From Phreatobacter sp. (GTDB lineage Bacteria; Pseudomonadota; Alphaproteobacteria; Rhizobiales; Phreatobacteraceae): a DNA stretch of 64,000 nucleotides. The notes beneath the pieces are model-generated. The model was given only the letters and a program-made list of their open reading frames with translations, was not told the DNA's origin and did no database searches. The stretch covers positions 1 to 64,000 of the forward strand of contig NZ_JALHMP010000013.1 of the NCBI RefSeq assembly GCF_022843985.1. The letters are read 5' to 3'. The position numbers were made by a program, and so were the translations under genes. Of this stretch, positions 1 through 64,000 are shown piece after piece. Position 1 is the first letter of the stretch, and the number at the start of each line of letters is the position of its first letter.

Positions 1-118
1 ACGCCCTTCATCCCCCCTCCACCGCTCAAAAATGAACGGCGAAGCTCATGGTCCAAAGGGGTCAAAATTGAACGCCTATCCCCTCGCTCAGGGGGTCAAT
101 ATTGCGTGCCGATTCACA
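1..118. mobile_element. End of an IS21-like insertion sequence (remnant; rest lies left of the window)
   Basis: Two related blocks stand in tandem: GGGGTCAAAATTGAACGCC from about 58 and GGGGGTCAATATTGCGTGCC from 91, the second running into GATTCACA at 111-118. Repeated GGGTCAA(A/T)ATTG blocks with a terminal CA dinucleotide are typical of IS21-family ends. Immediately after 118 the reading frame becomes recognisable ABC-ATPase sequence that lacks its beginning, so 118/119 is the probable insertion or deletion junction. No transposase gene is visible because the element would extend to the left. Confidence 0.55.
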
Positions 119-1027
119 GTCGCCGGGCTAACGGAACCATCGGGTGGAACCCTGCTGCTCGATGGCCGGGACCTGACGCACTTGCCAGCCTATCGGCGCG
201 ACATCGGCGTCGTGTTCCAGAACTACGCGCTGTTTCCGCATCTGTCGGTCTTCGAGAACATCGCCTTTCCCCTCCGGATGAGGAAGCGGCCGGACGCGGA
301 AGTCGAGAACGCGGTTGCCGAGGCGCTGGATCTCGTTCAACTCCCCCACCTCAGGGATCGCCTCCCCCGCCAGCTGTCCGGCGGACAGCAGCAGCGCGTC
401 GCCTTCGCGCGGGCCATCGTCTTCAAGCCGTCGCTGGTCCTGATGGACGAGCCTTTGGGCGCCCTCGACAAGAAGCTGCGCGACGAACTGAAGCTTGAGA
501 TTCGCCGGATCCACCGTGAGCTGAAAACGACGATCGTCTATGTGACGCATGATCAGGAGGAAGCGATGCTGCTCTCCGATCGCATCTGCCTGATGAACAA
601 CGCCAGGGTCGAACAGCTCGATGTCCCTCTGGCGCTGTACGAACGACCGGCCACACGATTCTCGGCCACTTTCCTCGGCGACAGCAATATCCTCGAAGGT
701 GTCGCGCGTGATTCAGCCGTCCGGGTCGGCGGGCTGACCCTGGCCACCGCCCATGCCGATCGCCTGCCGGCGGACGGCGAGCCGGTCGGCGTGATGATCC
801 GGCCTGAACGCATTCGCCTTGTTGCTGCCTCCGGCGGTATCGCCGCCCGGATTGCGACCGTGATCGACCTCGGCAATACCCGCCGCATCTCCGTCATTGC
901 CGGAGAGGGCCTCACCCTCAACGTCGTGACCATGGGCGGAGGGACCTGCCCGTCCCCCGGGCAGCAGGTGGGACTCGAGATCCCGGCCATCGATGTTGTC
1001 CCGCTTGCAGCGGTGGCCATCGCATGA
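32..1027 (+). pseudogene. ABC transporter ATP-binding subunit (PotA-like), 5' truncated at an IS end
   Basis: From base 119 onward the frame encodes a PotA/FbpC-type ATPase of spermidine/putrescine or iron-type importers. It has the Q-loop (VFQNYALFPHLSV), the signature LSGGQQQR, Walker [13 protein letters not shown], the switch VTHDQEE and a C-terminal TOBE-type domain. The first 29 codons of the open frame (from 32) are IS-end sequence. The Walker A region that should stand just before AGLTEPSGG is gone, so the product could not bind ATP normally. Its stop overlaps the start of the permease gene (ATGA), so it was the first visible gene of a transport operon. Loss of function is inferred. 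An expressed truncated protein cannot be excluded. Confidence 0.8.
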
Positions 1028-2742
1028 ACAGGGGGCGCTCGGTCCAGGTTCTGTTGCTCGCCCCGGCGATGGCTCTGCTCGGCGCCTTCTTCATCATGCC
1101 GATCGGCGGTTTTCTGCTTCAGGGCTTCACCGCGAGCGACGGCAGGCTCACCCTCGTCCACGCCGACCGCATGTGGACGGCGGGAACCTATGCGCAGGTG
1201 ATGTGGACGTCGGTGAAGATATCCTTCTGGGTGACCCTCCTTTCGGTTCTCGTCGGATATCCCGCCGCCTATGTGATAGCGACGGCTGACAAGCGGTCGA
1301 AGGGCTACTGGGCTCTTTTCGTCCTCCTGCCGTTCTGGTCGAGTTTCCTCGTGCGCACATTTGCCTGGATCGTGCTGCTGGGCAGGCAGGGCCCGGTCAA
1401 TACAACGCTCTGGTCCTGGGGATTTGACCGGGCCGACCTGCTCTACACCTGGGGCGCGGTCATTGTCGGAATGGCCAACGTCCTGGTGCCCTTCGCCATC
1501 CTCACCATGGTCGGCGTCATGGAGAAGGTGGACCGGTCGCTGGTCGCAGCTGCCGGAACACTCGGCGCACGGCCCGTGCAGGCGTTCTTCTGTGTCTACC
1601 TTCCCCTTTCCATGCCCGGCGTCACCGCCGCCGCCATCCTCGTTTTCATCACTGCACTGGGCTTCTTCATCGCGCCAGCGCTGCTCGGCTCGGCGCGGGA
1701 AACGATGATCACGCAATTGATCATCCAGCAGGTGATCGAACTCGCAAACTGGCCCTTTGCGGCCATTCTGTGCTGGCTGTTGCTGAGCTGTGCCCTGCTG
1801 ATCTTCTTGGTGTTCGATCGGCTGTTCGGGCTCTCCGCCCTGGCCGGCGAGGCACGGGCGGCAACCGGCGGCTTGATCGCGCGGATCGGCCGGCAGGGCG
1901 TGCGACTGTCCAGCGCCGTCGGCGACGGCCTGGCGCGACTCGCCGAGTTGCTGCACTGGCCCGCACCCGTTTCACCGGATGTCGCGAATCGCACCCGGTT
2001 CGCCGCCGCCCTGGTGATCCTGTTCCTGATCGCCCCGTTGCTGCTTCTGATTCCGGTCTCCTTCTCCGGACGGCCGTTCCTGTCCTGGCCACCGACCGAC
2101 ATCGGACTGGGATGGTATCGCGAGGCGCTGACCTCGCCGGTCTGGCTCGCGGCCACCATGCGCTCCTTCGCGGTGGCCTTCCTGACGGCACTGATCTGCT
2201 TCCTCGTTGCGACGCCCGCGGCCTTTGCCTTCCTGCGCCTGTCCGGACGGTCCGCGAGCGCCGTCTTCGCACTGATGATCTCACCGCTGCTTGTCCCGCG
2301 CGTGGTGATCGCGGTAGCCCTGTTCTGGGTCTATGCCAAACTCGGCCTCGTCGGCACGATAGCCGGGCTCGTCATCGGACATGCGGTCATCGCTCTGCCC
2401 TTCTTCTTCATCGCGGTGATCGCGGTGCTCAAGACCTATGACCAGCGGCTCGACCTCGCAGCGGCGTCACTCGGGGCGTCGCCGCTGCAGACGGCCCGCC
2501 GCGTGACCCTGCCGCTGATCGCCGGAGGCCTGACCTCTGCCGCGCTCTTTGCCTTCGTGGTCTCGCTTGACGAGCTGAACATCGCCCTTTTCGCCTCGGG
2601 TGGTCTGCAATCGACCCTCCCGAAACTGATGTGGGACGAAGCGACGCTCCGGTTCTCTCCGCTGCTGGCCGCCGTCTCCACTCTCGTTCTCCTCCTGATG
2701 AGCAGCGTCGTGCTGGTCGCGGCACGTTTGCGCAACACATGA
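1024..2742 (+). CDS. ABC transporter permease, two permease domains fused (PotB-PotC type)
   Basis: A 572-residue inner-membrane protein with two binding-protein-dependent permease halves in one chain; PotB and PotC are usually separate proteins of about 270-300 residues. Each half carries an EAA loop that docks on the ATPase: GTLGARPVQAFF around residue 178 and ASLGASPLQTARR around residue 484. Many hydrophobic segments cover both halves, with a charged linker near residues 275-320. It overlaps the truncated ATPase by 4 bases and is followed within 8 bases by an enoyl-CoA hydratase gene. The substrate is unknown; polyamine or other small cations, or an organic acid linked to the CoA genes downstream, are possible. 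With its ATPase broken, it probably does not transport. Confidence 0.85.
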   Translation: MNRGRSVQVLLLAPAMALLGAFFIMPIGGFLLQGFTASDGRLTLVHADRMWTAGTYAQVMWTSVKISFWVTLLSVLVGYPAAYVIATADKRSKGYWALFVLLPFWSSFLVRTFAWIVLLGRQGPVNTTLWSWGFDRADLLYTWGAVIVGMANVLVPFAILTMVGVMEKVDRSLVAAAGTLGARPVQAFFCVYLPLSMPGVTAAAILVFITALGFFIAPALLGSARETMITQLIIQQVIELANWPFAAILCWLLLSCALLIFLVFDRLFGLSALAGEARAATGGLIARIGRQGVRLSSAVGDGLARLAELLHWPAPVSPDVANRTRFAAALVILFLIAPLLLLIPVSFSGRPFLSWPPTDIGLGWYREALTSPVWLAATMRSFAVAFLTALICFLVATPAAFAFLRLSGRSASAVFALMISPLLVPRVVIAVALFWVYAKLGLVGTIAGLVIGHAVIALPFFFIAVIAVLKTYDQRLDLAAASLGASPLQTARRVTLPLIAGGLTSAALFAFVVSLDELNIALFASGGLQSTLPKLMWDEATLRFSPLLAAVSTLVLLLMSSVVLVAARLRNT

Positions 2743-2749
2743 GTTCCTG

Positions 2750-3550
2750 ATGCCTCTCCACTACGAAAAGTCCGGCCCGATCGCGACGTTCACCATCGAC
2801 AACGGGAAGGTGAATGTTTTCACCCCGGAGATGCATCTGCAGCTCTATGATGCCCTGGTCGACTTCCAGCGCGATCCGCTGATGCGTGTCGGCATCCTCG
2901 CGGGAGGCCAAGGGCGCAGCTTCTGCGCCGGCGACGACATCAAGACGCCACTTCCCGCCCTCAGCGCACATGAAGCGCTTGCCGCCCATCTGGCGCCGCA
3001 TGCGCATGAACCCGAGAAGGGCCTGACCCGGCCCGGCTGGGAACAGGACGTGATGCGGCTGAAGCGCAACAAGCCGATCATCGGCGCGGTCGACGGCTAC
3101 TGTCTCGGCCAGGGTCTGATCTATCTCCTGTTGCTGACCGATCTGCGCCTGGCAACGCCCGAGGCCAGCTTCGGCTTCCCGGAGATCGCCTATGGGATGG
3201 GCGGCGCGGGTGGAATGACACGCCTTGGCCGGCACATTCCCCATGCCCTCGCCATGGAGATGCTGTTGCTGGGCCAGCGGATCGATTCAGCCACGGCCCA
3301 CCAGTTCCGCATGATCAACCGGATCGTCCCGCAGGACGACCTGATGGCTTCGGCGCGGGACATGGCCGAGGCCATCGCCCGGCACCCGCCGGTAGCGGTC
3401 CAGCTCGAACTCGACGCCTACAACCGCTGCATGGACATGCCCAAAGAGCAGGCCGCTGACTACGCCGGCACTCTCTTTCGCTTCCAGCGCGTCGCCTATG
3501 ACCGCCCGGCAGGCAATGACGGCTTTTTCCGCGAACCGGAGGGCAAGTGA
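2750..3550 (+). CDS. Enoyl-CoA hydratase/isomerase family protein
   Basis: A 266-residue crotonase-fold protein. The N-terminal strand FTIDNGKVNVFTPEM, the first oxyanion-hole segment around residues 57-65 (GRSFCAGDDI) and the second (DGYCLGQGLIYLL) around residues 114-126 are in the normal places. The length is typical of a single-domain crotonase. It starts 8 bases after the permease gene and overlaps the ligase gene by 4 bases, so the three are probably co-transcribed. The pairing with a CaiC-like ligase recalls carnitine/crotonobetaine-type CoA metabolism, where a CoA ester is formed and then hydrated. The precise substrate cannot be read from the sequence. Confidence 0.85.
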   Translation: MPLHYEKSGPIATFTIDNGKVNVFTPEMHLQLYDALVDFQRDPLMRVGILAGGQGRSFCAGDDIKTPLPALSAHEALAAHLAPHAHEPEKGLTRPGWEQDVMRLKRNKPIIGAVDGYCLGQGLIYLLLLTDLRLATPEASFGFPEIAYGMGGAGGMTRLGRHIPHALAMEMLLLGQRIDSATAHQFRMINRIVPQDDLMASARDMAEAIARHPPVAVQLELDAYNRCMDMPKEQAADYAGTLFRFQRVAYDRPAGNDGFFREPEGK

Positions 3551-5256
3551 TGGGAGGCAGGGCAGAACCGGGCTTCGCCGCCAAAGTTGCCGCAGAGAAG
3601 GCGCGAACACGAGCGCTCGAAGCCGGCTACCTGACGACCACCATCGGAGCCTTCGTTTCACACTGCGCCCGGAACCATGGCGACAGGCTGCTGTTCGACG
3701 TTTTCTCCCGCGGAGAGACGATCACCTATGCCGGGGCCGACCGGCGGTCCAACCGGATCGCGCACGCACTCGCGGGGCTCGGGGTCCGAAAGGGCGACCG
3801 GGTGGCGGTCATGCTGCCCAACCGGCTGGACTATCCGCTCGTCTGGTTCGCTCTCGCCAAGCTTGGCGCAGTCCACGTGCCGGTGAACACCCGCTATACC
3901 CCGCGCGAGATTGCTTACGTGACCTCCGACTCCGGGGCATCCCTGGCCGTTGTCGATGGCGCATTCGTCAAGACGTTCAGGGAAATGGAGCCTCGTCCGG
4001 CCGCCCTGCCCGACGACCGCATCGTCGTTCTCGATGGCGCGCCGGCCGGGTGCCACGACTTCGAAGCCCTCGTTTCGGCTAGCCCCGATACGTCGATCCC
4101 GGATCGGGGCGTCATGCCGGACGATCTGATGAACATCCAGTACACGTCGGGAACGACGGGTTTCCCAAAGGGCTGCATGCTCAGCCACGACTACTGGATG
4201 CTGACCGGACAGACTGCGTTCCACTGGGACGCCGTGCCGGCCGAGAGGCTTCTGACGGCACAGCCGTTCTTCTACATGGACCCGCAATGGCAGTCCCTGA
4301 AGACGATGGTTGCCGGCGGCACCCTGTTCATCGCGCCGCAACTGTCAGGAACCCGCTACATCGGCTGGCTCAAGGCGACCCGCGCCGACTGGTGCCAGTT
4401 TCCCATCCTGATGACGCGCCAGCCGGAAGCACCGGATGACGGCCAAACCGCCCTTCGACAGACGGCCTCCTTCGGCTGGGACCCCGAAACCTGCCGGGCC
4501 TTCCGGCGTCGCTTCGGGGCCCTCGCCCGCGAGGGTTTCGGCATGACCGAGATCGGGCTCGCCACCTGGATGACGCCGGCCATGGACGAGATGTACGACT
4601 CCGGCAGCGTCGGCTTCGACGCTCCCTTCCGCGAAACCACGATCCGCGACGCCGAGGGGCGGCCGGTGGTGCCCGGAGAGCGGGGTGAATTATGGGTGCG
4701 CGGGCGCTCCCTGCTGAAGGGCTACTGGAATCGCCCCGAAGCGAATGTCGAGAGTTTCCGGACTGCCGAAGATGGCGGGCTACCGTGGTTCCGAACCGGC
4801 GACCTGTTCGAGGCGGACGAACACGGCTTTCTCTGGCTCGTGGGGCGGCTCAAGGACATGATCCGCCGTTCCTCGGAGAATATCGCGGCTCGGGAGGTGG
4901 AAGCCGTGGTGCGCGAGCTGGATGCCGTCGAAGATTGCGCGGCCGTCCCGGTGCCTGACCCCAGGCGAGGCGAAGAGGTGAAGATCCTTATCCAGCTGAA
5001 GGGCGGGCTGCCAAGAGGCGCCCTTTCGCCCGAGGCCGTGCTGGCCCATTGCCGGACGCGGCTGGCAACCTTCAAGGTTCCCCGCTTCTATGCATATGTC
5101 GACAGCTTTCCGCGGACCGTCTCGAACAAGATCGAAAAGCGGGAGCTCATCAGCTCCGATGACCCCACTGCGGATTCCTGGGACGCTGAAAGTCCTCACG
5201 CTCTGACCACCGCGAGCGACCATCAGCTGACGGCGAAAGGTCCGGAAAGCAAATAG
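3547..5256 (+). CDS. AMP-dependent acyl-CoA ligase (CaiC-like)
   Basis: A 569-residue ANL-superfamily adenylating enzyme that would activate a carboxylic acid to its CoA thioester through an acyl-AMP. The ATP/AMP motif YTSGTTGFPKGCMLSH (residues about 198-213), the GFGMTEIG segment (about 333), the RTGD hinge region (about 418) and the C-terminal catalytic lysine context SNKIEKREL (about 527) are all present. A GTG at 3547 overlaps the preceding stop; an ATG at 3550 in the same frame is an equally good start. The best family match is crotonobetaine/carnitine-CoA ligase type. It is the last gene of the operon left after IS damage at its front. Confidence 0.85.
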   Translation: MMGGRAEPGFAAKVAAEKARTRALEAGYLTTTIGAFVSHCARNHGDRLLFDVFSRGETITYAGADRRSNRIAHALAGLGVRKGDRVAVMLPNRLDYPLVWFALAKLGAVHVPVNTRYTPREIAYVTSDSGASLAVVDGAFVKTFREMEPRPAALPDDRIVVLDGAPAGCHDFEALVSASPDTSIPDRGVMPDDLMNIQYTSGTTGFPKGCMLSHDYWMLTGQTAFHWDAVPAERLLTAQPFFYMDPQWQSLKTMVAGGTLFIAPQLSGTRYIGWLKATRADWCQFPILMTRQPEAPDDGQTALRQTASFGWDPETCRAFRRRFGALAREGFGMTEIGLATWMTPAMDEMYDSGSVGFDAPFRETTIRDAEGRPVVPGERGELWVRGRSLLKGYWNRPEANVESFRTAEDGGLPWFRTGDLFEADEHGFLWLVGRLKDMIRRSSENIAAREVEAVVRELDAVEDCAAVPVPDPRRGEEVKILIQLKGGLPRGALSPEAVLAHCRTRLATFKVPRFYAYVDSFPRTVSNKIEKRELISSDDPTADSWDAESPHALTTASDHQLTAKGPESK

Positions 5257-5671
5257 ACGGCCGACCGGCCTGTTGGTCCTCGGCGCCGAACCGCAGGTCG
5301 GACCGGGTCAACGGCAGAGGTCGCCTTCGCGCCTCCTTGCCGGACATTCTGGAAGCGCCAATTGGCAGACACTGCGCGTCCACCCGCCCCTGTGGCCGGG
5401 AAGCAATGATGATCATGGCATGCACGGTCGTTGGGGGGCTCTCTGCTCCTTGCGCCGTGCCCGTCAATCCCATCGGGCCTGCGGCGCGACCTATCTGAAG
5501 ACACATGCAGTTGTCCTAAGCAGTGGCGCGCACAGTTCTTGGCCGCCATTTGCCATTGGCACGGCCGCAAACATCACCTCGACGGAAATCTCCATCGCGG
5601 GTCTCGCCCGTCCAAATTTGATCGACCAACGGAGTGACTTGAATCTTGGAGCCGGTGCGCCTCCGCCGCAG
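5257..5671. other. Intergenic stretch, no gene recognised
   Basis: About 415 bases lie between the convergent ligase gene and mbnH. Short open frames exist on both strands, but none resembles a known family or has a convincing start. I saw no hairpin followed by a T-run. It is the boundary between the acyl-CoA operon and the copper region and may contain decayed sequence. Confidence 0.4.
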
Positions 5672-6910
5672 TCATTCACTCGACATCCGTCGCTTCTGGG
5701 TTGCCGGATGACCGACAGGCCAGGGGTCCGAAAAGGCGCGATTCTCGATGAAGGACTGATCGGTCAGGCTTCTGAGGAAGGCAATGAGATCCGCTCTCTC
5801 CTCGTCGGCCAGCCGGAACCCCTGGATGAGGAAATCCTTGAAAGGGCTGTCTGCGCCGATGCCAGCGTTCGGCCCTGCATGAACGCGCCGTCCGCCGGCC
5901 TCGTAATGCCGCACCACCTCTTCAAGTGTGGCGATCGAGCCGTCATGCATATAGGGCGCGGTTAGTTCCACGTTGCGGAGCGAGGGCGTGCGGAAGCGGC
6001 CCATATCCTCGGCTTTGCCGGTGTGTTCGATGAGGCCCGGCGCGCTGCGGGGATAGGCGCCCTCTGCGCCGATATTGTAGAGGCCGTTGTTGTGGAACCC
6101 GACCTCAGGGAAGGGCATGCGCGAGGATTGCCAGGTGTTGGTGAAATTGAACCCCGAATGGCAGTGGTAGCATTCCAGCCGATGATCAAAGAACAGGGCC
6201 TCGCCCCGCTTCGCTTGCTCGGACAGCGCCATCTCGTCGCCGCCGTACTTGTAGCGGTCATAGGGGCTGGTGGCCGAGATTAGGGTGCGCTGGAAGGCCG
6301 CGAGCGCCCGGGTCAGCGTGAAGAGCGAGATCTCGCCGCCGCGCTCGGGAAAGGCTGCTCGGAACAGGCGCTGGTAGTCGGCATCGGCACTGAGGGTCGC
6401 GAAAAGTGTCTCTTCCCGGCCTGCCATTCCCATCTCCTCAGGATGGGTGCCGAAAATGGGGATGAGCGCCTGGAATTCCAGGCTGGTCAGGTTCGGATTC
6501 GACCAGGTCAGAACCGGTAGATAGCCGACATTGGCGAGCCCCATGGCATTGCGATGGGCCCGCTCGCCGTCCACCCCGACTGCAAGGGGGCGGCGATCGG
6601 CAAAACCATGCTGGGGCAAGTGGCACGAGACGCAGGCGAGCGTCCCGTCGCGCGACAGCCGGGCGTCGTAGAAGAGGTGCCGCCCAAGCGCGACCTTCTC
6701 CGCCGACATGGGGTTGTCCGCGGGGACCGGCGGTGGCGGTAACCAGGCGGGGATGTCCCATCGGAACGGGGACTGAGGCGATGCAGCGCGGCCGGCGGCG
6801 AGGCCGACGGCGAGCATCGCCAGCGCACCGGCGAGGAAGGCGCTCGCCTGCCAAGCCCGTGCAGTGGCTGACGCGGTTATTCTCTTCGGAGACTTGGGGC
6901 TTCGTAACAT
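5672..6910 (-). CDS. mbnH: MbnH-type di-heme cytochrome c peroxidase homologue
   Basis: A 412-residue periplasmic di-heme protein. A hydrophobic segment near residues 20-43 serves as signal/anchor. Two c-type heme motifs, CVSCH (93-97) and CYHCH (247-251), mark the MauG/bacterial cytochrome c peroxidase superfamily. The neighbour directly upstream is an MbnP homologue. In methanotrophs the MbnH partner uses a bis-Fe(IV) state to oxidise a tryptophan of MbnP to kynurenine, creating a copper site. That chemistry is known for the family and is inferred here. The ATG at 6910 is chosen because it places the signal segment near the N-terminus; a longer frame reaches 7030 but adds Arg/Pro-rich sequence overlapping mbnP. 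Confidence 0.85.
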   Translation of the reverse strand: MLRSPKSPKRITASATARAWQASAFLAGALAMLAVGLAAGRAASPQSPFRWDIPAWLPPPPVPADNPMSAEKVALGRHLFYDARLSRDGTLACVSCHLPQHGFADRRPLAVGVDGERAHRNAMGLANVGYLPVLTWSNPNLTSLEFQALIPIFGTHPEEMGMAGREETLFATLSADADYQRLFRAAFPERGGEISLFTLTRALAAFQRTLISATSPYDRYKYGGDEMALSEQAKRGEALFFDHRLECYHCHSGFNFTNTWQSSRMPFPEVGFHNNGLYNIGAEGAYPRSAPGLIEHTGKAEDMGRFRTPSLRNVELTAPYMHDGSIATLEEVVRHYEAGGRRVHAGPNAGIGADSPFKDFLIQGFRLADEERADLIAFLRSLTDQSFIENRAFSDPWPVGHPATQKRRMSSE

Positions 6911-6977
6911 GATGGCTCGGAGCGGGACCGGTGCCGTGGCCCTCCGGAGAGGACCACGGCGTCGAAGGGGACGGGTG

Positions 6978-7874
6978 TCAGCGCACCGACAGGAGTTCCT
7001 GGGCAGCCGCGGGCTGCCCTCCATAGGCAAGTCCCATGGCCGCCATCACGGTTAGACAGTCGGCATCGTTGGGGAAGGACATGCAACCGGCTGGAGTCTC
7101 GGGGGCGTTCGTGTCGACATTGGCCTTGGCGAGCACACGCGCGGGATCGATGACAACGACATTGCGGGCAGCGTCGAAACGCGCGAAGCGCACGGCGATC
7201 CGGTTGGAATGGGTGCACTGCGTCGGCGCTTGCGTGCGTGACGGCGCCGTACAGACGGTCGAACCGAGATGCAGGGACCAGCCCGACGGCGTGGCGGCCG
7301 CGGGGGCGCCGCCGTGGCCCGCTGCCCCGTCGGTCTGCCGGACCGGCTGCCCGGCCGTCGACAGGTCGACCTTGATGAACTTGTAGCCGACCTGCCAATT
7401 CCAGAACATGGCGGTAAGGTTCAAGGGCGACGGGGCGAGGGTCGGGTCTGCGTGGTTGAGCGCGAAGGGCACGCCCACCGTCAGGACGAGGCCGACATAG
7501 TCGCCGCGCGGCACCGAGCCGCGGATCGTGTCGTTGGTCGCCGCTGTGCCGTTGGTGCAGGCCCCCTGACCGTTCTCGAAGTCGAGCAGGGCGACGTTCT
7601 GGTGCTGCCAGCGCCCGTCCTGGTCGAGGTCGACGAACACTGCCGACCCGTCGGCCCGCAGCAGGGCGACCTCCGAGACATAAAGGCGATAGTCGGTGAC
7701 GGAGACCGTGGAGCCTGTCGTCCCGATACCGGAATAGCGCTCGGTGCAGGAGAAGGGCTTGCCGGCGAACTCGCCGGCGAAGCGGATGGCGACCGGCTGG
7801 CGGTCATTCGCAGAGGCCGCCGACGGCGCGATGAGCATGGCGGCTGCGAGCAGGGCAGAAGTGAGGTGACGCAT
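6978..7874 (-). CDS. mbnP: MbnP family copper-binding protein (four-Cys metallo-mystery-pair type)
   Basis: A 298-residue secreted protein with a clear signal peptide (cleavage after about residue 22). Four cysteines at 43, 106, 208 and 220 fit the four-Cys motif of this family, and two more sit near 265 and 273. The conserved aromatic block MFWNWQVGYKF (156-166) includes Trp158 and Trp160, candidates for the residue that the MbnH partner oxidises to kynurenine. A Gly/Ala/His-rich insert follows (about 183-195). It is immediately upstream of mbnH (67-base gap) and downstream of the SCO gene. Copper binding in the periplasm is inferred from family knowledge. Confidence 0.85.
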   Translation of the reverse strand: MRHLTSALLAAAMLIAPSAASANDRQPVAIRFAGEFAGKPFSCTERYSGIGTTGSTVSVTDYRLYVSEVALLRADGSAVFVDLDQDGRWQHQNVALLDFENGQGACTNGTAATNDTIRGSVPRGDYVGLVLTVGVPFALNHADPTLAPSPLNLTAMFWNWQVGYKFIKVDLSTAGQPVRQTDGAAGHGGAPAAATPSGWSLHLGSTVCTAPSRTQAPTQCTHSNRIAVRFARFDAARNVVVIDPARVLAKANVDTNAPETPAGCMSFPNDADCLTVMAAMGLAYGGQPAAAQELLSVR

Positions 7875-7919
7875 GATGGGCTCTCTCGTTGGAGTGACGG
7901 GCGTGGGCGGGGGATCCGG

Positions 7920-8546
7920 TCAGCGCGCTAGGATCAGGCGCCGAAGCTTTTCGACGCTGGCGATCTGGGCCTCGCCGTAGGAGATCACAGAGGTCAGCCG
8001 TCCGGCGGCGCTCATCAGGTAGATCGTCGCCGTATGGTCCATGGTGTAGCCGGCTTCGGTCGGGACCTTGCGATAGAAGGCGCGATAGGCCCGAGCCACG
8101 GCTGCGATCTCCTCGGGCGTCCCGGTCAGACCGATGATCCGGGGGTCGAAGGAATCGGTGTAGGCCTTGAGCAGGTCCGGCGTGTCACGCTCGGGGTCGA
8201 CGGAGACGAAATAGACGCGGAAGTCCCGCGCCATCTCGCCGAGGCCGTTCATGACATGGGTCATTTCGAGCATGCTCGTGGGGCAGACGTCGGGGCATTG
8301 GGTGAAGCCGAAGAAGATGGCGAAAGGCTTGCCCGCAAGGCTCGCCGAGGAGAGGCGCCGGCCGTCTTCGTCGGTCAGTTCGAACGGGCCGCCGATATCG
8401 CCGTAGCTCGGCTCGACCGACCCCGGGAGCGGCAGGCCGCGGTTCTGCCATAGCAGCAGCCCGAGCCCGCAGAGGGCAAGCAGGACGGCAACCCAGAGCG
8501 CCATCCGGACGGTGCGAAGTGCGCCGCTCGTCAAGACCTGGGTCAT
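7920..8546 (-). CDS. SCO1/SenC family copper chaperone
   Basis: A 208-residue thioredoxin-fold protein anchored by one N-terminal transmembrane helix (about 14-34). The copper ligands of the family are present: CPDVC (Cys84, Cys88) and His171 in MDHTATIYL. Family members deliver copper to cytochrome oxidase CuA or act as periplasmic thiol reductants. The position inside an MbnP/MbnH/TonB set suggests a role in local copper loading. The start at 8546 overlaps the stop of the DJ-1-like gene (ATGA), indicating translational coupling. A longer open frame to 8855 only adds sequence antisense-like to the upstream gene and was not used. Confidence 0.88.
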   Translation of the reverse strand: MTQVLTSGALRTVRMALWVAVLLALCGLGLLLWQNRGLPLPGSVEPSYGDIGGPFELTDEDGRRLSSASLAGKPFAIFFGFTQCPDVCPTSMLEMTHVMNGLGEMARDFRVYFVSVDPERDTPDLLKAYTDSFDPRIIGLTGTPEEIAAVARAYRAFYRKVPTEAGYTMDHTATIYLMSAAGRLTSVISYGEAQIASVEKLRRLILAR

Positions 8547-9355
8547 CGCCGGCTCCTGTCTCGCAGGACCGCCACTGTCCGCTCCTTGAAGGCGGCGAAC
8601 ATGTCGTCCATCAGTTTCGTAGCCTGCGGCCCTGCACCGGCGGGTGTGCCCGCCGCAAAGGGCGGTTGGGGATCGTACTCGGCCAGCAACTGGCAGGCCT
8701 TTGCGTAATCTGGGCCGCGCATCAGCGCGACCATGTGCAATCCCATGTCGAGGCCGGCACTGACGCCCGCGCCTGTGACGCGGTTGCGATCGACGACCAC
8801 CCGTTGGTCGACCGGGATGGCGCCGCCATGGCGCAAAAGGTCGCGCACCACCCAATGCGATGTGGCCCGATAGTCCGTGAGTAAGCCCGCTGCTGCGAGC
8901 ACGAGCGAGCCCGTGCAGACGCTGGTGACATAGGTCGCGCGTGCCCCGCGGTCGGCGACGAAGCCGAGGCTTTCGTCATCCTCGATGAAGGATAGCGTTC
9001 CGGTCGTTCCGCCTGGGACGAAGAGCACAGCTGGTTCGGCTGGGGCCTCGGTGAAGGTCATGGTCGGCAGGATCGAGAAGCCAGTGTCGCAGGCGACAGG
9101 CTCGTGCGCCTTGCCAACAAGGTGGACCTTGGCGCCGAGCACGTTGGCGAACATGTATTGCGGGCCGACGAGGTCGAGCGCCGTCATGCCTGGATAGACG
9201 ACCATCACGATTTGGTCGTTGCGTCGGGCCATCTCCGCCCAATCGGGCGGCATGGGGTGATCATGGTCGGTCGCCAACGCGGCTGATGGCGCCGCCGCTG
9301 CACCGGCGGCTATCGCCGCCGACGCCGTCGTGAGAAAATCGCGTCTGTCCATCAT
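8543..9355 (-). CDS. Tat-exported DJ-1/PfpI family protein, isonitrile-hydratase-like
   Basis: A 270-residue protein. The N-terminus DRRDFLTTA followed by an Ala-rich stretch is a twin-arginine signal, so the protein should work in the periplasm, which is unusual for this family. The core is DJ-1/PfpI: LDLVGP with Asp61 and the nucleophile elbow SVCTGS with Cys147-Thr148. Asp plus Cys-Thr is the arrangement in bacterial isocyanide (isonitrile) hydratase, which turns R-NC into an N-formamide. AraC-type GATase domains share much of this signature, but no HTH domain follows here. It is coupled to the SCO gene and lies 8 bases from the TonB receptor gene. The substrate is unproven. Confidence 0.75.
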   Translation of the reverse strand: MMDRRDFLTTASAAIAAGAAAAPSAALATDHDHPMPPDWAEMARRNDQIVMVVYPGMTALDLVGPQYMFANVLGAKVHLVGKAHEPVACDTGFSILPTMTFTEAPAEPAVLFVPGGTTGTLSFIEDDESLGFVADRGARATYVTSVCTGSLVLAAAGLLTDYRATSHWVVRDLLRHGGAIPVDQRVVVDRNRVTGAGVSAGLDMGLHMVALMRGPDYAKACQLLAEYDPQPPFAAGTPAGAGPQATKLMDDMFAAFKERTVAVLRDRSRR

Positions 9356-9363
9356 CCGGGCCT

Positions 9364-11493
9364 TCAGAACTTTGTCGACACGGTGAGATAGGCAGTTCGC
9401 CCTTCGGCGGGCGCGACCCGGCCGGAGAGATAGGGATAGGGGATGAAATAGCGGCGGTCGGCGAGGTTCTTGCCGACGAGGGCCACCGTCCAGTTCCTGT
9501 ACTGGTAGGAGATGCGTGCATCGAAGGTGACGAAGGCGGGCGTCCTGAAGACATTGCCGAGTTCCACCACCTGTTCGGAGGCGGCATAGAGCCCGCCCCC
9601 TACCGACAGCCCGTCGAGTGTGCCCTCAGTGAAGCGGTAGTTCGCCCATAGCCGCCCTGAATGCCGTGGCACGCCGACCAGGGTCTGGCCGACCAGGGCA
9701 GTATTGCCGTCGCGCACGACAGCAGCGTCGATATAGGCGTAGCTGCCGAGGATCGACCAGTTGCGGTTCGGCTGCCAGATCACATCCGCTTCCAGGCCGC
9801 GAGAGCGCTGCTCGCCGGTCTGCACCGCGAAGAAGCCGACCGTCGTGGGGACGTTGCGCCGCCGCAATTCGAACAGTGCGAAGGTGCCCGACAACCCGAA
9901 GGGCAGGTTAAGCTTCACGCCTGCCTCGAGCTGTTTGGATTCCTCAGGTTTTGCTGGGTCGATACCGGTATAGAAGGTGACGGGCTTGATGCCTTCGGCA
10001 TAGCCGGCGAAGAGCGAGACGCCCTGGAAGATCTCGAAGGCGGCGCCAAGACGCGGCAGGATCCGCGTGGTGCTGGACTCATGTGTCTTCATGAGTGCCA
10101 CGTCATTGTCGTTGATCTGCAAATTGGCGATCCGGACACCAGCCAGAAGATGCAGCCTGTTCCAAACCGAGGTTTGCAACTGCAGTGTCGCGCCCATGGT
10201 CCGATAGGCGTTGTTGGCGAGCAGATAGGGGCCGTAGAAGGGCCCGCTCTCGGCAAAAGTGGGAAAGACAGGGTTCAGGAAGTCCACAGGGGTGCCGACG
10301 TAATCGCCCCACATGCCGCCGCGCTCGACGACGCGGTTGTAGTCGACACCGATGAGCAGGCGGTGTTGTGCAGGCCCGGCCTGGAAGCGTCCGACGAGAT
10401 TGGTGTTGAAGCTCGTCTCGTTCAGGCGCTCGCGGATCAGCAGGTTGTACACGTCGAAGGTCGATGGCGGCGCCGACGGAGTATTGCGGAGGATTCCCTG
10501 CGACGGCTCGTTGAAGCCCGAGGTTGCGATCCGTGCGGTGGTGAAGGTGGACCAAGTCTCGTTGAACGCATGGTCGAAGCGCAGCGTCAGCGAGGCGAGA
10601 TCGGATGAGGCCTTCGGGATCGTGGGGCTGCTGGGAAACAGCGTGTTGCGGATTGAGATTGACGAGCGGTCGAGTGTTCCGATCGCCGGGAGGCCGGCAT
10701 AGTCCTGCTGCTCGCGCCGGGAATAGCTGCCCTGGATGGTCAGCGATGTTCCGGCATTGTTGGTGAAGGTCAGCGTCGGGTTGATCGACAGACTGCGGCG
10801 GTCGAGCACCTCGATATTGGAGCGTGCGCCCTCGATCTGCCCGGTGATACGGAAGAGCACGGTGCCTTCCGTGTTGAGCGGCTGGTTGATGTCGAACCAG
10901 GGTGTCCAGTAGCTGCGCCCGCCCATAGTGATGCCGAACTCGGCGAAGCGTCGGTCGGTCGGCAGCTTCGAGACGACGTTGAGCACCCCGCCGATGGCGT
11001 TGGCACCGCCCGAATAGAGCAGGGCCTGCGGACCACGTAGCAACTCGATGCGCTCGACATTGACCAGGAGATCTCGCGCGCCCGGATCATAGTAGTTTGG
11101 CAGACCATCGGTCAGCCGTTCGGCCGGAAAGCCGCGGGCCTTGTGGTTAAGTTGACCATAATTGATGGTCGGCAGCGATTGCACGCCGGCGAAATTCGCG
11201 AAAACCTCGGCCTGCGAGAGGGCACCTTGCTGTTCGATCAGCTGGCGCGGAATGACCTGCACGGAGTTCGGCACCTGCTCGATCGGCGTCTCGGTCCGGG
11301 TGGCTCCGGTGGTGGTAAGGGCCCGAATGCCCTGAACCGGGCCCGCCGTGGTGGGCGTGACGTTCCGGCTTGCGCCTTCGACATCGATCTGCGGGAGGGG
11401 AGTGGTCTCCTGGGCCGAGGCGACGGTGGAGATATGGGCGAGTGCGCATGTGGCGACGCCGGCCAGAAGGCCGCGCATAAGGATAGACGACAT
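9364..11493 (-). CDS. TonB-dependent outer-membrane receptor (siderophore-type)
   Basis: A 709-residue receptor of the FhuA/FpvA class. It has a signal peptide (about 1-27), a plug domain around residues 68-180 (VPNSVQVIPRQLIEQQ, then RIELLRGPQALLYSGGANAIGGVLNVVSK) and a 22-strand-type barrel ending in the aromatic residue of VSTKF. It belongs to the copper set by position: a DJ-1-like gene, SCO, mbnP and mbnH follow on the same strand with tiny gaps. Methanobactin clusters also contain a TonB importer, so uptake of a copper complex is a reasonable inference. An iron siderophore cannot be excluded from the sequence. Confidence 0.88.
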   Translation of the reverse strand: MSSILMRGLLAGVATCALAHISTVASAQETTPLPQIDVEGASRNVTPTTAGPVQGIRALTTTGATRTETPIEQVPNSVQVIPRQLIEQQGALSQAEVFANFAGVQSLPTINYGQLNHKARGFPAERLTDGLPNYYDPGARDLLVNVERIELLRGPQALLYSGGANAIGGVLNVVSKLPTDRRFAEFGITMGGRSYWTPWFDINQPLNTEGTVLFRITGQIEGARSNIEVLDRRSLSINPTLTFTNNAGTSLTIQGSYSRREQQDYAGLPAIGTLDRSSISIRNTLFPSSPTIPKASSDLASLTLRFDHAFNETWSTFTTARIATSGFNEPSQGILRNTPSAPPSTFDVYNLLIRERLNETSFNTNLVGRFQAGPAQHRLLIGVDYNRVVERGGMWGDYVGTPVDFLNPVFPTFAESGPFYGPYLLANNAYRTMGATLQLQTSVWNRLHLLAGVRIANLQINDNDVALMKTHESSTTRILPRLGAAFEIFQGVSLFAGYAEGIKPVTFYTGIDPAKPEESKQLEAGVKLNLPFGLSGTFALFELRRRNVPTTVGFFAVQTGEQRSRGLEADVIWQPNRNWSILGSYAYIDAAVVRDGNTALVGQTLVGVPRHSGRLWANYRFTEGTLDGLSVGGGLYAASEQVVELGNVFRTPAFVTFDARISYQYRNWTVALVGKNLADRRYFIPYPYLSGRVAPAEGRTAYLTVSTKF

Positions 11494-11575
11494 GGACGGA
11501 ACAACCTGAATAGGGGAGCGGCTGGGGCGCAGGGGCGCGCGCCGGTCGAACCGTCAGGTCAGGCCAGGCGCGACA

Positions 11576-11995
11576 TCAGCCGCGCAACGGCGGCGCCCGC
11601 CCCGGCGGGCGGACGAAGGCGATGATTCCTCGGGTCGCTTCCACAAAAGCAGCGAAACGGATCGTTCCTTCGACGACGGTCGCAGTTGGAACCGGGGTCG
11701 ATGGCGCAGGCGGGGGTTCGATCAGCCGGCATAGGTCGCAATGCGCCGATGTCCCGGCAGAGTGCTTCGGCGAGCCGTCCGAATTGGTCTCGCAAATCTC
11801 TGGCAGCGTGCCGTCGGGCAGGGCGAGGACAATCTGGGCAAGGGTCGCCAACTGACCGTTGGCGGCGCGGACCATCGGCATGTGGCCGAACGTGGCGAGC
11901 GCACTCGTCACCGCGAAAACCGCGGCGAGTATCCAGCTCACCCTGCGTCCAGCGATCGTCACAATTCGTTGCGCCCTTTGAACGAGTGGCACCAT
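11576..11995 (-). CDS. DUF2946 family protein, copy 1
   Basis: A 139-residue small exported protein. A hydrophobic N-terminal segment (about 17-45) is followed by a Cys-containing region with HCDLCRL (a CxxC pair) and an upstream ETNSDG-type segment with another Cys. This is the DUF2946 layout, a family of unknown biochemical role often found beside copper genes. It is nearly identical to the gene at 15198-15623, including the upstream sequence. It sits 82 bases upstream of the TonB receptor gene on the same strand and may lead its operon. The family call is from pattern; the function is not known. Confidence 0.75.
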   Translation of the reverse strand: MVPLVQRAQRIVTIAGRRVSWILAAVFAVTSALATFGHMPMVRAANGQLATLAQIVLALPDGTLPEICETNSDGSPKHSAGTSAHCDLCRLIEPPPAPSTPVPTATVVEGTIRFAAFVEATRGIIAFVRPPGRAPPLRG

Positions 11996-12012
11996 ACACG
12001 AAGACGCTGCCG

Positions 12013-12023
12013 CGGAAAGTCCG
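12013..12023. promoter_or_regulatory. Conserved palindrome upstream of DUF2946 copy 1
   Basis: CGGAAAGTCCG is an inverted repeat (CGGA/TCCG around AAG) 18 bases before the gene start, with CCGTTCCC just beyond it. The same element is kept upstream of copy 2 at 15648-15658 although the bases between element and start codon have diverged. That makes it a candidate operator or promoter element. No regulator is identified. Confidence 0.4.
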
Positions 12024-12268
12024 ACCGTTCCCGCGCATCAGGAGCGCCCAAGAAAGGCCAGACTCCAACCGCAGCGCGAGGGTCCAGATCAATTACGAGG
12101 TCGCTTCGCCATAATCAGCGGAGGCGGCGTTGATGCGAAAATGGGGGCTTAAGTGTGTGCCGCTGCGTCATGATGTTTCCCTCGTTCACGATGGGTCTGT
12201 GTCGAGATGCTCGCCAGGAGGCCTGGATACAGAATCGAGAAGCCAGGCCTTGGCCTCGGAATGGCGCG

Positions 12269-12598
12269 ATGGTCGCCTTGCTGGCGGAGATCGGCGTGGC
12301 GGTTACGGTGTCTGGCGGGCCGTTGAAGATCGTCGTCGGTTTTCCCGCCGGAGGTGGGATTGACATCCTAGTGCGCACCATCGCCGAGAAAGTGCAGGCC
12401 TGCGACGGTGCCGGCATCATCGTCGAGAACAGGCCTGGTGAGGCAAACGCTCCGGAAATCCGGAGCACTGGCGAGCGAGGCAGTCCGTGTCCTCATCTTG
12501 ATTGTCGCGGGACAGAACCCGGTTCGACCAGGCTGCACCCTTTGGCGTTTCGACAAGGATGCGGGCGCCTTACACATCGGAGATGCAGGTGCGGATGA
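12269..12598 (+). pseudogene. Fragment of a Bug-type (tripartite tricarboxylate) solute-binding protein gene
   Basis: The frame contains PLKIVVGFPAGGGIDILVRT followed by an IVENRPG segment, the diagnostic N-terminal blocks of Bug/TctC periplasmic receptors. After the NRPG motif the similarity stops and the frame ends by 12598, while a full gene needs about 320 codons. The upstream part lacks a normal signal peptide. It is a remnant stranded between the divergently decayed intergenic region and PCuAC. It supports the view that this is a patched accessory region. Confidence 0.6.
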
Positions 12599-12630
12599 GC
12601 ATCGCATTCACGAGGGTATCGCCACGGGCT

Positions 12631-13110
12631 TCAATGCCGATGTGTATGGCCGTCGGGCCCTGCGCCCAACGCGCCGACCTCATATTCGACGCTGGCCACA
12701 CCAGCATTGGCGAAGAGCAGCGTTCCTTTCAGTTTCTCGCCCTGGCGAAGAGGCCGAGTGAGATCGAGGAACATTATGTGGAAGCCGCCGGGTCTCAGCT
12801 CCACGCTGCCAAGCGCCGGAATCTCGAGCCCATTGGCGAGTTCGCGCATGCGCATGATGCCGTCGACCACAGCCATTTCATGGATCTCGACGCGGCCAGC
12901 CGCCTCCATCGTGCCCCCGACCAAGCGGTCGGCAACGGTCCCATCGTTTCGGATGCGCATGTAGCCGCCGCCCACGCGCGCGCCGCCTGGGGTGGCGCGC
13001 GACCACGTGTGGATGATGGTAATTTTGCCGAGCTTGACGTCGTGATGGGCAAGCGCGGGGCCGGTCGCGACCAGCGAAAGGCTACCGAGACATAAGGAGC
13101 GTCGGTCCAT
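12631..13110 (-). CDS. PCu(A)C-type periplasmic copper chaperone
   Basis: A 159-residue exported protein (signal up to about residue 21). The copper ligand set of the family, roughly H-x-M...M...H-x-M, is visible as His77-Glu-Met79, Met88 and His111-Ile-Met113. The C-terminus is His-rich (DGHTHRH). Family members bind Cu(I) and pass it to SCO or cytochrome oxidase. That fits the SCO gene in the same region. It is the first gene downstream of the small Cys protein (27-base gap) and of the beta-propeller gene on the same strand, so the three are probably an operon. Confidence 0.88.
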   Translation of the reverse strand: MDRRSLCLGSLSLVATGPALAHHDVKLGKITIIHTWSRATPGGARVGGGYMRIRNDGTVADRLVGGTMEAAGRVEIHEMAVVDGIMRMRELANGLEIPALGSVELRPGGFHIMFLDLTRPLRQGEKLKGTLLFANAGVASVEYEVGALGAGPDGHTHRH

Positions 13111-13137
13111 TTTCGTATTCTCCTGGGACGGGATGGA

Positions 13138-13479
13138 TCAGTTTGCGGCCGTGGTCAGACCATGGCGCGCCTCGAGCCGGCCGATCAGCACGCCGAGACG
13201 TGCCGTTTCCTGAGCAGCCGCCCCGAAACTCGGGCCCTCGCAGCCCTTGAGCGCGGCGGTGGTCAGCCGGCCGAGTTCATCCTTCTCGGCGCTGTTGAGG
13301 CGCGCGTGGACCGGCAGTGCCATCTGGCTAGCGGCCGTGACAAAGTCGACGCAAGTGGCACGCATTTCCGCCCAGAGATCCTCGGGGTCGCAGGCTCCGG
13401 CCGGGCTGACGGCAAGCATGACGCCCAGAAGGGCAAAGGGCAGAATCGCTTGGCGCGGGAGGGTGAGAGCGTTTGGCAT
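13138..13479 (-). CDS. Small exported Cys-containing protein, unknown function
   Basis: A 113-residue protein with a signal peptide (about 1-28, cleaved near SPAGA-CDPED). The mature part of about 85 residues holds three cysteines (in ACDPED, ATCVDF and KGCEGP) and is predicted mainly helical. No family was recognised. It lies between the propeller and PCuAC genes in the same direction with short gaps. A periplasmic copper- or thiol-related role is only an inference from context. Confidence 0.65.
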   Translation of the reverse strand: MPNALTLPRQAILPFALLGVMLAVSPAGACDPEDLWAEMRATCVDFVTAASQMALPVHARLNSAEKDELGRLTTAALKGCEGPSFGAAAQETARLGVLIGRLEARHGLTTAAN

Positions 13480-13547
13480 GACGATGTCCCTGACGTTGTG
13501 GAGGGTCTCCCGGTCGGGGCAGCCGGCCGGGAGTGAGATGATGAGGA

Positions 13548-15008
13548 TCAGTTCGTGTGGACCGGCGGCACCGGGCCATGCGGTTTGGACGGCCCGGCGC
13601 TGCCGAAACTCGCCACGCGGTTGGGCTCCTCAGCGACCCTGATGGTGCGTGCAACACGGCGCTCGATCATGTCGACGACCGCAACGCTCTGGTCGCGGTT
13701 CGAGGGCACCAGCAGGAAACGACCGTCGCCGGTGATCGCGTAGTCGCGGTGGCCGTTGGAAGCGCCGATGTCGAGTGAGGGCAGCTGACGTGGATTGGCC
13801 GGATCTGAGACATCAAACATCACGAGCTTGCGCGAGCGGGCTTCGCGGGCCTGTTGCGGCGTCGCCCCGCCCATCGTGCCAAGAGTTACGAAGAGCGTGC
13901 GCCCATCGCCCGACAGCGCGCTGAAGGCCGGGCGAACCAGCGCTTCATCCGTGCCGGCAAGCGAGCGCGTACAGTCGGGCCCGTCGAGCTTGACAGGCAC
14001 CTGCGCCGCAATGACGCTCGCTACCGGATCGAGCACTGCGATCTGCCCGATCTGGCAGGTTGAGCCAGCACGGGCGCCTTGCCCGCCCTCACGCGGCGTG
14101 AACTGGGCACCATAGACCACGCGCCCCGAAAGATGCGCTGTCATGTTGGCTCCGCCGGAGCCTCCGCGGGTCGAAATCACACCGATGCGCGGTTCGGCAA
14201 GGTCGGCGTCCACCCACACGAACTGGCCAGTGCCGTTCAGATTGTGAAAATGGCGACCGTTCACTGGCGCTGTCGTTGCGCCGTGCGGCGAAAGCCGCAC
14301 GCCTTCGCGCCCGGTTGCATCGCAGGTCTTCTCGCGTGAAGAGCCGTCGAAGCCGAGTTGGGTGGCATCTATCGCCGTGATACGCGTCATTCGGCCCTGG
14401 CCGTTGATCTCGTATACGCCGAGGACTTCGTCACAATCCGCAATGTTGGACGCGGTGAAGCGGCCTGATGCGGGCGAGAAGGCCAGCTTGGCGTGGCCAT
14501 TGCCTTTGCGCACCTCGCCGACTACCTGCAGCCGCGTCGGCGAGCCTGGCGTTACGTCAATGGCAGTCAACGCACTATCGATCGCTTCGGCACCGCGTGC
14601 GGTCGCACCAGCATTTCCGTCGGTGACACTGATAAAGAACTGACGGCCCCCTAGGGCGGGCGTCAGGTAGGCATGGACTGGACGCACGCCACCAATCGTA
14701 GAGGCTGGAAAGCGCTTGATCTCCTGCCCGGTGCGTGCGTCGACCGCGATTATGCCATTACCCGTGGCGCCGCCGCGGTGATTGGCCAGGACTAGGCCGT
14801 CGGCAGTGACCGCAAGATCAGTCGTGTCAGCCGATTGCGGCACGCGGGCCACTTCGGTGCCGGTCGCGAGATCATAAGTCACCAGCGCATCCTTCGCGCC
14901 AACAAACAGGAGGTCGCGTGGCTGAGGCGCCTGCTGTGCCAGTGCGGGGCCTGTGAGGACCGTCGTGGCAAGGAGGCCTGCGATCAGTCGCTTGGCGGAT
15001 CGTTCCAT
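13548..15008 (-). CDS. Secreted YVTN/WD-type beta-propeller protein
   Basis: A 486-residue protein with a signal peptide (about 1-25, ending ALAQQ). The rest is beta-propeller-like: repeats such as LLFVGAKDALVTYDLATGTEVARVP, GIIAVDARTGQEIKRFP and FLLVPSNRDQSVAVVDMIERRVARTI resemble YVTN blades. Five or so cysteines and HFHNLNG/GHRDY histidines are spread through it. No catalytic cofactor motif was recognised. The start at 15008 gives a normal signal; the frame stays open to 15170 but adds basic, non-signal sequence. As the first gene of the propeller-small protein-PCuAC run, it may bind or present copper, but this is unproven. Confidence 0.75.
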   Translation of the reverse strand: MERSAKRLIAGLLATTVLTGPALAQQAPQPRDLLFVGAKDALVTYDLATGTEVARVPQSADTTDLAVTADGLVLANHRGGATGNGIIAVDARTGQEIKRFPASTIGGVRPVHAYLTPALGGRQFFISVTDGNAGATARGAEAIDSALTAIDVTPGSPTRLQVVGEVRKGNGHAKLAFSPASGRFTASNIADCDEVLGVYEINGQGRMTRITAIDATQLGFDGSSREKTCDATGREGVRLSPHGATTAPVNGRHFHNLNGTGQFVWVDADLAEPRIGVISTRGGSGGANMTAHLSGRVVYGAQFTPREGGQGARAGSTCQIGQIAVLDPVASVIAAQVPVKLDGPDCTRSLAGTDEALVRPAFSALSGDGRTLFVTLGTMGGATPQQAREARSRKLVMFDVSDPANPRQLPSLDIGASNGHRDYAITGDGRFLLVPSNRDQSVAVVDMIERRVARTIRVAEEPNRVASFGSAGPSKPHGPVPPVHTN

Positions 15009-15197
15009 ACTTCTGTCTCCGTCCGGAAAGGGGTTTGCGACCGACGATCCCAGTGGATCGAGCGGGAAACGGCAGTTACGGCGACGCTTACGAGGAGCGC
15101 GCGAAGGGTGAGGGTTATAATGAGGAGGCAAGCCGACAGGGGCTGACCGGAAGGGCGGCGTCAGGTGCACGCCGTTTTCTTGGATCGTCCCGACAAG

Positions 15198-15623
15198 TCA
15201 GGCCCGTACGGGCGCTGCAGACGGTGGCGCCCTTCCAGGCGGACGCACGAAGGCGATGACCTCGCGGGTCGCCTCGGTGAAGGCTGCGAACCGGATCGTT
15301 CCTAGAACGACGGTCGCTGAAGGCGCCGCGGCCAGGGGTGCTGTTGGGGGTTCGATCAGCCTGCAAAGGTCGCAATGCGCCGAAGTCTCGGCCGAGTGCT
15401 TTGGTGTGCCGTCGGAGTTGGTCTCGCAAATCTCTGGCAGCGTGCCGTCGGGTAGGGCGAGAACAATCTGGGCAAGGGTCGCCAAATGACCGTTGGCGGC
15501 GCGGACCATCGGCATGTGGCCGAAAGTGGCGAGCGCACTCGTCACCGCGAAAATCGCGGCGAGTATCCAGCTCACCCTGCGTCCAGCGATCGTCACAGAC
15601 CGTCTCGCATCGTCCAATTCCAC
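15198..15623 (-). CDS. DUF2946 family protein, copy 2
   Basis: A 141-residue protein nearly identical in sequence to the DUF2946 protein at 11576-11995: the same transmembrane/signal segment (TIAGRRVSWILAAIFAVTSA), the same HCDLCRL motif and a similar Pro-rich tail. The first residues and the tail differ most. It stands upstream of the propeller gene on the same strand, as copy 1 stands upstream of the TonB receptor gene. So each half of the copper region is led by one DUF2946 gene. Confidence 0.75.
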   Translation of the reverse strand: MELDDARRSVTIAGRRVSWILAAIFAVTSALATFGHMPMVRAANGHLATLAQIVLALPDGTLPEICETNSDGTPKHSAETSAHCDLCRLIEPPTAPLAAAPSATVVLGTIRFAAFTEATREVIAFVRPPGRAPPSAAPVRA

Positions 15624-15647
15624 ATATCATACACGAGGCAGCCGTCA

Positions 15648-15658
15648 CGGAAAGTCCG
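15648..15658. promoter_or_regulatory. Conserved palindrome upstream of DUF2946 copy 2
   Basis: The same CGGAAAGTCCG palindrome as at 12013-12023, 25 bases before this gene's start, again followed by CCGTTCCC. Both copies also share CATACACG between element and start. Confidence 0.4.
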
Positions 15659-15772
15659 CCCGTTCCCTCTGTTCAAGCATGTCACCGAAACGACCGAGGC
15701 AAACTATTGCGATGAGCGTGCATCTACCCGATGTTCGCCGCTTCGGCGCATGGTCCACCGGCCGGATGGCAG

Positions 15773-15798
15773 CGGCGCGGCGTTCGAACGTCGCGCCG
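15773..15798. repeat. 26-bp near-perfect palindrome just after the integrase gene
   Basis: Arms CGGCGCG...CGCGCCG surround the perfect core CGTTCGAACG at 15781-15790. Only one position pair (15780/15791) is not Watson-Crick, and it would form a G-U pair in RNA. It lies 8 bases past the integrase stop. It may be the integrase transcript's hairpin end (there is no T-run) or a recombinase/att-related site. Confidence 0.5.
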
Positions 15799-15806
15799 CC
15801 GATCCG

Positions 15807-16433
15807 TTATAGATCGACCTGCTCAGACAGCTCCAAGGCGTCGTCCAGCTCAACTCCGAGGTACCGAACTGTCGTCTCCAGCTTTGTATGCCCAAGCAAC
15901 AGCTGGCAGGCACGCAGATTACCGGTTCGCTTGTAGATCAGTGCGACTTTGGTCCGGCGCAGGCTGTGCGTGCCGTAGAGCGAGTGATCAAGCCCGGCGA
16001 GACCCAGCCAATCGTTCAACAGCCGCGCGTATTGTCGGGTGGTCATGGGCTGTCCCGACCTGTTTCGGCTAGGGAAGAGCCAATCGCCATTCCGGTGAGG
16101 GCGAAGCCGCAGCCACCCCAACACAGACTCGCGCGACGCATCGGTCAGCTCGAAGACGACCGGTCGGCCGGTCTTGCTTTGCATGACGGACGCCCGCGGG
16201 CGGACGTTGCCCGCCAGAACCACGTCAGTGACGCGGAGATGCACCAAGTCGCAACCCCTCAGCTTGCTGTCGATCGCGAGGTTGAACAGCGCGAGATCGC
16301 GTATGCGGTGCTGGTGTCGGAGTTGGGCGCGGATCGCCCAGATGTCTTTCGGCTTTAGCGGCGGCTTCGGGCCAACCAAGCGCCCCGAGTTCCACGCGTG
16401 CCGAACCTGTTCGGATGATGTCTCTCTTTCCAT
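15807..16433 (-). CDS. Tyrosine recombinase (phage-type integrase)
   Basis: A 208-residue integrase of the short class common on proteobacterial plasmids and islands, which begins near ...AWNSGRLVGPKPPLKPKDIW. All catalytic residues are seen: Arg in DSKLRGCDLVHL, Lys in SKTGRP, His-x-x-Arg in THSLRRTK, His in LLGHTKLE and the nucleophile Tyr in TTVRYLGVE. The length is full for this subfamily. The gene is the last one before tRNA-Ser, about 450 bases from the tRNA 3' end, as expected for an integrative element that targets the tRNA. Confidence 0.9.
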   Translation of the reverse strand: MERETSSEQVRHAWNSGRLVGPKPPLKPKDIWAIRAQLRHQHRIRDLALFNLAIDSKLRGCDLVHLRVTDVVLAGNVRPRASVMQSKTGRPVVFELTDASRESVLGWLRLRPHRNGDWLFPSRNRSGQPMTTRQYARLLNDWLGLAGLDHSLYGTHSLRRTKVALIYKRTGNLRACQLLLGHTKLETTVRYLGVELDDALELSEQVDL

Positions 16434-16880
16434 GGCGCATCCTCCAAAGGATGCCGCATCCGGTCGAGATCATACCACCACGCAGCAGCTTCGCGCCTCT
16501 TGGCGAGAACTGTCCGTCACATTCGCTCGCCTTGCCATGCGAGCCCGTCAGCAGCGCCCCTAAGGCGCTGTGACTCTACACCTGAGGCCGCGCCACACAT
16601 GCAGAATTCTTCATCCCCAACGATCCGCCGAAGCCGAAAACGGACATTCCCCATTTCCGCTTGGGGCCGAAAAGCCGACCATGATCCCGAGGCTACCGGC
16701 AAGCGAACGCGCTGCCCAAGCTAACGACGAGAACCTTTTCTGTTGCGAGTTGGGCGGTCAGCTCGTCAGCAGGCACCAGCGCAGACGAGGCCGAACAAGA
16801 CCGGCGCCGGAAGCCCGTAAGGGTAGACGTTGGGGAAAGTCTCCCAACGGCCATAATTCATCAACGATTTCAAGGACGAT
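16434..16880. other. Intergenic stretch between integrase and tRNA-Ser, no gene seen
   Basis: About 447 bases. Open frames here are short and unlike any family. An attachment site would be expected at the tRNA-proximal edge. I saw no second copy of the tRNA 3' end in this stretch or elsewhere in the window by eye. Confidence 0.4.
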
Positions 16881-16970
16881 TGGCGGAGAGGGAGGGATTC
16901 GAACCCCCGATACGGTTGCCCGTATGCCGCATTTCGAGTGCGGTGCTTTCAACCACTCAGCCACCTCTCC
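16881..16970 (-). tRNA. tRNA-Ser (anticodon CGA)
   Basis: On the minus strand the 5' arm GGAGAGG (from 16970) pairs with CCTCTCC near the 3' end. The discriminator G and an encoded CCA end at 16881. The anticodon stem CCGCA/TGCGG holds the loop CTCGAAA, giving anticodon CGA. A long variable arm (paired around CATACGG/CCGTATC) identifies a serine tRNA, and GGTTCGAATCC is the T-arm. The total is 90 nt. The 3' end faces the integrase gene. Confidence 0.95.
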
Positions 16971-17347
16971 GCGGTCGCATGGGCGAGGGAAAGATCCATC
17001 GCCGGCTGTTGAAGCGATGCGCGACATAGCGGAACGGGACGGCGCATTCAAGCACGGGTTTCACCGGCGGCCGAGATTTCCGGCGCCGCGCCGGCGCCCC
17101 AGCGGCCCCTGGACGCCGACCGGCGCGACAAAAAAGCCGAGGCGCCGCAGGGTTTTCCTTGACTCGGGCGGGTCTTTCCAGCATTGAGCCGCCTTCCGGA
17201 CGGACAGGAAGCGTCCCCCATGCGGGCCGCCTCCCGTCCGGAGCCTGAACCCACCGCGCCTCCGGGAGCGGCAAGACCAAACAAGAAGACGGCCGGCCGG
17301 CTCCTCATCGGGGCGCGCCAAGGCCCGTCGAGACAAGGACGAAGACG
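16971..17347. other. Intergenic region upstream of rplU
   Basis: About 377 bases between tRNA-Ser and rplU that must hold promoters for both directions. A TTGACT hexamer at about 17159 is a possible -35 box, but the spaced -10 (CATTGA) is weak. No conserved ribosomal leader structure was recognised. Confidence 0.35.
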
Positions 17348-18001
17348 ATGTACGCAGTCATCAAGACGGGCGGCAAACAGTACAAGGTTGCCGCCGCCGA
17401 CACGATCACCATCGAGAAGCTCGAAGCCGAGGCCGGCGACGTGGTTGTGTTCCCCGAAGTTCTCATGCTCGGCGGCGAGGCCGGAACCACCATCGGCGCG
17501 CCCTTCGTGGCCGGCGCCTCGGTGTCCGCCGAGATCGTGCGCCAGGCCCGCGGCCCGAAGACGATCTCCTTCCGCAAGCGCCGCCGCCAGAATTCGAAGC
17601 GCAAGAAGGGCCATCGCCAGGACCTGACGATCGTCCGCATCTCCGAGATCCTCGTCGGCGGTGCCAAACCCTCCAAGGCCGCCGCCGGGAAGCCGGCCGC
17701 CGCCATGCCGCAGGGCATCGCCGCCATGCCCGCCGAGGGTGGCCGGGACACGTCGAACCTGTCGCTGATCGCCGGCATCGGCCCGACGATCGAAAAGAAG
17801 CTGCGTGCTGCCGGCATCACCACCTGGGAGCAGATCGCTGCCTGGACCGATGCCGACGTCGAGGCGAAGGACCAGGAGCTCGCGCTCCGCGGCCGCGCCA
17901 AGCGCGAGGAATGGGTCGAGCAGGCCAAGGAGCTGCTGGCGGGTAAGCCGCCGCGCGCCAAGGCCGATCAGGCCGAGCAGAAATCCGGTGAGGACTGGTA
18001 A
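17348..18001 (+). CDS. rplU: 50S ribosomal protein L21 (bL21) with C-terminal extension
   Basis: Residues 1-102 are a normal L21: [14 protein letters not shown] at the start, then the basic rRNA-binding region ending [16 protein letters not shown]. The protein then continues to 217 residues. Residues about 120-200 look like a helix-hairpin-helix module ([27 protein letters not shown]) plus a charged helical end. Bacterial L21 is usually about 103 residues; long versions with this tail are common in alphaproteobacteria. It is followed 70 bases later by rpmA, the standard rplU-rpmA pair. Confidence 0.96.
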
Positions 18002-18071
18002 GCAGCGTCCTGCTGTTGCCATCTTCGTGAATCAGACGTCTTATAAGACATAACGGAATCGGGAGCTCCTC

Positions 18072-18341
18072 ATGGCTCACAAAAAAGCAGGCGGCTCGTC
18101 TCGGAACGGTCGCGATTCGAATGCACAGCGTCTCGGCGTGAAGCGCTTCGGCGGTCAGGCTGTCCTGTCTGGCAACATTCTCGTGCGCCAGCGCGGCACC
18201 AAGTTCCACCCGGGCACCAATGTCGGGCTCGGCAAGGACCACACGCTCTTCGCGACCGTCGACGGCCGCGTAGAATTCCGAACGAAAGCGAATAACCGCA
18301 CCTACGTGTCGGTTGTTCCGATGATTGCCGCCGCCGAGTAA
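18072..18341 (+). CDS. rpmA: 50S ribosomal protein L27 (bL27)
   Basis: An 89-residue protein starting [20 protein letters not shown], the conserved N-terminus that reaches the peptidyl-transferase centre. It continues with the invariant [10 protein letters not shown] and [15 protein letters not shown] blocks. The length and start are exactly as expected. No N-terminal propeptide of the Firmicutes type is present. A strong terminator follows at 18414. Confidence 0.97.
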
Positions 18342-18413
18342 CAGGCGGCACCGACATCGGAGCCGCCGGCGAGTTCGCCAGGCCGCTCCGCTGATCGCAG
18401 GATCAAGGATCAA

Positions 18414-18448
18414 GGGGCGCCCGGCAGGACCGGCCGGCGCCCCTTTTT
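18414..18448 (+). terminator. Rho-independent terminator after rplU-rpmA
   Basis: GGGGCGCC (18414-18421) pairs perfectly with GGCGCCCC (18436-18443) and is followed by TTTTT (18444-18448). The position fits the end of the rplU-rpmA transcript. Confidence 0.85.
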
Positions 18449-18504
18449 CTTTCGGTCCTGGAAATGGTTCCGGGCCCGGCCACCGGCGAGGGAAGGAACC
18501 TGCC

Positions 18505-19152
18505 ATGACTGCCCTGGAAACCGAACTGGAAGGCCGCTGCGGCGGCGAATTGCTGGAAAGCTGTATGCCCGTCCTCGAGACGGAGCGGCTTGTTCTCCGT
18601 GTGCCGCGTTTCGAGGACGTCCCGGCGGTCGTGGCGATGGCCAATGACCGGCGGATTGCCGAAATGACGGCCAATCTTCCCCACCCCTATGCGGTCAAGG
18701 ACGCGGAGACCTGGATCGCCAATGCCTGGACCTCCCAGGACCATCCCCTTCTCATCACCCTCAAGTCCAACGGCGCGCTGGTCGGCGCGACGGGCTTCGT
18801 GCGGCCCGAACTCGGTGACCCCGAGATCGGCTACTGGCTGGGCACGGCCCATTGGGGCCAGGGCTATGCGACGGAGGCCGCCCGCGCCGTCGTCGACCAC
18901 CTGTTCACTGACCGTGGCGCCGAGGCGGTGGCCGCCCGCGCCCGGGTCGTCAATCCCTCCTCCCGGCGCGTCATCGAGAAGTGCGGCTTCCAGTGGATCG
19001 GCGCGGGGCTTACCCGCTCGCGGCTGCTCGCTAGTTCGGTGCCGGTCGACAAGTTCCGCCTCGACCGGCCGCTCTGGGCGAGCCTCAAGGCCTGGCGCGA
19101 CCCGATCCTCAGGCATTCGGCGGCGAAGGTCGTGATCGGTGAGCCCTGCTGA
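18505..19152 (+). CDS. GNAT family N-acetyltransferase (RimJ/RimL-like)
   Basis: A 215-residue acetyltransferase. The N-terminal LETERLVLRVPRFEDVPAVVAMAND is the RimJ/RimL-like opening. The acetyl-CoA site follows as IGYWLGTAHWGQGYATEAARAVVDHLF (about residues 112-138), and NPSSRRVIEKCGF is the usual motif B. The ATG at 18505 has a GGAAGG Shine-Dalgarno 8 bases upstream; an earlier frame start at 18325 lies before the rpmA terminator and is rejected. A second GNAT gene follows, so the pair probably arose by duplication. The acyl acceptor is unknown. Confidence 0.85.
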   Translation: MTALETELEGRCGGELLESCMPVLETERLVLRVPRFEDVPAVVAMANDRRIAEMTANLPHPYAVKDAETWIANAWTSQDHPLLITLKSNGALVGATGFVRPELGDPEIGYWLGTAHWGQGYATEAARAVVDHLFTDRGAEAVAARARVVNPSSRRVIEKCGFQWIGAGLTRSRLLASSVPVDKFRLDRPLWASLKAWRDPILRHSAAKVVIGEPC

Positions 19153-19214
19153 AGGCAGGGCCTTGCGGGCCGCGCCCGCCGGTTCCATACCGGCGGGAAT
19201 CCCCCGGAGACCCG

Positions 19215-19817
19215 ATGTCGCCGCCTCCCGCATTGCCCTGGCTGGACGCCGTCCCGCTCGCCACGCGCCGCCTGGTGCTGCGCCGGCCCGGCTTTGCCGA
19301 CGTGCCACGTCTCGCCCTCTATGCCGGCGACCTCGCGGTGGCGCGGATGCTGGTGGCGGTGCCCCACCCCTATGGCGAAGCCCATGCCTCGGCCTTCATC
19401 GGCGATGTGCTGGCCTCCAACCTGACGGGTTCCTCCCTTGCCCTCGCCGTGGCGCGCCAGAAGGAGCCGCATGCGCTCATCGGCATGATCAGCTACAGCC
19501 GCGAGGGCCGGGGCGCGACGATCGGCTGGTGGCTCGGCCGGCCCTATTGGGGTCGCGGCTTCGCCACCGAGGCAGTCACCGCCATGGCCGGTCTTGCCTT
19601 CCTTGACCCGCAGATCGACGCCCTCGTCGCCGGAGCCTTCGCCGACAATCCCGGTTCGCTGCGGGTGCAGGAGAAGACGGGTTTCGTGCGCACCGGGCAG
19701 AGCCTGCGCCGCAGCGCGGCGCGCGGCGCGGAGGTTGTCCAGATCGACATGCGCCTCTCCCGCATCGCCTTCGCCGCATTGAGCGGGCGGGCGCCTGGCG
19801 CTATGGGAAGGGGATGA
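19215..19817 (+). CDS. GNAT family N-acetyltransferase
   Basis: A 200-residue protein related to the preceding acetyltransferase. TRRLVLRRPGFADVPRLALYAGD at the start and TIGWWLGRPYWGRGFATEAVTAMAGLAF (about residues 102-129) provide the acetyl-CoA motif, then DNPGSLRVQEKTGFVRTG. It ends in a 4-base overlap with mogA, so it is translationally coupled to a molybdenum-cofactor gene. A link in function is not evident. Confidence 0.85.
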   Translation: MSPPPALPWLDAVPLATRRLVLRRPGFADVPRLALYAGDLAVARMLVAVPHPYGEAHASAFIGDVLASNLTGSSLALAVARQKEPHALIGMISYSREGRGATIGWWLGRPYWGRGFATEAVTAMAGLAFLDPQIDALVAGAFADNPGSLRVQEKTGFVRTGQSLRRSAARGAEVVQIDMRLSRIAFAALSGRAPGAMGRG

Positions 19818-20353
19818 GCACAGCTTCCATTCCCATCGGCGTCGTCACCGTCTCGGACCGGGCCAGCCGCGGCGTCTACGATGACAAGGGCGGTCCCGGC
19901 ATCGTCGCTGCCCTCACCGATCTCCTCGCCTCGCCCTGGCACCCCGTCGCGCGCATCATTCCCGACGAGCGGGACGTCATCGCGGCGGCGCTCGTCGAAC
20001 TCGCCGATGTCGCGCATTGCCCGCTCATCCTCACCACCGGCGGCACCGGCCCGGCCGTCCGCGACGTGACGCCGGAGGCGACCGAGGCGGTCTGCGCGAA
20101 GATGATGCCGGGCTTCGGCGAACTGATGCGGCAGGTGAGCCTCAAGGTGGTGCCCACAGCCATCCTGTCGCGGCAGACGGCCGGCATCCGCGGCCGCTCG
20201 CTCATCGTCAACCTGCCGGGCAAGCCATCCTCGATCCGCGAATGTCTCGATGCGGTGATGCCGGCCATCCCCTATTGCATTGACCTGATCGAGGGGCCGC
20301 GGCTGGAGACCAACCCGGCCCATTGCATCGCCTTCCGGCCGAAGGGAGCGTGA
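19814..20353 (+). CDS. mogA: Molybdopterin adenylyltransferase
   Basis: A 179-residue MogA-type protein. It adenylylates molybdopterin before molybdate insertion. Key blocks are GVVTVSDRASRGVYDDKGGP at the start, LILTTGGTGPAVRDVTPEAT (about 74-93) for substrate binding and LPGKPSSIRECLDAVMPAIPY near the end. The length is typical of single-domain MogA. Molybdenum cofactor is needed by the nitrate reductase NasA encoded 13 kb downstream. It converges on the thiolase gene, 15 bases away. Confidence 0.92.
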   Translation: MSTASIPIGVVTVSDRASRGVYDDKGGPGIVAALTDLLASPWHPVARIIPDERDVIAAALVELADVAHCPLILTTGGTGPAVRDVTPEATEAVCAKMMPGFGELMRQVSLKVVPTAILSRQTAGIRGRSLIVNLPGKPSSIRECLDAVMPAIPYCIDLIEGPRLETNPAHCIAFRPKGA

Positions 20354-20368
20354 GCGCGACGCCTGCGC

Positions 20369-21535
20369 TCAGCGCAGGCGCTCGAGCACGCTCACGTAGT
20401 TCGCCACCGCGGCGCCGCCCATGTTGAAGATGCCGCCGAGCTTCGCGTCCTTCACCTGGATGCCGCCGGCCTCGCCCATCAGCTGCATGGACGAGAGCAC
20501 GTGCATTGACACGCCGGTGGCGCCGATCGGATGGCCCTTGGCCTTGAGGCCGCCGGAGGGGTTCACCGGCAGCCTGCCGTCCTTCTGCGTCCAGCCCTCG
20601 AGGATGGCGCGGGCGCCCTGACCTTCGGGGGTGAGCCCCATCGCCTCATATTCAATGAGTTCGGCCACGGTGAAACAGTCGTGGGTCTCGACGAAGGAGA
20701 GGTCGGACAGGGCGATGCCGGCCTCGCCCAGCGCCTTGCCCCAGGCCCTGGTGCAGCCTTCGAATTTCAGGATGTCGCGCTTCGACATGGGCAGGAAGTC
20801 CTGCACATGGGCATGGCTGCGGAAGGCGACAGCCTTCTTCATCTTCAGTGCGGTGGCGGTGTCGGTGATGACCAGCGCCGCCGCGCCGTCGGAGACAAGC
20901 GAGCAGTCGGTGCGCTTCAGCGGACCGGCGACGAAGGGGTTCTTCTCGCTCTCGGTGCGGCAGAAGTCGTAGCCGAAATCCTTGCGCATCTGCGCATAGG
21001 GGTTCTCGACGCCGTTTTTGTGGTTCTTGGCGGCGATCATGGCGAGAGCGTCGGACTGGTCGCCCCAGCGCTGGAAGTAATTATGGGCGATCTTGCCGAA
21101 GACGCCTGCGAAGCCTCCCGGCGTGTCGCCGTCTTCGGGAAGATAGGAGGCCCTGAGGAGGTTCTTGCCGATCTCCGGACCCGGCGTCTTCGTCATCTGC
21201 TCGACGCCGACGACCAGCACGACGCGGGCATCGCCTGCCTTCACCGCGCGCACCGCCTGGTGCACGGCCGCCGAGCCGGTGGCGCAGGCGTTCTCGACGC
21301 GGGTTGCCGGCTTGAAGCGCAGGCGCGGATCGGCCTGCAGCACCAGCGAGGCGGTGAAGTCCTGCGGCGAGAACCCGGCATTGAAATGCCCCAGAAGGAT
21401 CTCGTCGACGTCGTCCGGTCCGATGCCGGCATTGTCGAGCGCCTCGTTGGCCACGCGGATGATCAGGCTCTCGACGGTTTCGGTCTCAAGCTTGCCGAAG
21501 GCGGTATGAGCCCAGCCGACGATGCAGGCGGTCAT
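20369..21535 (-). CDS. Thiolase-family acetyltransferase (SCP-x type acetyl-CoA acetyltransferase)
   Basis: A 388-residue thiolase-fold enzyme. The nucleophile is Cys84 in VENACATGS. The C-terminal motif KGHPIGATG carries the catalytic His, and ETHDCFTVAELIEYEAMGL is typical of the SCP-2 thiolase subgroup. The final catalytic Cys segment of classic thiolases (CxG) is replaced by FNMGGAAVANY, as usual in this subgroup. The family cleaves or forms beta-ketoacyl-CoA, or acts on branched or sterol side chains; the substrate here is unknown. It is transcribed divergently from the D,D-carboxypeptidase gene. Confidence 0.88.
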   Translation of the reverse strand: MTACIVGWAHTAFGKLETETVESLIIRVANEALDNAGIGPDDVDEILLGHFNAGFSPQDFTASLVLQADPRLRFKPATRVENACATGSAAVHQAVRAVKAGDARVVLVVGVEQMTKTPGPEIGKNLLRASYLPEDGDTPGGFAGVFGKIAHNYFQRWGDQSDALAMIAAKNHKNGVENPYAQMRKDFGYDFCRTESEKNPFVAGPLKRTDCSLVSDGAAALVITDTATALKMKKAVAFRSHAHVQDFLPMSKRDILKFEGCTRAWGKALGEAGIALSDLSFVETHDCFTVAELIEYEAMGLTPEGQGARAILEGWTQKDGRLPVNPSGGLKAKGHPIGATGVSMHVLSSMQLMGEAGGIQVKDAKLGGIFNMGGAAVANYVSVLERLR

Positions 21536-21803
21536 GGTGGCGTGTCCCGGGTCTGGTGATGAGAAATGTCATTTTAGGTGCAAGGACCGCCTTTCGCCAT
21601 CCGCCGTCCGGCGCATGGCAGGCTCCGCCGCACGGCGGCGCCATGCTTTGGCCGCGTTGACGCTGTTCTTGCTCGCCGTCTGGACAGTCTCGTGCCGGCG
21701 CGCCGCCGACCTGTCGCCGCAACGCCTCCGTCTTCGCCCTTGGCGAAGCGAGCCCGAAGCAGGTAAACAGGGTCGAAGTCGCGGCGACATTCCCAAAAGG
21801 CCC

Positions 21804-23300
21804 ATGCTCTTGCGGATCAGCATCCCTTGTCTTGCCGGCGTGATCGCGTTGTTCGTCGGCGCTTCGGCCGCCAGCGCCCAGCAACTGGGCCCGACCATCG
21901 TCGTCGACGCGGCGACCGGCCAGGTGCTGCAATCCGATCGGGGCGGGATGCCCTGGCTGCCCGCCTCGCTCACCAAGATGATGACGACCTATGTCGCTCT
22001 CCGTCAGGTGCAGGCTGGTCGCGCCACCATGAATACCGGCCTGGTCGTGTCCCAGCGCGCCTTCCGCTCGGCGCCCTCGAAGATGGGTTTCCGGCCAGGC
22101 ACGGTGGTGACGCTCGACAACGCGCTGAAGATGATCATGGTCAAGTCGGCCAACGACGTCTCCGTGACGATCGCCGAGGGCCTCGGCGGATCGGTCGAGA
22201 ACTTCGCCGCCATGATGAATGCCGAAGCCCGCCGCCTCGGCATGTCCGCGACCCGCTTCATCAATCCCAACGGTCTGCCCGGTGCCGGGCAGCAGACCAC
22301 CGCCCGCGACATGGCGCTGCTCGCCCATGTCATGATGCGCGAATTCCCCGAGCATTCCCTGCTCTGGCGCATGCCGGCGATCCGCTTCGGCAACCGCGTC
22401 ATGCGCAACCCCAACCATCTCATCGGCCGCTACCAGGGCGCGGACGGTTTCAAGACCGGCTTCACCTGCTCCTCCGGCTTCAACGTCGTGGCCACCGCCA
22501 CCCGCGGCGGCCGAAAGCTCATCGTGGTGGTGCTGGGCGCGACTTCGGCGCGCGGCCGTGCGGAAACGGCGGCCGGCCTCTTCGAACGTCATTTCGTCTC
22601 GGGCGGATCGGGTATCGGTCTCGACGGCATTGCCAACGACCTGTCCTCCGGCCCGCCGAACATCCGTGACCAGACCTGTCGCCGTCGCGGCCGCGGTCCC
22701 GTTTACATCGAAGCGGCCGAGGAGCTCGACAACGAGCCCGTCGCCGCCGCGCCCAGTGATCCCGGCAATCTCACCTATGCGCAGATGATGGCCGCCTCGC
22801 AGCAGCAGCGACAGGCCCGGCCCGGCCGGCCGGCCAACGCGCTCGCTGCCATGCCCGGTGCCGTCGTCTCGCTGCTCGGCCCCTACCGCCCGTCCATGGA
22901 CCCGATCCCGGTCTCGATCGGGGGAGCCGGGCCCATTGCCACGCCCGCCGCGGCGCTCGCCTCTGCCGGTTCGCGTACGGTTACCGTGCCAGCCTCGACC
23001 CAGCCCGGCACCCTTGTCGCTCCCGTCGCTCCGGCCACTGCGGCTGTCACTGCGACGCCCGGTGCCATCCGCCGCGGGGCGGCGGCACCGGCCGAGGCGC
23101 CCCCCAGGCATGGCGCCATCGGCGCGCCGATGATGCTGCCTGGCGCCTTGCCACCGGAACGTCCCGTAACGGCACCAGCCCGCACGGGCGCGGGCGCGAC
23201 TCCGCCCGTCACCCGTCCGGCGGCACGGCAGGGCCGCACCGCCGCTGCCGGCACTGCGCGCCAGACCCCGCGTCAGCAGCGTCCGCGCGAGCGCAGGTGA
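21804..23300 (+). CDS. D-alanyl-D-alanine carboxypeptidase (PBP5/6-type, S11 family)
   Basis: A 498-residue penicillin-binding protein of the low-molecular-weight class, with a signal peptide (1-25, ASAQQ). Catalytic motifs are in order: SxxK as Ser55-Leu-Thr-Lys58, SxN as Ser115-Ala-Asn117, and KTG in GFKTGFTC around residue 214. It trims the terminal D-Ala of peptidoglycan stems in the periplasm. After about residue 300 a long Ala/Pro/Thr-rich tail follows without a clear domain or membrane anchor. The ATG at 21804 is chosen because it directly precedes the signal peptide; the frame is open from 21522. The next gene overlaps the stop (GTGA). Confidence 0.88.
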   Translation: MLLRISIPCLAGVIALFVGASAASAQQLGPTIVVDAATGQVLQSDRGGMPWLPASLTKMMTTYVALRQVQAGRATMNTGLVVSQRAFRSAPSKMGFRPGTVVTLDNALKMIMVKSANDVSVTIAEGLGGSVENFAAMMNAEARRLGMSATRFINPNGLPGAGQQTTARDMALLAHVMMREFPEHSLLWRMPAIRFGNRVMRNPNHLIGRYQGADGFKTGFTCSSGFNVVATATRGGRKLIVVVLGATSARGRAETAAGLFERHFVSGGSGIGLDGIANDLSSGPPNIRDQTCRRRGRGPVYIEAAEELDNEPVAAAPSDPGNLTYAQMMAASQQQRQARPGRPANALAAMPGAVVSLLGPYRPSMDPIPVSIGGAGPIATPAAALASAGSRTVTVPASTQPGTLVAPVAPATAAVTATPGAIRRGAAAPAEAPPRHGAIGAPMMLPGALPPERPVTAPARTGAGATPPVTRPAARQGRTAAAGTARQTPRQQRPRERR

Positions 23301-24214
23301 CCCTTTCCCCTGTTGCCATCGGCATCGCGGCTGCCCTCGCCTCGGCGACCGCCTACGGCATCAACATCGTCTATGCGCGGATGGCGACCCAGCAGGGCGT
23401 CTCGGCGGCCGATCTCGTCTTCCTGCGCGTCTTCCTGATGCTCGGCGCCGTCGCCGTCGTCGTCGGACTGCGCGGCCGCAGCCTCGCCATCCCGCCCGCC
23501 AGCCGACCGGCCGTGGTGGCGCTCGGTATCGCCTCGGCCGGTGTCGGCCTGGCCTATTTCTTCGCGGTTTCCTTCGTGCCGATCGGGATCGCCGCCATCA
23601 TCTTCTACACCTTTCCGCTGCTCATCCTGCTGGCCAGCCCCTTCGTTGAAGGCGGCCGGCTGACGCTGCACCGGCTCGTCGTCTTCGCCCTCGCCTTCAC
23701 CGGTCTGGCCATCGCCATCGGCCCCGGCCTCGGTGCCATCGACATCCGCGGCATCGCGCTTGCCGCCCTCGCCAGCACCCTCGCCGCCTGGCAGTTCTTC
23801 ATGGCGGCGCGGGCCGGCCGGCATGTGCCGCCGGCGGTGCTGATGTTCTGGGCGCATGTGGTCATCATGCCCATCGCCGGTGCCGCCGCCTTGCTGCTCG
23901 GTGGCATCAGCTGGGGGACGATCGGGTCGGCCTGGTTCGCCAGCGCCATGACGGTCGCCGGCTATCTCGTCGGGTTCGCCCTGCAGATGGTCGCCGCCAG
24001 ACGTGCCCCCGCGGCGCTGATCGGCCTTGTCTTCTGCCTGGAGCCGGTGGTCGCCATCCTCTTTGCCGGCCTGATCCTTGGCGAAACGCTGGGCAGTGCC
24101 CAGATGATGGGAAGCCTTCTCGTCCTCGCCGCGCTCGTCGCCTCCTCGCTCGCCGAGCTGAAGCGCGAGAGCCAGCCCGTCATGCCACGCACCAACGCCC
24201 CCGATGTCCGCTGA
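23297..24214 (+). CDS. EamA/DMT-family transporter
   Basis: A 305-residue inner-membrane protein with about ten hydrophobic helices in two EamA repeats (about 5-140 and 150-285). The second ends with the usual LIGLVFCLEPVVAILFAGLILGE block. The GTG start overlaps the carboxypeptidase stop. The end overlaps the next gene (CobW-type GTPase) by 11 bases, so transporter and GTPase are coupled. Family members export metabolites or amino acids; the substrate is not predictable here. Confidence 0.87.
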   Translation: MTLSPVAIGIAAALASATAYGINIVYARMATQQGVSAADLVFLRVFLMLGAVAVVVGLRGRSLAIPPASRPAVVALGIASAGVGLAYFFAVSFVPIGIAAIIFYTFPLLILLASPFVEGGRLTLHRLVVFALAFTGLAIAIGPGLGAIDIRGIALAALASTLAAWQFFMAARAGRHVPPAVLMFWAHVVIMPIAGAAALLLGGISWGTIGSAWFASAMTVAGYLVGFALQMVAARRAPAALIGLVFCLEPVVAILFAGLILGETLGSAQMMGSLLVLAALVASSLAELKRESQPVMPRTNAPDVR

Positions 24215-25313
24215 ACCCGCTCCCCGCCGGCCGCGGCCGCCCGTTCCCGTCACCGTGCTGACGGGGTTTCTCGGCGCCGGCAAGACGACGCTCCTCAACC
24301 GCCTGCTCGCCGACGAGGGGATGAAGGACACGGCTGTTCTGATCAACGAGTTCGGCGAGATCGGTCTCGATCACCTGCTGGTGCGCACCGTCGAGGAGGG
24401 CATCGTCATGCTGTCCTCCGGCTGCGTCTGCTGCTCGGTGCGCGGCGATCTGGTGGCGGCGCTCGAGGACCTGCTGCGCGCGGTCGACAATGGCCGCGTC
24501 GAGCCGTTCTCCCGGGTGATCATCGAGACGACGGGGCTCGCCGACCCGATTCCGGTCATCCATACCCTGATGGCCCATCCCTATCTCGCCATGCGCTACC
24601 GGCTGGATGCGGTCATCACCGTCGTCGACGCGATCAATGGGCTGGCCACCCTCGACGCCCATCCCGAAGCGGTGCGGCAGGCGGCGGTGGCCGACCGGAT
24701 CGTGCTGACCAAGACCGATCTGCTGACGGATGCGCCAGCCCGCGCAACCTTCGACCGTCTGATCGCCCGGCTCGCGGGCCTCGCCCCGGCCGCCCGCCGG
24801 CTCGACGCCGCGAAGGGCGAGGCGACGCCTGCGCAGGTGCTCGCCGCGGGCCTGACCGATCCGGTCACCAAGATCCCCGATGTGGCGCGCTGGCTTAACG
24901 AGGCGGCGCTCGCCGGCGCCGACGGCTCCCATACCCACGACGACGGCATCCGCGCCTTCGCGCTGACGAGCGATCAGGCCATGGGCTCCGCTGCTTTCGA
25001 CATGTTTCTCGAATTGCTGCGCGGCGCCCACGGTCCGCATCTCCTGCGCGTCAAGGGCGTGGTGAAAATCGCCGAGTTTCCCGACCGGCCGGTGGTCGTC
25101 CATGGCGCCCAGCACGTGTTCCATCCGACGACGGTGCTCGATTCCTGGCCCGACGGCGATGCTCGCACCCGCATCGTCTTCATCCTGAAGGACATGGACC
25201 CCGCGGTGATCCAGGCGCTCCACAACGCCTTCCTCGGCATCGCCAGGCCCGACCAGCCAGACAGGGCGGCGCTGACCGACAATCCCCTTGCCATCCCCGG
25301 CATGCGTTTCTGA
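24204..25313 (+). CDS. CobW/COG0523-type GTPase (putative metallochaperone)
   Basis: A 369-residue G3E GTPase. The P-loop is GFLGAGKTT (about 20-28) and the metal motif is CVCC in SSGCVCCSVRGD (about 72-76). The switch/Walker B region is IIETTGLADP and the base motif VLTKTDLL. A C-terminal CobW_C domain (about 250-360) ends the protein, and a His/Asp patch (SHTHDD) sits near residue 238. Members load or sense zinc, cobalt, nickel or iron. With no cobalamin genes nearby, the metal is uncertain. The overlap with the EamA gene is noted above. Confidence 0.88.
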   Translation: MSAEPAPRRPRPPVPVTVLTGFLGAGKTTLLNRLLADEGMKDTAVLINEFGEIGLDHLLVRTVEEGIVMLSSGCVCCSVRGDLVAALEDLLRAVDNGRVEPFSRVIIETTGLADPIPVIHTLMAHPYLAMRYRLDAVITVVDAINGLATLDAHPEAVRQAAVADRIVLTKTDLLTDAPARATFDRLIARLAGLAPAARRLDAAKGEATPAQVLAAGLTDPVTKIPDVARWLNEAALAGADGSHTHDDGIRAFALTSDQAMGSAAFDMFLELLRGAHGPHLLRVKGVVKIAEFPDRPVVVHGAQHVFHPTTVLDSWPDGDARTRIVFILKDMDPAVIQALHNAFLGIARPDQPDRAALTDNPLAIPGMRF

Positions 25314-25371
25314 CAGGTCCTCACTCTTGCCCGCCGGGCCATGCGGTGATCGACTGACTTTGGAGGCCGTC

Positions 25372-26145
25372 ATGGACTGGTCGGCGAAACAATATCTGAT
25401 GTTCGAGGACGAGCGGACGCGGCCCGCCCGCGACCTGCTGGCGGCGATCCCGACGCAGGGTCCGCGCCGCGTCGTCGATCTCGGCTGTGGCCCGGGCAAC
25501 ACGACAGAACTGCTGCTGCGGGCCTATCCCAAGGCCGAGGTCATCGGGATCGATTCCTCCCCTGACATGATCACCCACGCCCGCACCCGCCTCGGCGGCA
25601 TCGGCTTCGCGGTGGCCGACCTGACGACCTGGCGGCCCGATCCCGCCGCCCCGGTCGACATCATCTATTCCAACGCCGTCTTCCAGTGGATTGCCAGCCA
25701 CGAAACCATCCTGCCGCGGCTCGTTCACCTGCTGCCCGCGGGCGGCAGTCTCGCCATCCAGATGCCCGACAATCTCGAGGAGCCGAGCCATGTCGCCATG
25801 CGCATGGCCGCGCAGGCGGGACCATGGTCGCACAAGCTGGCCAGCGCCGAAGGCTCCCATACGCCGATCGCCCCGGCCGCCGCCTATTACCGGATGCTGA
25901 AACCCCATGCGGCGCGGGTGGATGTCTGGCGCACGGTCTATCACCATCCGCTGGATGGCATCGAGGGCATCGTCGCGTGGTTCACGGGCTCACGGCTGCG
26001 CAGCTATCTCGGCCTGCTCGATCCCGCCGAGCGCGAGGCCTATCTTGCCGCCTATCGCGCCGCGCTGGCGCCCCATTATCCTGTCGATGCCGAGGGCAGG
26101 GTCCTGCTCGCCTTCCCCCGTCTCTTCGTCGTCGCCACACGCTGA
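25372..26145 (+). CDS. tam: Trans-aconitate 2-methyltransferase
   Basis: A 257-residue SAM-dependent methyltransferase. The opening MDWSAKQYLMFEDERTRPARDLL is characteristic of Tam. The SAM motif VVDLGCGPGNTTELL (about 33-47) and the substrate-side block YRMLKPHAARVDVWRTVYHHPLDGIEGIVAWFTGSRLR (about 165-202) follow. The enzyme methylates trans-aconitate, an inhibitor of aconitase. The ATG at 25372 has GGAGG nine bases upstream. A longer frame from 25288 overlaps the CobW gene and is rejected. Confidence 0.92.
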   Translation: MDWSAKQYLMFEDERTRPARDLLAAIPTQGPRRVVDLGCGPGNTTELLLRAYPKAEVIGIDSSPDMITHARTRLGGIGFAVADLTTWRPDPAAPVDIIYSNAVFQWIASHETILPRLVHLLPAGGSLAIQMPDNLEEPSHVAMRMAAQAGPWSHKLASAEGSHTPIAPAAAYYRMLKPHAARVDVWRTVYHHPLDGIEGIVAWFTGSRLRSYLGLLDPAEREAYLAAYRAALAPHYPVDAEGRVLLAFPRLFVVATR

Positions 26146-26186
26146 CACCCCCCAACCCACGCCAGAAAAACACCGAGGAAACAGCC

Positions 26187-26939
26187 ATGAACCGCATCGA
26201 TCTCGCCGGTCGGACCGCCATCATCACCGGGGGTGCCCGCGGCATCGGCTATGCCGCGGCCGAGCGCATGCTGGAGTCCGGCGCCGAGGTGGCGCTGTGG
26301 GATGTCGATGCGACGAAGCTCGCTGATGCCGCGGCGGCGCTTGCGGCCAAGGGTCGCGTCTCCACCCATGTCGTCGAACTCACCGACGAGACCTCGGTCC
26401 AGGCGGCCACCGATGCCACCGTTGCGGCCCATGGCGGCATCGCCATCCTGGTCAACAATGCCGGCATCACCGGCGGCAACGGCAAGACCTGGGAGCTTTC
26501 TCCGGAGATCTGGCGGCGCGTCGTCGAGGTCAATCTCGTCGGGCCCTATCTGACCTGCCGCGCCGTGGTCCCGGTCATGCTGAAGGCGGGCTACGGGCGC
26601 ATCGTCAACATCGCCTCCATCGCCGGCAAGGAGGGCAACCCCAATGCCTCGCATTATTCGGCCTCGAAGGCCGGGCTGATCGGCCTGACCAAGTCGCTGG
26701 CCAAGGAACTCGCCACCTCCGGCATCCTCGTCAACTGCATCACGCCTGCCGCGGCCAAGACCGAGATCTTCGACCAGATGAAGCAGGAGCATATCGACTT
26801 CATGCTGTCGAAGATCCCGATGAACCGTTTCCTGCAGGTCGCGGAGGCGGCCGCGATGATCGCCTGGCTGTCCTCCGAGGACTGCGCCTTCTCGACCGGC
26901 GCCGTCTTCGACATTTCCGGCGGCCGGGCGGTCTATTGA
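26187..26939 (+). CDS. Short-chain dehydrogenase/reductase (SDR)
   Basis: A 250-residue classical SDR. The cofactor motif is TGGARGIGYAAAERM (about 12-26), the NNAG motif lies near residue 89, the catalytic YSASK near residue 155 and the C-terminal GAVFDISGGRAVY at the end. An acidic residue after the second strand (WDVDA) suggests NAD preference. The ATG at 26187 has an AGGAAAC upstream sequence. The substrate is unknown. It is the last gene before the nitrate regulators. Confidence 0.88.
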   Translation: MNRIDLAGRTAIITGGARGIGYAAAERMLESGAEVALWDVDATKLADAAAALAAKGRVSTHVVELTDETSVQAATDATVAAHGGIAILVNNAGITGGNGKTWELSPEIWRRVVEVNLVGPYLTCRAVVPVMLKAGYGRIVNIASIAGKEGNPNASHYSASKAGLIGLTKSLAKELATSGILVNCITPAAAKTEIFDQMKQEHIDFMLSKIPMNRFLQVAEAAAMIAWLSSEDCAFSTGAVFDISGGRAVY

Positions 26940-26960
26940 CGGCCCTTGCCGCATCCCCTT

Positions 26961-26972
26961 GTGCAGTGCACC
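26961..26972 (+). promoter_or_regulatory. GTGCAGTGCACC element upstream of nasT
   Basis: GTGCA/TGCAC arms around a central G, 30 bases before the nasT start. An inverted copy (11 of 12 bases) lies after nasS at 28749-28760, upstream of the nrtA leader. The arms resemble NtrC half-sites (GTGCA/TGCAC), which would suit nitrogen control. This is a candidate only. Confidence 0.35.
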
Positions 26973-27001
26973 ATAGGGGGACTCGCTGACGGAGCCGCGC
27001 C

Positions 27002-27589
27002 CTGAGTGATCTCAGTCTGACCATCGCCATCGTCGACGAGAGCCGCTCCCGCGCCGCAATCATCGAGGAGGGGCTGCGCGATGCCGGCTATTCGAAGATC
27101 GTCCATATCGGGGAGATGACCAATCTCCTCGCCCGGCTCTATGCCACCGACCCCGACGTGGTGGTCATTGACCTGGAGAATCCGTCCCGCGACGTGCTGG
27201 AACAGTTGTTCCAGGTCTCCCGCCTGGTGAAGCGGCCCGTCGCCATGTTCGTCGACCAGTCCGATACCGGCATGATCAACAAGGCGATCGAGGCCGGGGT
27301 CTCGGCCTATGTGGTCGACGGGCTGAAGAAGGAACGGGTCAAGTCCATCCTCGACATGTGCATGGCGCGTTTCCACGCCTATGCCCGGTTGCAGAACGAA
27401 CTCGACCAGGCTCGCTCGGCGCTGGAGGAGCGCAAGATCGTCGAACGTGCCAAGGGCCTGCTGATGCGCCACAAGGGCGTCACGGAGGACGAGGCCTATA
27501 CGCTGCTGCGCCGCCGCGCCATGAACGAGAAGAAGAAGCTGGGCGACATCGCCCAGGCGGTGGTCACCGGTCTGGAGATGCTCGGATGA
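27002..27589 (+). CDS. nasT: NasT, ANTAR-domain RNA-binding response regulator
   Basis: A 195-residue antiterminator. The N-terminal receiver-like domain starts SDLSLTIAIVDESRSRAAIIEEGLR. After a coiled-coil helix (about 120-135), the ANTAR domain spans about 135-190 with AKGLLMRHKGVTEDEAYTLLRRRAMN. The ANTAR domain binds tandem hexaloop hairpins in nitrate-assimilation leader RNA. No ATG, GTG or TTG lies between the in-frame stop at 26987 and residue 38. The CTG at 27002, with GGAG at 26991-26994, is the only start that keeps the receiver intact. The stop overlaps the nasS start (ATGA). In known systems NasS holds NasT inactive until nitrate or nitrite binds. Confidence 0.88.
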   Translation: MSDLSLTIAIVDESRSRAAIIEEGLRDAGYSKIVHIGEMTNLLARLYATDPDVVVIDLENPSRDVLEQLFQVSRLVKRPVAMFVDQSDTGMINKAIEAGVSAYVVDGLKKERVKSILDMCMARFHAYARLQNELDQARSALEERKIVERAKGLLMRHKGVTEDEAYTLLRRRAMNEKKKLGDIAQAVVTGLEMLG

Positions 27590-28743
27590 GACGGATCACC
27601 ATCGGTTTCATCCCTCTGACCGACGCCGCCCCTCTCATCGCCGCGCACGAGCGGGGCTTCGCGGCGGAGGAGGGTCTTGCCTTCGACCTCGTGCGCGAGG
27701 TCTCCTGGGCCAATATCCGCGACAAGCTCTCCATCGGCCTCTTCGATGCGGCCCATATGCTCACGCCGCTGGCCCTGGCGAGCGCGCTCGGGATCGGCCA
27801 CGTCAAGGTGCCGATGATCGCGCCGATCACGCTGGCGCTGAACGGCAATGCGATCACGCTGTCGGCGGCTTTCGTACGCGAACTGGGGGCACTGCCGGAG
27901 GATCCGGTGGCCGCCCTGCCGTTGATCGCCGCGGCCATCCGGCGGCGGGAGAGTGCCGGATTGAGCCCGCCGGTCTTCGCCAGCACCTTCCCCTTCTCCA
28001 CCCATAACTACATCCTGCGCGCCTATCTCGCCGCCGGCGGCATTGACCCGGACCGCGACGTCCAGCTCGTGGTCATCCCGCCGCCGCTGATGGCGGGATC
28101 CCTCGAAAAGGGCCTGATCGACGGCTTCTGCGTCGGCTCGCCCTGGAACTCGGTGGCCGTCGACCGCGGCGCCGGCCATATCCTCGCTCCGAGCTCGGCG
28201 CTCTTTTCGCGCATTCCCGAGAAGACGCTGGTCATCGGCGATACGCTGGCGGCCGGCGACGCCGAGACGCTGCGCGCCATCATCGCCGCGACCGCCAAGG
28301 GGGCGGCCTGGTGCGCCGATCCCGGCAATGCCCTCGAACTCGCAGCCATCCTCTCGGCCCCGCATTATCTCAGCGTCGCCGCTCCCCTGGTGCTGCGCAC
28401 CATCGAGGGCCGGCTGATCTTCACGCCGGGCGGGCCGTCCCGTGCCGTTCCCGATTTCATCCGCTATGACGTGCCCGGCGCGGCCCGTCCCGATGCCGGC
28501 CGTTATGCCTGGCTCTATGCGCAGATCGTCCGCTGGGGGCAGACCCGGTTCGATCCGGAAGCGCCTTCCAAGATCGCCGCGCTGATCCGCACCGACCTCT
28601 TCGACGCGGCTGTGGGCGGAGCGCCGCCCGCCGCCGCCGCCGACCCGATCGGCAGCCTCCTGGAGCCGGCCTTCGATCCCGCCGCCCTCGCCGACTATCT
28701 CGCCCGGTTCGACGCGCGCGGCCTGCCCAGGCGGCTTGCCTGA
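27586..28743 (+). CDS. nasS: NasS, nitrate-sensing NrtA-like regulatory protein
   Basis: A 385-residue protein of the NrtA/CmpA substrate-binding fold with no signal peptide, so it is cytoplasmic. Blocks ITIGFIPLTDAAPLIAAHERGF and FPFSTHNYILRAYLAAGGIDPDRD, and GLIDGFCVGSPWNSVAVDRG, match the transporter's own NrtA encoded just downstream. Cytoplasmic NrtA-like proteins next to nasT are NasS sensors that bind nitrate/nitrite and release NasT. Translational coupling to nasT fits formation of a NasS-NasT complex. The ATG at 27586 is used; the frame is open further upstream only because it is antisense-free inside nasT. Confidence 0.9.
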   Translation: MRRITIGFIPLTDAAPLIAAHERGFAAEEGLAFDLVREVSWANIRDKLSIGLFDAAHMLTPLALASALGIGHVKVPMIAPITLALNGNAITLSAAFVRELGALPEDPVAALPLIAAAIRRRESAGLSPPVFASTFPFSTHNYILRAYLAAGGIDPDRDVQLVVIPPPLMAGSLEKGLIDGFCVGSPWNSVAVDRGAGHILAPSSALFSRIPEKTLVIGDTLAAGDAETLRAIIAATAKGAAWCADPGNALELAAILSAPHYLSVAAPLVLRTIEGRLIFTPGGPSRAVPDFIRYDVPGAARPDAGRYAWLYAQIVRWGQTRFDPEAPSKIAALIRTDLFDAAVGGAPPAAAADPIGSLLEPAFDPAALADYLARFDARGLPRRLA

Positions 28744-28748
28744 GGGCT

Positions 28749-28760
28749 GTTGCACTGCAC
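28749..28760 (-). promoter_or_regulatory. Inverted copy of the GTGCAGTGCA element upstream of the nrtA leader
   Basis: The minus strand reads GTGCAGTGCAAC, matching 26961-26972 at 11 of 12 positions. It lies about 120-130 bases upstream of the sigma54-like sequence at 28877, a normal distance for an NtrC-type enhancer. Confidence 0.3.
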
Positions 28761-28876
28761 AGCGAAGCGGCACCGCGGCGCTAATCTGCCGTCGTTTCGA
28801 ACGTTTCCAGCCTCGCCCGGTCGGACTTTGCCTTCAAGGACAGTTGACGACCGGGGTTTCCGGCCCCGGAGGCACT

Positions 28877-28892
28877 TGGCATGACCCTTGAA
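28877..28892 (+). promoter_or_regulatory. Possible sigma54 promoter for nrtABC-nasA
   Basis: TGGCATGACCCTTGAA matches the sigma54 consensus TGGCACG-N4-TTGCA with correct spacing. Two positions differ; the -12 GC reads GA, which weakens the case. A start near 28903 would put the ANTAR hairpins about 30 bases into the leader RNA. A 9-bp inverted repeat (28883-28891 with 28904-28912) overlaps it. Confidence 0.3.
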
Positions 28893-28931
28893 TAGACTTT
28901 GTCTCAAGGGTCGGCCCGAGGGTCGCATCCC

Positions 28932-28965
28932 GGCCCAGTGCAGGGCCCTTCAGCAACGCCGCTGA
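28932..28965 (+). promoter_or_regulatory. ANTAR RNA motif: tandem hexaloop hairpins P1 and P2 (NasT target)
   Basis: P1 is GGCCC-AGTGCA-GGGCC (28932-28947). P2 is TCAGC-AACGCC-GCTGA (28950-28965). Both are 5-bp stems with a six-base loop that has A at loop position 1 and G at position 4, the rule described for RNAs bound by ANTAR regulators (NasR, NasT, EutV). They are 2 bases apart in the leader of the nitrate operon, directly downstream of the gene pair that encodes NasT and its sensor. P2 overlaps the 5' arm of the terminator that follows. Confidence 0.8.
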
Positions 28966-29033
28966 CAAAAGTCCGACGTGCCGCTCTCCGACGGAGAACC
29001 GGCGACGACGAGGCCTTTGTCGGCGGCTTTTTT
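28958..29033 (+). terminator. Conditional leader terminator (attenuator) of nrtA, competing with P2
   Basis: GCCGCTGACAAA (28958-28969) pairs along all 12 bases (one G-U) with TTTGTCGGCGGC (29016-29027), directly followed by six T (29028-29033). The enclosed 46 bases include a small TCTCC/GGAGA hairpin. The 5' arm contains the 3' half of ANTAR hairpin P2, so P2 and the terminator cannot form together. NasT binding to P1/P2 would therefore let transcription reach nrtA. Confidence 0.75.
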
Positions 29034-29129
29034 GTGCCCGGAACCAGCCGGGCGGCATGAGGACCCATCCCGCCGCGGCCCGCCGCGGCCGCCATTCACC
29101 TGTTCCTTGACCGTAACCTGGACCTGACG

Positions 29130-30452
29130 ATGACAAAGACCTTCCAGGCACAGTCCCTCGCATCGGCGCGCACCAGCCGCCGCGCCTTCCTCAGGCAGAC
29201 CGCCGCCGCTGCGGCCCTCTTCGCCGCCGCCAAGACGGCCCTGCCAGCCGGCGCCTTCGCGCAGGGAGCCGGTCCGGAGGTGAAGGGCACCAAGCTCGGC
29301 TATATCGCGCTCACCGATGCTGCGCCGCTCGTCATCGCACGGGAGAAGGGCTTCTTCGCCAAGCATGGCCTGCCCGACATGGACATTGCCCGCCAGGCCT
29401 CCTGGGGCGCGACGCGCGACAACATGGCTCTTGGCACCAAGGCCAACGGCATCGACGGTGGCCATATCCTCCGGCCGAAGACGCATCTCTACAGCACCGG
29501 CAAGGTGATGCAGAACGGCCAGCCCCTGCCGATGTACACGCTCCTCAACCTCAACGAGGACGGCCAAGGCATTTCGGTGTCCAACGAGTACAAGGACCTG
29601 AACATCCAGAAGGACGCCTCGCCGCTGAAGGCGGCCTTCGAGCGCAAGAAGGCCCAGGGCAAGGACCTGACCGCCGCCATGACCTTTCCGGGCGGGACCC
29701 ATGACCTGTGGATCCGCTACTGGCTCGCCGCCGGCGGCATCGATCCCGACACCGACATCAAGGTGATCGTCGTGCCGCCGCCGCAGATGGTGGCGAACAT
29801 GAAGGTTGGCACCATGGACTGCTTCTGCGTTGGCGAGCCGTGGAACGAGCAGCTGGTCAACCAGGCCATCGGCTATACGGCCCTCACGACCGGCGAGCTC
29901 TGGTTCAAGCATCCCGAGAAGGTCCTCGGGATGCGCGCCGAATGGGTCGACGCCAATCCCCGCGCCACCCAGGCCATCCTGATGGCGGTGATGGAAGCGC
30001 AGCAATGGTGCGAGAGGATGGAGAACAAGGACGAACTGGCGCAGATCGTCGGTCGCCGCCAGTGGTTCAACGTTCCCGTCAATGACATCAACGGCCGTCT
30101 CAAGGGCAATATCAACTATGGCCACGGCCGGACGGTCGCCAATTCGCCGCTGCGGATGAAATTCTGGGGCGAGGGCGGCGCCGTCTCCTATCCGTGGAAG
30201 AGCCTCGACACCTGGTTCGTCACCGAGAACATCCGCTGGGGCAAATTCGAGCCCAACACCGACATCAAGGCGCTGGTCGATCGCACCAACCGCGCGGATC
30301 TCTGGCTACAGGCGGCGAAGACCCTCGGCATCGCCGGCGTTCCGACCTCCGACTCGCGCGGGGTCGAGACCTTCTTCGACGGCGTGAAGTTCGATCCCGC
30401 CGATCCGCAGGCCTATCTGCGCGCCCTCAAGATCAAGCGCGCCCAGGTCTGA
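29130..30452 (+). CDS. nrtA: Nitrate ABC transporter substrate-binding protein
   Basis: A 440-residue NrtA/CmpA protein. The N-terminus has a twin-arginine signal (TSRRAFLRQTAAAAALF), so the folded protein is exported to the periplasm. The mature part starts near GPEVKGTKLGYIALTDAAPLVIAREKGFF. Its TFPGGTHDLWIRYWLAAGGIDPDTD and MDCFCVGEPWNEQLVNQ blocks are the family's ligand-side segments, shared with NasS. The leader carries the NasT-responsive attenuator. nrtB, nrtC, a flavoprotein and nasA follow on the same strand. Confidence 0.94.
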   Translation: MTKTFQAQSLASARTSRRAFLRQTAAAAALFAAAKTALPAGAFAQGAGPEVKGTKLGYIALTDAAPLVIAREKGFFAKHGLPDMDIARQASWGATRDNMALGTKANGIDGGHILRPKTHLYSTGKVMQNGQPLPMYTLLNLNEDGQGISVSNEYKDLNIQKDASPLKAAFERKKAQGKDLTAAMTFPGGTHDLWIRYWLAAGGIDPDTDIKVIVVPPPQMVANMKVGTMDCFCVGEPWNEQLVNQAIGYTALTTGELWFKHPEKVLGMRAEWVDANPRATQAILMAVMEAQQWCERMENKDELAQIVGRRQWFNVPVNDINGRLKGNINYGHGRTVANSPLRMKFWGEGGAVSYPWKSLDTWFVTENIRWGKFEPNTDIKALVDRTNRADLWLQAAKTLGIAGVPTSDSRGVETFFDGVKFDPADPQAYLRALKIKRAQV

Positions 30453-30525
30453 GCCGCGAGGCCCGACCGACGCATCGCCGCCCGGCCCGGTCGGGCGGAT
30501 CCCCACCTCCGGCAAGAGAGCGCTC

Positions 30526-31431
30526 ATGTCCCGACCCGCATTGAGAGCCGTCGCAACCATGCCAGACGCCTCCACCACGACGCCCGCCGCCGCGGTGGTG
30601 ACGTTGACGCCACCTCGATCCGTGAACCGGCGGGCCGTGCTGCGGTCGAAGCTCGTGTCCACAGCCAGCGTGGTGGTGCCGCCCGTCCTCACCCTGACCC
30701 TCATCCTCCTCGTCTGGGAAATCCTGTGCTCCGGGCCGGGCGCGACCCTGCCCGCGCCAAGCCAGGTCTGGCGTGACTCGAGCGACCTGATCCTCGACCC
30801 CTTCTTCGTCGCGGGCAGCCAGGATATCGGTCTCGGCTGGCGGGTCCTGACGTCGCTGCAGCGTGTCGCCATCGGCTTCGGCCTCGCCGCGCTTGTCGGC
30901 ATTGCCGTCGGAACCCTCGTGGGCCAGTCGACCTGGGCCATGCGCGGCCTCGACCCGATCTTCCAGGTGCTGCGCACCGTGCCGCCGCTCGCCTGGCTGC
31001 CGATCTCGCTCGCCGCCTTCCGTGACGCCAATCCCAGCGCCATCTTCGTCATCTTCATCACGGCGATCTGGCCGATCCTCATCAACACCTCGGTCGGCAT
31101 CCGCAACATCCCGCAGGACTATCGCAACGTCGCCGCCGTGCTGCGGCTGAACCAGATCGAGTTCTTCTGGAAGATCATGCTGCCCTCGGCCGCGCCCTAT
31201 ATCTTCACCGGCCTGCGGATCGGCGTCGGCCTCGCCTGGCTCGCCATCGTCGCGGCGGAAATGCTCACCGGCGGCGTCGGCATCGGCTTCTTCATCTGGG
31301 ACGCTTGGAACTCCTCCAAGCTCTCCGACATCATCGTCGCGCTCGTCTATATCGGCTTCATCGGCTTCGTCCTCGACCGGCTGATCGCTGGGCTCGCGAC
31401 CATTGTCACCCGCGGCACGGCCGCGAATTGA
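30526..31431 (+). CDS. nrtB: Nitrate ABC transporter permease
   Basis: A 301-residue inner-membrane permease with an N-terminal cytoplasmic stretch (about 1-40) and about six transmembrane helices. The EAA-type loop appears as NVAAVLRLNQIEFFWKIMLPSAAPYIFTGLRIG (about 202-234), matching NrtB/SsuC/TauC-type permeases. An ATG at 30526 fits; an internal ATG at 30559 is possible. It starts 74 bases after nrtA and ends 12 bases before nrtC. Confidence 0.93.
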   Translation: MSRPALRAVATMPDASTTTPAAAVVTLTPPRSVNRRAVLRSKLVSTASVVVPPVLTLTLILLVWEILCSGPGATLPAPSQVWRDSSDLILDPFFVAGSQDIGLGWRVLTSLQRVAIGFGLAALVGIAVGTLVGQSTWAMRGLDPIFQVLRTVPPLAWLPISLAAFRDANPSAIFVIFITAIWPILINTSVGIRNIPQDYRNVAAVLRLNQIEFFWKIMLPSAAPYIFTGLRIGVGLAWLAIVAAEMLTGGVGIGFFIWDAWNSSKLSDIIVALVYIGFIGFVLDRLIAGLATIVTRGTAAN

Positions 31432-31442
31432 GGAGCGCCGCC

Positions 31443-32243
31443 ATGAAACAGGCCCCCTATCTCCAGATCGACGGCGTCGAGAAGACCTTCACGCGCGGCG
31501 ATACGTCCAATCATGTCCTCGCCGATATCAATGTCGGTATCGACAATGGCGAGTTCGTCTCCATCATCGGCCATTCCGGCTGCGGCAAGTCCACCCTTCT
31601 CAACATCATCGCCGGCCTCACACCGGCGACCTCCGGCGGCGTGCTCCTCGACAACAAGGAGGTGAACGAACCCGGTCCCGACCGCGCCGTTGTCTTCCAG
31701 AACCATTCGCTTCTGCCCTGGCTGACCGTCTACGAGAATGTCCGCATGGCCGTCGACAAGGTCTTCCGGGCGACGAAGTCGCGGGCCGAGCGCCATGACT
31801 GGACCATGCACAAGCTCGATCTGGTGCACATGGCCCACGCCAAGGACCGTCGCCCCGCCGAGATTTCCGGCGGCATGAAACAGCGCGTCGGCATCGCCCG
31901 GGCACTGGCCATGGAGCCGAAGATCCTGCTGCTCGACGAGCCTTTCGGCGCTCTCGATGCGCTGACGCGGGCCCATCTGCAGGACTCCGTGATGCAGATC
32001 CACGCCACGCTGAAGAACACGATGATCATGATCACCCATGACGTCGACGAAGCGGTGCTGCTGTCCGACCGCATCATCATGATGACCAACGGGCCCGCGG
32101 CGACCATCGGCGAGATCCTCGAGGTCGCGCTGCCGCGCCCGCGCAAGCGGCTCGAACTCGTCACCAACACCACCTACATCAAGGCGCGCGAGGCGGTGCT
32201 GAAGTTCCTCTACGAGCGCCATGCCTTCGTCGAAGCGGCCTGA
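31443..32243 (+). CDS. nrtC: Nitrate ABC transporter ATP-binding protein
   Basis: A 266-residue ATPase. Walker A is GHSGCGKST (about 41-49), the Q-loop is VVFQNHSLLPWLTV, the signature is ISGGMKQRV (about 141), Walker B is ILLLDEPFGALD and the switch is ITHDVDEA. It has only the ATPase domain and is NrtD-like in length; it lacks the NrtA-like C-terminal regulatory domain of cyanobacterial NrtC. The start at 31443 follows a GGAG at 31431. The frame remains open upstream to 31305 inside nrtB. Confidence 0.93.
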   Translation: MKQAPYLQIDGVEKTFTRGDTSNHVLADINVGIDNGEFVSIIGHSGCGKSTLLNIIAGLTPATSGGVLLDNKEVNEPGPDRAVVFQNHSLLPWLTVYENVRMAVDKVFRATKSRAERHDWTMHKLDLVHMAHAKDRRPAEISGGMKQRVGIARALAMEPKILLLDEPFGALDALTRAHLQDSVMQIHATLKNTMIMITHDVDEAVLLSDRIIMMTNGPAATIGEILEVALPRPRKRLELVTNTTYIKAREAVLKFLYERHAFVEAA

Positions 32244-32255
32244 CGGGCGACGCCC

Positions 32256-33464
32256 ATGTCCGAACCGCTCGTCGTCATCGGCAACGGCATGGCCGCGGCG
32301 CGCTTCGTCGAGGAGCTCGGGCGGGTCGCGCTCGGCCGCTACAGCGTGCTGGTCGTCGGCGCCGAGCCGCGCCTCGCCTATAACCGGGTGCTGCTGTCCT
32401 CCGTTCTCGCCGGGGAACTGGCTGTTGTCGACACCGAACTGAAGCCGCCGGCATGGTGGGAGGCGCAGGGCGTCACCCTGGTTTATGGGCAGCGGGCCAG
32501 CGCCATCGATCGTGCCAGCCGGAGCGTCTGGCTGGAGGACGGGACGCAACTGCCCTATGCGCGGCTCGTGCTCGCCACCGGCTCCGACCCCATCCGCCTG
32601 CCGAAGCCGGGCATGGAACTGCCCGGTGTCCTCACCTTCCGCGACCATGACGATGTCGGCGCCATGCTGGCGGCTGCGGGGCCTGCGACGCGGGCCGTGG
32701 TCATCGGCGGCGGACTGCTCGGCATCGAGGCGGCCTGCGGCCTCGCCGCGACCGGGACGCGGGTCACGCTGCTTCATTTGATGGACCGCCTGATGGAGCG
32801 CCAACTCGATGCCGAGGCGGCGGGCCTGCTCAGGGCGGCCCTCGAGGCGCGGGGGATCACCGTTCTGCTCAGCGCCGATACGGCTGTGGTGGAGGGCGAG
32901 GGCTGCGTCGAGGCCGTCCGCCTGACCGATGGCCGGGACCTGCCGTGTGACATGGTCGTCGCCGCCATCGGCATCCGCCCCAATGCGACGCTCGCCCGCG
33001 CGGCGGGCCTGGCAACGTCCCGCGGCATCGTCGTCGACGACCATCTGACAACCTCCGATCCGGTCATTCATGCGATCGGCGAATGCGCCGAGCACCGCGG
33101 CACCTGCTACGGCCTGGTCGAGCCGGCCTATCAGCAGGCCGGCGTCCTTGCCCGGCATCTCGCGGGAAAGCCCGACGCCTATGAGGGCACGGTTCCGGCG
33201 ACCAACCTCAAGGTCTCCGGCGTGCCGGTCTTTTCAGCCGGGGACTTTCTCGGCGCGGTGGGAACCCAAAGCATCGTCTGGCGTGACCCGGGCCTTGCCA
33301 CCTACCGCAAGCTGGTCCTGCGGGACGGCGCGCTCGCTGGTGCGATCCTCTGCGGGCAGACCGCCGACGCGCCCTGGTACCTCGACCTCATCCGGTCGGG
33401 CCGGCCGCTCGGTCCGCTGCGCGACGGCCTGATCTTCGGCCAGGCGTTGGCGGAGGCGGCCTGA
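32256..33464 (+). CDS. FAD-dependent NAD(P)H oxidoreductase partner of nitrate reductase
   Basis: A 402-residue two-dinucleotide-binding flavoprotein similar to the N-terminal half of NirB. The FAD site is VVIGNGMAAARFVEEL (residues 4-20), the NAD(P) site VVIGGGLLGIEAACGL (about 148-163) and the second FAD block IVVDDHLTTSDPVIHAIGECAEH (about 258-280). It ends without iron-sulphur or siroheme domains. In Bradyrhizobium the equivalent gene beside the nitrate reductase passes electrons from NAD(P)H to it. It starts 12 bases after nrtC and lies 2 bases before nasA, so it is in the operon. Confidence 0.85.
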   Translation: MSEPLVVIGNGMAAARFVEELGRVALGRYSVLVVGAEPRLAYNRVLLSSVLAGELAVVDTELKPPAWWEAQGVTLVYGQRASAIDRASRSVWLEDGTQLPYARLVLATGSDPIRLPKPGMELPGVLTFRDHDDVGAMLAAAGPATRAVVIGGGLLGIEAACGLAATGTRVTLLHLMDRLMERQLDAEAAGLLRAALEARGITVLLSADTAVVEGEGCVEAVRLTDGRDLPCDMVVAAIGIRPNATLARAAGLATSRGIVVDDHLTTSDPVIHAIGECAEHRGTCYGLVEPAYQQAGVLARHLAGKPDAYEGTVPATNLKVSGVPVFSAGDFLGAVGTQSIVWRDPGLATYRKLVLRDGALAGAILCGQTADAPWYLDLIRSGRPLGPLRDGLIFGQALAEAA

Positions 33465-33466
33465 CC

Positions 33467-36151
33467 ATGACCGTGCAAGCGCTTCTGCCGAACCCCGTCG
33501 CGACCGCCTGTCCCTATTGCGGGGTGGGCTGCGGCGTCATTGCCAGCGTCGATGCCGCAGGGCAGGTGACGGTCGCGGGCGACCCGGCCCATCCCGCCAA
33601 TCGCGGACGGCTCTGCGTCAAGGGGTCGACCCTCGGCGAGACCGTCGACCTCGAGGGCCGCCTTCTCCATCCGATGATGCGGACCCGGTCCGGAAGCCTG
33701 GAGCGCGTCTCCTGGGACACGGCGCTGGAAGCGGTGGCCGACGGGTTCCAGCGCGCCATCCAGGCAGCGGGCCCCGATGCGACGGCCCTCTATCTGTCAG
33801 GGCAGTTGCTCACCGAGGACTATTACGTCGCCAACAAGCTGATGAAGGGCTTCGTCGGCACCGCCAATGTCGACACCAATTCGCGCCTGTGCATGGCCTC
33901 GTCGGTGGCCGGTCACCGCCGGGCCTTCGGCTCCGACACCGTGCCGGGCAGCTACGAGGACCTGGATGAGGCTGATCTCCTGGTGCTGGTTGGCTCCAAC
34001 GCCGCCTGGTGCCATCCGATCCTCTGGCAGCGGATGGTGGCCAACCAGAAGGCGCGCGGTGCCCGCATCGTCGTCGTCGATCCGCGCCGGACGGCGAGTG
34101 CCGCCGATGCGGACCTCGTGCTGCAGATCCGCCCGGGCACCGACGGCGTTCTGTTCGCGGGGCTCCTGGTCCATGTCGCCGATCACGGTGCGATGGACGG
34201 CGCCTATGTCGCCACCCACACGGAGGGCCTCGACGCCGCCCTGATCCGTGCCCGCGAGATCGCGCCCTCCATCGCGGCCACGGCCACCGCCACCGGGCTG
34301 GCCGCCGCCGATGTGGCGCGGCTCTTCGCCTGGTTCGCGGCAACCCCGCGCGCCGTGACCCTCTACAGCCAGGGGGTCAATCAGTCGGCCCAGGGCACCG
34401 ACAAGGTCTCGGCGATCCTCAACGTCCACCTGGCCACTGGCCGCATCGGTCGCCCGGGCATGGGGCCCTTCTCCCTCACCGGCCAGCCCAATGCCATGGG
34501 CGGGCGCGAGGTCGGCGGGCTCGCCAACATGCTCGCCGCCCATATGGGCTTTACCGCGGACGACATTGACCGCGTGCGCCGGTTCTGGGCAGCGCCGCGG
34601 ATGGCGGAACGCGAAGGCCTCAAGGCCGTGCAGATGTTCGAGGCGGTCGCAGCGGGCACGATCCGGGCGCTCTGGGTGATGGGCACCAACCCCGCCGCCA
34701 GCATGCCGCGGGCCGACCACGTGCGCGGCGCCCTCGCCGGGCTCGATCTCCTCGTCGTCTCGGAGAACGTGGTGTCCAACGACACGGTCAATGCCGGCGC
34801 GCATATCCTCCTGCCCGCCGCCGCCTGGGGCGAGAAGGACGGCACAGTGACCAATTCCGAGCGGCGCATCACCCGCCAGCGGTCGTTCCTGCCGCTGCCG
34901 GGTGAGGCCCGGCCGGACTGGTGGATCCTTGCCGCGGTCGGCCGCCGCCTCGGCTTCGGTGAGGCCTTCGCGTGGCGCGACCCGGCCGCGATCTTCCGCG
35001 AACATGCGGCGCTTTCCGGCTTCGAGAATCGCGGCACCCGCGACTTCGACATTTCAGGCCTGTCTGCCCTGTCTGATGCCGATTACGCGGCTCTCCAGCC
35101 CGTCCAATGGCCGGTCCGGACGCGCTCCGACCATCGCGACAAGCGCTTCTTCGCGTCCGGCGGCTTCTTCACCGCCGACGGCCGTGCCCGTTTCATCGCC
35201 ATCGCCCCGCCCGCCCTGGCCGCGCCGGCCGATGCAGCCCGACCGCTCCTGCTCAATACCGGCCGGCTGCGCGACCAGTGGCACACCATGACCCGGACGG
35301 GAAAGGCGCCGACGCTGGGCCGCCACAGTCCCGAACCCTGCCTGGCCATCCATCCCGCCGATGCGGCCGCCGCCGGTCTGGCCGACGGCGACATGGCCCG
35401 GCTCGACTCGGCCCATGGCACGGCCCGTCTGCGCGTCGCGTTCGATGCAGGACAGGCGCGTGGCGAGGTCTTCGCTCCCATCCACTGGACCGGCGAGACG
35501 ACGGCGGCGGCCCGCATCGGCGCGCTGGTGCAGGCGGCGAGTGATCCTTTCTCCGGTCAGCCGGAGATGAAGGCGACACGGGTCGCCGTCGCGCGCGTGC
35601 CCGTCGCGGCGGATGGCTTCCTGCTCTGCCGCGGCGCTGCACCCGTGATCGACGGTCTGTTGTGGACAAAGGTCGCCGTCGATGGCGGCGCGGGGCTCCT
35701 TTTCGCCGCGCCCGATGCTCTGGACGGGCCCGCCCTGATCCGCCGCGCCGCCGGGCCACGGGCCGTGGTGGCGGAGGTCAGCGACCCCGCCCGCGGCCTC
35801 TATCGCGCGGCAGCCTTCTGCGGCGACAGGCTGGAGGCCATCCTGTTTGCAGGACCGGGCGCCCGCCCTGCCTGGCACGGCGTTCAGGGGCTTTTCGGCC
35901 GCCCGCTTCTCGACGCGGCGAGCCGGCGGGCCCTGCTCTCCGGTCGGTCCGCCGAGGGCCTCCCCGATCCCGGCCCGACCGTCTGTGCCTGTTTCTCCGT
36001 CGGCCTCACCGCCGTGACCGCGGCGATCGGGGCCGGAGCAACCGATGTCGATGCCGTTGGCCGCGCCACCAAGGCCGGCACCAATTGCGGCTCCTGTCGC
36101 TCTGAGATCAGGAGGCTCCTGGCGCGCACCGGCGCTCCTGTCCCCGCATGA
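33467..36151 (+). CDS. nasA: Assimilatory nitrate reductase catalytic subunit with C-terminal BFD domain
   Basis: An 894-residue molybdoenzyme. The N-terminal [4Fe-4S] site is CPYCGVGCGVI...RLCVKG (about 17-50). The molybdopterin oxidoreductase region runs to about 560, followed by the molydopterin dinucleotide-binding domain (RLRDQWHTMTRTGKAP, about 600-705). A C-terminal BFD-like [2Fe-2S] module (CACFSVG...NCGSCRSEI, about 838-885) is the usual entry point for electrons in NasA of this type. It reduces nitrate to nitrite in the cytoplasm. No nitrite reductase gene follows in the window. Confidence 0.94.
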   Translation: MTVQALLPNPVATACPYCGVGCGVIASVDAAGQVTVAGDPAHPANRGRLCVKGSTLGETVDLEGRLLHPMMRTRSGSLERVSWDTALEAVADGFQRAIQAAGPDATALYLSGQLLTEDYYVANKLMKGFVGTANVDTNSRLCMASSVAGHRRAFGSDTVPGSYEDLDEADLLVLVGSNAAWCHPILWQRMVANQKARGARIVVVDPRRTASAADADLVLQIRPGTDGVLFAGLLVHVADHGAMDGAYVATHTEGLDAALIRAREIAPSIAATATATGLAAADVARLFAWFAATPRAVTLYSQGVNQSAQGTDKVSAILNVHLATGRIGRPGMGPFSLTGQPNAMGGREVGGLANMLAAHMGFTADDIDRVRRFWAAPRMAEREGLKAVQMFEAVAAGTIRALWVMGTNPAASMPRADHVRGALAGLDLLVVSENVVSNDTVNAGAHILLPAAAWGEKDGTVTNSERRITRQRSFLPLPGEARPDWWILAAVGRRLGFGEAFAWRDPAAIFREHAALSGFENRGTRDFDISGLSALSDADYAALQPVQWPVRTRSDHRDKRFFASGGFFTADGRARFIAIAPPALAAPADAARPLLLNTGRLRDQWHTMTRTGKAPTLGRHSPEPCLAIHPADAAAAGLADGDMARLDSAHGTARLRVAFDAGQARGEVFAPIHWTGETTAAARIGALVQAASDPFSGQPEMKATRVAVARVPVAADGFLLCRGAAPVIDGLLWTKVAVDGGAGLLFAAPDALDGPALIRRAAGPRAVVAEVSDPARGLYRAAAFCGDRLEAILFAGPGARPAWHGVQGLFGRPLLDAASRRALLSGRSAEGLPDPGPTVCACFSVGLTAVTAAIGAGATDVDAVGRATKAGTNCGSCRSEIRRLLARTGAPVPA

Positions 36152-36206
36152 GCGGTCCGCGCCAACGGGACGAGACAAGATCGTGCCCGCGGATTATCAC
36201 GTCCCC

Positions 36207-36986
36207 ATGGATCTCGGGCTCAAGGGAAAGTCGGCCATCGTCTGCGGCGCCAGCCGCGGCATGGGCCGTGCGGCTGCGGAGATGCTGGCGGCCGAGGGTG
36301 TCGCGCTCACCCTCTTCGCCCGCAATCCCGAAAGGCTGGAGACAGCCGGCGCGGAGATCGGTCGCCGCTTCGGCGTGCCTGTCGCGGTCGTCGCCGGTGA
36401 CGTTACCATCGCCGCCGACCGGGTGCGGCTTGTCGTCGCCTGCCCGGCGCCCGACATCCTGATCACCAATGCCGACGGCATGCCACCCGGCGATTTCCGT
36501 GCCTGGTCGCGTGCCGACTGGATCACCGCGCTCGATGCCATGATGCTCGCTCCCATCGATCTGATGAAGGCGACGGTGGATGGCATGATGGGGCGTGGCT
36601 TCGGGCGCATCATCAACATCGTGTCGCGCTCGGTGAAGAGCCCGCAGGCCGAGATGGGCCTGTCGAACGGTGCCCGTTCCGGCCTTGTCGGCTTCGTCGC
36701 TGGCCTGTCCCGGCAAACCATCGCGCGGGGCGTCACCATCAACAACGTTCTGCCGGGGATCGTCGCCACCGACGCGCAGAAACATCATGTCGACAAGCTC
36801 AGCGCCATGACGGGCCGGTCGTTCGACGCGATCTGGGCCGAACGCGCCGCCCAGAACCCCGCCGGGCGCTACGGCGAGGCGGCCGAGATCGGCGCCATCA
36901 TCGCCTTCCTCTGCTCGGTCCATGCCGGCTTCATTACCGGTCAGAGCCTGCTGGTCGACGGTGGCCAGTATCCCGGAACCTATTGA
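36207..36986 (+). CDS. Atypical SDR-family protein, catalytic Tyr/Lys replaced
   Basis: A 259-residue SDR-like protein. The cofactor-binding motif is CGASRGMGRAAAEML (about 11-25) and the C-terminus ends ITGQSLLVDGGQYPGTY, normal for SDRs. At the catalytic site the usual YxxSK reads GLSNGARSGL (about 155), so Tyr is Ser and Lys is Arg. This SNGAR form occurs in a recognised SDR subgroup whose activity is unclear. The ATG at 36207 is used; a GTG at 36183 in frame is possible. It follows nasA by 55 bases, perhaps in the same transcript. Confidence 0.75.
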   Translation: MDLGLKGKSAIVCGASRGMGRAAAEMLAAEGVALTLFARNPERLETAGAEIGRRFGVPVAVVAGDVTIAADRVRLVVACPAPDILITNADGMPPGDFRAWSRADWITALDAMMLAPIDLMKATVDGMMGRGFGRIINIVSRSVKSPQAEMGLSNGARSGLVGFVAGLSRQTIARGVTINNVLPGIVATDAQKHHVDKLSAMTGRSFDAIWAERAAQNPAGRYGEAAEIGAIIAFLCSVHAGFITGQSLLVDGGQYPGTY

Positions 36987-37019
36987 GCCTGCAGCGCGGC
37001 CATGGCTGTCAGTCGGGGT

Positions 37020-37396
37020 TCAGGTGCGGTCCCGCGCCATGAGCACCGCGCCGATCGCCAGGGCGGCCGGCGTGGCCTGGACGAAGAAGATCGACATCTT
37101 GGCAGTCGCTGCGCCGATCAGGCAGGCGACGTCGACGCAGCCGAGGAAGAAGATCGCCAGCGGCAAGGCGCAGTTTTTCGGCGCCAGAAGCTCCAGATCA
37201 GCCCCGCCGCGAGACAGCCGCTGGACAGGTCCGGATTGGCGGCGAGGACCGCCGACTGGGCCGCGTTCGGGTCTCAGGTTCGACGCCCCCAGGCCGATTG
37301 GCGTATGCCAGAAGACCATCTCGATGGCGAAAATGCCGTCGTGGATCAGCACTTCAAGGGCGATGAGGGCGCTGGCGACGGCGTCATGTGGTCGCT
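37020..37396 (-). pseudogene. DUF1304 small membrane protein gene with frameshifts
   Basis: Three pieces of one DUF1304-like protein appear in order on the minus strand but in different frames. The first is EVLIHDGIFAIEMVFWHTPIGLG. The middle piece NAAQSAVLAANPDLSSGCLA and its continuation AGLIWSFWRR are in a shifted frame. The third is FFLGCVDVACLIGAATAKMSIFFVQATPAALAIG, back in the first frame. A 110-residue open frame exists but its middle (RPERGPVGGPRRQSG...) is not protein-like. Two indels of opposite sign are the simplest reading. The family is a four-helix membrane protein of unknown role. Confidence 0.65.
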
Positions 37397-37421
37397 CCTG
37401 GCAGTGCGCTGGCGGGAAGGG

Positions 37422-38078
37422 TCAACGCTTGCCGCGCAGCTTGAACACGGCCTGCTCGCCGAAGAAGTTCCAGAACCACCAGGGCGCGTTGACCCGGACT
37501 TCGCGGCCCCAGGCGTCGAGGGCGGTGGAATGGTCGATCACGGCCTCGACTTCGCGCACCAGGTCGACGAAGTCGCGGATGGTGCAGAAGTGGATGTTGG
37601 GTGTGTCGTACCAGTGATAGGGCAGGTTCTCCGAGGTTGGCATCCGCCCGCGGGTCACCAGTTGCAGCCTGAGGCGCCAGTGGCCGAAGTTCGGGAAGGA
37701 TACCACGGCCTGCTTGCCGATGCGCAGCATGTGTTCGAGCACGACGCGCGGCGCCCGGGTCGCCTGGATCGTCTGCGACAGGATCACCACGTCGAAAGCG
37801 TCGTCGGGATAGAAGGCGAGGTCGGTATCGGCGTCGCCCTGGATGACCGCGAGACCCTCGGCGACGCAGCGGTTGACGCCCTCGCGCGACAGTTCGATGC
37901 CGCGTCCATCGACCCCCTTCTCGTCACGCAGGAGCTTGAGGAGGCCGCCGTCGCCGCAGCCGACGTCAAGCACCTTCGAGCCGGGCGCGATCAGGCGCGA
38001 GACAACGAGGTAGTCGGCGCGGATCGGCCCCGGGACGGCCCGCATGGTGAGATCGGTGGTGGTTCCGGCCGTGCTCAT
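37422..38078 (-). CDS. metW: MetW, methionine biosynthesis methyltransferase-like protein
   Basis: A 218-residue class I SAM-fold protein. The SAM motif is [15 protein letters not shown] (about 37-51). [25 protein letters not shown] and [20 protein letters not shown], and the block [21 protein letters not shown], are hallmarks of MetW. MetW works with MetX in homoserine acylation in many proteobacteria. Its ATG overlaps the metX stop (ATGA), the usual metX-metW coupling. An open frame on the same strand reaching 38996 is antisense-like and not used. Confidence 0.93.
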
Positions 38079-39250
38079 GCAATCCCTCGCGCGCGCGCCG
38101 CCGATTCCAGGAAGCCGCGGGTGATGGCGAAGAGTTCCGGCTCGTCCAGCAGGAAGGCGTCGTGGCCCTTGTCTGAGGTGATCTCGGCGAAGGACACGGA
38201 GGCGCCGGCGGCATTGAGCGCATGGACGACCTGGCGGGAATCGGCGGTCGGAAACAGCCAGTCGGAGGTGAAGGAGACCACGCAGAACCGCGTCCTGGTG
38301 CCGGCGAAGGCCTTGGCGAGCGAACTGCCATGGTCCGCGGCGATGTCGAAATAGTCCATGGCCCGCGTCACATAGAGATAGGAATTGGCGTCGAAGCGCT
38401 CGACGAAGGCCTCGCCCTGATAACGCAGGTAACTTTCCACCTGGAAATCGGCGTCGAAGGAGAAGGTCGGCGCATCGCGGTCCTGGAACCGGCGACCGAA
38501 CTTGCGGTGCAGCGCCGCATCGGAGAGATAGGTGATATGTGCCGCCATGCGGGCGACGGCGAGCCCGGCGAGGGGACGCGTGCCTTCGGCGAGATAGCGC
38601 CCGCCACGCCATTCGGGATCGGCCATGATCGCCTGGCGGCCGACCTCGTGAAAGGCGATGTTCTGGGCCGAGTGGCGTGCCGCCGTCGCGATCGGCATGG
38701 CCGAGAAGACGCGGTCGCGATACTGGGCCGCCCATTGCAGCACCTGCATGCCGCCCATGGAGCCGCCGACGACGCTGAACAGCGTGTCGATGCCGAGGCG
38801 TTTCACCAGCATGGCCTGCGCCCGCACCATATCGGGAATGGTGATGAGCGGCAGGGACAGGCCGTAGGGCTGCCCCGTCGCCGGATCGGTGGACGCCGGA
38901 CCCGTCGTGCCCATGCAGCCGCCGAGCACGTTGGAGGAGATGACGAAGTAGCGGTCCGTGTCGATCGGCTTTCCAGGCCCGATCATGATCTCCCACCAGC
39001 CCGGCTTGCCCGTCACCGGATTGTTGCTGGCCACGTGCTGGTCGCCCGTCAGTGCGTGGCAGACGAGGATGGCGTTGGATTTCTCCGCGTTCAGGGTGCC
39101 GTAGGTCCGGTAGGCGATCTGGAACGGCGCGAGCGAGATGCCGGCATCGAGCAAAAGGGGTTCATCCACCCCGAAACGGGCGATCTCGCCGGCCGGGTGG
39201 TCGGCCTGCTGGCGGGCGAGGTCATCGGAAATGCGCCTGGGGCGGGCCAT
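38075..39250 (-). CDS. metX: Homoserine O-acetyltransferase
   Basis: A 391-residue alpha/beta hydrolase. [43 protein letters not shown] at the start is typical of MetX. The nucleophile elbow is [15 protein letters not shown] (Ser about 161), and the C-terminal catalytic His is in [15 protein letters not shown]. It acetylates L-homoserine from acetyl-CoA in methionine synthesis. The ATG at 39250 (MARPRRIS) is preferred; the frame also opens at a TTG at 39280. It forms an operon with metW. Confidence 0.93.
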
Positions 39251-39287
39251 GGACAGGGCTTCTGGCGTTTTACAAGTCAATCAGATC

Positions 39288-39303
39288 GTTCGTTATTCCG
39301 AAC
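39288..39303. promoter_or_regulatory. Inverted repeat GTTCG-N6-CGAAC upstream of metX
   Basis: 5-bp arms around TTATTC, 38 bases upstream of the metX ATG and 35 bases after the S4 gene's stop. It could be an operator or a weak bidirectional hairpin. No SAM riboswitch pattern was recognised here. Confidence 0.3.
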
Positions 39304-39337
39304 AACGGTGTCCTGGCAAGTGGATTCGCATCGCCGG

Positions 39338-39718
39338 TCAATCGTCACCGCGGCGGAGGCGATTGATATCGCGGCGATCGGCTTTGGTCGGCCGTCCGCT
39401 GCCGGCCTCGCGCGCAGCCACCGGTGAAGGGGGATCGAAACGCGGCGGCTCCGGCGAGAGATCCTCGTAGATGTGCCGCGCTTGCGCATAGGGCCCGCGG
39501 CGCTCGGCGAGGGACACGATCTTCAGGACCTTGATGCGCTCGCCGAGCGCCACCGTCACCACGTCGCCGACCCGGACCGCCTTGTGGGCCTGATCGACGC
39601 GCGTGCCGTTCAAACGGACCGATCCGTCCTCGCAGAGGGCCGTCGCGGCGCTCCGCGTCTTCACGACCCGGGCGAACCATAGCCATTTGTCGATCCGCAG
39701 TTTGCCGGTGTCGTTCAA
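39338..39718 (-). CDS. S4-domain RNA-binding protein (Hsp15-like)
   Basis: A 126-residue protein with an N-terminal S4 domain: LRIDKWLWFARVVKTRSAATALCEDGSVRLNGTRVDQAHKAVRVGDVV (about 7-54). The linker KVLKIVSLAERRGPYAQARHIYEDL is typical of Hsp15/RlbA, which binds 50S subunits carrying stalled nascent chains. The last 35 residues are charged and unstructured. It lies 32 bases after the SUV3-like helicase gene on the same strand, so the two are probably co-transcribed RNA-related genes. Confidence 0.88.
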   Translation of the reverse strand: MNDTGKLRIDKWLWFARVVKTRSAATALCEDGSVRLNGTRVDQAHKAVRVGDVVTVALGERIKVLKIVSLAERRGPYAQARHIYEDLSPEPPRFDPPSPVAAREAGSGRPTKADRRDINRLRRGDD

Positions 39719-39750
39719 GCGTCCTCGTCGCCTGGATCAGGGCTGCAGGG

Positions 39751-42700
39751 TCACGGCTTCTTGGTCAGCGCATCCTTCAGCGCCGCGAGCTTGGCGAAGG
39801 GCGAGTTCGGATCCGGCTCCTTGTCCTTGCGCGGGGCACGGTCCTGCGGACGGGGGCTGCGCTGGTCGGGTCGGTCCTCACGCTGCGGGCGGTCACGGCG
39901 CTCGCCGTCACCGCGCGGGTTCTTGCCGCGTGCGTCCGGGCCTCGGGCGTCCTTGCCGCCGAAGTCCTTGAACTTCGAGAAGTCGCGGCGCGGCGGGCGT
40001 CCACCATCCCGGCGTTCTCCCTCCGGTGTGCCCTCACGCGGGGCCGGTCGCTCACCCGCCGGCTGCCCCTCGCGGGGGGGCTGGGGCGGGCGCTGGCCGC
40101 TCCTTTGGTTCTGGCCATGCCGTTGCCGGCCCTGATGGGGGCGCTGTTCGCCCTCGCCGCGCTCGCCCCGGTCTGCGCCGCGGCGGAAATCGCGGCGGGC
40201 CGGGCGCTCGCCGTCCATCCGGCCACCAGGACGCCAGACCTCGACAAGAGCCGGCTCGGCGATAACCGCTGCCGGGGCTGTCGCCTCGACATCAGCAGCC
40301 GGAGCGCTCTCGCTCGCCGCCGCGGTCGTCTCCAGCCCCGCATCGGCGGACGTAGCGTCCTCGACAGTGACGGGTGTGTCAGCTTCCACTTGGCCGTCGG
40401 CCGCCATGGGCTCGTCCAGGGCGGGCGCCTCGAAACCCGGCGCGACCGCGTCGGCGGTCGCCGGCTCGATGGCCGCGGCCGTGACCTCTGCCGCCGGAAC
40501 GGCTGCAGCACCGTCATCCGTCGGGAATCCGCCATCGGCCTCCACAGCCCCGGTCACCGGTTCCGGACCCTCGTCGGGCGCCACAATGGCCTCCGCCGGC
40601 GCCGGCACGCTTTCGGCGACAGGTTTCGGCGGCGGCGCCGGGCGCTTCTCCATGCGGTAGCCGAGACCCTTGAGGATCGAGGCGAAGTCCTCGCCGGAAC
40701 AGCCGACCAGAGAGGTCATGCCCACCGTCGCGGTGAATCCGCCACCGGGAAAATGGCCGGCCGGTTCCGGCGACGGCGTGCCGGGACGCCAGGCAAGCGC
40801 CGGTCGAATGATATCGGCGAGGCGCTCGAGAATGTCGACGCGAACGGCGCGGGCGCCGAGCGCCCGGAAGCCGACGAGGCGGTAGAGATCCTTCTCGATC
40901 TCCGGATCCACCGCGATAGAGGTCCGCCCCGAGGCGGCGAGCGCCGGCAGCTCGGCGAGACCCTTCTTCTCCAGCATGTCGTGCTTGAGCATGTACAGCT
41001 GCAGCGCCATGGCGCGCGGCGCCGGCTTCAACGTTGCCGGCAGATAGATGTGATAGGCGCCGAAGCGCACGCCGAGCTTGCGCAATGCGGCCCGCGCCTC
41101 CTGGTCGAGCTGCTTGACGTCCTCCGCGACCTTCGGGCGTTCGACAACTCCGAGCGCCTCGGAGAGCTGGAAGGCGACGCCGCGGGCAAGGCCAGTGAGT
41201 TCCTCGGAGGTCTCCAGCGCCAGGACCGGACCGAGCAGCTTGCTGATCTGGGCATGGACCCACAGGTCGAGGCGCGCCTGGACCTGGTCGCGCGGCCCGC
41301 CGGTCAGGTGCTCGTCCGACAGGATGCGGATGCGGGGCGAGAGAATCTTGTCGCCGCCGACGAGCTTGGCGACAGCCTCGCCGCGCCAGCGGATCGTCCC
41401 GTCATTCGACAGAATGAAGGCCTCGTCGCCCGAGCCCGCGAGCTTCTCGGCCCGCTGGTCAATCTCGCCCGCCAGCGCCTTGGACGCGGCGGCGCGCAGT
41501 GCCTTGCCGGCCTCGCCGTCGCCGGCAAGCGGATCGGGCGCGAAGCGGAAACCCTCGAGGCGGCCTACGTGCTGGCCCTCGACGGTGACGTCGCCGGTCT
41601 TGGTGATCTCGGCCTCGAGCATGGTGTTTTCCCTTAGGCGCCGCATCAGCACGCTCGTCCTGCGATCGACAAAGCGCTGCGTCAAGCGTTCATGGAGCGC
41701 GTCGGACAAAATGTCTTCGACGCGGCGGGTCTCTGCCTGCCAGTGGAGAGGGTCGTCGACCCAGTCCGGGCGGTTGGCTGCGAATGTCCAGGTCCGGATA
41801 TGGGCGATCCTGGTGGAGAGGGTGTCGATGTCGCCGTCGGTGCGGTCGGCAAAGGCGACCTGGGAGGCGATCCAGTCGGACGGCAACCGCCCCGAACGCC
41901 CGGTCAGATAGCCGAAAATGGTCATGACGAGGTCGGCATGGCTCGCCGGCGAGATCTTGCGGTAGTCCGGCATCATGCAGGCTTCCCACAGGCGGGTCAC
42001 CGCATTGCGGCCGACGGCACGCTCGCGCACGAGCGAATCGCGCAGGACCAGTTCCAGCACCCGCTGGTCCTCGGCGATCGGCGAACGGGTCAGGCCGGGC
42101 TCGCTGGGGATCTGGTCGAGGCTGTCGCGCAGCGTCTCGACCGAAGCGAAATCGAGATGGGTGTTGCGCCATTGCAGCACCTTCACCCCGTCGAAGGCAT
42201 GGCTCTCGAGGGCATGGACAAGATCGTCCTCAAGCGGCGGGCAGCGTCCCGTCGTGCCGAAGGTGCCGTCGCGGTTGGACCGGCCGGCGCGCCCGGCGAT
42301 CTGGGCGAATTCCACCGGGTTCAACCGGCGGAACTGGTAGCCGTCATATTTGCGGTCGGCGGCGAAGGCGACATGTTCGACGTCGAGATTGAGGCCCATG
42401 CCGATGGCGTCGGTGGCGATGAGGTAATCGACGTCGCCGGCCTGGTAGATCTCGACCTGGGCGTTGCGGGTGCGCGGCGACAATGCACCGAGGACCACGG
42501 CCGCCCCGCCGCGCTGGCGGCGGATCAGTTCGGCGATGGCATAGACCTCGTCGGCCGAGAAGGCGACGATGGCTGAGCGGCGCGGCAACCGCGTCAGCTT
42601 CTTCTCGCCGGCGAAGGAAAGGTTCGAGAACCGCGGACGGGTGACGATATTGGCGCCCGGGATGAGCTTCTCGATCAGCCCGCGCATGGTGGCGGCGCCG

Positions 42701-43101
42701 AGCAGCATGGTCTCGTCGCGGCCACGGCGGTTGAGGATCCGATCGGTGAAAATGTGGCCGCGCTCCAGATCGCCGGCGATCTGAATCTCGTCGATGGCGA
42801 GGAAGGAGACGTCTAGATCGAGCGGCATGGCCTCGACGGTCGCCACCCAGTAGCGCGCGCCGGGCGGCTTGATCTTCTCCTCGCCGGTGACCAGGGCGAC
42901 GGCGCCTTCGCCGGCGCGGGCGACCAGCTTGGCATAGACCTCCCGCGCCAGGAGGCGCAGCGGCAGGCCGATCATGCCGGAGGGATGGGCGAGCATCCGC
43001 TCGATAGCAAGCGTGGTCTTGCCCGTATTGGTCGGGCCAAGCACTGCGGTGACCCCTCGCCCGCGGAGGGCGGGGGGCAATGGCGGAAGAGACAAGGTCA
43101 T
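39751..43101 (-). CDS. SUV3-like DEAD/DEAH RNA helicase with long disordered tail
   Basis: A 1116-residue helicase. Walker A is GPTNTGKTT (about 21-29), motif II is AIDEIQ (about 107), SAT-like AATMRG follows, and motif VI is QIAGRAGRSNRDGTFG (about 271). This order matches the mitochondrial SUV3 group and its alphaproteobacterial relatives, which unwind RNA for decay. Residues about 300-800 carry the SUV3 C-terminal region. From about 830 the chain is Ala/Pro/Glu-rich and then Arg/Gly/Asp-rich to the end (R-G-E-R repeats), a probable RNA-binding disordered tail. Average SUV3-like proteins are nearer 700-1000 residues. Confidence 0.9.
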   Translation of the reverse strand: MTLSLPPLPPALRGRGVTAVLGPTNTGKTTLAIERMLAHPSGMIGLPLRLLAREVYAKLVARAGEGAVALVTGEEKIKPPGARYWVATVEAMPLDLDVSFLAIDEIQIAGDLERGHIFTDRILNRRGRDETMLLGAATMRGLIEKLIPGANIVTRPRFSNLSFAGEKKLTRLPRRSAIVAFSADEVYAIAELIRRQRGGAAVVLGALSPRTRNAQVEIYQAGDVDYLIATDAIGMGLNLDVEHVAFAADRKYDGYQFRRLNPVEFAQIAGRAGRSNRDGTFGTTGRCPPLEDDLVHALESHAFDGVKVLQWRNTHLDFASVETLRDSLDQIPSEPGLTRSPIAEDQRVLELVLRDSLVRERAVGRNAVTRLWEACMMPDYRKISPASHADLVMTIFGYLTGRSGRLPSDWIASQVAFADRTDGDIDTLSTRIAHIRTWTFAANRPDWVDDPLHWQAETRRVEDILSDALHERLTQRFVDRRTSVLMRRLRENTMLEAEITKTGDVTVEGQHVGRLEGFRFAPDPLAGDGEAGKALRAAASKALAGEIDQRAEKLAGSGDEAFILSNDGTIRWRGEAVAKLVGGDKILSPRIRILSDEHLTGGPRDQVQARLDLWVHAQISKLLGPVLALETSEELTGLARGVAFQLSEALGVVERPKVAEDVKQLDQEARAALRKLGVRFGAYHIYLPATLKPAPRAMALQLYMLKHDMLEKKGLAELPALAASGRTSIAVDPEIEKDLYRLVGFRALGARAVRVDILERLADIIRPALAWRPGTPSPEPAGHFPGGGFTATVGMTSLVGCSGEDFASILKGLGYRMEKRPAPPPKPVAESVPAPAEAIVAPDEGPEPVTGAVEADGGFPTDDGAAAVPAAEVTAAAIEPATADAVAPGFEAPALDEPMAADGQVEADTPVTVEDATSADAGLETTAAASESAPAADVEATAPAAVIAEPALVEVWRPGGRMDGERPARRDFRRGADRGERGEGEQRPHQGRQRHGQNQRSGQRPPQPPREGQPAGERPAPREGTPEGERRDGGRPPRRDFSKFKDFGGKDARGPDARGKNPRGDGERRDRPQREDRPDQRSPRPQDRAPRKDKEPDPNSPFAKLAALKDALTKKP

Positions 43102-43458
43102 TCCCCCATTCCTGTATCATGCCGGCACGGCGAATGCGTCACAATTCAGTGCAGGCCTCCGGCGCGTTCACGGTCGGAACGGGGTGGGAACGAATCGGGT
43201 CCGAATCGCTGACTCGCTGTGAATCACGTTTCGTTCACGACCAGATATGGTGGGTGAATGTTGAACGGCCCACTAGTGGAGTCGCCACTGGCGTGCGCAG
43301 AGTCTTGGTGTATTTGACGCGAGTCATTTGGGTTGACGAATGCTTAACGTCGACTCCGCAATGGCTGACGGCGGCTGTGACCGTCCTTCGCAAGACTCAT
43401 CATCGCCGCGCGAGGATTCGCCGGCCGGGCTACGCCACTCGGCGGCCGGTCGGGATGC
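43102..43458. other. Intergenic region between helicase and sensor kinase genes
   Basis: About 357 bases upstream of the helicase gene and downstream of the kinase gene, both on the minus strand. No protein-like frame was seen. It holds the dense GANTC cluster described separately and a single TTAACG half-site of CtrA type at about 43344. Confidence 0.5.
43192..43419. promoter_or_regulatory. Cluster of ten GANTC sites (CcrM methylation motif), six helically phased
   Basis: GANTC starts at 43192, 43203, 43211, 43221, 43279, 43300, 43321, 43352, 43394 and 43415. About one site is expected by chance in 228 bases. The last six are 21, 21, 31, 42 and 21 bases apart, all close to whole multiples of 10.5. 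GANTC is the CcrM target in alphaproteobacteria, and GcrA acts at some methylated promoters. The cluster is directly upstream of the helicase gene. Confidence 0.7.
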
Positions 43459-45413
43459 TCAGGTAAAGGCGGCGAGGATACGCCTGACGTCGTTGAGGGT
43501 GAAGGGCTTTTCCATCACCGGGATGGTACCGTCGCCGGCATGGCGCTCGATCGCGCCGGGCCCCTCGACGGCATCGCCGGTCATGATCACGACCCGGTCG
43601 GCGAGGCGGGGATTGAGGGCAATGGCCTTGTCGCGGAACTTCAGGCCGTCGATGCCCGGCATGCGCAGATCGACGAAGACGAGCTCGGCCTCCGCAATCG
43701 CGCCCTCGTCCAGGGCTTCCCGGGCGGTCTGGGCAGGCAGGACGCGATGGCCGAAGAGCTCCAGCATTTCCGCCAGGCTGGCCCCGACATCCGCCTCGTC
43801 GTCCACCACAAGGATGGTGAGGCCGTCGCGGTCGGCCGGGCCCTCCGCCTCGGCGTCCGCATCCGCTTGCACCGCGGCGGGCAACAGGACGGTGAAGCGG
43901 GCACCGCCATCCTCGCTGCGGTCGAGGGCGATGGAGCCGCCGTGGGATTCGACGATCGACTTGCAGATAGACAGGCCGATGCCGGTGCCGACTCCGGCGG
44001 GCTTGGTGGTGAAATAGGGGTCGAAGATACGCCCCGCGATGGCCTCGGGAACGCCGGGTCCATTGTCGCTGACGACAAGGCGGACATGGCCGTTCTTGCG
44101 CCGCGTCGCGATGGTGACGCGCCGGGGCGGTTCCATCTCGATCAGGGCGTGCTGGGCGTTGATGACGAGGTTGGCGACGACCTGCCCGATGAAGTCCTGG
44201 TCGGCCAGAATGGTCGGCAGATGCGGGTCGAGATCGAGCTCAAGCGTGACGTCGTGGCTGCGCAGGCCATAGGCGAGCATCTCCGCCGTGGCCCGCACCA
44301 GATCGTTGAGCTGGGCCGTCTCGCGTTTCTCGGGTCGCTGGCGCGCCATGGCGAGGAAGCTCTTGACGATTCGCCCGGCCCGGTCAGCGGCGGCGTGGAT
44401 GCGCTCGGCGCGGCGCTTCTGTGCGGCATCCACCGCCGTTTCCATCAGCAGCGTCGACTGGGCGACAAGAATAGCCAGCGGGTTGTTGAGTTCGTGGGCG
44501 ACGCCGGCGAGAAGGGAGCCCATGGCCGACAGCTTCTCGGCCTGGTGCAACCGATCGCGTTGCTGCTCCATCTGCCGCTCCGACTCGCGGACCTGGGACA
44601 GGTCGCGCAGATGGGCAGTGAAGACGCGGCGTTGGGGCAGACTGATCTCTGAAATGGTGAGTTCGATCGGGATCAGCGAGCCGTCTGCCCTCTGCGCTTC
44701 CATGGACATCCGCTGGTCGAGGACGCGGCTGATGCCGGTTCGCGTGTAGCGCGCCATGCCGTCGGCGTGGGCCCGGCGCATGGCCGGCGGAATGATGAGG
44801 TCGGAAATCGGCCGCCCCACTGCATGGCTGCGGGCATAACCGAAAGTCGCCATCGCGGCGGGGTTGAGGTCGATCAGGACGCCTTCCTCGTCGACCACCA
44901 TGATCGGGTCGATCGAGGTCTTGATGATCGCCGTGTTGATGGTCTCCGCGACGTTGAGCGCGGCAAGCCGTGCCTCCAGGGCTTCTTCCCGCTCCTTCAG
45001 GGCGGTGATGTCGCGGGTCAGCGCGATGAAGCCGACCAGGGTGCCCTCACGGTCGAAACAGGGAGCACTCGCCTGTTCGAGATAGCGCCGCGCCCCGGTG
45101 GCGTCAGTGACCCAGTCGCTCCACTGGGGCGTCTCGCCATTCCGCAGCCCGACCAGCATCGCGGCGGTGCGGGCGGCCTGCGTCTCCCCGAGGATGTCGC
45201 GCACCGTATACCCGATGACCGCCTCGTGCGTCAGGCCGAACATGGCTAGGGCGGCGCGGTTCGCATAGACGAAGCGGCCCTCGGCATGGCCTCGAAAAGT
45301 CGGGCGAGGATGCCGGTGTCGAAATGGCCGCCCGGCGCGACGACCTCGTCGCGCATCATGGCCGCGACGCCGTCCTGCAGATCTGAAATGGTCTCCCCGC
45401 CCGCCGCCGACAT
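43459..45413 (-). CDS. PAS hybrid sensor histidine kinase with receiver domain; apparent N-terminal frameshift
   Basis: Two PAS domains (about 60-150 and 175-290 of the downstream frame), then the H-box VAHELNNPLA, an HATPase domain (LVVSDNGPGVPEAIAGRIFDPYFTTKP...GIGLSICKSIVESHGG) and a C-terminal receiver with VFVDLRMPGIDGL. The natural start is the ATG at 45413 (MSAAGGETISDLQ), 5 bases after the regulator gene's stop. That frame runs well to FEAMP near 45285. The next residues EGRFVYANRAAL are in the other frame, so one base seems missing between 45283 and 45290. Without repair, translation from 45413 stops early. A sequencing slip is possible. Confidence 0.8.
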
Positions 45414-45418
45414 GCGCC

Positions 45419-46141
45419 TCAGGCTCCGTTGGGAACGAAGACATAGCCCTCGCCGCGTACGGTCTTGATGAAGCGCGGATGTTCCGGATCGGGTTCGATC
45501 TTCTTGCGCAGACGCGTCACGCGGATGTCGATGGAACGGTCACTCTCATCGGTGGAGCGGCCATGGGCGAATTCCTGCAACTGGCCACGGGAGAGCACCC
45601 GGTTGGGGCGGGTCGCCAGCGCCTGGAGGAGGTCGAATTCCATCGCCGTCAGCTCGATCGGGCCATTGGCGGCATCGATCAGCCGACGGGCGTCGAGATC
45701 GAGCGTCAGGGCACCGAAGCGCAGGCTCCGCCCCTCGCGGCCGGCGGCCGATTGCGTCTCAGCGGCAGGGGGGGCGGCATTGACCCGCCGCAGCACGCTC
45801 TTGATGCGCGCGAGCAGTTCCCGCAATTCGTAAGGCTTCACCAGATAGTCGTCCGCGCCGATCTCCAGGCCAACGATCCGGTCGATGGGACGCCCGGCGG
45901 CCGTGGCCATGATGATGCCGGTCTGGCCGGATTTGCGGATGAAGCGAGCCAGCGACAGTCCGTCCTCGCCCGGCATGGCAATGTCGAGGATGGCGACGTC
46001 GATCGCCTTTCCTGGGCTTTCCTGGCGGAAGGCCTGGGCGTTGCGAAAGGTCAAAACCTCGAAACCCTGCATTTCGAGATATTCCCCGACCGCCTCACGC
46101 AGATGTTCCTCGTCGTCGACGATGGCTACGGTGGATCTCAT
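45419..46141 (-). CDS. OmpR-family DNA-binding response regulator
   Basis: A 240-residue regulator. The receiver (1-120) has the acidic pair DDEE, the phospho-Asp in VAILDIAMPGEDG and the Lys in DDYLVKPYEL. The winged-helix domain (about 145-235) ends in the usual IDIRVTRLRKKIEPDPEHPRFIKTVRGEGYVFV. It is the likely partner of the kinase gene 5 bases downstream. It is divergent from the next regulator gene, with 110 bases between. Confidence 0.92.
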   Translation of the reverse strand: MRSTVAIVDDEEHLREAVGEYLEMQGFEVLTFRNAQAFRQESPGKAIDVAILDIAMPGEDGLSLARFIRKSGQTGIIMATAAGRPIDRIVGLEIGADDYLVKPYELRELLARIKSVLRRVNAAPPAAETQSAAGREGRSLRFGALTLDLDARRLIDAANGPIELTAMEFDLLQALATRPNRVLSRGQLQEFAHGRSTDESDRSIDIRVTRLRKKIEPDPEHPRFIKTVRGEGYVFVPNGA

Positions 46142-46251
46142 TGCAGATGCCCTTGTGTTGCAAGTGCGGGTGACAGCCCGGCAGGCTGCGCATTAGGATC
46201 ATTTGTCGCACGCAGATGCGGGTGCCGCGACGTGATTTGAGAGGGATGTCC

Positions 46252-46965
46252 ATGGCGCGGCGCGGGCGGATAGCGGTGCTCGACGACGAACCCGACTGGG
46301 TCGACGCGGTCCGCGAATATCTCACCGATCTTGGCTATGACGTCGACTGCCTCAAGGCGGCCTGGGAACTGGAGCCCTATCTCGCCCGCGAGAGGCCAGA
46401 CCTCATCATCCTCGACATCGGCCTGCCTGGCGAGAGCGGCATCGACATCCTCATCCGGACGGATCTGGCCAGCGACATCGCGGTTCTGGTCCTGACCGGC
46501 AATCCCGACCCGATCGACCGGGTTCTCGGCCTGGAACTCGGCGCCGACGATTATGTGCAGAAGCCGGTGGAACTGCGCGAGTTGGCGGCGCGCGTGGCGG
46601 GCATCCTGCAGCGCCGGCTCGGACGCCGCCGCAGCCTCGTCGTCTTCGAGCAGGCCTCCGTCGATCTGGTTGCGGCGCGCATCCTGAGGGTCGACGGGTC
46701 GACGGACCGGCTGTCGGCCGGCGAGGTCGCCCTGATCCGCATCTTCGCGGAGAATCCGGGCAAGGTCCTGACCCGCGAGGAGATCATGGAACAGGCCCCC
46801 GCGGAGGACGATGAGGCCTTCGACCGGGCCATCGACTCGCGGATCGCGCGCCTGCGGCGCAAGCTGGAGACCGAGGCGATCCGTACGGTCCGCGGCCATG
46901 GCTATGTCTTCGACGTGCCGCGCCATGCCGGCGAGGTGCCAGCCCCCGGCGGGGACAAGGCCTGA
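46252..46965 (+). CDS. OmpR-family DNA-binding response regulator
   Basis: A 237-residue regulator. The receiver starts RIAVLDDEPDWVDAVREYL; phospho-Asp is in LIILDIGLPGESGID and the conserved Lys in DDYVQKPVEL. The winged helix lies at about 140-225 (RLSAGEVALIRIFAENPGKVLTREEIME ... RIARLRRKLETEAIRTVRGHGYVF). The ATG at 46252 has GAGAGG at the right distance; ATGs at 46216 and 46246 are less well placed. It points toward the globin gene and away from the first kinase pair. Confidence 0.9.
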   Translation: MARRGRIAVLDDEPDWVDAVREYLTDLGYDVDCLKAAWELEPYLARERPDLIILDIGLPGESGIDILIRTDLASDIAVLVLTGNPDPIDRVLGLELGADDYVQKPVELRELAARVAGILQRRLGRRRSLVVFEQASVDLVAARILRVDGSTDRLSAGEVALIRIFAENPGKVLTREEIMEQAPAEDDEAFDRAIDSRIARLRRKLETEAIRTVRGHGYVFDVPRHAGEVPAPGGDKA

Positions 46966-47236
46966 ACCGTGCCGTCGAGGTGCGCGGAAGATCGGGTGCG
47001 ACGGCATCGGTGCGGTTTCGCCCTGGAATGGTCAAGGGGGTGACGGTGGCAGGCTAGCCGCGGCAGCCGTGCCGCCCCATGTCGTGCGGCATCGCCGAAT
47101 GTTTCAGCCACGCGATCAAGCGGGGCGCGCCGCTGCCGAAACAGGGGAAACAGCGGGCCTTCGCCCGAGGCAAGACGGTGAAGGACGACAGGACAATGGT
47201 CGGGGTCATGATCCTCCAACCGGAACCTCTTCGACC

Positions 47237-47662
47237 ATGACACCCCGCCAGATCGCCATCGTCCGCCAGCAGTTCGGCCTCGTCGCCCGCCACGCCGACG
47301 CTTTCGCCGCCGGCTTCTACGACACGCTCTTCACCATCGACGACACCCTGCGGCCGCTGTTTCCCGCCGACCTCGCCGCCCAGCGCGGCAAGCTCGTCAA
47401 GGTGCTCGCCCATGTCATCCTCTCCCTGCACGACCTCGGCGCTGTCATCGATGACGTCCGGGCGCTCGCTGCCCGGCATGCCGGATATGGCGTGACCAGC
47501 ACCGACTACGACACCGTGGGCATCGCGCTTCTGACGACCCTGGGTGATCATCTCGGCGACCGCTTCGACGACGAGGCGCGCGCCGCCTGGGCGCTCTGCT
47601 ATGGCACGCTTGCCAATGCCATGATCGACGCCGGGCGGTCTGCGCCTGCGGTTGCGGCCTGA
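47237..47662 (+). CDS. Single-domain globin
   Basis: A 141-residue globin-fold protein like the haem domain of flavohaemoglobin, without a reductase part. The proximal His is H81 in ALAARHAGYGV. FYDTLF (27-32) supplies the B10 region, and LRPLFP is the CD segment. Such globins bind O2 or NO; in Bradyrhizobium a single-domain haemoglobin sits in the nitrate assimilation region. Here it is 11 kb from nasA and embedded among kinases, so a NO-scavenging or sensing role is only inferred. It converges on the next kinase gene with 5 bases between. Confidence 0.88.
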   Translation: MTPRQIAIVRQQFGLVARHADAFAAGFYDTLFTIDDTLRPLFPADLAAQRGKLVKVLAHVILSLHDLGAVIDDVRALAARHAGYGVTSTDYDTVGIALLTTLGDHLGDRFDDEARAAWALCYGTLANAMIDAGRSAPAVAA

Positions 47663-47667
47663 CGGGG

Positions 47668-50052
47668 TCAGTCGCGAGAGGCGGCGGCCGCGGTCCCGCC
47701 GGGCACCACCACCCGCGCGAGAACGGTCCGAACATCGTCGAAAGTGAAGGGTTTCTCCAGCACCACCGCCTCGGATCCCTCGGCCCGGGCGAGCCGGTCG
47801 GGACCGGCGACCGTGTCGCCGGTGACGATGACGGTGCGCTCGGCCAGTGCGGGATCGCGGCGGTGGATGCGGTCGCGGAAATCGACGCCGTCGAGGCCAG
47901 GCATGCGCAGATCGGCGAAGATCACGTCGAAGCGACCGTTGGCCACCTCCTCCAGCGCCGCCGCCGGCCGGTCGACGGTCACCGGCCGGTGGCCGAGACC
48001 CTCGACGATCTCGGCAAGGCTGCGGGCGACGTCGACCTCGTCATCGACGATGAGGATCGACAGGCCGGCCCGCGCCGCGGGGTCAGTCACGATCTCGGGC
48101 ACCTCGGCCATGGCTTCGGCGATGGGCAGGGTGATGTCGAATTGCGCCCCGCCTTCGGCCCTGTTGCTGAGGACGACCTTGCCGCCATGCGCTTCGACGA
48201 CATTGCGGCAGATCGACAGGCCGATGCCGGTGCCAACCCCTGCGGGTTTGGTGGTGAAATAGGGCTCGAAGACGCGCCGCATGATGTCCGGCGGGATGCC
48301 CGGTCCGTTGTCCGCGACACGGATGGCGATGTCTGCGCCCGCGCGCGCGATCCGCAGGGAGATCTGCCGCGGCGCCGGACGGTCCATCAGCGCCTGCTGG
48401 GCATTGATCATCAGATTGGCGATGACCTGGGTCAGGAGGTCCCGGTCGCCGCTGATGACCGGAAGGTCGGGCGTGATGTCGCGGTCGATGGCGATGCCTG
48501 AGCTGCGGATCCCGTAGCTCACCATGTCCAGGGCGCCCGTCACCACCTGCGCCATATCCACCGGCTCACGCTGGGGCGGCTTCTGCCGGGCCATGGCGAG
48601 GAAGCTCTTGACGATGCGCCCGCAGCGCTCGGCCGCCGCGTGGATGCGCTCGCCTCGCCGCTTGACGTCGTCGCTCGCCGCCTTTTCGACCAGCAGCGAG
48701 GACTGGGCGATGACGATGGCCAGCGGGTTGTTGAGCTCATGCGCCACGCCAGCGAGCAGCGAGCCCATGGCCGAGAGCTTCTCGACCTGGTGCAGCCGCT
48801 CGCGGTTCGCCTGCGATTCCGCCTCCATGCGCTTGGCTTCCGTGAGATCGCGCACATGGGCCATGAACAGGCGATGGTCGCCGCTGCGGATCGTGTTGAC
48901 CGAATATTCGACCGGAAAGACCGTTCCGTCGCGCCGCCGGGCGACCGTGTCGAACCGGCGGGCGAGGTTGCCGACGTCCACTTTCGCCTTGTAGCGGGTC
49001 ATGGTGTCGATCTGCATGTCGCGCACGTCGTCGGGGACGACGATGTCGAAGGCGTGCCGGCCGATCGCTTCGGCTCGGTCATGGCCGAACATGGCTTCGG
49101 CCGCCGGATTGAACTCGACGATTCGCCAGTCCTCGTCGGAGACGATGATGGCATCGAGGGCCGAGACAACCACGGCCTTGTTCATCGCCTCGCTGCGCGC
49201 CAGCGCCTCCATGTTGCGGGCGAGTTGCTGCTCGCCGCGCTTCAGTTCGGTGAGGTCGCGGGTGAAGGTGAGGAAGCCGACCCGGGTATCGCCGACGGCG
49301 ACATAGGGCATGAGCGAGACCTGCAGATAGCGCTCGCCGCGGGTGACGAAGGGGATCCAGCCCTCCCAGCGCATGGTCTCGCCGGCCCGTACCCGTTCGC
49401 CCATGATCTGGTACTGCTCGACAACCTCCGGCCCGAGGATTTCCCCCACGGAATGGCCGATGACCTCGTCGCGGCTCTTGCCGACGAATTCGAGGAACTC
49501 GCGATTGGCGTCGCGGTAGATGAGATCGGGATCGACATAGACGGTGCGCAGCGGAATGCCGTCGATCATCGCCCTGAGCTGGTGGATCTTGGCCCGCTGC
49601 TCGGTGATCGCGATCTCGAGCTGGCGGCGCAGGCCCTCCCAGGGGGCCGGGACGTCCGGCAAGGCCGTTGCCGTCCCCCGCCCGTTGAGCGCTCCGGCGC
49701 GCGCGAGGGCGACGGCGGGGGCGACGAACTGCCGCCAGACGACGGTTGCAAGGACCGAGAAGGTGGCGACGATGCCGGCGACGAGGAGGAGATGCTCGAC
49801 GATATGGTCGCGCGCCTGGGAGGTTACCTCGGCCTGCCCGTAGGTGGACCAGCCGAGGGCTGCGACGAGCAGCAGAAGCGGCAAACCACACAGGATCAGG
49901 ACCCCGGCAAAGCGGCGTGACAGGTCCGTGCCGCCATTGCCGGGCGGAATATTGCGCGTGCCGGTCTCGGCCATCGCCTTCTCCGCGGCAAGGGTCTCGG
50001 CCGGGGACCGGACACCGGTCGGGACATTGGTGCCGCGCCGCTGTTGCGTCAA
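47668..50052 (-). CDS. PAS hybrid sensor histidine kinase with receiver domain
   Basis: A 794-residue membrane kinase. Two transmembrane helices (about 47-68 and 87-108) bracket a very short periplasmic loop. Two PAS domains (about 160-270 and 290-400) follow, then the H-box VAHELNNPLAIVIAQSSLL, an HATPase (VADNGPGIPPDIMRRVFEPYFTTKP ... GIGLSICRNVVEAHGG) and a C-terminal receiver with VIFADLRMPGLDGV. From the second PAS on it is closely related to the kinase at 43459-45413, so the two are paralogues. An internal ATG at 49974 is an alternative start. The cNMP-binding gene lies 14 bases upstream on the same strand. Confidence 0.9.
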   Translation of the reverse strand: MTQQRRGTNVPTGVRSPAETLAAEKAMAETGTRNIPPGNGGTDLSRRFAGVLILCGLPLLLLVAALGWSTYGQAEVTSQARDHIVEHLLLVAGIVATFSVLATVVWRQFVAPAVALARAGALNGRGTATALPDVPAPWEGLRRQLEIAITEQRAKIHQLRAMIDGIPLRTVYVDPDLIYRDANREFLEFVGKSRDEVIGHSVGEILGPEVVEQYQIMGERVRAGETMRWEGWIPFVTRGERYLQVSLMPYVAVGDTRVGFLTFTRDLTELKRGEQQLARNMEALARSEAMNKAVVVSALDAIIVSDEDWRIVEFNPAAEAMFGHDRAEAIGRHAFDIVVPDDVRDMQIDTMTRYKAKVDVGNLARRFDTVARRRDGTVFPVEYSVNTIRSGDHRLFMAHVRDLTEAKRMEAESQANRERLHQVEKLSAMGSLLAGVAHELNNPLAIVIAQSSLLVEKAASDDVKRRGERIHAAAERCGRIVKSFLAMARQKPPQREPVDMAQVVTGALDMVSYGIRSSGIAIDRDITPDLPVISGDRDLLTQVIANLMINAQQALMDRPAPRQISLRIARAGADIAIRVADNGPGIPPDIMRRVFEPYFTTKPAGVGTGIGLSICRNVVEAHGGKVVLSNRAEGGAQFDITLPIAEAMAEVPEIVTDPAARAGLSILIVDDEVDVARSLAEIVEGLGHRPVTVDRPAAALEEVANGRFDVIFADLRMPGLDGVDFRDRIHRRDPALAERTVIVTGDTVAGPDRLARAEGSEAVVLEKPFTFDDVRTVLARVVVPGGTAAAASRD

Positions 50053-50066
50053 GCGGCTGCGCCGCG

Positions 50067-50516
50067 TCAGCCGCGCTCGAAAAGCCGTCCGACGCGGAGG
50101 AGATCGGCGGTGGTGGCGCGCATCTTTTCCCGGAATTCCTCGTGGATCCGCTGGGCTGCATCCGGGAATTCGGTCAGCACCCGGCGGAACAGCGCTCGCG
50201 GAATGCGCAGCACGGTGACGGGGTCCCGTGCCACCGCGGTGGCTGGCCGCAGCGTCTCGATGATCAGGGCCATCTCGCCGATCAGGCTGCCGGGGCCGGC
50301 GAGATGCTCGGTCAGGCCGCCGTCATTGGTCAGCGCCATGCGCCCCTCGCCGACCACATAGCCGCAATCGGCCGCCTGTCCCTCCTTGAACAGCACGTCG
50401 CCGGAGCGCAGGAACCGCGTCTCGGCAGAGAAGGCCAGCAGACGCAAGGGCTCTCCGCCGAGACTTGCGAACAGCGGAACCCGCGCCAAGAGGGCGATGT
50501 CGTCGTCGAGGGCCAT
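50067..50516 (-). CDS. Cyclic-nucleotide-binding domain protein (stand-alone)
   Basis: A 149-residue protein that is almost only a cNMP-binding domain: LLARVPLFASLGGEPLRLLAFSAETRFLRSGDVLFKEGQAADCGYVVGEGRM, then GSLIGEMALIIETLRPATAVA, the phosphate-binding cassette region. The PBC Arg is shifted (TLRPATAVAR), so nucleotide binding is possible but not certain. No DNA-binding domain follows; the end is a helix (MRATTADLLRVGRLFERG). It precedes the hybrid kinase gene by 14 bases and may feed a signal into it. Confidence 0.85.
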   Translation of the reverse strand: MALDDDIALLARVPLFASLGGEPLRLLAFSAETRFLRSGDVLFKEGQAADCGYVVGEGRMALTNDGGLTEHLAGPGSLIGEMALIIETLRPATAVARDPVTVLRIPRALFRRVLTEFPDAAQRIHEEFREKMRATTADLLRVGRLFERG

Positions 50517-50632
50517 GGGCTCCGCTTAGCACGACTGCAGGAGAATCGAACGTCAACACGGCGATCCACCGGGGAAGGCGGACCGCCGATGCAGACAATG
50601 CACCAAAAACTCTTTGGATTTCGGTAACGCTC

Positions 50633-51319
50633 TCAGGGGACGAGCTTGTAGCCGCCGCCTTCGGTGACGAGAAGCGATGCGTTGCCCGGGTCCTTCTCGA
50701 TTTTCTGGCGCAGCCGGTAGATGTGGGTCTCCAGCGTATGGGTGGTCACGCCGGAATTGTAGCCCCAGACTTCGGAGAGCAGGATCTCGCGCGATACCGG
50801 CTTGATGCCCTGGCGATAGAGATAGCGCAGGATCGCCGTTTCCTTCTCGGTCAGCCTGATCTTGCCGTTCTTGTCGGTAATGAGGGTCTTGGACGAAGGG
50901 CGGAACGAATAGGAGCCGATCTGGAACACGGCATCCTCGCTGGCCTCGTGCTGGCGCAACTGGGCCCGGACGCGCGCCAGCAGCACGGCGAAGCGGAACG
51001 GCTTGACGACATAGTCGTTGGCGCCCGCCTCAAGGCCGAGGATCGTGTCGGAATCAGTGTCGTGGCCGGTCAGCATGATGATCGGGCTCTTGAAGCCGCC
51101 CTTGCGCATGATCTTCACCGCCTCGCGACCGTCCATGTCCGGCAGCCCGACATCCATGACGAGGAGGTCGAAGTGGTCGGCCTTGACCGTCTGGATGGCC
51201 TTGCTGGCGGAATCGACGCTGACGGTGGCGAACTCCTCGTGCAGCGCCAGTTGCTCGGCGAGAGCCTCGCGCATGTCGGCATCATCGTCGCAGAGCAGGA
51301 TCTTGCGGACTTGGCTCAT
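50633..51319 (-). CDS. OmpR-family DNA-binding response regulator
   Basis: A 228-residue regulator. The receiver begins KILLCDDDADMREALAEQL. Phospho-Asp is in DLLVMDVGLPDMDGRE and the Lys in NDYVVKPFRF. The winged helix (about 130-225) includes IRLTEKETAILRYLYRQGIKPVSREILLSEVWGYNSGVTTHTLETHIYRLRQKIE. This conserved form has no adjacent kinase of its own in the usual orphan style, though the cNMP/kinase gene pair lies just downstream. The ATG at 51319 gives the proper receiver start; a frame to 51691 is rejected. Confidence 0.92.
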   Translation of the reverse strand: MSQVRKILLCDDDADMREALAEQLALHEEFATVSVDSASKAIQTVKADHFDLLVMDVGLPDMDGREAVKIMRKGGFKSPIIMLTGHDTDSDTILGLEAGANDYVVKPFRFAVLLARVRAQLRQHEASEDAVFQIGSYSFRPSSKTLITDKNGKIRLTEKETAILRYLYRQGIKPVSREILLSEVWGYNSGVTTHTLETHIYRLRQKIEKDPGNASLLVTEGGGYKLVP

Positions 51320-51440
51320 CAAATCACCCGGGGAAGATGGGGGCTGCCGCAAGGACGCGCCCGGAGGTCGAGGGGGAAAAGGCACTACGCGCGTATCGCC
51401 GATCGCGTTACACGTCGGCAGCCTGCTGCTTCGTAGAGAT

Positions 51441-51986
51441 ATGGATGACATTTTCATGGCGAAAGACCGCCTCACACGGATTTTTGTCCACGCCCTGCCG
51501 GGCCGACGCTCCCGCGGCATGCTCCATGTCGGCCTTGCCTCCTTTCCCTGTGCGCTCGGTCGCGCCGGAATCCGCACCGACAAGCGCGAGGGCGACGGCG
51601 CGACGCCGCGGGCGCGGCTGCCGTTGCGCCGCGTCTTCCACCGCGCCGACCGGCTGGTCCGGCCGCGGGTGCTGCGGGCGGTCCGGGCCATCGGTCCGGA
51701 GGATGCCTGGTGCGACGATGCCGGCGACCGCCGCTACAACCGGCTGATCCGCCGGCCGCCGGGCCCAGCCGAGGAGCGTCTCGCCCGTGCCGACCATCTC
51801 TATGACACGATCGTCGAACTCGGCTGGAACGATGCGCCGGTGCGCCGCCATCGCGGCAGCGCCATCTTCTGGCACGGCGCCCGCGACGGCTTCACGCCGA
51901 CGGCGGGCTGCGTTGCCATCCGCATCGCCGATTTTGCCAAGATCCTGCCGCGGCTGTCGCGCCGGGCGGTGCTGATCGTCCGGTAG
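51441..51986 (+). CDS. L,D-transpeptidase-like (YkuD/COG3786) protein
   Basis: A 181-residue protein. LHVGLASFPCALGRAGIRTDKREGDGATPRARLPLRRVF (about 27-65) and the catalytic region IFWHGARDGFTPTAGCVAI (about 143-162) match the YkuD/ErfK fold of COG3786. The active-site Cys is in TAGCVAI and the preceding His in WHGARD. No clear signal peptide is seen, which is odd for an enzyme acting on peptidoglycan. The ATG at 51441 or 51456 may be the start. It converges on the SDR gene with 3 bases between. Confidence 0.82.
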   Translation: MDDIFMAKDRLTRIFVHALPGRRSRGMLHVGLASFPCALGRAGIRTDKREGDGATPRARLPLRRVFHRADRLVRPRVLRAVRAIGPEDAWCDDAGDRRYNRLIRRPPGPAEERLARADHLYDTIVELGWNDAPVRRHRGSAIFWHGARDGFTPTAGCVAIRIADFAKILPRLSRRAVLIVR

Positions 51987-51989
51987 GGC

Positions 51990-52757
51990 TCAGACGGAGG
52001 CCGTCAGGCCGCCATCGACGAAGAGCACATGGCCGGTAACATAGTCCGAAGCCGGCGCGGCGAGGAACACGCAGGCGCCCTGCAGTTCCTCCACATTGCC
52101 CCAGCGGCCGAGCGGCGTGCGGCCCTCGAGCCAGGTCGAGAAGGCCTGGTCCTTCACCAGCGCATCGGTCAGCTCGGTCTTGAAATAGCCGGGCGCGATG
52201 CCGTTGGAGCGGATGCCCCGGCGGCCCCATTCCACCGCCATTTGCCGCGTCATCATCTTCACTGCGCCCTTGGAGGCGGTGTAGGGGGCGATGGAGGGGC
52301 GGCCAAGCTCGCTCATCACCGAACAGGTGTTGATGATCTTGCCGTAGCCACGCGGCAGCATGTGACGGGCTACCGCCTTGGAGACGTAGAAGACGCTGTC
52401 GATGTTCGTCGCCATGACGCGGCGCCAGGCATCCTCCGGGAAATCCTCCAGCGGATGGCGGATGGTCATGCCGGCATTGTTCACCAGGATGCCGATCGGG
52501 CCGATATCCTTCTCGATCGCGTCGACCCCTGCCTTCACCGCGGCGGGATCAGTGACGTCGAAGGCGCAAGCGCTGACCTTGTAGCCTTTCGCCTTGAGCG
52601 CCGCCTCGGCACCGGCGAGCTTGGCCTTGTCGCGGCCGTTGAGGACGATCTCGCAGCCCGCATCGGCGAGGCCCGCCGCATAGGCCAGGCCGATGCCGCT
52701 GCCGGATCCGGTGATGAGGGCGCGGCGGCCGGTGAGGTCGAAGGTTTTCAGGGTCAT
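51990..52757 (-). CDS. SDR oxidoreductase, gluconate 5-dehydrogenase-like
   Basis: A 255-residue classical SDR. The cofactor motif is TGSGSGIGLAYAAGLADAG (about 15-33), NNAG lies near residue 92, the catalytic YTASK near 159 and DVLFVDGG-type C-terminal HVLFVDGGLTASV. MTIRHPLEDFPEDAWRRVMATNIDSVFYVSK is a block typical of gluconate 5-dehydrogenase / 2-deoxy-gluconate-type SDRs. The ATG at 52757 is used; the longer frame to 52823 adds a basic, unlikely leader. Confidence 0.88.
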   Translation of the reverse strand: MTLKTFDLTGRRALITGSGSGIGLAYAAGLADAGCEIVLNGRDKAKLAGAEAALKAKGYKVSACAFDVTDPAAVKAGVDAIEKDIGPIGILVNNAGMTIRHPLEDFPEDAWRRVMATNIDSVFYVSKAVARHMLPRGYGKIINTCSVMSELGRPSIAPYTASKGAVKMMTRQMAVEWGRRGIRSNGIAPGYFKTELTDALVKDQAFSTWLEGRTPLGRWGNVEELQGACVFLAAPASDYVTGHVLFVDGGLTASV

Positions 52758-52851
52758 GGGGGTGGCCTCTTGGCGTTTCCTCGGTCGGGCGAGGAGCAAA
52801 GGCCAAGGGCGATGCCGATGCAAGGGCCGCCTGCGACTTGTATGGTAGTTT

Positions 52852-54309
52852 TTACTCGGTGACGATCTTGACGAGTTCGCCGCCGCGCGGCTGTTCGCCG
52901 TCGCCGAGGCCGTTGAGCACGCGGAAACGCTCGTCGGCCCGGTCGGGCACCTGCATGCGGCGGGCGAAGGTCAGCACGGTGTCGCCCTCGCCGGCGCGCA
53001 GGGTCTTGACGCGGGCGGGCTTCACCGCGGCTTCGGCGCTGGTCAGCCGGCGGAAGCTTTCCATCGAGGCGCGGAAACTGCCGTCCACCTCGCCGTTCAG
53101 CTCCCGCGCCGCATAGATGATGCGATAGACCTCGCTGCCGAACCGCACCACGAAGATCCTGAACGACCAGTCACTGCCGCGGGCGACGGCCGTGGCCGCC
53201 TGGAAGCCGTTGATCGTCACCGCCTCCACCGTCTCCGGGGCGAGGCCGTCGATCCAGCCGGACGCGAGATAGGAGGTCAACGCCTGGTTGGCCTGCACCC
53301 TGACGACATCGAGGCGAATCGCCATCTCGTTCGGGCCGAGGCCGGTGACGGCCTGGCGGGAATTCTCCAGCGTGAAGCCCTCCGGCGCCGTGACGGTGAA
53401 GCCGAGGCGCGGATGGATGAAGCTGCGGCCGCGCACGACGCCCTGGCGCGGATCCTCGCCGAAGGTGATGCCGTCGATGGCGCGCAGATAGCGCTCACGG
53501 TCGCGCGGGCGGCCGTCGGGCGCCATGTGCTGACGGGCCGCGAGTACGGCCTGGCGGATGCGCTCGGGCGTCGAGGGATGAGAGGCGAGGAAGTCCGGTC
53601 CGCCACCGGTGGCCTGGGACGGCGAGCGCAGCGCCGCATAGCGGTCCATGGTCTCGAGAAAGCGCGAGGCGCCGTAGGGGTCGAAGCCGGCCTTGGCGAT
53701 CAGGGCGACGCCGATCGCGTCGGCCTCCAGTTCCTGGGTCCGCGAGAAATTGGCGAGCGACACCCGCGCCGCCTCGCGCCGGGCTTCCGCGCCCGCCATG
53801 TCGTTGAGAAGCCGGGCCCGCATCACCGCGACGAGTTCGTTGGTGCGGACCTGGTCCTCGCGCTGGTTGGCGTGGCGGGCCGACACATGCGCCATCTCGT
53901 GGCCGAGCACGGCGGCGAATTCGCTCATGTCATTGATCAGCGCCAGCATGCCGCGGGTGATGTAGAGATGGCCGGAGGGCAGCGCGAAGGCGTTGATCGT
54001 CGGCGAATTGAGGATGGTCAGACGGTAGCGCTGGTCTGGCCGGTCGGAGGCGGCGCCGAGACGGTCGAGCACCTCGGTCGCCAGCCGCTCGATACCCGGC
54101 GCGCTGTATTCGCCGCCGAAGGCCGCGAGGATGCGTCCGTGGTCGCGGGTCGTCAGCGGCGGCAGGCGCGTTTCGGTCGGAACCGGCTCGGGCAGCGGCG
54201 ACGTGGCGTCGGGGGCGGTGGCGCAGCCCGCTAGAAACAGGGCGAGCGCCAGCATCGCCGTCTGCGGCGACTGCCAATGCACTTTCGCTGCTCCGTCGAA
54301 CCGAAACAC
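52852..54309 (-). CDS. M48-family metalloprotease lipoprotein (BepA-like)
   Basis: A 485-residue envelope protein. An N-terminal lipobox LAGC around Cys29 gives lipid anchoring. The zinc motif is HEMAH in AVLGHEMAHVSARHAN (about 136-150), and the third ligand Glu is in SRTQELEADAIGVALIAKAGFD (about 190). A C-terminal part (about 330-485) ends in a LysM-like segment (VKTLRAGEGDTVLTFARRMQV). M48 lipoproteins of this type act on misfolded outer-membrane proteins in the periplasm. The SNase-like gene lies 9 bases upstream on the same strand. Confidence 0.9.
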   Translation of the reverse strand: MFRFDGAAKVHWQSPQTAMLALALFLAGCATAPDATSPLPEPVPTETRLPPLTTRDHGRILAAFGGEYSAPGIERLATEVLDRLGAASDRPDQRYRLTILNSPTINAFALPSGHLYITRGMLALINDMSEFAAVLGHEMAHVSARHANQREDQVRTNELVAVMRARLLNDMAGAEARREAARVSLANFSRTQELEADAIGVALIAKAGFDPYGASRFLETMDRYAALRSPSQATGGGPDFLASHPSTPERIRQAVLAARQHMAPDGRPRDRERYLRAIDGITFGEDPRQGVVRGRSFIHPRLGFTVTAPEGFTLENSRQAVTGLGPNEMAIRLDVVRVQANQALTSYLASGWIDGLAPETVEAVTINGFQAATAVARGSDWSFRIFVVRFGSEVYRIIYAARELNGEVDGSFRASMESFRRLTSAEAAVKPARVKTLRAGEGDTVLTFARRMQVPDRADERFRVLNGLGDGEQPRGGELVKIVTE

Positions 54310-54318
54310 GGTCCTGGG

Positions 54319-55056
54319 CTACCTTGCACCCCGGGCGGGCGCCTCTGCGATGGTGACCGCCTCCGGCATCGCCGCCGCGATGAAGGGACCGCGCCGGATC
54401 GTGACGACCCCGCGCACCCGCAGCATGTGCCCACGGATTGCGGCAGGTTCAAGCCCGAATTCCCGAAAGGCGGGCATGTCGCGCTCATGGATCGTCACCG
54501 TCAGCGCTCCCGCGCGCGGGGCTCCGAAATTGATGTAGGTGATGCGATTGACGGTGCGGACGCTGCGGACTCGGCCCGTCGCGACGACGAAGCGACCCTC
54601 GGCGGCCGTGAGCGCTTCGGCATCGTTTGTATCAAGAAGAACGGACCGGGACGTGGCCCAGATGCCACGCCGGGCGGATACCGCCTCCGTCTCCGCGGCC
54701 TCGAGCAGCCGCCAGCAGTCGCGGGGAACGAGGCGTGTCAGGGTCAGGCGCGCCGCGCCGTCGCGGAGCATCTCGGCCTCGATCGGTCCGGACGCGCCGA
54801 GCGCCAGGACGGGGAGGCGCTCGTGCCGATCGGCCGGTCCGAGGATGGCGATCCGGGCCACCGCCGCCGCCGGTACCGCAGCCTCGCCGGCGAGCGCCAC
54901 GAGGCGGATCCGGCGGCCGTCGGGGGCGGCGAGGGTGAGGGGGCGGTCGGCGCGCAGGCCGGCGACGGGCTCGACCCGTTCGGGTGCGCAGGCGAGGGCG
55001 GTCGAGGCGGCACAGGAGAGGGCCACCGCCAGCCAGGCGGGCGCCCTCCCCATCAT
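54319..55056 (-). CDS. SNase-like (thermonuclease-fold) protein, probably inactive
   Basis: A 245-residue exported protein (signal 1-22, TALACAPE). The body looks like a staphylococcal-nuclease fold: LTLAAPDGRRIRLVALAGEAAV, IEAEMLRDGAARLTLTRLVPRDCWRLLEAAETEAVSARRGIWA is the characteristic C-terminal helix pattern. The catalytic motif R-L-x-G-I-D-x-P-E of active enzymes is replaced by RLVALAGEAAVPAA, so calcium and phosphodiester residues are missing. The last 90 residues form an OB-like domain (VVATGRVRSVRTVNRITYINFG). It is probably in an operon with the M48 gene. Confidence 0.7.
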   Translation of the reverse strand: MMGRAPAWLAVALSCAASTALACAPERVEPVAGLRADRPLTLAAPDGRRIRLVALAGEAAVPAAAVARIAILGPADRHERLPVLALGASGPIEAEMLRDGAARLTLTRLVPRDCWRLLEAAETEAVSARRGIWATSRSVLLDTNDAEALTAAEGRFVVATGRVRSVRTVNRITYINFGAPRAGALTVTIHERDMPAFREFGLEPAAIRGHMLRVRGVVTIRRGPFIAAAMPEAVTIAEAPARGAR

Positions 55057-55084
55057 CAGGCCCGTCCAGCCCTGTCGGGCATCA

Positions 55085-57034
<1,950 letters not shown>

Positions 57035-57294
57035 GCGGGTCCCCTCTCGATGGCGGCCGCCCGCAATGCGGGCCGGGCGGCGACGTTTCCTGGCGCGGGC
57101 AGCCTGTTGTGGCCGGCTGTCTCGCAAATTTCGCCGAGACCATACGTCGGCAGCCGGCGACGGCTCAAGCCGGACCGGTCTCACACTTTGGTCGCCCGCA
57201 GGGCTCGGCGCCAGGGCTGGCGCTTCGGCCGAATTGACCCGGTGGCCGGCCCCGCCGAATGTGAGGCCGTCCCCGCCTGCTGATTGGACTGCGC

Positions 57295-58464
57295 ATGACC
57301 GCTGCTCTCGACACGATTCTCAGCCAGGCGACCGCGGCGGGCGAGGTCCCCGGCGTCGTCGCCATGGTGGCGAACCGCGACGGCGTGATCTACCAGGGCG
57401 GCTTCGGCACCCGCCGCCTCGGTGCCGACGCGCCGATGACGCCGGACACCGTCACCTGGATCGCCTCGATGACCAAGGCGGTGACCACGGCAGCTCTCCT
57501 GCAGCTGGTCGAAGCCGGCCAGGTCGCGCTCGACGCCCCTGCCGCGACCTATGCGCCGGACATCGGTGACGTGCAGCTTCTCCATGATTTCGACGCCGAA
57601 GGCCGGCCGCTGACGCGTAACGCCGCCCGGCCGGTGACGGTCCGTCACCTCCTGACCCACACGGCCGGCTACACCTACGACTTCGCCTCGTCGGCGCTGC
57701 GCAAATTTATGAAGGCCACGGGCCTGCCGTCGACCAATACGGGCAGGCTTGCCGCTCTTGGCGCACCGTTGGTCGGCGAGCCCGGCGAGGCCTTCATCTA
57801 CGGCATTTCAACCGACTGGGCCGGCCGCATCGTCGAAATGGTGACCGGGAAACCGCTGGAAGCGGTGTTCCGCGAACGGATCTTCGCCCCCCTGGGCATG
57901 GCGGATTCGATGTTTCGCCTCGGCCCCGACCAGATGGCGCGCCGCGCCACGGTCCACGGTGTCGCCGCGGACGGCACCTATGTGCCGACCGACATGGTCG
58001 TCGTGCAGGACCCCGAATTCGTCTCCGGCGGCGGCGGGCTCTATGCCACGGCCGGGGACTATCTCACCTTCCTGCGCATGATCCTGGCCGGCGGCACGCT
58101 GGAGGGCTCCCGCATCCTGTCACCGGACAGCCTTGCCGGGCTGATGACGGACCAGATCCCGTCTCTCAGCGTCCCGGCCCTCGGCCTGATGTCGCCGATG
58201 GGGCCGCGCAGCGCCGATTTCTTCGGCGGCCAGCCCACCGGCTGGACCCTCGGCTTCCAGCAGAACCGCCTGCCGACGGCCGAGGGCCGGTCGGCCGGAT
58301 CGCTGTCCTGGGCGGGATTTGCCAATACCTTCTACTGGGTCGATCCGCGCCAGGGCCTCGCCGGGGTGTTTCTCACCCAGATCGTGCCCTTCTTCGACCC
58401 GCGGGCGATCACGCTGTTCCGCGCCTTCGAAACGGAGGTCTACCGGACGCTGGCCTCGCCGTGA
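57295..58464 (+). CDS. Serine hydrolase, class C beta-lactamase/EstB-like family
   Basis: A 389-residue protein. The SxxK motif is SMTKA (about Ser60-Lys63, in [15 protein letters not shown]) and the Tyr motif is YGIS (about 166). HTAGYTYDF and the block [20 protein letters not shown] fit the AmpC/EstB fold. No signal peptide is seen, so it is more likely a cytoplasmic esterase than a beta-lactamase. It is divergent from acsA. Confidence 0.88.
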
Positions 58465-58569
58465 GCCCAACGCCCTGCCGTCAAATCAGCAAGGCGCCGC
58501 CGCGATTCCGCCCGGCCCGGCTGCCATGTAGCATTGGCGTTTTCCCCGCCGCCTGCTGATTCGGGACCG

Positions 58570-59895
58570 ATGCTGTCCAGGCACCTCCTTCTTGCCGCCG
58601 CCCTCACCCTCGCTCCGGCTGTGCCAGCTCTCGCCGAGTCCGTGACGCCGGCCGAGCGGGCGGATGCCGAGCGCCGCGAGCGCCAGCGTGAACTCGATGC
58701 GATCCGGGCGGACATTGCGCGCAACCAGGCCGAGCGGGCGCGCGTCGAGGCCGAGGTCACCGCCCTGCGCAACGACCGGGCGGCGCTGGTGCGCTCCAGC
58801 ATCGACACCGCGGCCCGGGTCCGCACCGGCGAGGTGCGCATGGCCGCCATCGAGGACAATCTCGTCGTCCTCGACGCACGCCAGCTCACGGTGCGCCAGT
58901 CGCTCTACGACCGGCGACAGCTGATCGCCGAGGTTCTCGCTTCCCTCCAGCGCATGGGGCGCCGTCCGCCGCCCGCCATGCTGGTGGGCCCGGACGATGT
59001 GCTGAAGAGCGTGCGCACTGCCATGCTGCTCGGCACGCTGGTACCGGACATGCGCGAGGCCGTGACGGTGCTGGCGCGCGATCTCGAGGAACTGTCGACA
59101 CTGCGCAGCCGCATCGCCACCGAGCGCGACCACCTGGGCCGCGAGGCGGTGACGCTGCGCGAGGAACGCGTCCGCCTCGACGCCCTCGCCGAGGCGCGCC
59201 GAGGCCAGGTCGCCTCCGGCGAACAGTCGCTGCAGGCGGAACGGGCACGCGCGGCGACCCTCGCCCGCCAGGCCGCCGATCTCGAACATTTGATAGGCCG
59301 GATGGAGACGGAGATCGCCGCCGCGCACCGTGCCGCGGACGCGGCCCGCACCACCACGGTCGCCCGCGGCCCCGCCGTTCTCGACCGGCGCCAGCAGATG
59401 GCAGCGCTGCAGAATGCGGCGCGGATGACCCCCGCCATGCCCTTCGAACAGGCCAAGGGTGCCCTGTCCCTGCCGGTTCTGGGTGTCAGACTGCGTGAAT
59501 TCGGTGATCCCGACGGTCTCGGCGGCGCCGAACGTGGCCTGTCGATGGCGACGCGGCCGGGGGCCTCGGTTACCGCGCCCGCCGACGGATGGGTCGTCTA
59601 TTCCGGTCCGTTCAGGACCTATGGGCAACTCTTGATCCTGAACGCCGGCGGCGGGTATCATCTGGTCCTTGCCGGTATGGACAGGATCACGGTCGATCTT
59701 GGACAATTCGTTCTGGCGGGGGAGCCGGTCGGTGTGATGGGCCACGCCCCGCCGCCAGCCTCCGCGGTGACAACGGGCTCCTCCCAGCCCGTTCTCTATG
59801 TTGAGTTCCGGAAAGACGGGTCGAGTGTCGACCCAACGCCCTGGTGGACCACAAGGACACCGGGCGTGCAGGCCACTGAAAGGGTTCGCGGATGA
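58570..59895 (+). CDS. EnvC-like murein hydrolase activator
   Basis: A 441-residue periplasmic protein with a signal peptide (1-22, PALAES). A long coiled coil (about 25-130 and 170-270) is rich in Arg/Glu/Ala heptads. The C-terminal LytM-like domain (about 330-425) lacks the zinc ligands: the usual HxH-type region reads PVLYVEFRKDG and the GxxxxGYHLVL replaces the HH pair. That is the state of EnvC, which activates amidases instead of cutting peptidoglycan. The ATG at 58570 follows the frame opening at 58534. The stop overlaps ctpA (ATGA). Confidence 0.88.
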   Translation: MLSRHLLLAAALTLAPAVPALAESVTPAERADAERRERQRELDAIRADIARNQAERARVEAEVTALRNDRAALVRSSIDTAARVRTGEVRMAAIEDNLVVLDARQLTVRQSLYDRRQLIAEVLASLQRMGRRPPPAMLVGPDDVLKSVRTAMLLGTLVPDMREAVTVLARDLEELSTLRSRIATERDHLGREAVTLREERVRLDALAEARRGQVASGEQSLQAERARAATLARQAADLEHLIGRMETEIAAAHRAADAARTTTVARGPAVLDRRQQMAALQNAARMTPAMPFEQAKGALSLPVLGVRLREFGDPDGLGGAERGLSMATRPGASVTAPADGWVVYSGPFRTYGQLLILNAGGGYHLVLAGMDRITVDLGQFVLAGEPVGVMGHAPPPASAVTTGSSQPVLYVEFRKDGSSVDPTPWWTTRTPGVQATERVRG

Positions 59896-61274
59896 TGCGC
59901 AGAGCTTCGATCCTCCTCGCCGGCGCCGCCATGGGCGCGCTGGCCACCGTCGCGGTCACGCAGCCCCGGGCGATCCTCGGGATGACCGCCAATGCCGCGG
60001 CCTCCGACACCTATCGGCACATCAACCTGTTCGGCGACATCTTCGAGCGCGTGCGCACCGACTATGTGGAGAAGCCGGACGACGCCAAGCTGATCGAAAC
60101 GGCGATCAACGGCATGCTGACCGGGCTGGATCCGCATTCGAGCTTCATGGACGCCCGCAACTTCCGCGACATGCAGGTCCAGACGCGTGGCGAGTTCGGC
60201 GGCCTCGGCATCGAGGTGACGCAGGAAGACGGCCTGATCAAAGTCGTCTCGCCGATCGACGACACGCCGGCCTCCAAGGCGGGAATTCTGGCCAACGACA
60301 TCATCACCCATATCGACAACGAGCCGATCCAGGGCCTGACCCTGCAGCAGGCGGTGGAGAAGATGCGCGGCCCGGTGGGCTCGAAGATCACCATCCGCGT
60401 CACCCGCACCGGCGCCCAGCCGCGCGATATCGAGATCACCCGCGACCGCATCGTCATCCGCGCCGTGCGCCACCAGGTGATCGGCGACGATGTCGGCTAT
60501 GTCCGCATCACCCAGTTCAACGAGCAGACGACAGAAAACCTGCGCCGGGCGATCGAGGACATCAAGGCCAAGGTGCCTGCCGACAAGCTGCGCGGCTATA
60601 TCCTCGACATGCGCAACAATCCCGGCGGCCTGCTTGACCAGTCCGTGTCCGTCTCCGACGCCTTCATGGAGCGCGGCGAGATCGTCTCGACCCGTGGCCG
60701 CAATGCCGAGGAGACCCAGCGCTGGAACGCCCGCGCCGGTGATCTGACCGCCGGCAAGCCGATCATCGTGCTGATCAATGGCGGCTCCGCCTCCGCCTCC
60801 GAAATCGTGGCCGGCGCGCTGCAGGATCACAAGCGGGCCGCTGTGCTCGGGACGCGCTCCTTCGGCAAGGGATCGGTGCAGACCATCATCCCGCTCGGCA
60901 GCCAGGGCGCCCTCAGGCTGACGACCGCCCGCTACTACACGCCCTCCGGGCGCTCGATCCAGGCGCGCGGCATCGACCCCGACATCGTGCTCGAGCAGCC
61001 GGTGCCGGAGGCGATGCGCGCCCGCCTGCAGGAAAACCGCGGCGAAGCGGGCCTGCGCGGCCATCTGCGCAACAATGCCGACGGCTCCGAGGAGCGGTCG
61101 GCCTCCTCGGTCTATGTGCCGCCGGACCAGAAGGACGACGCCCAGATCGGCCGTGCGCTGGAATTGCTGCGTGGCACCGCGACGGATCCGGCCTTCCCGC
61201 CAAGCCAGCGTGCGGCTGCGGCCCCGAGCCCGGGTGCGCCCGCCGCTCCCGCTCCGGCGACGCCAACCCGCTGA
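59892..61274 (+). CDS. ctpA: S41 carboxy-terminal processing protease (CtpA)
   Basis: A 460-residue periplasmic protease. After an N-terminal hydrophobic segment (about 8-25) comes a PDZ domain (about 95-180: GGLGIEVTQEDGLIKVVSPIDDTPASKAGILANDIITHID). The S41 catalytic part has Ser in NGGSASASEIVAGALQDH (about 298-315) and Lys in TRSFGKGSVQT (about 323-333). The last 80 residues are Pro/Ala-rich. It is coupled to the EnvC-like gene; both act on the cell envelope, a combination often kept in this order in alphaproteobacteria. Confidence 0.93.
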   Translation: MMRRASILLAGAAMGALATVAVTQPRAILGMTANAAASDTYRHINLFGDIFERVRTDYVEKPDDAKLIETAINGMLTGLDPHSSFMDARNFRDMQVQTRGEFGGLGIEVTQEDGLIKVVSPIDDTPASKAGILANDIITHIDNEPIQGLTLQQAVEKMRGPVGSKITIRVTRTGAQPRDIEITRDRIVIRAVRHQVIGDDVGYVRITQFNEQTTENLRRAIEDIKAKVPADKLRGYILDMRNNPGGLLDQSVSVSDAFMERGEIVSTRGRNAEETQRWNARAGDLTAGKPIIVLINGGSASASEIVAGALQDHKRAAVLGTRSFGKGSVQTIIPLGSQGALRLTTARYYTPSGRSIQARGIDPDIVLEQPVPEAMRARLQENRGEAGLRGHLRNNADGSEERSASSVYVPPDQKDDAQIGRALELLRGTATDPAFPPSQRAAAAPSPGAPAAPAPATPTR

Positions 61275-61300
61275 GGCCCGCCGGCCCCCTGCCCAGTCAG

Positions 61301-61330
61301 AACCCCGGCCTGCGTGCCGGGGTTTTTCTT
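61301..61330 (+). terminator. Rho-independent terminator after ctpA
   Basis: AACCCCGGC (61301-61309) pairs with GCCGGGGTT (61316-61324) around CTGCGT, followed by TTTCTT. It closes the envC-ctpA transcript. Confidence 0.9.
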
Positions 61331-61357
61331 GTCTCAAGACCCACCCAGGATCGCGTG

Positions 61358-62176
61358 ATGTCGTTGTGCTCCTCCCAGACCCGGATGTTCGCGGACGAGG
61401 TGCTCGCCGCCTATCGCACAGGCCGGCAGATCACTCCCCTGACGCGCCTCGAGCCGACCTTTGCGGTTGCCGACGGCGAGCGGGTTGGCCACGAGGTGGC
61501 GCGCCGCAGGGTCGCCGCCGGCGAGACGGTCATCGGGCGGAAGATCGGATTCACCAATCGGACGATCTGGGAGGAATACGGCGTCTACTCGCCGATCTGG
61601 GGGCCGGTCTACGACAAGACCTTCCACGACGTGGCCGGGCCGGCGCACGCCGCCATCGGCCATCTCGTCGAGCCGCGGATCGAGCCGGAGATCGTGCTCG
61701 GGTTCCGGGCGCCGGTGACGGCGCAGATGGATGAACGGGCGATCCTCGCCTGTGTCGGCTGGGTGGCCCACGGCTTCGAGATCGTCCAGTCGCTGTTTCC
61801 GGGCTGGGTGTTCCAGGGCGCCGATTGCCAGGCGGCCTTCGGCCTCCACGGCGCGCTCCACTGTGGTCCGCGCACGCCGGTCGAAGGCGATTCCGATGCC
61901 TGGATGGCGGCGCTGACCGGGTTTGCCGTAACCCTTTACCGGGATGGCGAGATGGTGGACCGCGGCATTGCCGCCAATGTCCTCGACGGGCCGCTTTCGG
62001 CAGTCCGGCATCTGGCTGGCGTGCTCGCCGCCGATCGCGAGGCCAGCCCTATCGCCGCGGGCGAGATCATCACCACGGGCACGGTGACGCGGGCCTTCCC
62101 GATCGCCGCGGGCGAGACATGGTCGACGCAGGTCGAGGGGATCGCCGTTCAGCCGATGCGGCTGAGCTTCGTGTGA
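61358..62176 (+). CDS. 2-keto-4-pentenoate hydratase / FAH-family protein
   Basis: A 272-residue FAH-superfamily protein of the MhpD type. GRKIGFTNRTIWEEYGVYSPIWGPVYD (about 65-92) and the acidic metal motif EPRIEPEIVLGF (about 106-117) fit 2-hydroxypenta-2,4-dienoate hydratases, which add water to 2-keto-4-pentenoate in meta-cleavage pathways. No other aromatic-degradation gene lies nearby, so a general hydratase role is likely. The ATG at 61358 has AGGA eight bases upstream; a GTG at 61355 is also in frame. Confidence 0.82.
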   Translation: MSLCSSQTRMFADEVLAAYRTGRQITPLTRLEPTFAVADGERVGHEVARRRVAAGETVIGRKIGFTNRTIWEEYGVYSPIWGPVYDKTFHDVAGPAHAAIGHLVEPRIEPEIVLGFRAPVTAQMDERAILACVGWVAHGFEIVQSLFPGWVFQGADCQAAFGLHGALHCGPRTPVEGDSDAWMAALTGFAVTLYRDGEMVDRGIAANVLDGPLSAVRHLAGVLAADREASPIAAGEIITTGTVTRAFPIAAGETWSTQVEGIAVQPMRLSFV

Positions 62177-62183
62177 TCGGCGA

Positions 62184-62213
62184 CGCCCGCACGGCGTGAG
62201 GGGAGTGCGGGCG
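62184..62213. repeat. 9-bp inverted repeat between convergent genes
   Basis: CGCCCGCAC (62184-62192) and GTGCGGGCG (62205-62213). There is no T-run on either side, so termination would be weak; it lies in the 43-base gap between the converging hydratase and ndvA genes. Confidence 0.45.
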
Positions 62214-62219
62214 CGGGGA

Positions 62220-64000
62220 TTATGCCGTCGTGATCGGCTTTGCCGCGGGCAGGTCCTCGGCGCCCGACATGAACTGGGCCTTGGCGAGGGCGGCGAAGAT
62301 GCCGCCCTGGGCCACCAGTTCCTCGAAGGAGCCGCTCTCGACGACCCGGCCCTGGTCGAAGACGAGGATGCGCGAGGCGTGCCGGATGGTGGCGAGGCGG
62401 TGGGCGATGACGAAGGTGGTGCGCCCCTTCATCACCTCTTCCAGCGCCAGTTGCAGCTTCTGCTCGGTGGTGGCGTCGAGGGCGGAGGTCGCCTCGTCGA
62501 GGATGAGGACGGGCGGGTCCTTCAGCAGGGCCCGCGCAATGGACAGACGCTGCCTCTCACCGCCGGAGAGCGAGCGGCCGCGCTCGGCCACCTCGGTGTC
62601 GAGGCCGTCCGGCTGGCGCCTGAGGAAGTCCATCGCCTGGGCCCGCTCGCAGGCCTGCCAGATCTCCTCGTCGGTCGCCTCGGGGCGCCCGACCTGCAGG
62701 TTTTCCTTGATGGTGCGGGCGAACAGCATGGGCTCCTGGAAGACGACGCCGATATTGCGCCGCAGCGACACGAGGCTGACGTCGCGAATGTCGTGTCCGT
62801 CGATGAGGACGCGCCCAGACTGTGGGTCGAAGACCCGGTGTAGCAGCGACAGCGTCGTCGACTTGCCCGATCCGGTCGAGCCGACCAGGGCGATCGTGTC
62901 GCCGGGATGGGCGACGAAGGACAGGTCGGCCACTGCGGCGCGCTTGCCGTCATAGGAGAAGGACACGTTCTCGAAGGCAACGGTGCCCTTGACCTGACCG
63001 ATGTCGAGCGCATTCGCCCGATCATGGACCTGCGGCAGGGTGTCGACGACGTTGAAGAAGTCCTTGATCTTGGGGCCTTCGAGGAAGACCGAATTGATGA
63101 AACCGACCAGCGCCTCAAGGCGGCCGATCAGCATGGTTGCGAAGCCCATGAAGGTGACGATCTCGCCGATGGAGGCGAGGCCGTTGATGTGCAGCCAGGT
63201 ACCGACCAGGAAGATCGAGAGCACGGTCAGTGTCGCCGAGGCGCGGGAGGCGACCGCCGCGATGGCCCACCAGGACAGGACGGGGATCTGGGCGGCGAGC
63301 AGGGCGTCGATGGTCGCGCGCATGGCGCGGACCTCGGCCTCGATGCGGGTGAAGGACTGGATCACCGGGACGTTGCCGAGGGCATCGGTGGCCCGTTCGG
63401 CCAGCGCGTTGTGATATTCCTGAACCTTGCCCTGCAAGGTCTCCGTCTTCCGCAGCACCCAGCTCGTCAGGAAGAAGAAGAAGAAGACCATCACCACCAG
63501 CAGGCTGCCGAGCCGCCAGTTCACCCAGAGCGAGACCGGCACCAGGATGACCAGGGCGATGAGCGAGGCGCAATGCTCTCGCAGGAAGGACAGCAAGAGC
63601 CAGGCCATGGCATTGGAGCCTTCCAGCATCTGCTTGAGCAGGCGGCCGGAATGGGCTCCCGAATGGTAGCTGAGCGGCAGGTTCAGCACGTGTTCGAAGA
63701 AGTGCTGCATGAAGGCGAGGCGTCGGCGGTGCGACATGCGGTCGGCATGGAGCGCGACGAGGACGCCTGCGGCGATGGTGAAGAGGCCGAAGACGACCCA
63801 GGCCAGCACCAGCGGCAGGATCTCGCTCCAGGTCACCGTGCGGCCGCGCGCCTGGGCCGCCGACAGGGTGTCGATGATGCGGCCGAACAGGATGGGCTCG
63901 GCGAACATGATGCAGGCGAGTACGACGTTGCAGGCGAGCAGCGTCAGGCCCAGCCGCGTCTCCGGGCCGAGCTGCCTGAGGACGCGCCAGTAGACGTGGA
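62220..64000 (-). CDS. ndvA: Cyclic beta-1,2-glucan ABC exporter (NdvA/ChvA-like), 5' end beyond the window
   Basis: The visible part is 593 residues; the start lies past 64000. Transmembrane domain 1 runs through about residue 320 of the visible frame. The ATPase domain has Walker [12 protein letters not shown], the Q-loop [13 protein letters not shown], signature LSGGERQRL and Walker [13 protein letters not shown]. The short segment [34 protein letters not shown] and overall layout match NdvA, which exports cyclic beta-1,2-glucan to the periplasm in Rhizobiales. A longer open frame starting at 63908 is a partial start only; in-frame sequence continues to the edge. Confidence 0.88.

Follow-up and report, generated by a model that had tools for sequence, protein, structure and literature searches.

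Genes around the leader

The analysed stretch of DNA, hereafter called the window, covers 64 kb of a Phreatobacter genome and carries a pair of putative regulatory genes, nasT and nasS, followed by a predicted operon for nitrate transport and reduction, with a leader region between them. The genes concerned are the following:

27002-27589, forward strand: nasT, with a receiver-like domain (PF00072, 36.4 bits) and an ANTAR domain (PF03861, 75.8 bits)
27586-28743, forward strand: nasS, an NrtA-like sensor (NMT1_2, 227 bits), its start overlapping the nasT stop
29130-30452, forward strand: gene for an nrtA-like nitrate-binding protein, the first of the operon (NMT1_2, 347 bits)
30526-31431, forward strand: nrtB, permease of a nitrate ABC transporter (TIGR01183, 314.7 bits, above the cut-off)
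31443-32243, forward strand: gene for a nitrate ABC ATPase of the nrtC/D type (TIGR01184, 340.2 bits, above the cut-off)
32256-33464, forward strand: gene for an FAD oxidoreductase resembling the N-terminal part of NirB (TIGR02374, 376 bits, below the cut-off, N-terminal half only)
33467-36151, forward strand: gene for a molybdopterin oxidoreductase, nasA by context (PF00384, PF01568, PF04879, PF04324)

An earlier interpretation made without database searches (the sequence-only reading) had placed nasT and nasS just upstream of the leader, in agreement with the PF03861 and NMT1_2 matches given above, and nrtABC-nasA just downstream; the latter operon is indeed one of nitrate transport and reduction, but the gene for the NirB-like FAD oxidoreductase stands between nrtC and nasA. 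For the NasA candidate, which ends in a C-terminal BFD [2Fe-2S] domain, the best NCBIfam matches, neither of which reaches the cut-off, are Fdh-alpha (447 bits) and NasC (404 bits), and for NasT and NasS the same collection yields no above-threshold name. NasT is the only ANTAR protein in the window's genome and is 99-100% identical to the NasT of two Phreatobacter assemblies. The translation of nasS has, by eye, no signal sequence, and a role of NasS as the sensor that binds nitrate and NasT is predicted; the N-terminus of the NrtA-like protein, also inspected by eye, is twin-arginine-like. When compared with PDB sequences, NasS is closer to the C-terminal part of the cyanobacterial NrtC/CmpC ATPase chains (5.6e-48) than to NrtA (1.9e-38).

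Concerning the start of nasT, the region from the in-frame stop (26987-26989) to the conserved N-terminus contains no ATG, GTG or TTG, and we guess that translation begins at CTG (27002) or at a different unusual codon close to it. The same lack of ATG, GTG and TTG is seen in three related loci (L002, L003 and L102), L004 having an ATG, so that CTG or another unusual start is likely for the window and these three loci as a group. Upstream of nasT, at 26961-26972, there is also a GTGCAGTGCACC-like palindrome that may be a regulatory site; slightly altered forms of it occur at several further loci of Phreatobacter.

Hairpins and terminator of the leader

The leader between nasS and nrtA contains two hairpins and an intrinsic terminator:

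28932-28947, forward strand: hairpin P1, GGCCC-AGTGCA-GGGCC, hexaloop AGUGCA at 28937-28942 (sequence and mechanical scan)
28950-28965, forward strand: hairpin P2, TCAGC-AACGCC-GCTGA, hexaloop AACGCC at 28955-28960, the putative antiterminator (sequence and mechanical scan)
28958-29027, forward strand: intrinsic terminator with a 12-bp base stem, 28958-28969 / 29016-29027
29028-29033, forward strand: U tract of the terminator, six U (from the sequence)

The sequence and the mechanical scan agree with the earlier claim that P1 and P2 both have 6-base loops with A at the first and G at the fourth position (A1 and G4). Both stems are of 5 bp and the linker between them is of 2 nt (28948-28949); the pair thus has the form described for ANTAR targets, in which two stems of 3 bp or more follow each other in tandem, each with a hexaloop. 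The 5' arm of the terminator, GCCGCTGACAAA (28958-28969), begins exactly at the G4 of the P2 loop and includes the 3' half of P2, as both the sequence and the scan confirm. It pairs with the 3' arm, TTTGTCGGCGGC (29016-29027), over all 12 positions, followed by six U; the description of the arms as pairing fully has, however, to be qualified to the extent that 11 pairs are Watson-Crick ones and one is a U-G wobble.

With stems of at least 4 bp and a linker of at most 15 nt, the mechanical scan of both strands of the window found seven pairs of A-x-x-G hexaloops, and only that at 28932 has an overlapping terminator. Among 5000 dinucleotide shuffles of 28740-29129, with dual hexaloops counted at stems of at least 5 bp, a dual hexaloop was present in three and a dual hexaloop with a terminator in none. 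When the window and the leader were compared with Rfam, no relevant match to the P1/P2 region was obtained.

The stretch 28900-29035 folds 3.5 standard deviations more stably than its shuffles. That P2 and the terminator would be mutually exclusive had been postulated from the sequence, with a fold leaving both compatible as the outcome that would speak against it; in the folding the two do exclude each other, since holding P2 closed by a forced fold costs 11.3 kcal/mol and its pair probability is 0.00 once the terminator is complete. In a series starting at the predicted RNA start (28903) and ending at several 3' positions, the pair probability of P2 was 0.80-1.00 for RNA ends at 28966 or 29010, but only about 0.13 for an end at 28985, where local pairs compete. 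For P1, which is itself compatible with the terminator, the corresponding values were about 0.81 (28966 or 29010) and 0.58 (28985), falling to about 0.34 once the terminated RNA is finished, where a pairing located upstream competes almost equally; P1 is, moreover, absent from the minimum-energy fold of the full stretch. The terminator stem reaches 0.91-1.00 in the full RNA. An additional pairing upstream of P1 in the minimum-energy fold was considered as a part of the leader and rejected, having been seen by eye in L002 and L003 and not in L004-L006.

Promoter and possible nitrogen control

Two further features lie between the nasS stop codon and P1:

28877-28892, forward strand: sigma-54 promoter element TGGCATG-ACCC-TTGAA, i.e. 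TGGCATGACCCTTGAA, with 10/12 consensus positions
28756-28772, forward strand: TGCACAGCGAAGCGGCA, a candidate NtrC site preceding the sigma-54 element by 121 bases

The leader had been called complete in the sequence-only reading; this stands for the hairpins and the terminator, but the conserved sigma-54 element had been missed. Sites as good as this one number four in the window on both strands, itself included. Across the set of 30 leaders described below, the best sigma-54 site in the 110 bases searched scores at least 10/12 in every case, 34-63 bases upstream of P2, with TGG and TTG invariant; it is located between nasS and the terminator in 29 of them, the remaining one, L110, having another gene upstream. 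At the position of the usual C of the -12 box (window position 28891, element position 15), A is found in 26 leaders, T in three and C in one, most of them thus sharing an unusual TTGA. The position of the element places the RNA start near 28903, some 29 bases before P1, which is therefore a predicted start. A sigma-70 scan of 26800-29200 found no promoter site.

The genome encodes one RpoN and one NtrC above the curated cut-off. The candidate NtrC site agrees with 8/11 positions of the alphaproteobacterial motif printed in PMC5424462 (this and the other papers cited are used here as excerpts). In the same 28-position interval, a match of at least 8/11 is present in 24/30 leaders, as against about 14% of random intervals; since the leaders are related to each other, these counts, and with them the NtrC site upstream of the leader, are suggestive only. 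Taken leader by leader, matches to the NtrC consensus of the E. coli type did not reach significance.

Occurrence of the leader in other genomes

Of 563 NasT relatives, the loci of the best 80 were taken. Among these, an NrtA match lies downstream of nasTS in 18, although at only 31% identity in L010, and the P2 core (with at most one mismatch) is present in the gap in all 18 nrtA loci, compared with one (L013) of the 62 others. In L013 (7881-9767) the leader stands before a gene for a putative nirA-type nitrite reductase and not before nrtA, and its promoter element is 34 bases from P2. Matches to the P2 core outside the gap in L028, L032, L048, L068 and L074 were taken as chance.

The leader model R1, which had been trained on a set including the window leader and scored 150 out of 4404 first-look candidates, found one strong match in the window's genome (53.6 bits), the next one being of 19.4 bits. 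The latter (E 2.4), located before a gene that, judged from its sequence, putatively encodes an aldehyde dehydrogenase, was discarded, as a second hairpin of the proper form could not be made out by eye; four further matches are of 16.4-16.7 bits. When applied to the 61 loci without nrtA or leader, R1 gave a single match at chance level (E 0.95). As NasT targets have been published for Bradyrhizobium (PMC6759348, as excerpted), such misses indicate that the model is narrow and that absence of a match in these loci means little.

Of the 12 genomes of the genus, all but G004 contain a single leader at E 0.01 and also encode an ANTAR protein, whereas G004, which is 89% complete, lacks both; of the 11 with a leader, five repeat L002-L006, one is the window's own genome and five are new. 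Among 297 genomes of the order, R1 matched 16, namely these 11 and five more, four of which exhibit the arrangement nasTS-leader-nrtA. A set of 30 leaders was thus available, consisting of that of the window, 19 from the best-80 list and ten from the genus and order searches. It should be pointed out here that all of them were sought either by the P2 core or by a model of P1 and P2, and their conservation is accordingly biased upwards.

Two genomes of the genus, G007 and G011, encode a second ANTAR protein each, and the R1 search found no second leader in either. That of G011 (L109:1462-3155) adjoins, by eye, genes for binding proteins of amide/urea-type ABC transporters, an AmiR-like setting. 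In G007, which is 85% complete, the additional protein belongs to a further nasT-nasS pair (L108:452-2061), located on a different contig and lacking a leader match, possibly a contamination. In L110 and L124, both from genome G241, the leader and a sigma-54-like element precede a gene that looks porin-like by eye, followed by nasT and nasS, so that in G241 NasT may control its own operon.

Conservation of loops and pairing

P2 together with an overlapping terminator stem is found in 30/30 leaders, and a recognisable P1 in 29/30. The P2 loop has G4 in all 30 and A1 in 28 (L112 and L114 lack it), counts inflated by the way in which the leaders were collected, P2 or a model containing it having served as the query. 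P1 has a hexaloop in 22 leaders, with A1 in 18, G4 in 21 and both in 17, and in seven it is best read as a seven-base loop C-A-N-N-G-A-T; the A-x-x-G pattern is thus present in 24/30 P1 (17 hexaloops and seven heptaloops). The exceptions are L097, lacking G4, L004, L013, L025 and L075, lacking A1, and L023, which has no good P1. The published A1/G4 rule, invoked in the sequence-only reading, therefore applies to both loops of the window, but less strictly to P1 of the relatives (A1 18/22, G4 21/22 hexaloops). Likewise, of the conservation of A1/G4 and arm pairing that it had named as a check, G4, P2 and the terminator stem are kept, whereas A1 and the size of the P1 loop vary. The hairpins at the leader as such being of the ANTAR type is borne out by sequence, folding and comparison alike.

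In a scan that allowed the stem to start only within P2 or immediately behind it, which likewise biases conservation upwards, the best terminator stem begins at the P2 G4 in 22 of the 30 leaders, that of the window included, at A1 in five and at the end of the P2 loop or in its 3' arm in three. With 5-bp arms, the linker is of 2 nt in 21 leaders, 1 nt in seven, 0 nt in one and 3 nt in one. Forcing P2 costs energy in 30/30 leaders (1.0-12.0 kcal/mol), the small gaps of 1.0-2.8 kcal/mol belonging to L023, L030, L064 and L075; P2 is weak in L010 (3/5 pairs) and L113 (probability 0.38 in the nascent RNA).

In an alignment of 20 leaders, 81.7% of the cells of P1 and the terminator are paired, compared with 31.5-54.7% for six slid versions, and the covariation score is 0.174 versus at most 0.125; taken separately, the cells are paired to 86% in P1, 97% in P2 and 80% in the terminator. 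None of 500 shuffles reached the values of P1 plus terminator for cells paired, cells changed on both sides or covariation score. As regards how many pairs show changes on both sides and how many further pair types occur, on the other hand, the shuffles were not exceeded, either for P1 plus terminator (values reached by 193 and 316 of 500) or for P2 (483 and 482 of 500), where only one pair has changes on both sides. Three terminator pairs fail in 9-12 of the 20 leaders. Column 51, common to P2 and the terminator, changes with both of its partners; since this is largely a single difference between Phreatobacter and Afipia, the co-change is counted as one or two events.

By eye, Afipia-type leaders such as L024, L045 and L076 have a further hairpin, GGCC-(about 8 bases)-GGCC, just downstream of the promoter element, close to where the RNA is predicted to begin and before P1, and at this place the window has a different hairpin.

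NasT as the putative RNA-binding protein

With EutV numbering placed from the residues named in PMC8934654 (excerpt), the phmmer alignment shows NasT to be identical to EutV at R142, K143, K149, E160, Y164, R168, M172 and N173, i.e. at 8/11 RNA-contact positions, with only Arg/Lys exchanges at the other three (147, 175 and 177). The four EutV residues reported to touch G4 are all kept. In the EutV-RNA structure, as excerpted from the same paper, G4 stacks on Tyr164 and A1 is without contact, and EutV contacts a single hexaloop at a time; the pattern in the 30 leaders, with G4 firm and A1 loose, fits that structure.

In its receiver-like domain, NasT reads YVVDG where EutV has YLVKP, the receiver lysine being absent. 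This residue has a role in the receiver domain. Its lack would fit a NasT controlled by release from NasS and not by phosphorylation.

Proposed mechanism and alternative explanations

Based on the above results, it appears with a probability of roughly 0.9 (0.92 by our own estimate) that 28932-29033 is the leader of an nrtABC-(nirB-like)-nasA operon, acting as a NasS/NasT-controlled attenuator and driven by sigma-54. What follows from the computations themselves is that these parts exist and are conserved, that P2 and the terminator exclude each other, and that NasT has kept the contact residues; from analogy with related systems, we infer the release of NasT from NasS by nitrate, the binding of RNA, the read-through and the action of NtrC. 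Under nitrogen limitation, NtrC and RpoN would start transcription near 28903, and in the nascent RNA P1 would fold first and P2 next. With no nitrate present, NasS would keep NasT bound, and, as soon as 29016-29027 had been made, the far stronger terminator would displace P2, the polymerase stopping at 29028-29033. Upon the appearance of nitrate or nitrite, NasS would free NasT, which would then bind P1 and P2, chiefly via G4 of each loop, and hold P2 closed, with the polymerase continuing into nrtA.

A more specific proposal, which we put forward only tentatively and would not yet bet on, is that of a one-base capture: the G4 of P2 read by NasT would be the very base with which the terminator begins, while A1 would be free and a heptaloop in P1 tolerated. 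If true, it would mean a relaxed ANTAR recognition with a linker of 0-3 nt, unlike the published rule of dual hexaloops with A1 and G4.

An attenuator in which NasT acts via P2 alone, P1 being in this lineage a relic or a spacer hairpin, is considered unlikely. It would accord with the higher conservation of P2 (97% versus 86% of cells paired in the 20 leaders), with its G4 in 30/30 at the same time as P1 shows heptaloops, lost A1 and one lost G4, with the marginal P1 in the full RNA (about 0.34), and with the contact of EutV to one hexaloop at a time (PMC8934654, excerpt). P2 is, however, expected to look more conserved, being both part of the terminator and the key of the search, and the A-x-x-G pattern persists in 24/30 P1. 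Moreover, pairing in P1 persists through base changes, the pair formed by columns 19 and 30 occurring as C-G, U-A, U-G and G-C, although 6/20 are unpaired at this place. In P. denitrificans, too, a mutation of hairpin HI, which may or may not correspond to P1, led to a severe loss of expression and one of HII did not (PMC5424462, excerpt).

Still less probable is the reading of 28958-29027 as a plain terminator of nasT-nasS, with the nrt operon having its own promoter downstream. The terminator does begin 215 bases past the nasS stop and would also stop nasTS transcripts; against this stand the sigma-54 element preceding it in 30/30 leaders and the negative sigma-70 scan of 26800-29200, and the ANTAR hairpins would be left without explanation. 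Chance formation of hairpins and terminator in a GC-rich intergenic sequence, with dual hexaloops being indeed met on their own (a scan of 2.06 Mb of single-strand sequence gave 20, leaders included), is ruled out by the comparative data, since a terminator accompanies eight of those 20, all of them leaders at this site, none of the 5000 shuffles has both, 30 leaders lie at corresponding places, and gene order as well as genus-wide presence and absence agree.

Comparison with known systems

This type of control has already been described for NasR, EutV and NasT systems, and its mechanism is established. According to the excerpts, NasT remains bound by NasS until the latter senses nitrate or nitrite, whereupon the free NasT binds the leader (PMC3795266), and the binding of an ANTAR protein prevents the terminator from forming (PMC3369931, PMC6759348, PMC7496416). 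NasS-NasT systems are those of the Paracoccus denitrificans nasA leader and of Bradyrhizobium diazoefficiens nosR and nirA (PMC3795266, PMC5424462, PMC6759348, excerpts), as well as, as named in other papers, the control of nasAB in Azotobacter vinelandii. What the present results would add is a NasS/NasT leader in Phreatobacter, a clean system of one regulator and one leader; among the papers on Phreatobacter and nitrate listed from the open literature, none concerns NasS/NasT control by its title or the beginning of its abstract. The 30 leaders represent a natural set of mutations, with G4 kept, A1 loosened and the P1 loop varied in size, that is usable for testing what ANTAR proteins need.

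The window shares with the systems of P. denitrificans and Bradyrhizobium, as excerpted, the ANTAR protein NasT, the predicted sensor NasS, the leader hairpins and a presumed nitrogen control on top, and with the former also the order nasTS-leader-nas genes; it differs from these relatives in that its operon begins with nrtA, which belongs to an ABC transporter of nitrate. Its sigma-54 element stands directly before the leader, whereas for P. denitrificans PMC5424462 (excerpt) places the NtrC site ahead of nasT and terms that at nasA 'as yet unidentified'. The leader of nasF in Klebsiella, recognised by NasR, resembles it in the two-hairpin ANTAR target, the terminator and the nitrate signal (PMC7496416, PMC3369931, excerpts), but NasR senses nitrate by its own NIT domain, whereas here a separate NasS would do so. 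With the eut leaders and EutV of Enterococcus faecalis (PMC3369931, PMC8934654, excerpts) it has in common the dual hexaloops, P2 inside the terminator and the contact residues, whereas EutV is activated by phosphorylation and the receiver lysine is replaced in the window NasT. The linker, of 5-12 nt in the eut leaders, whose induction suffered when it was shortened to 3 nt (PMC3369931, excerpt), is of 0-3 nt in the present ones, and for actinobacterial ANTAR targets 2-25 nt were accepted (PMC8164766, excerpt). The differences from the best-studied members—the sigma-54 element before the leader, the linker of 0-3 nt and the looser P1—are thus modest.
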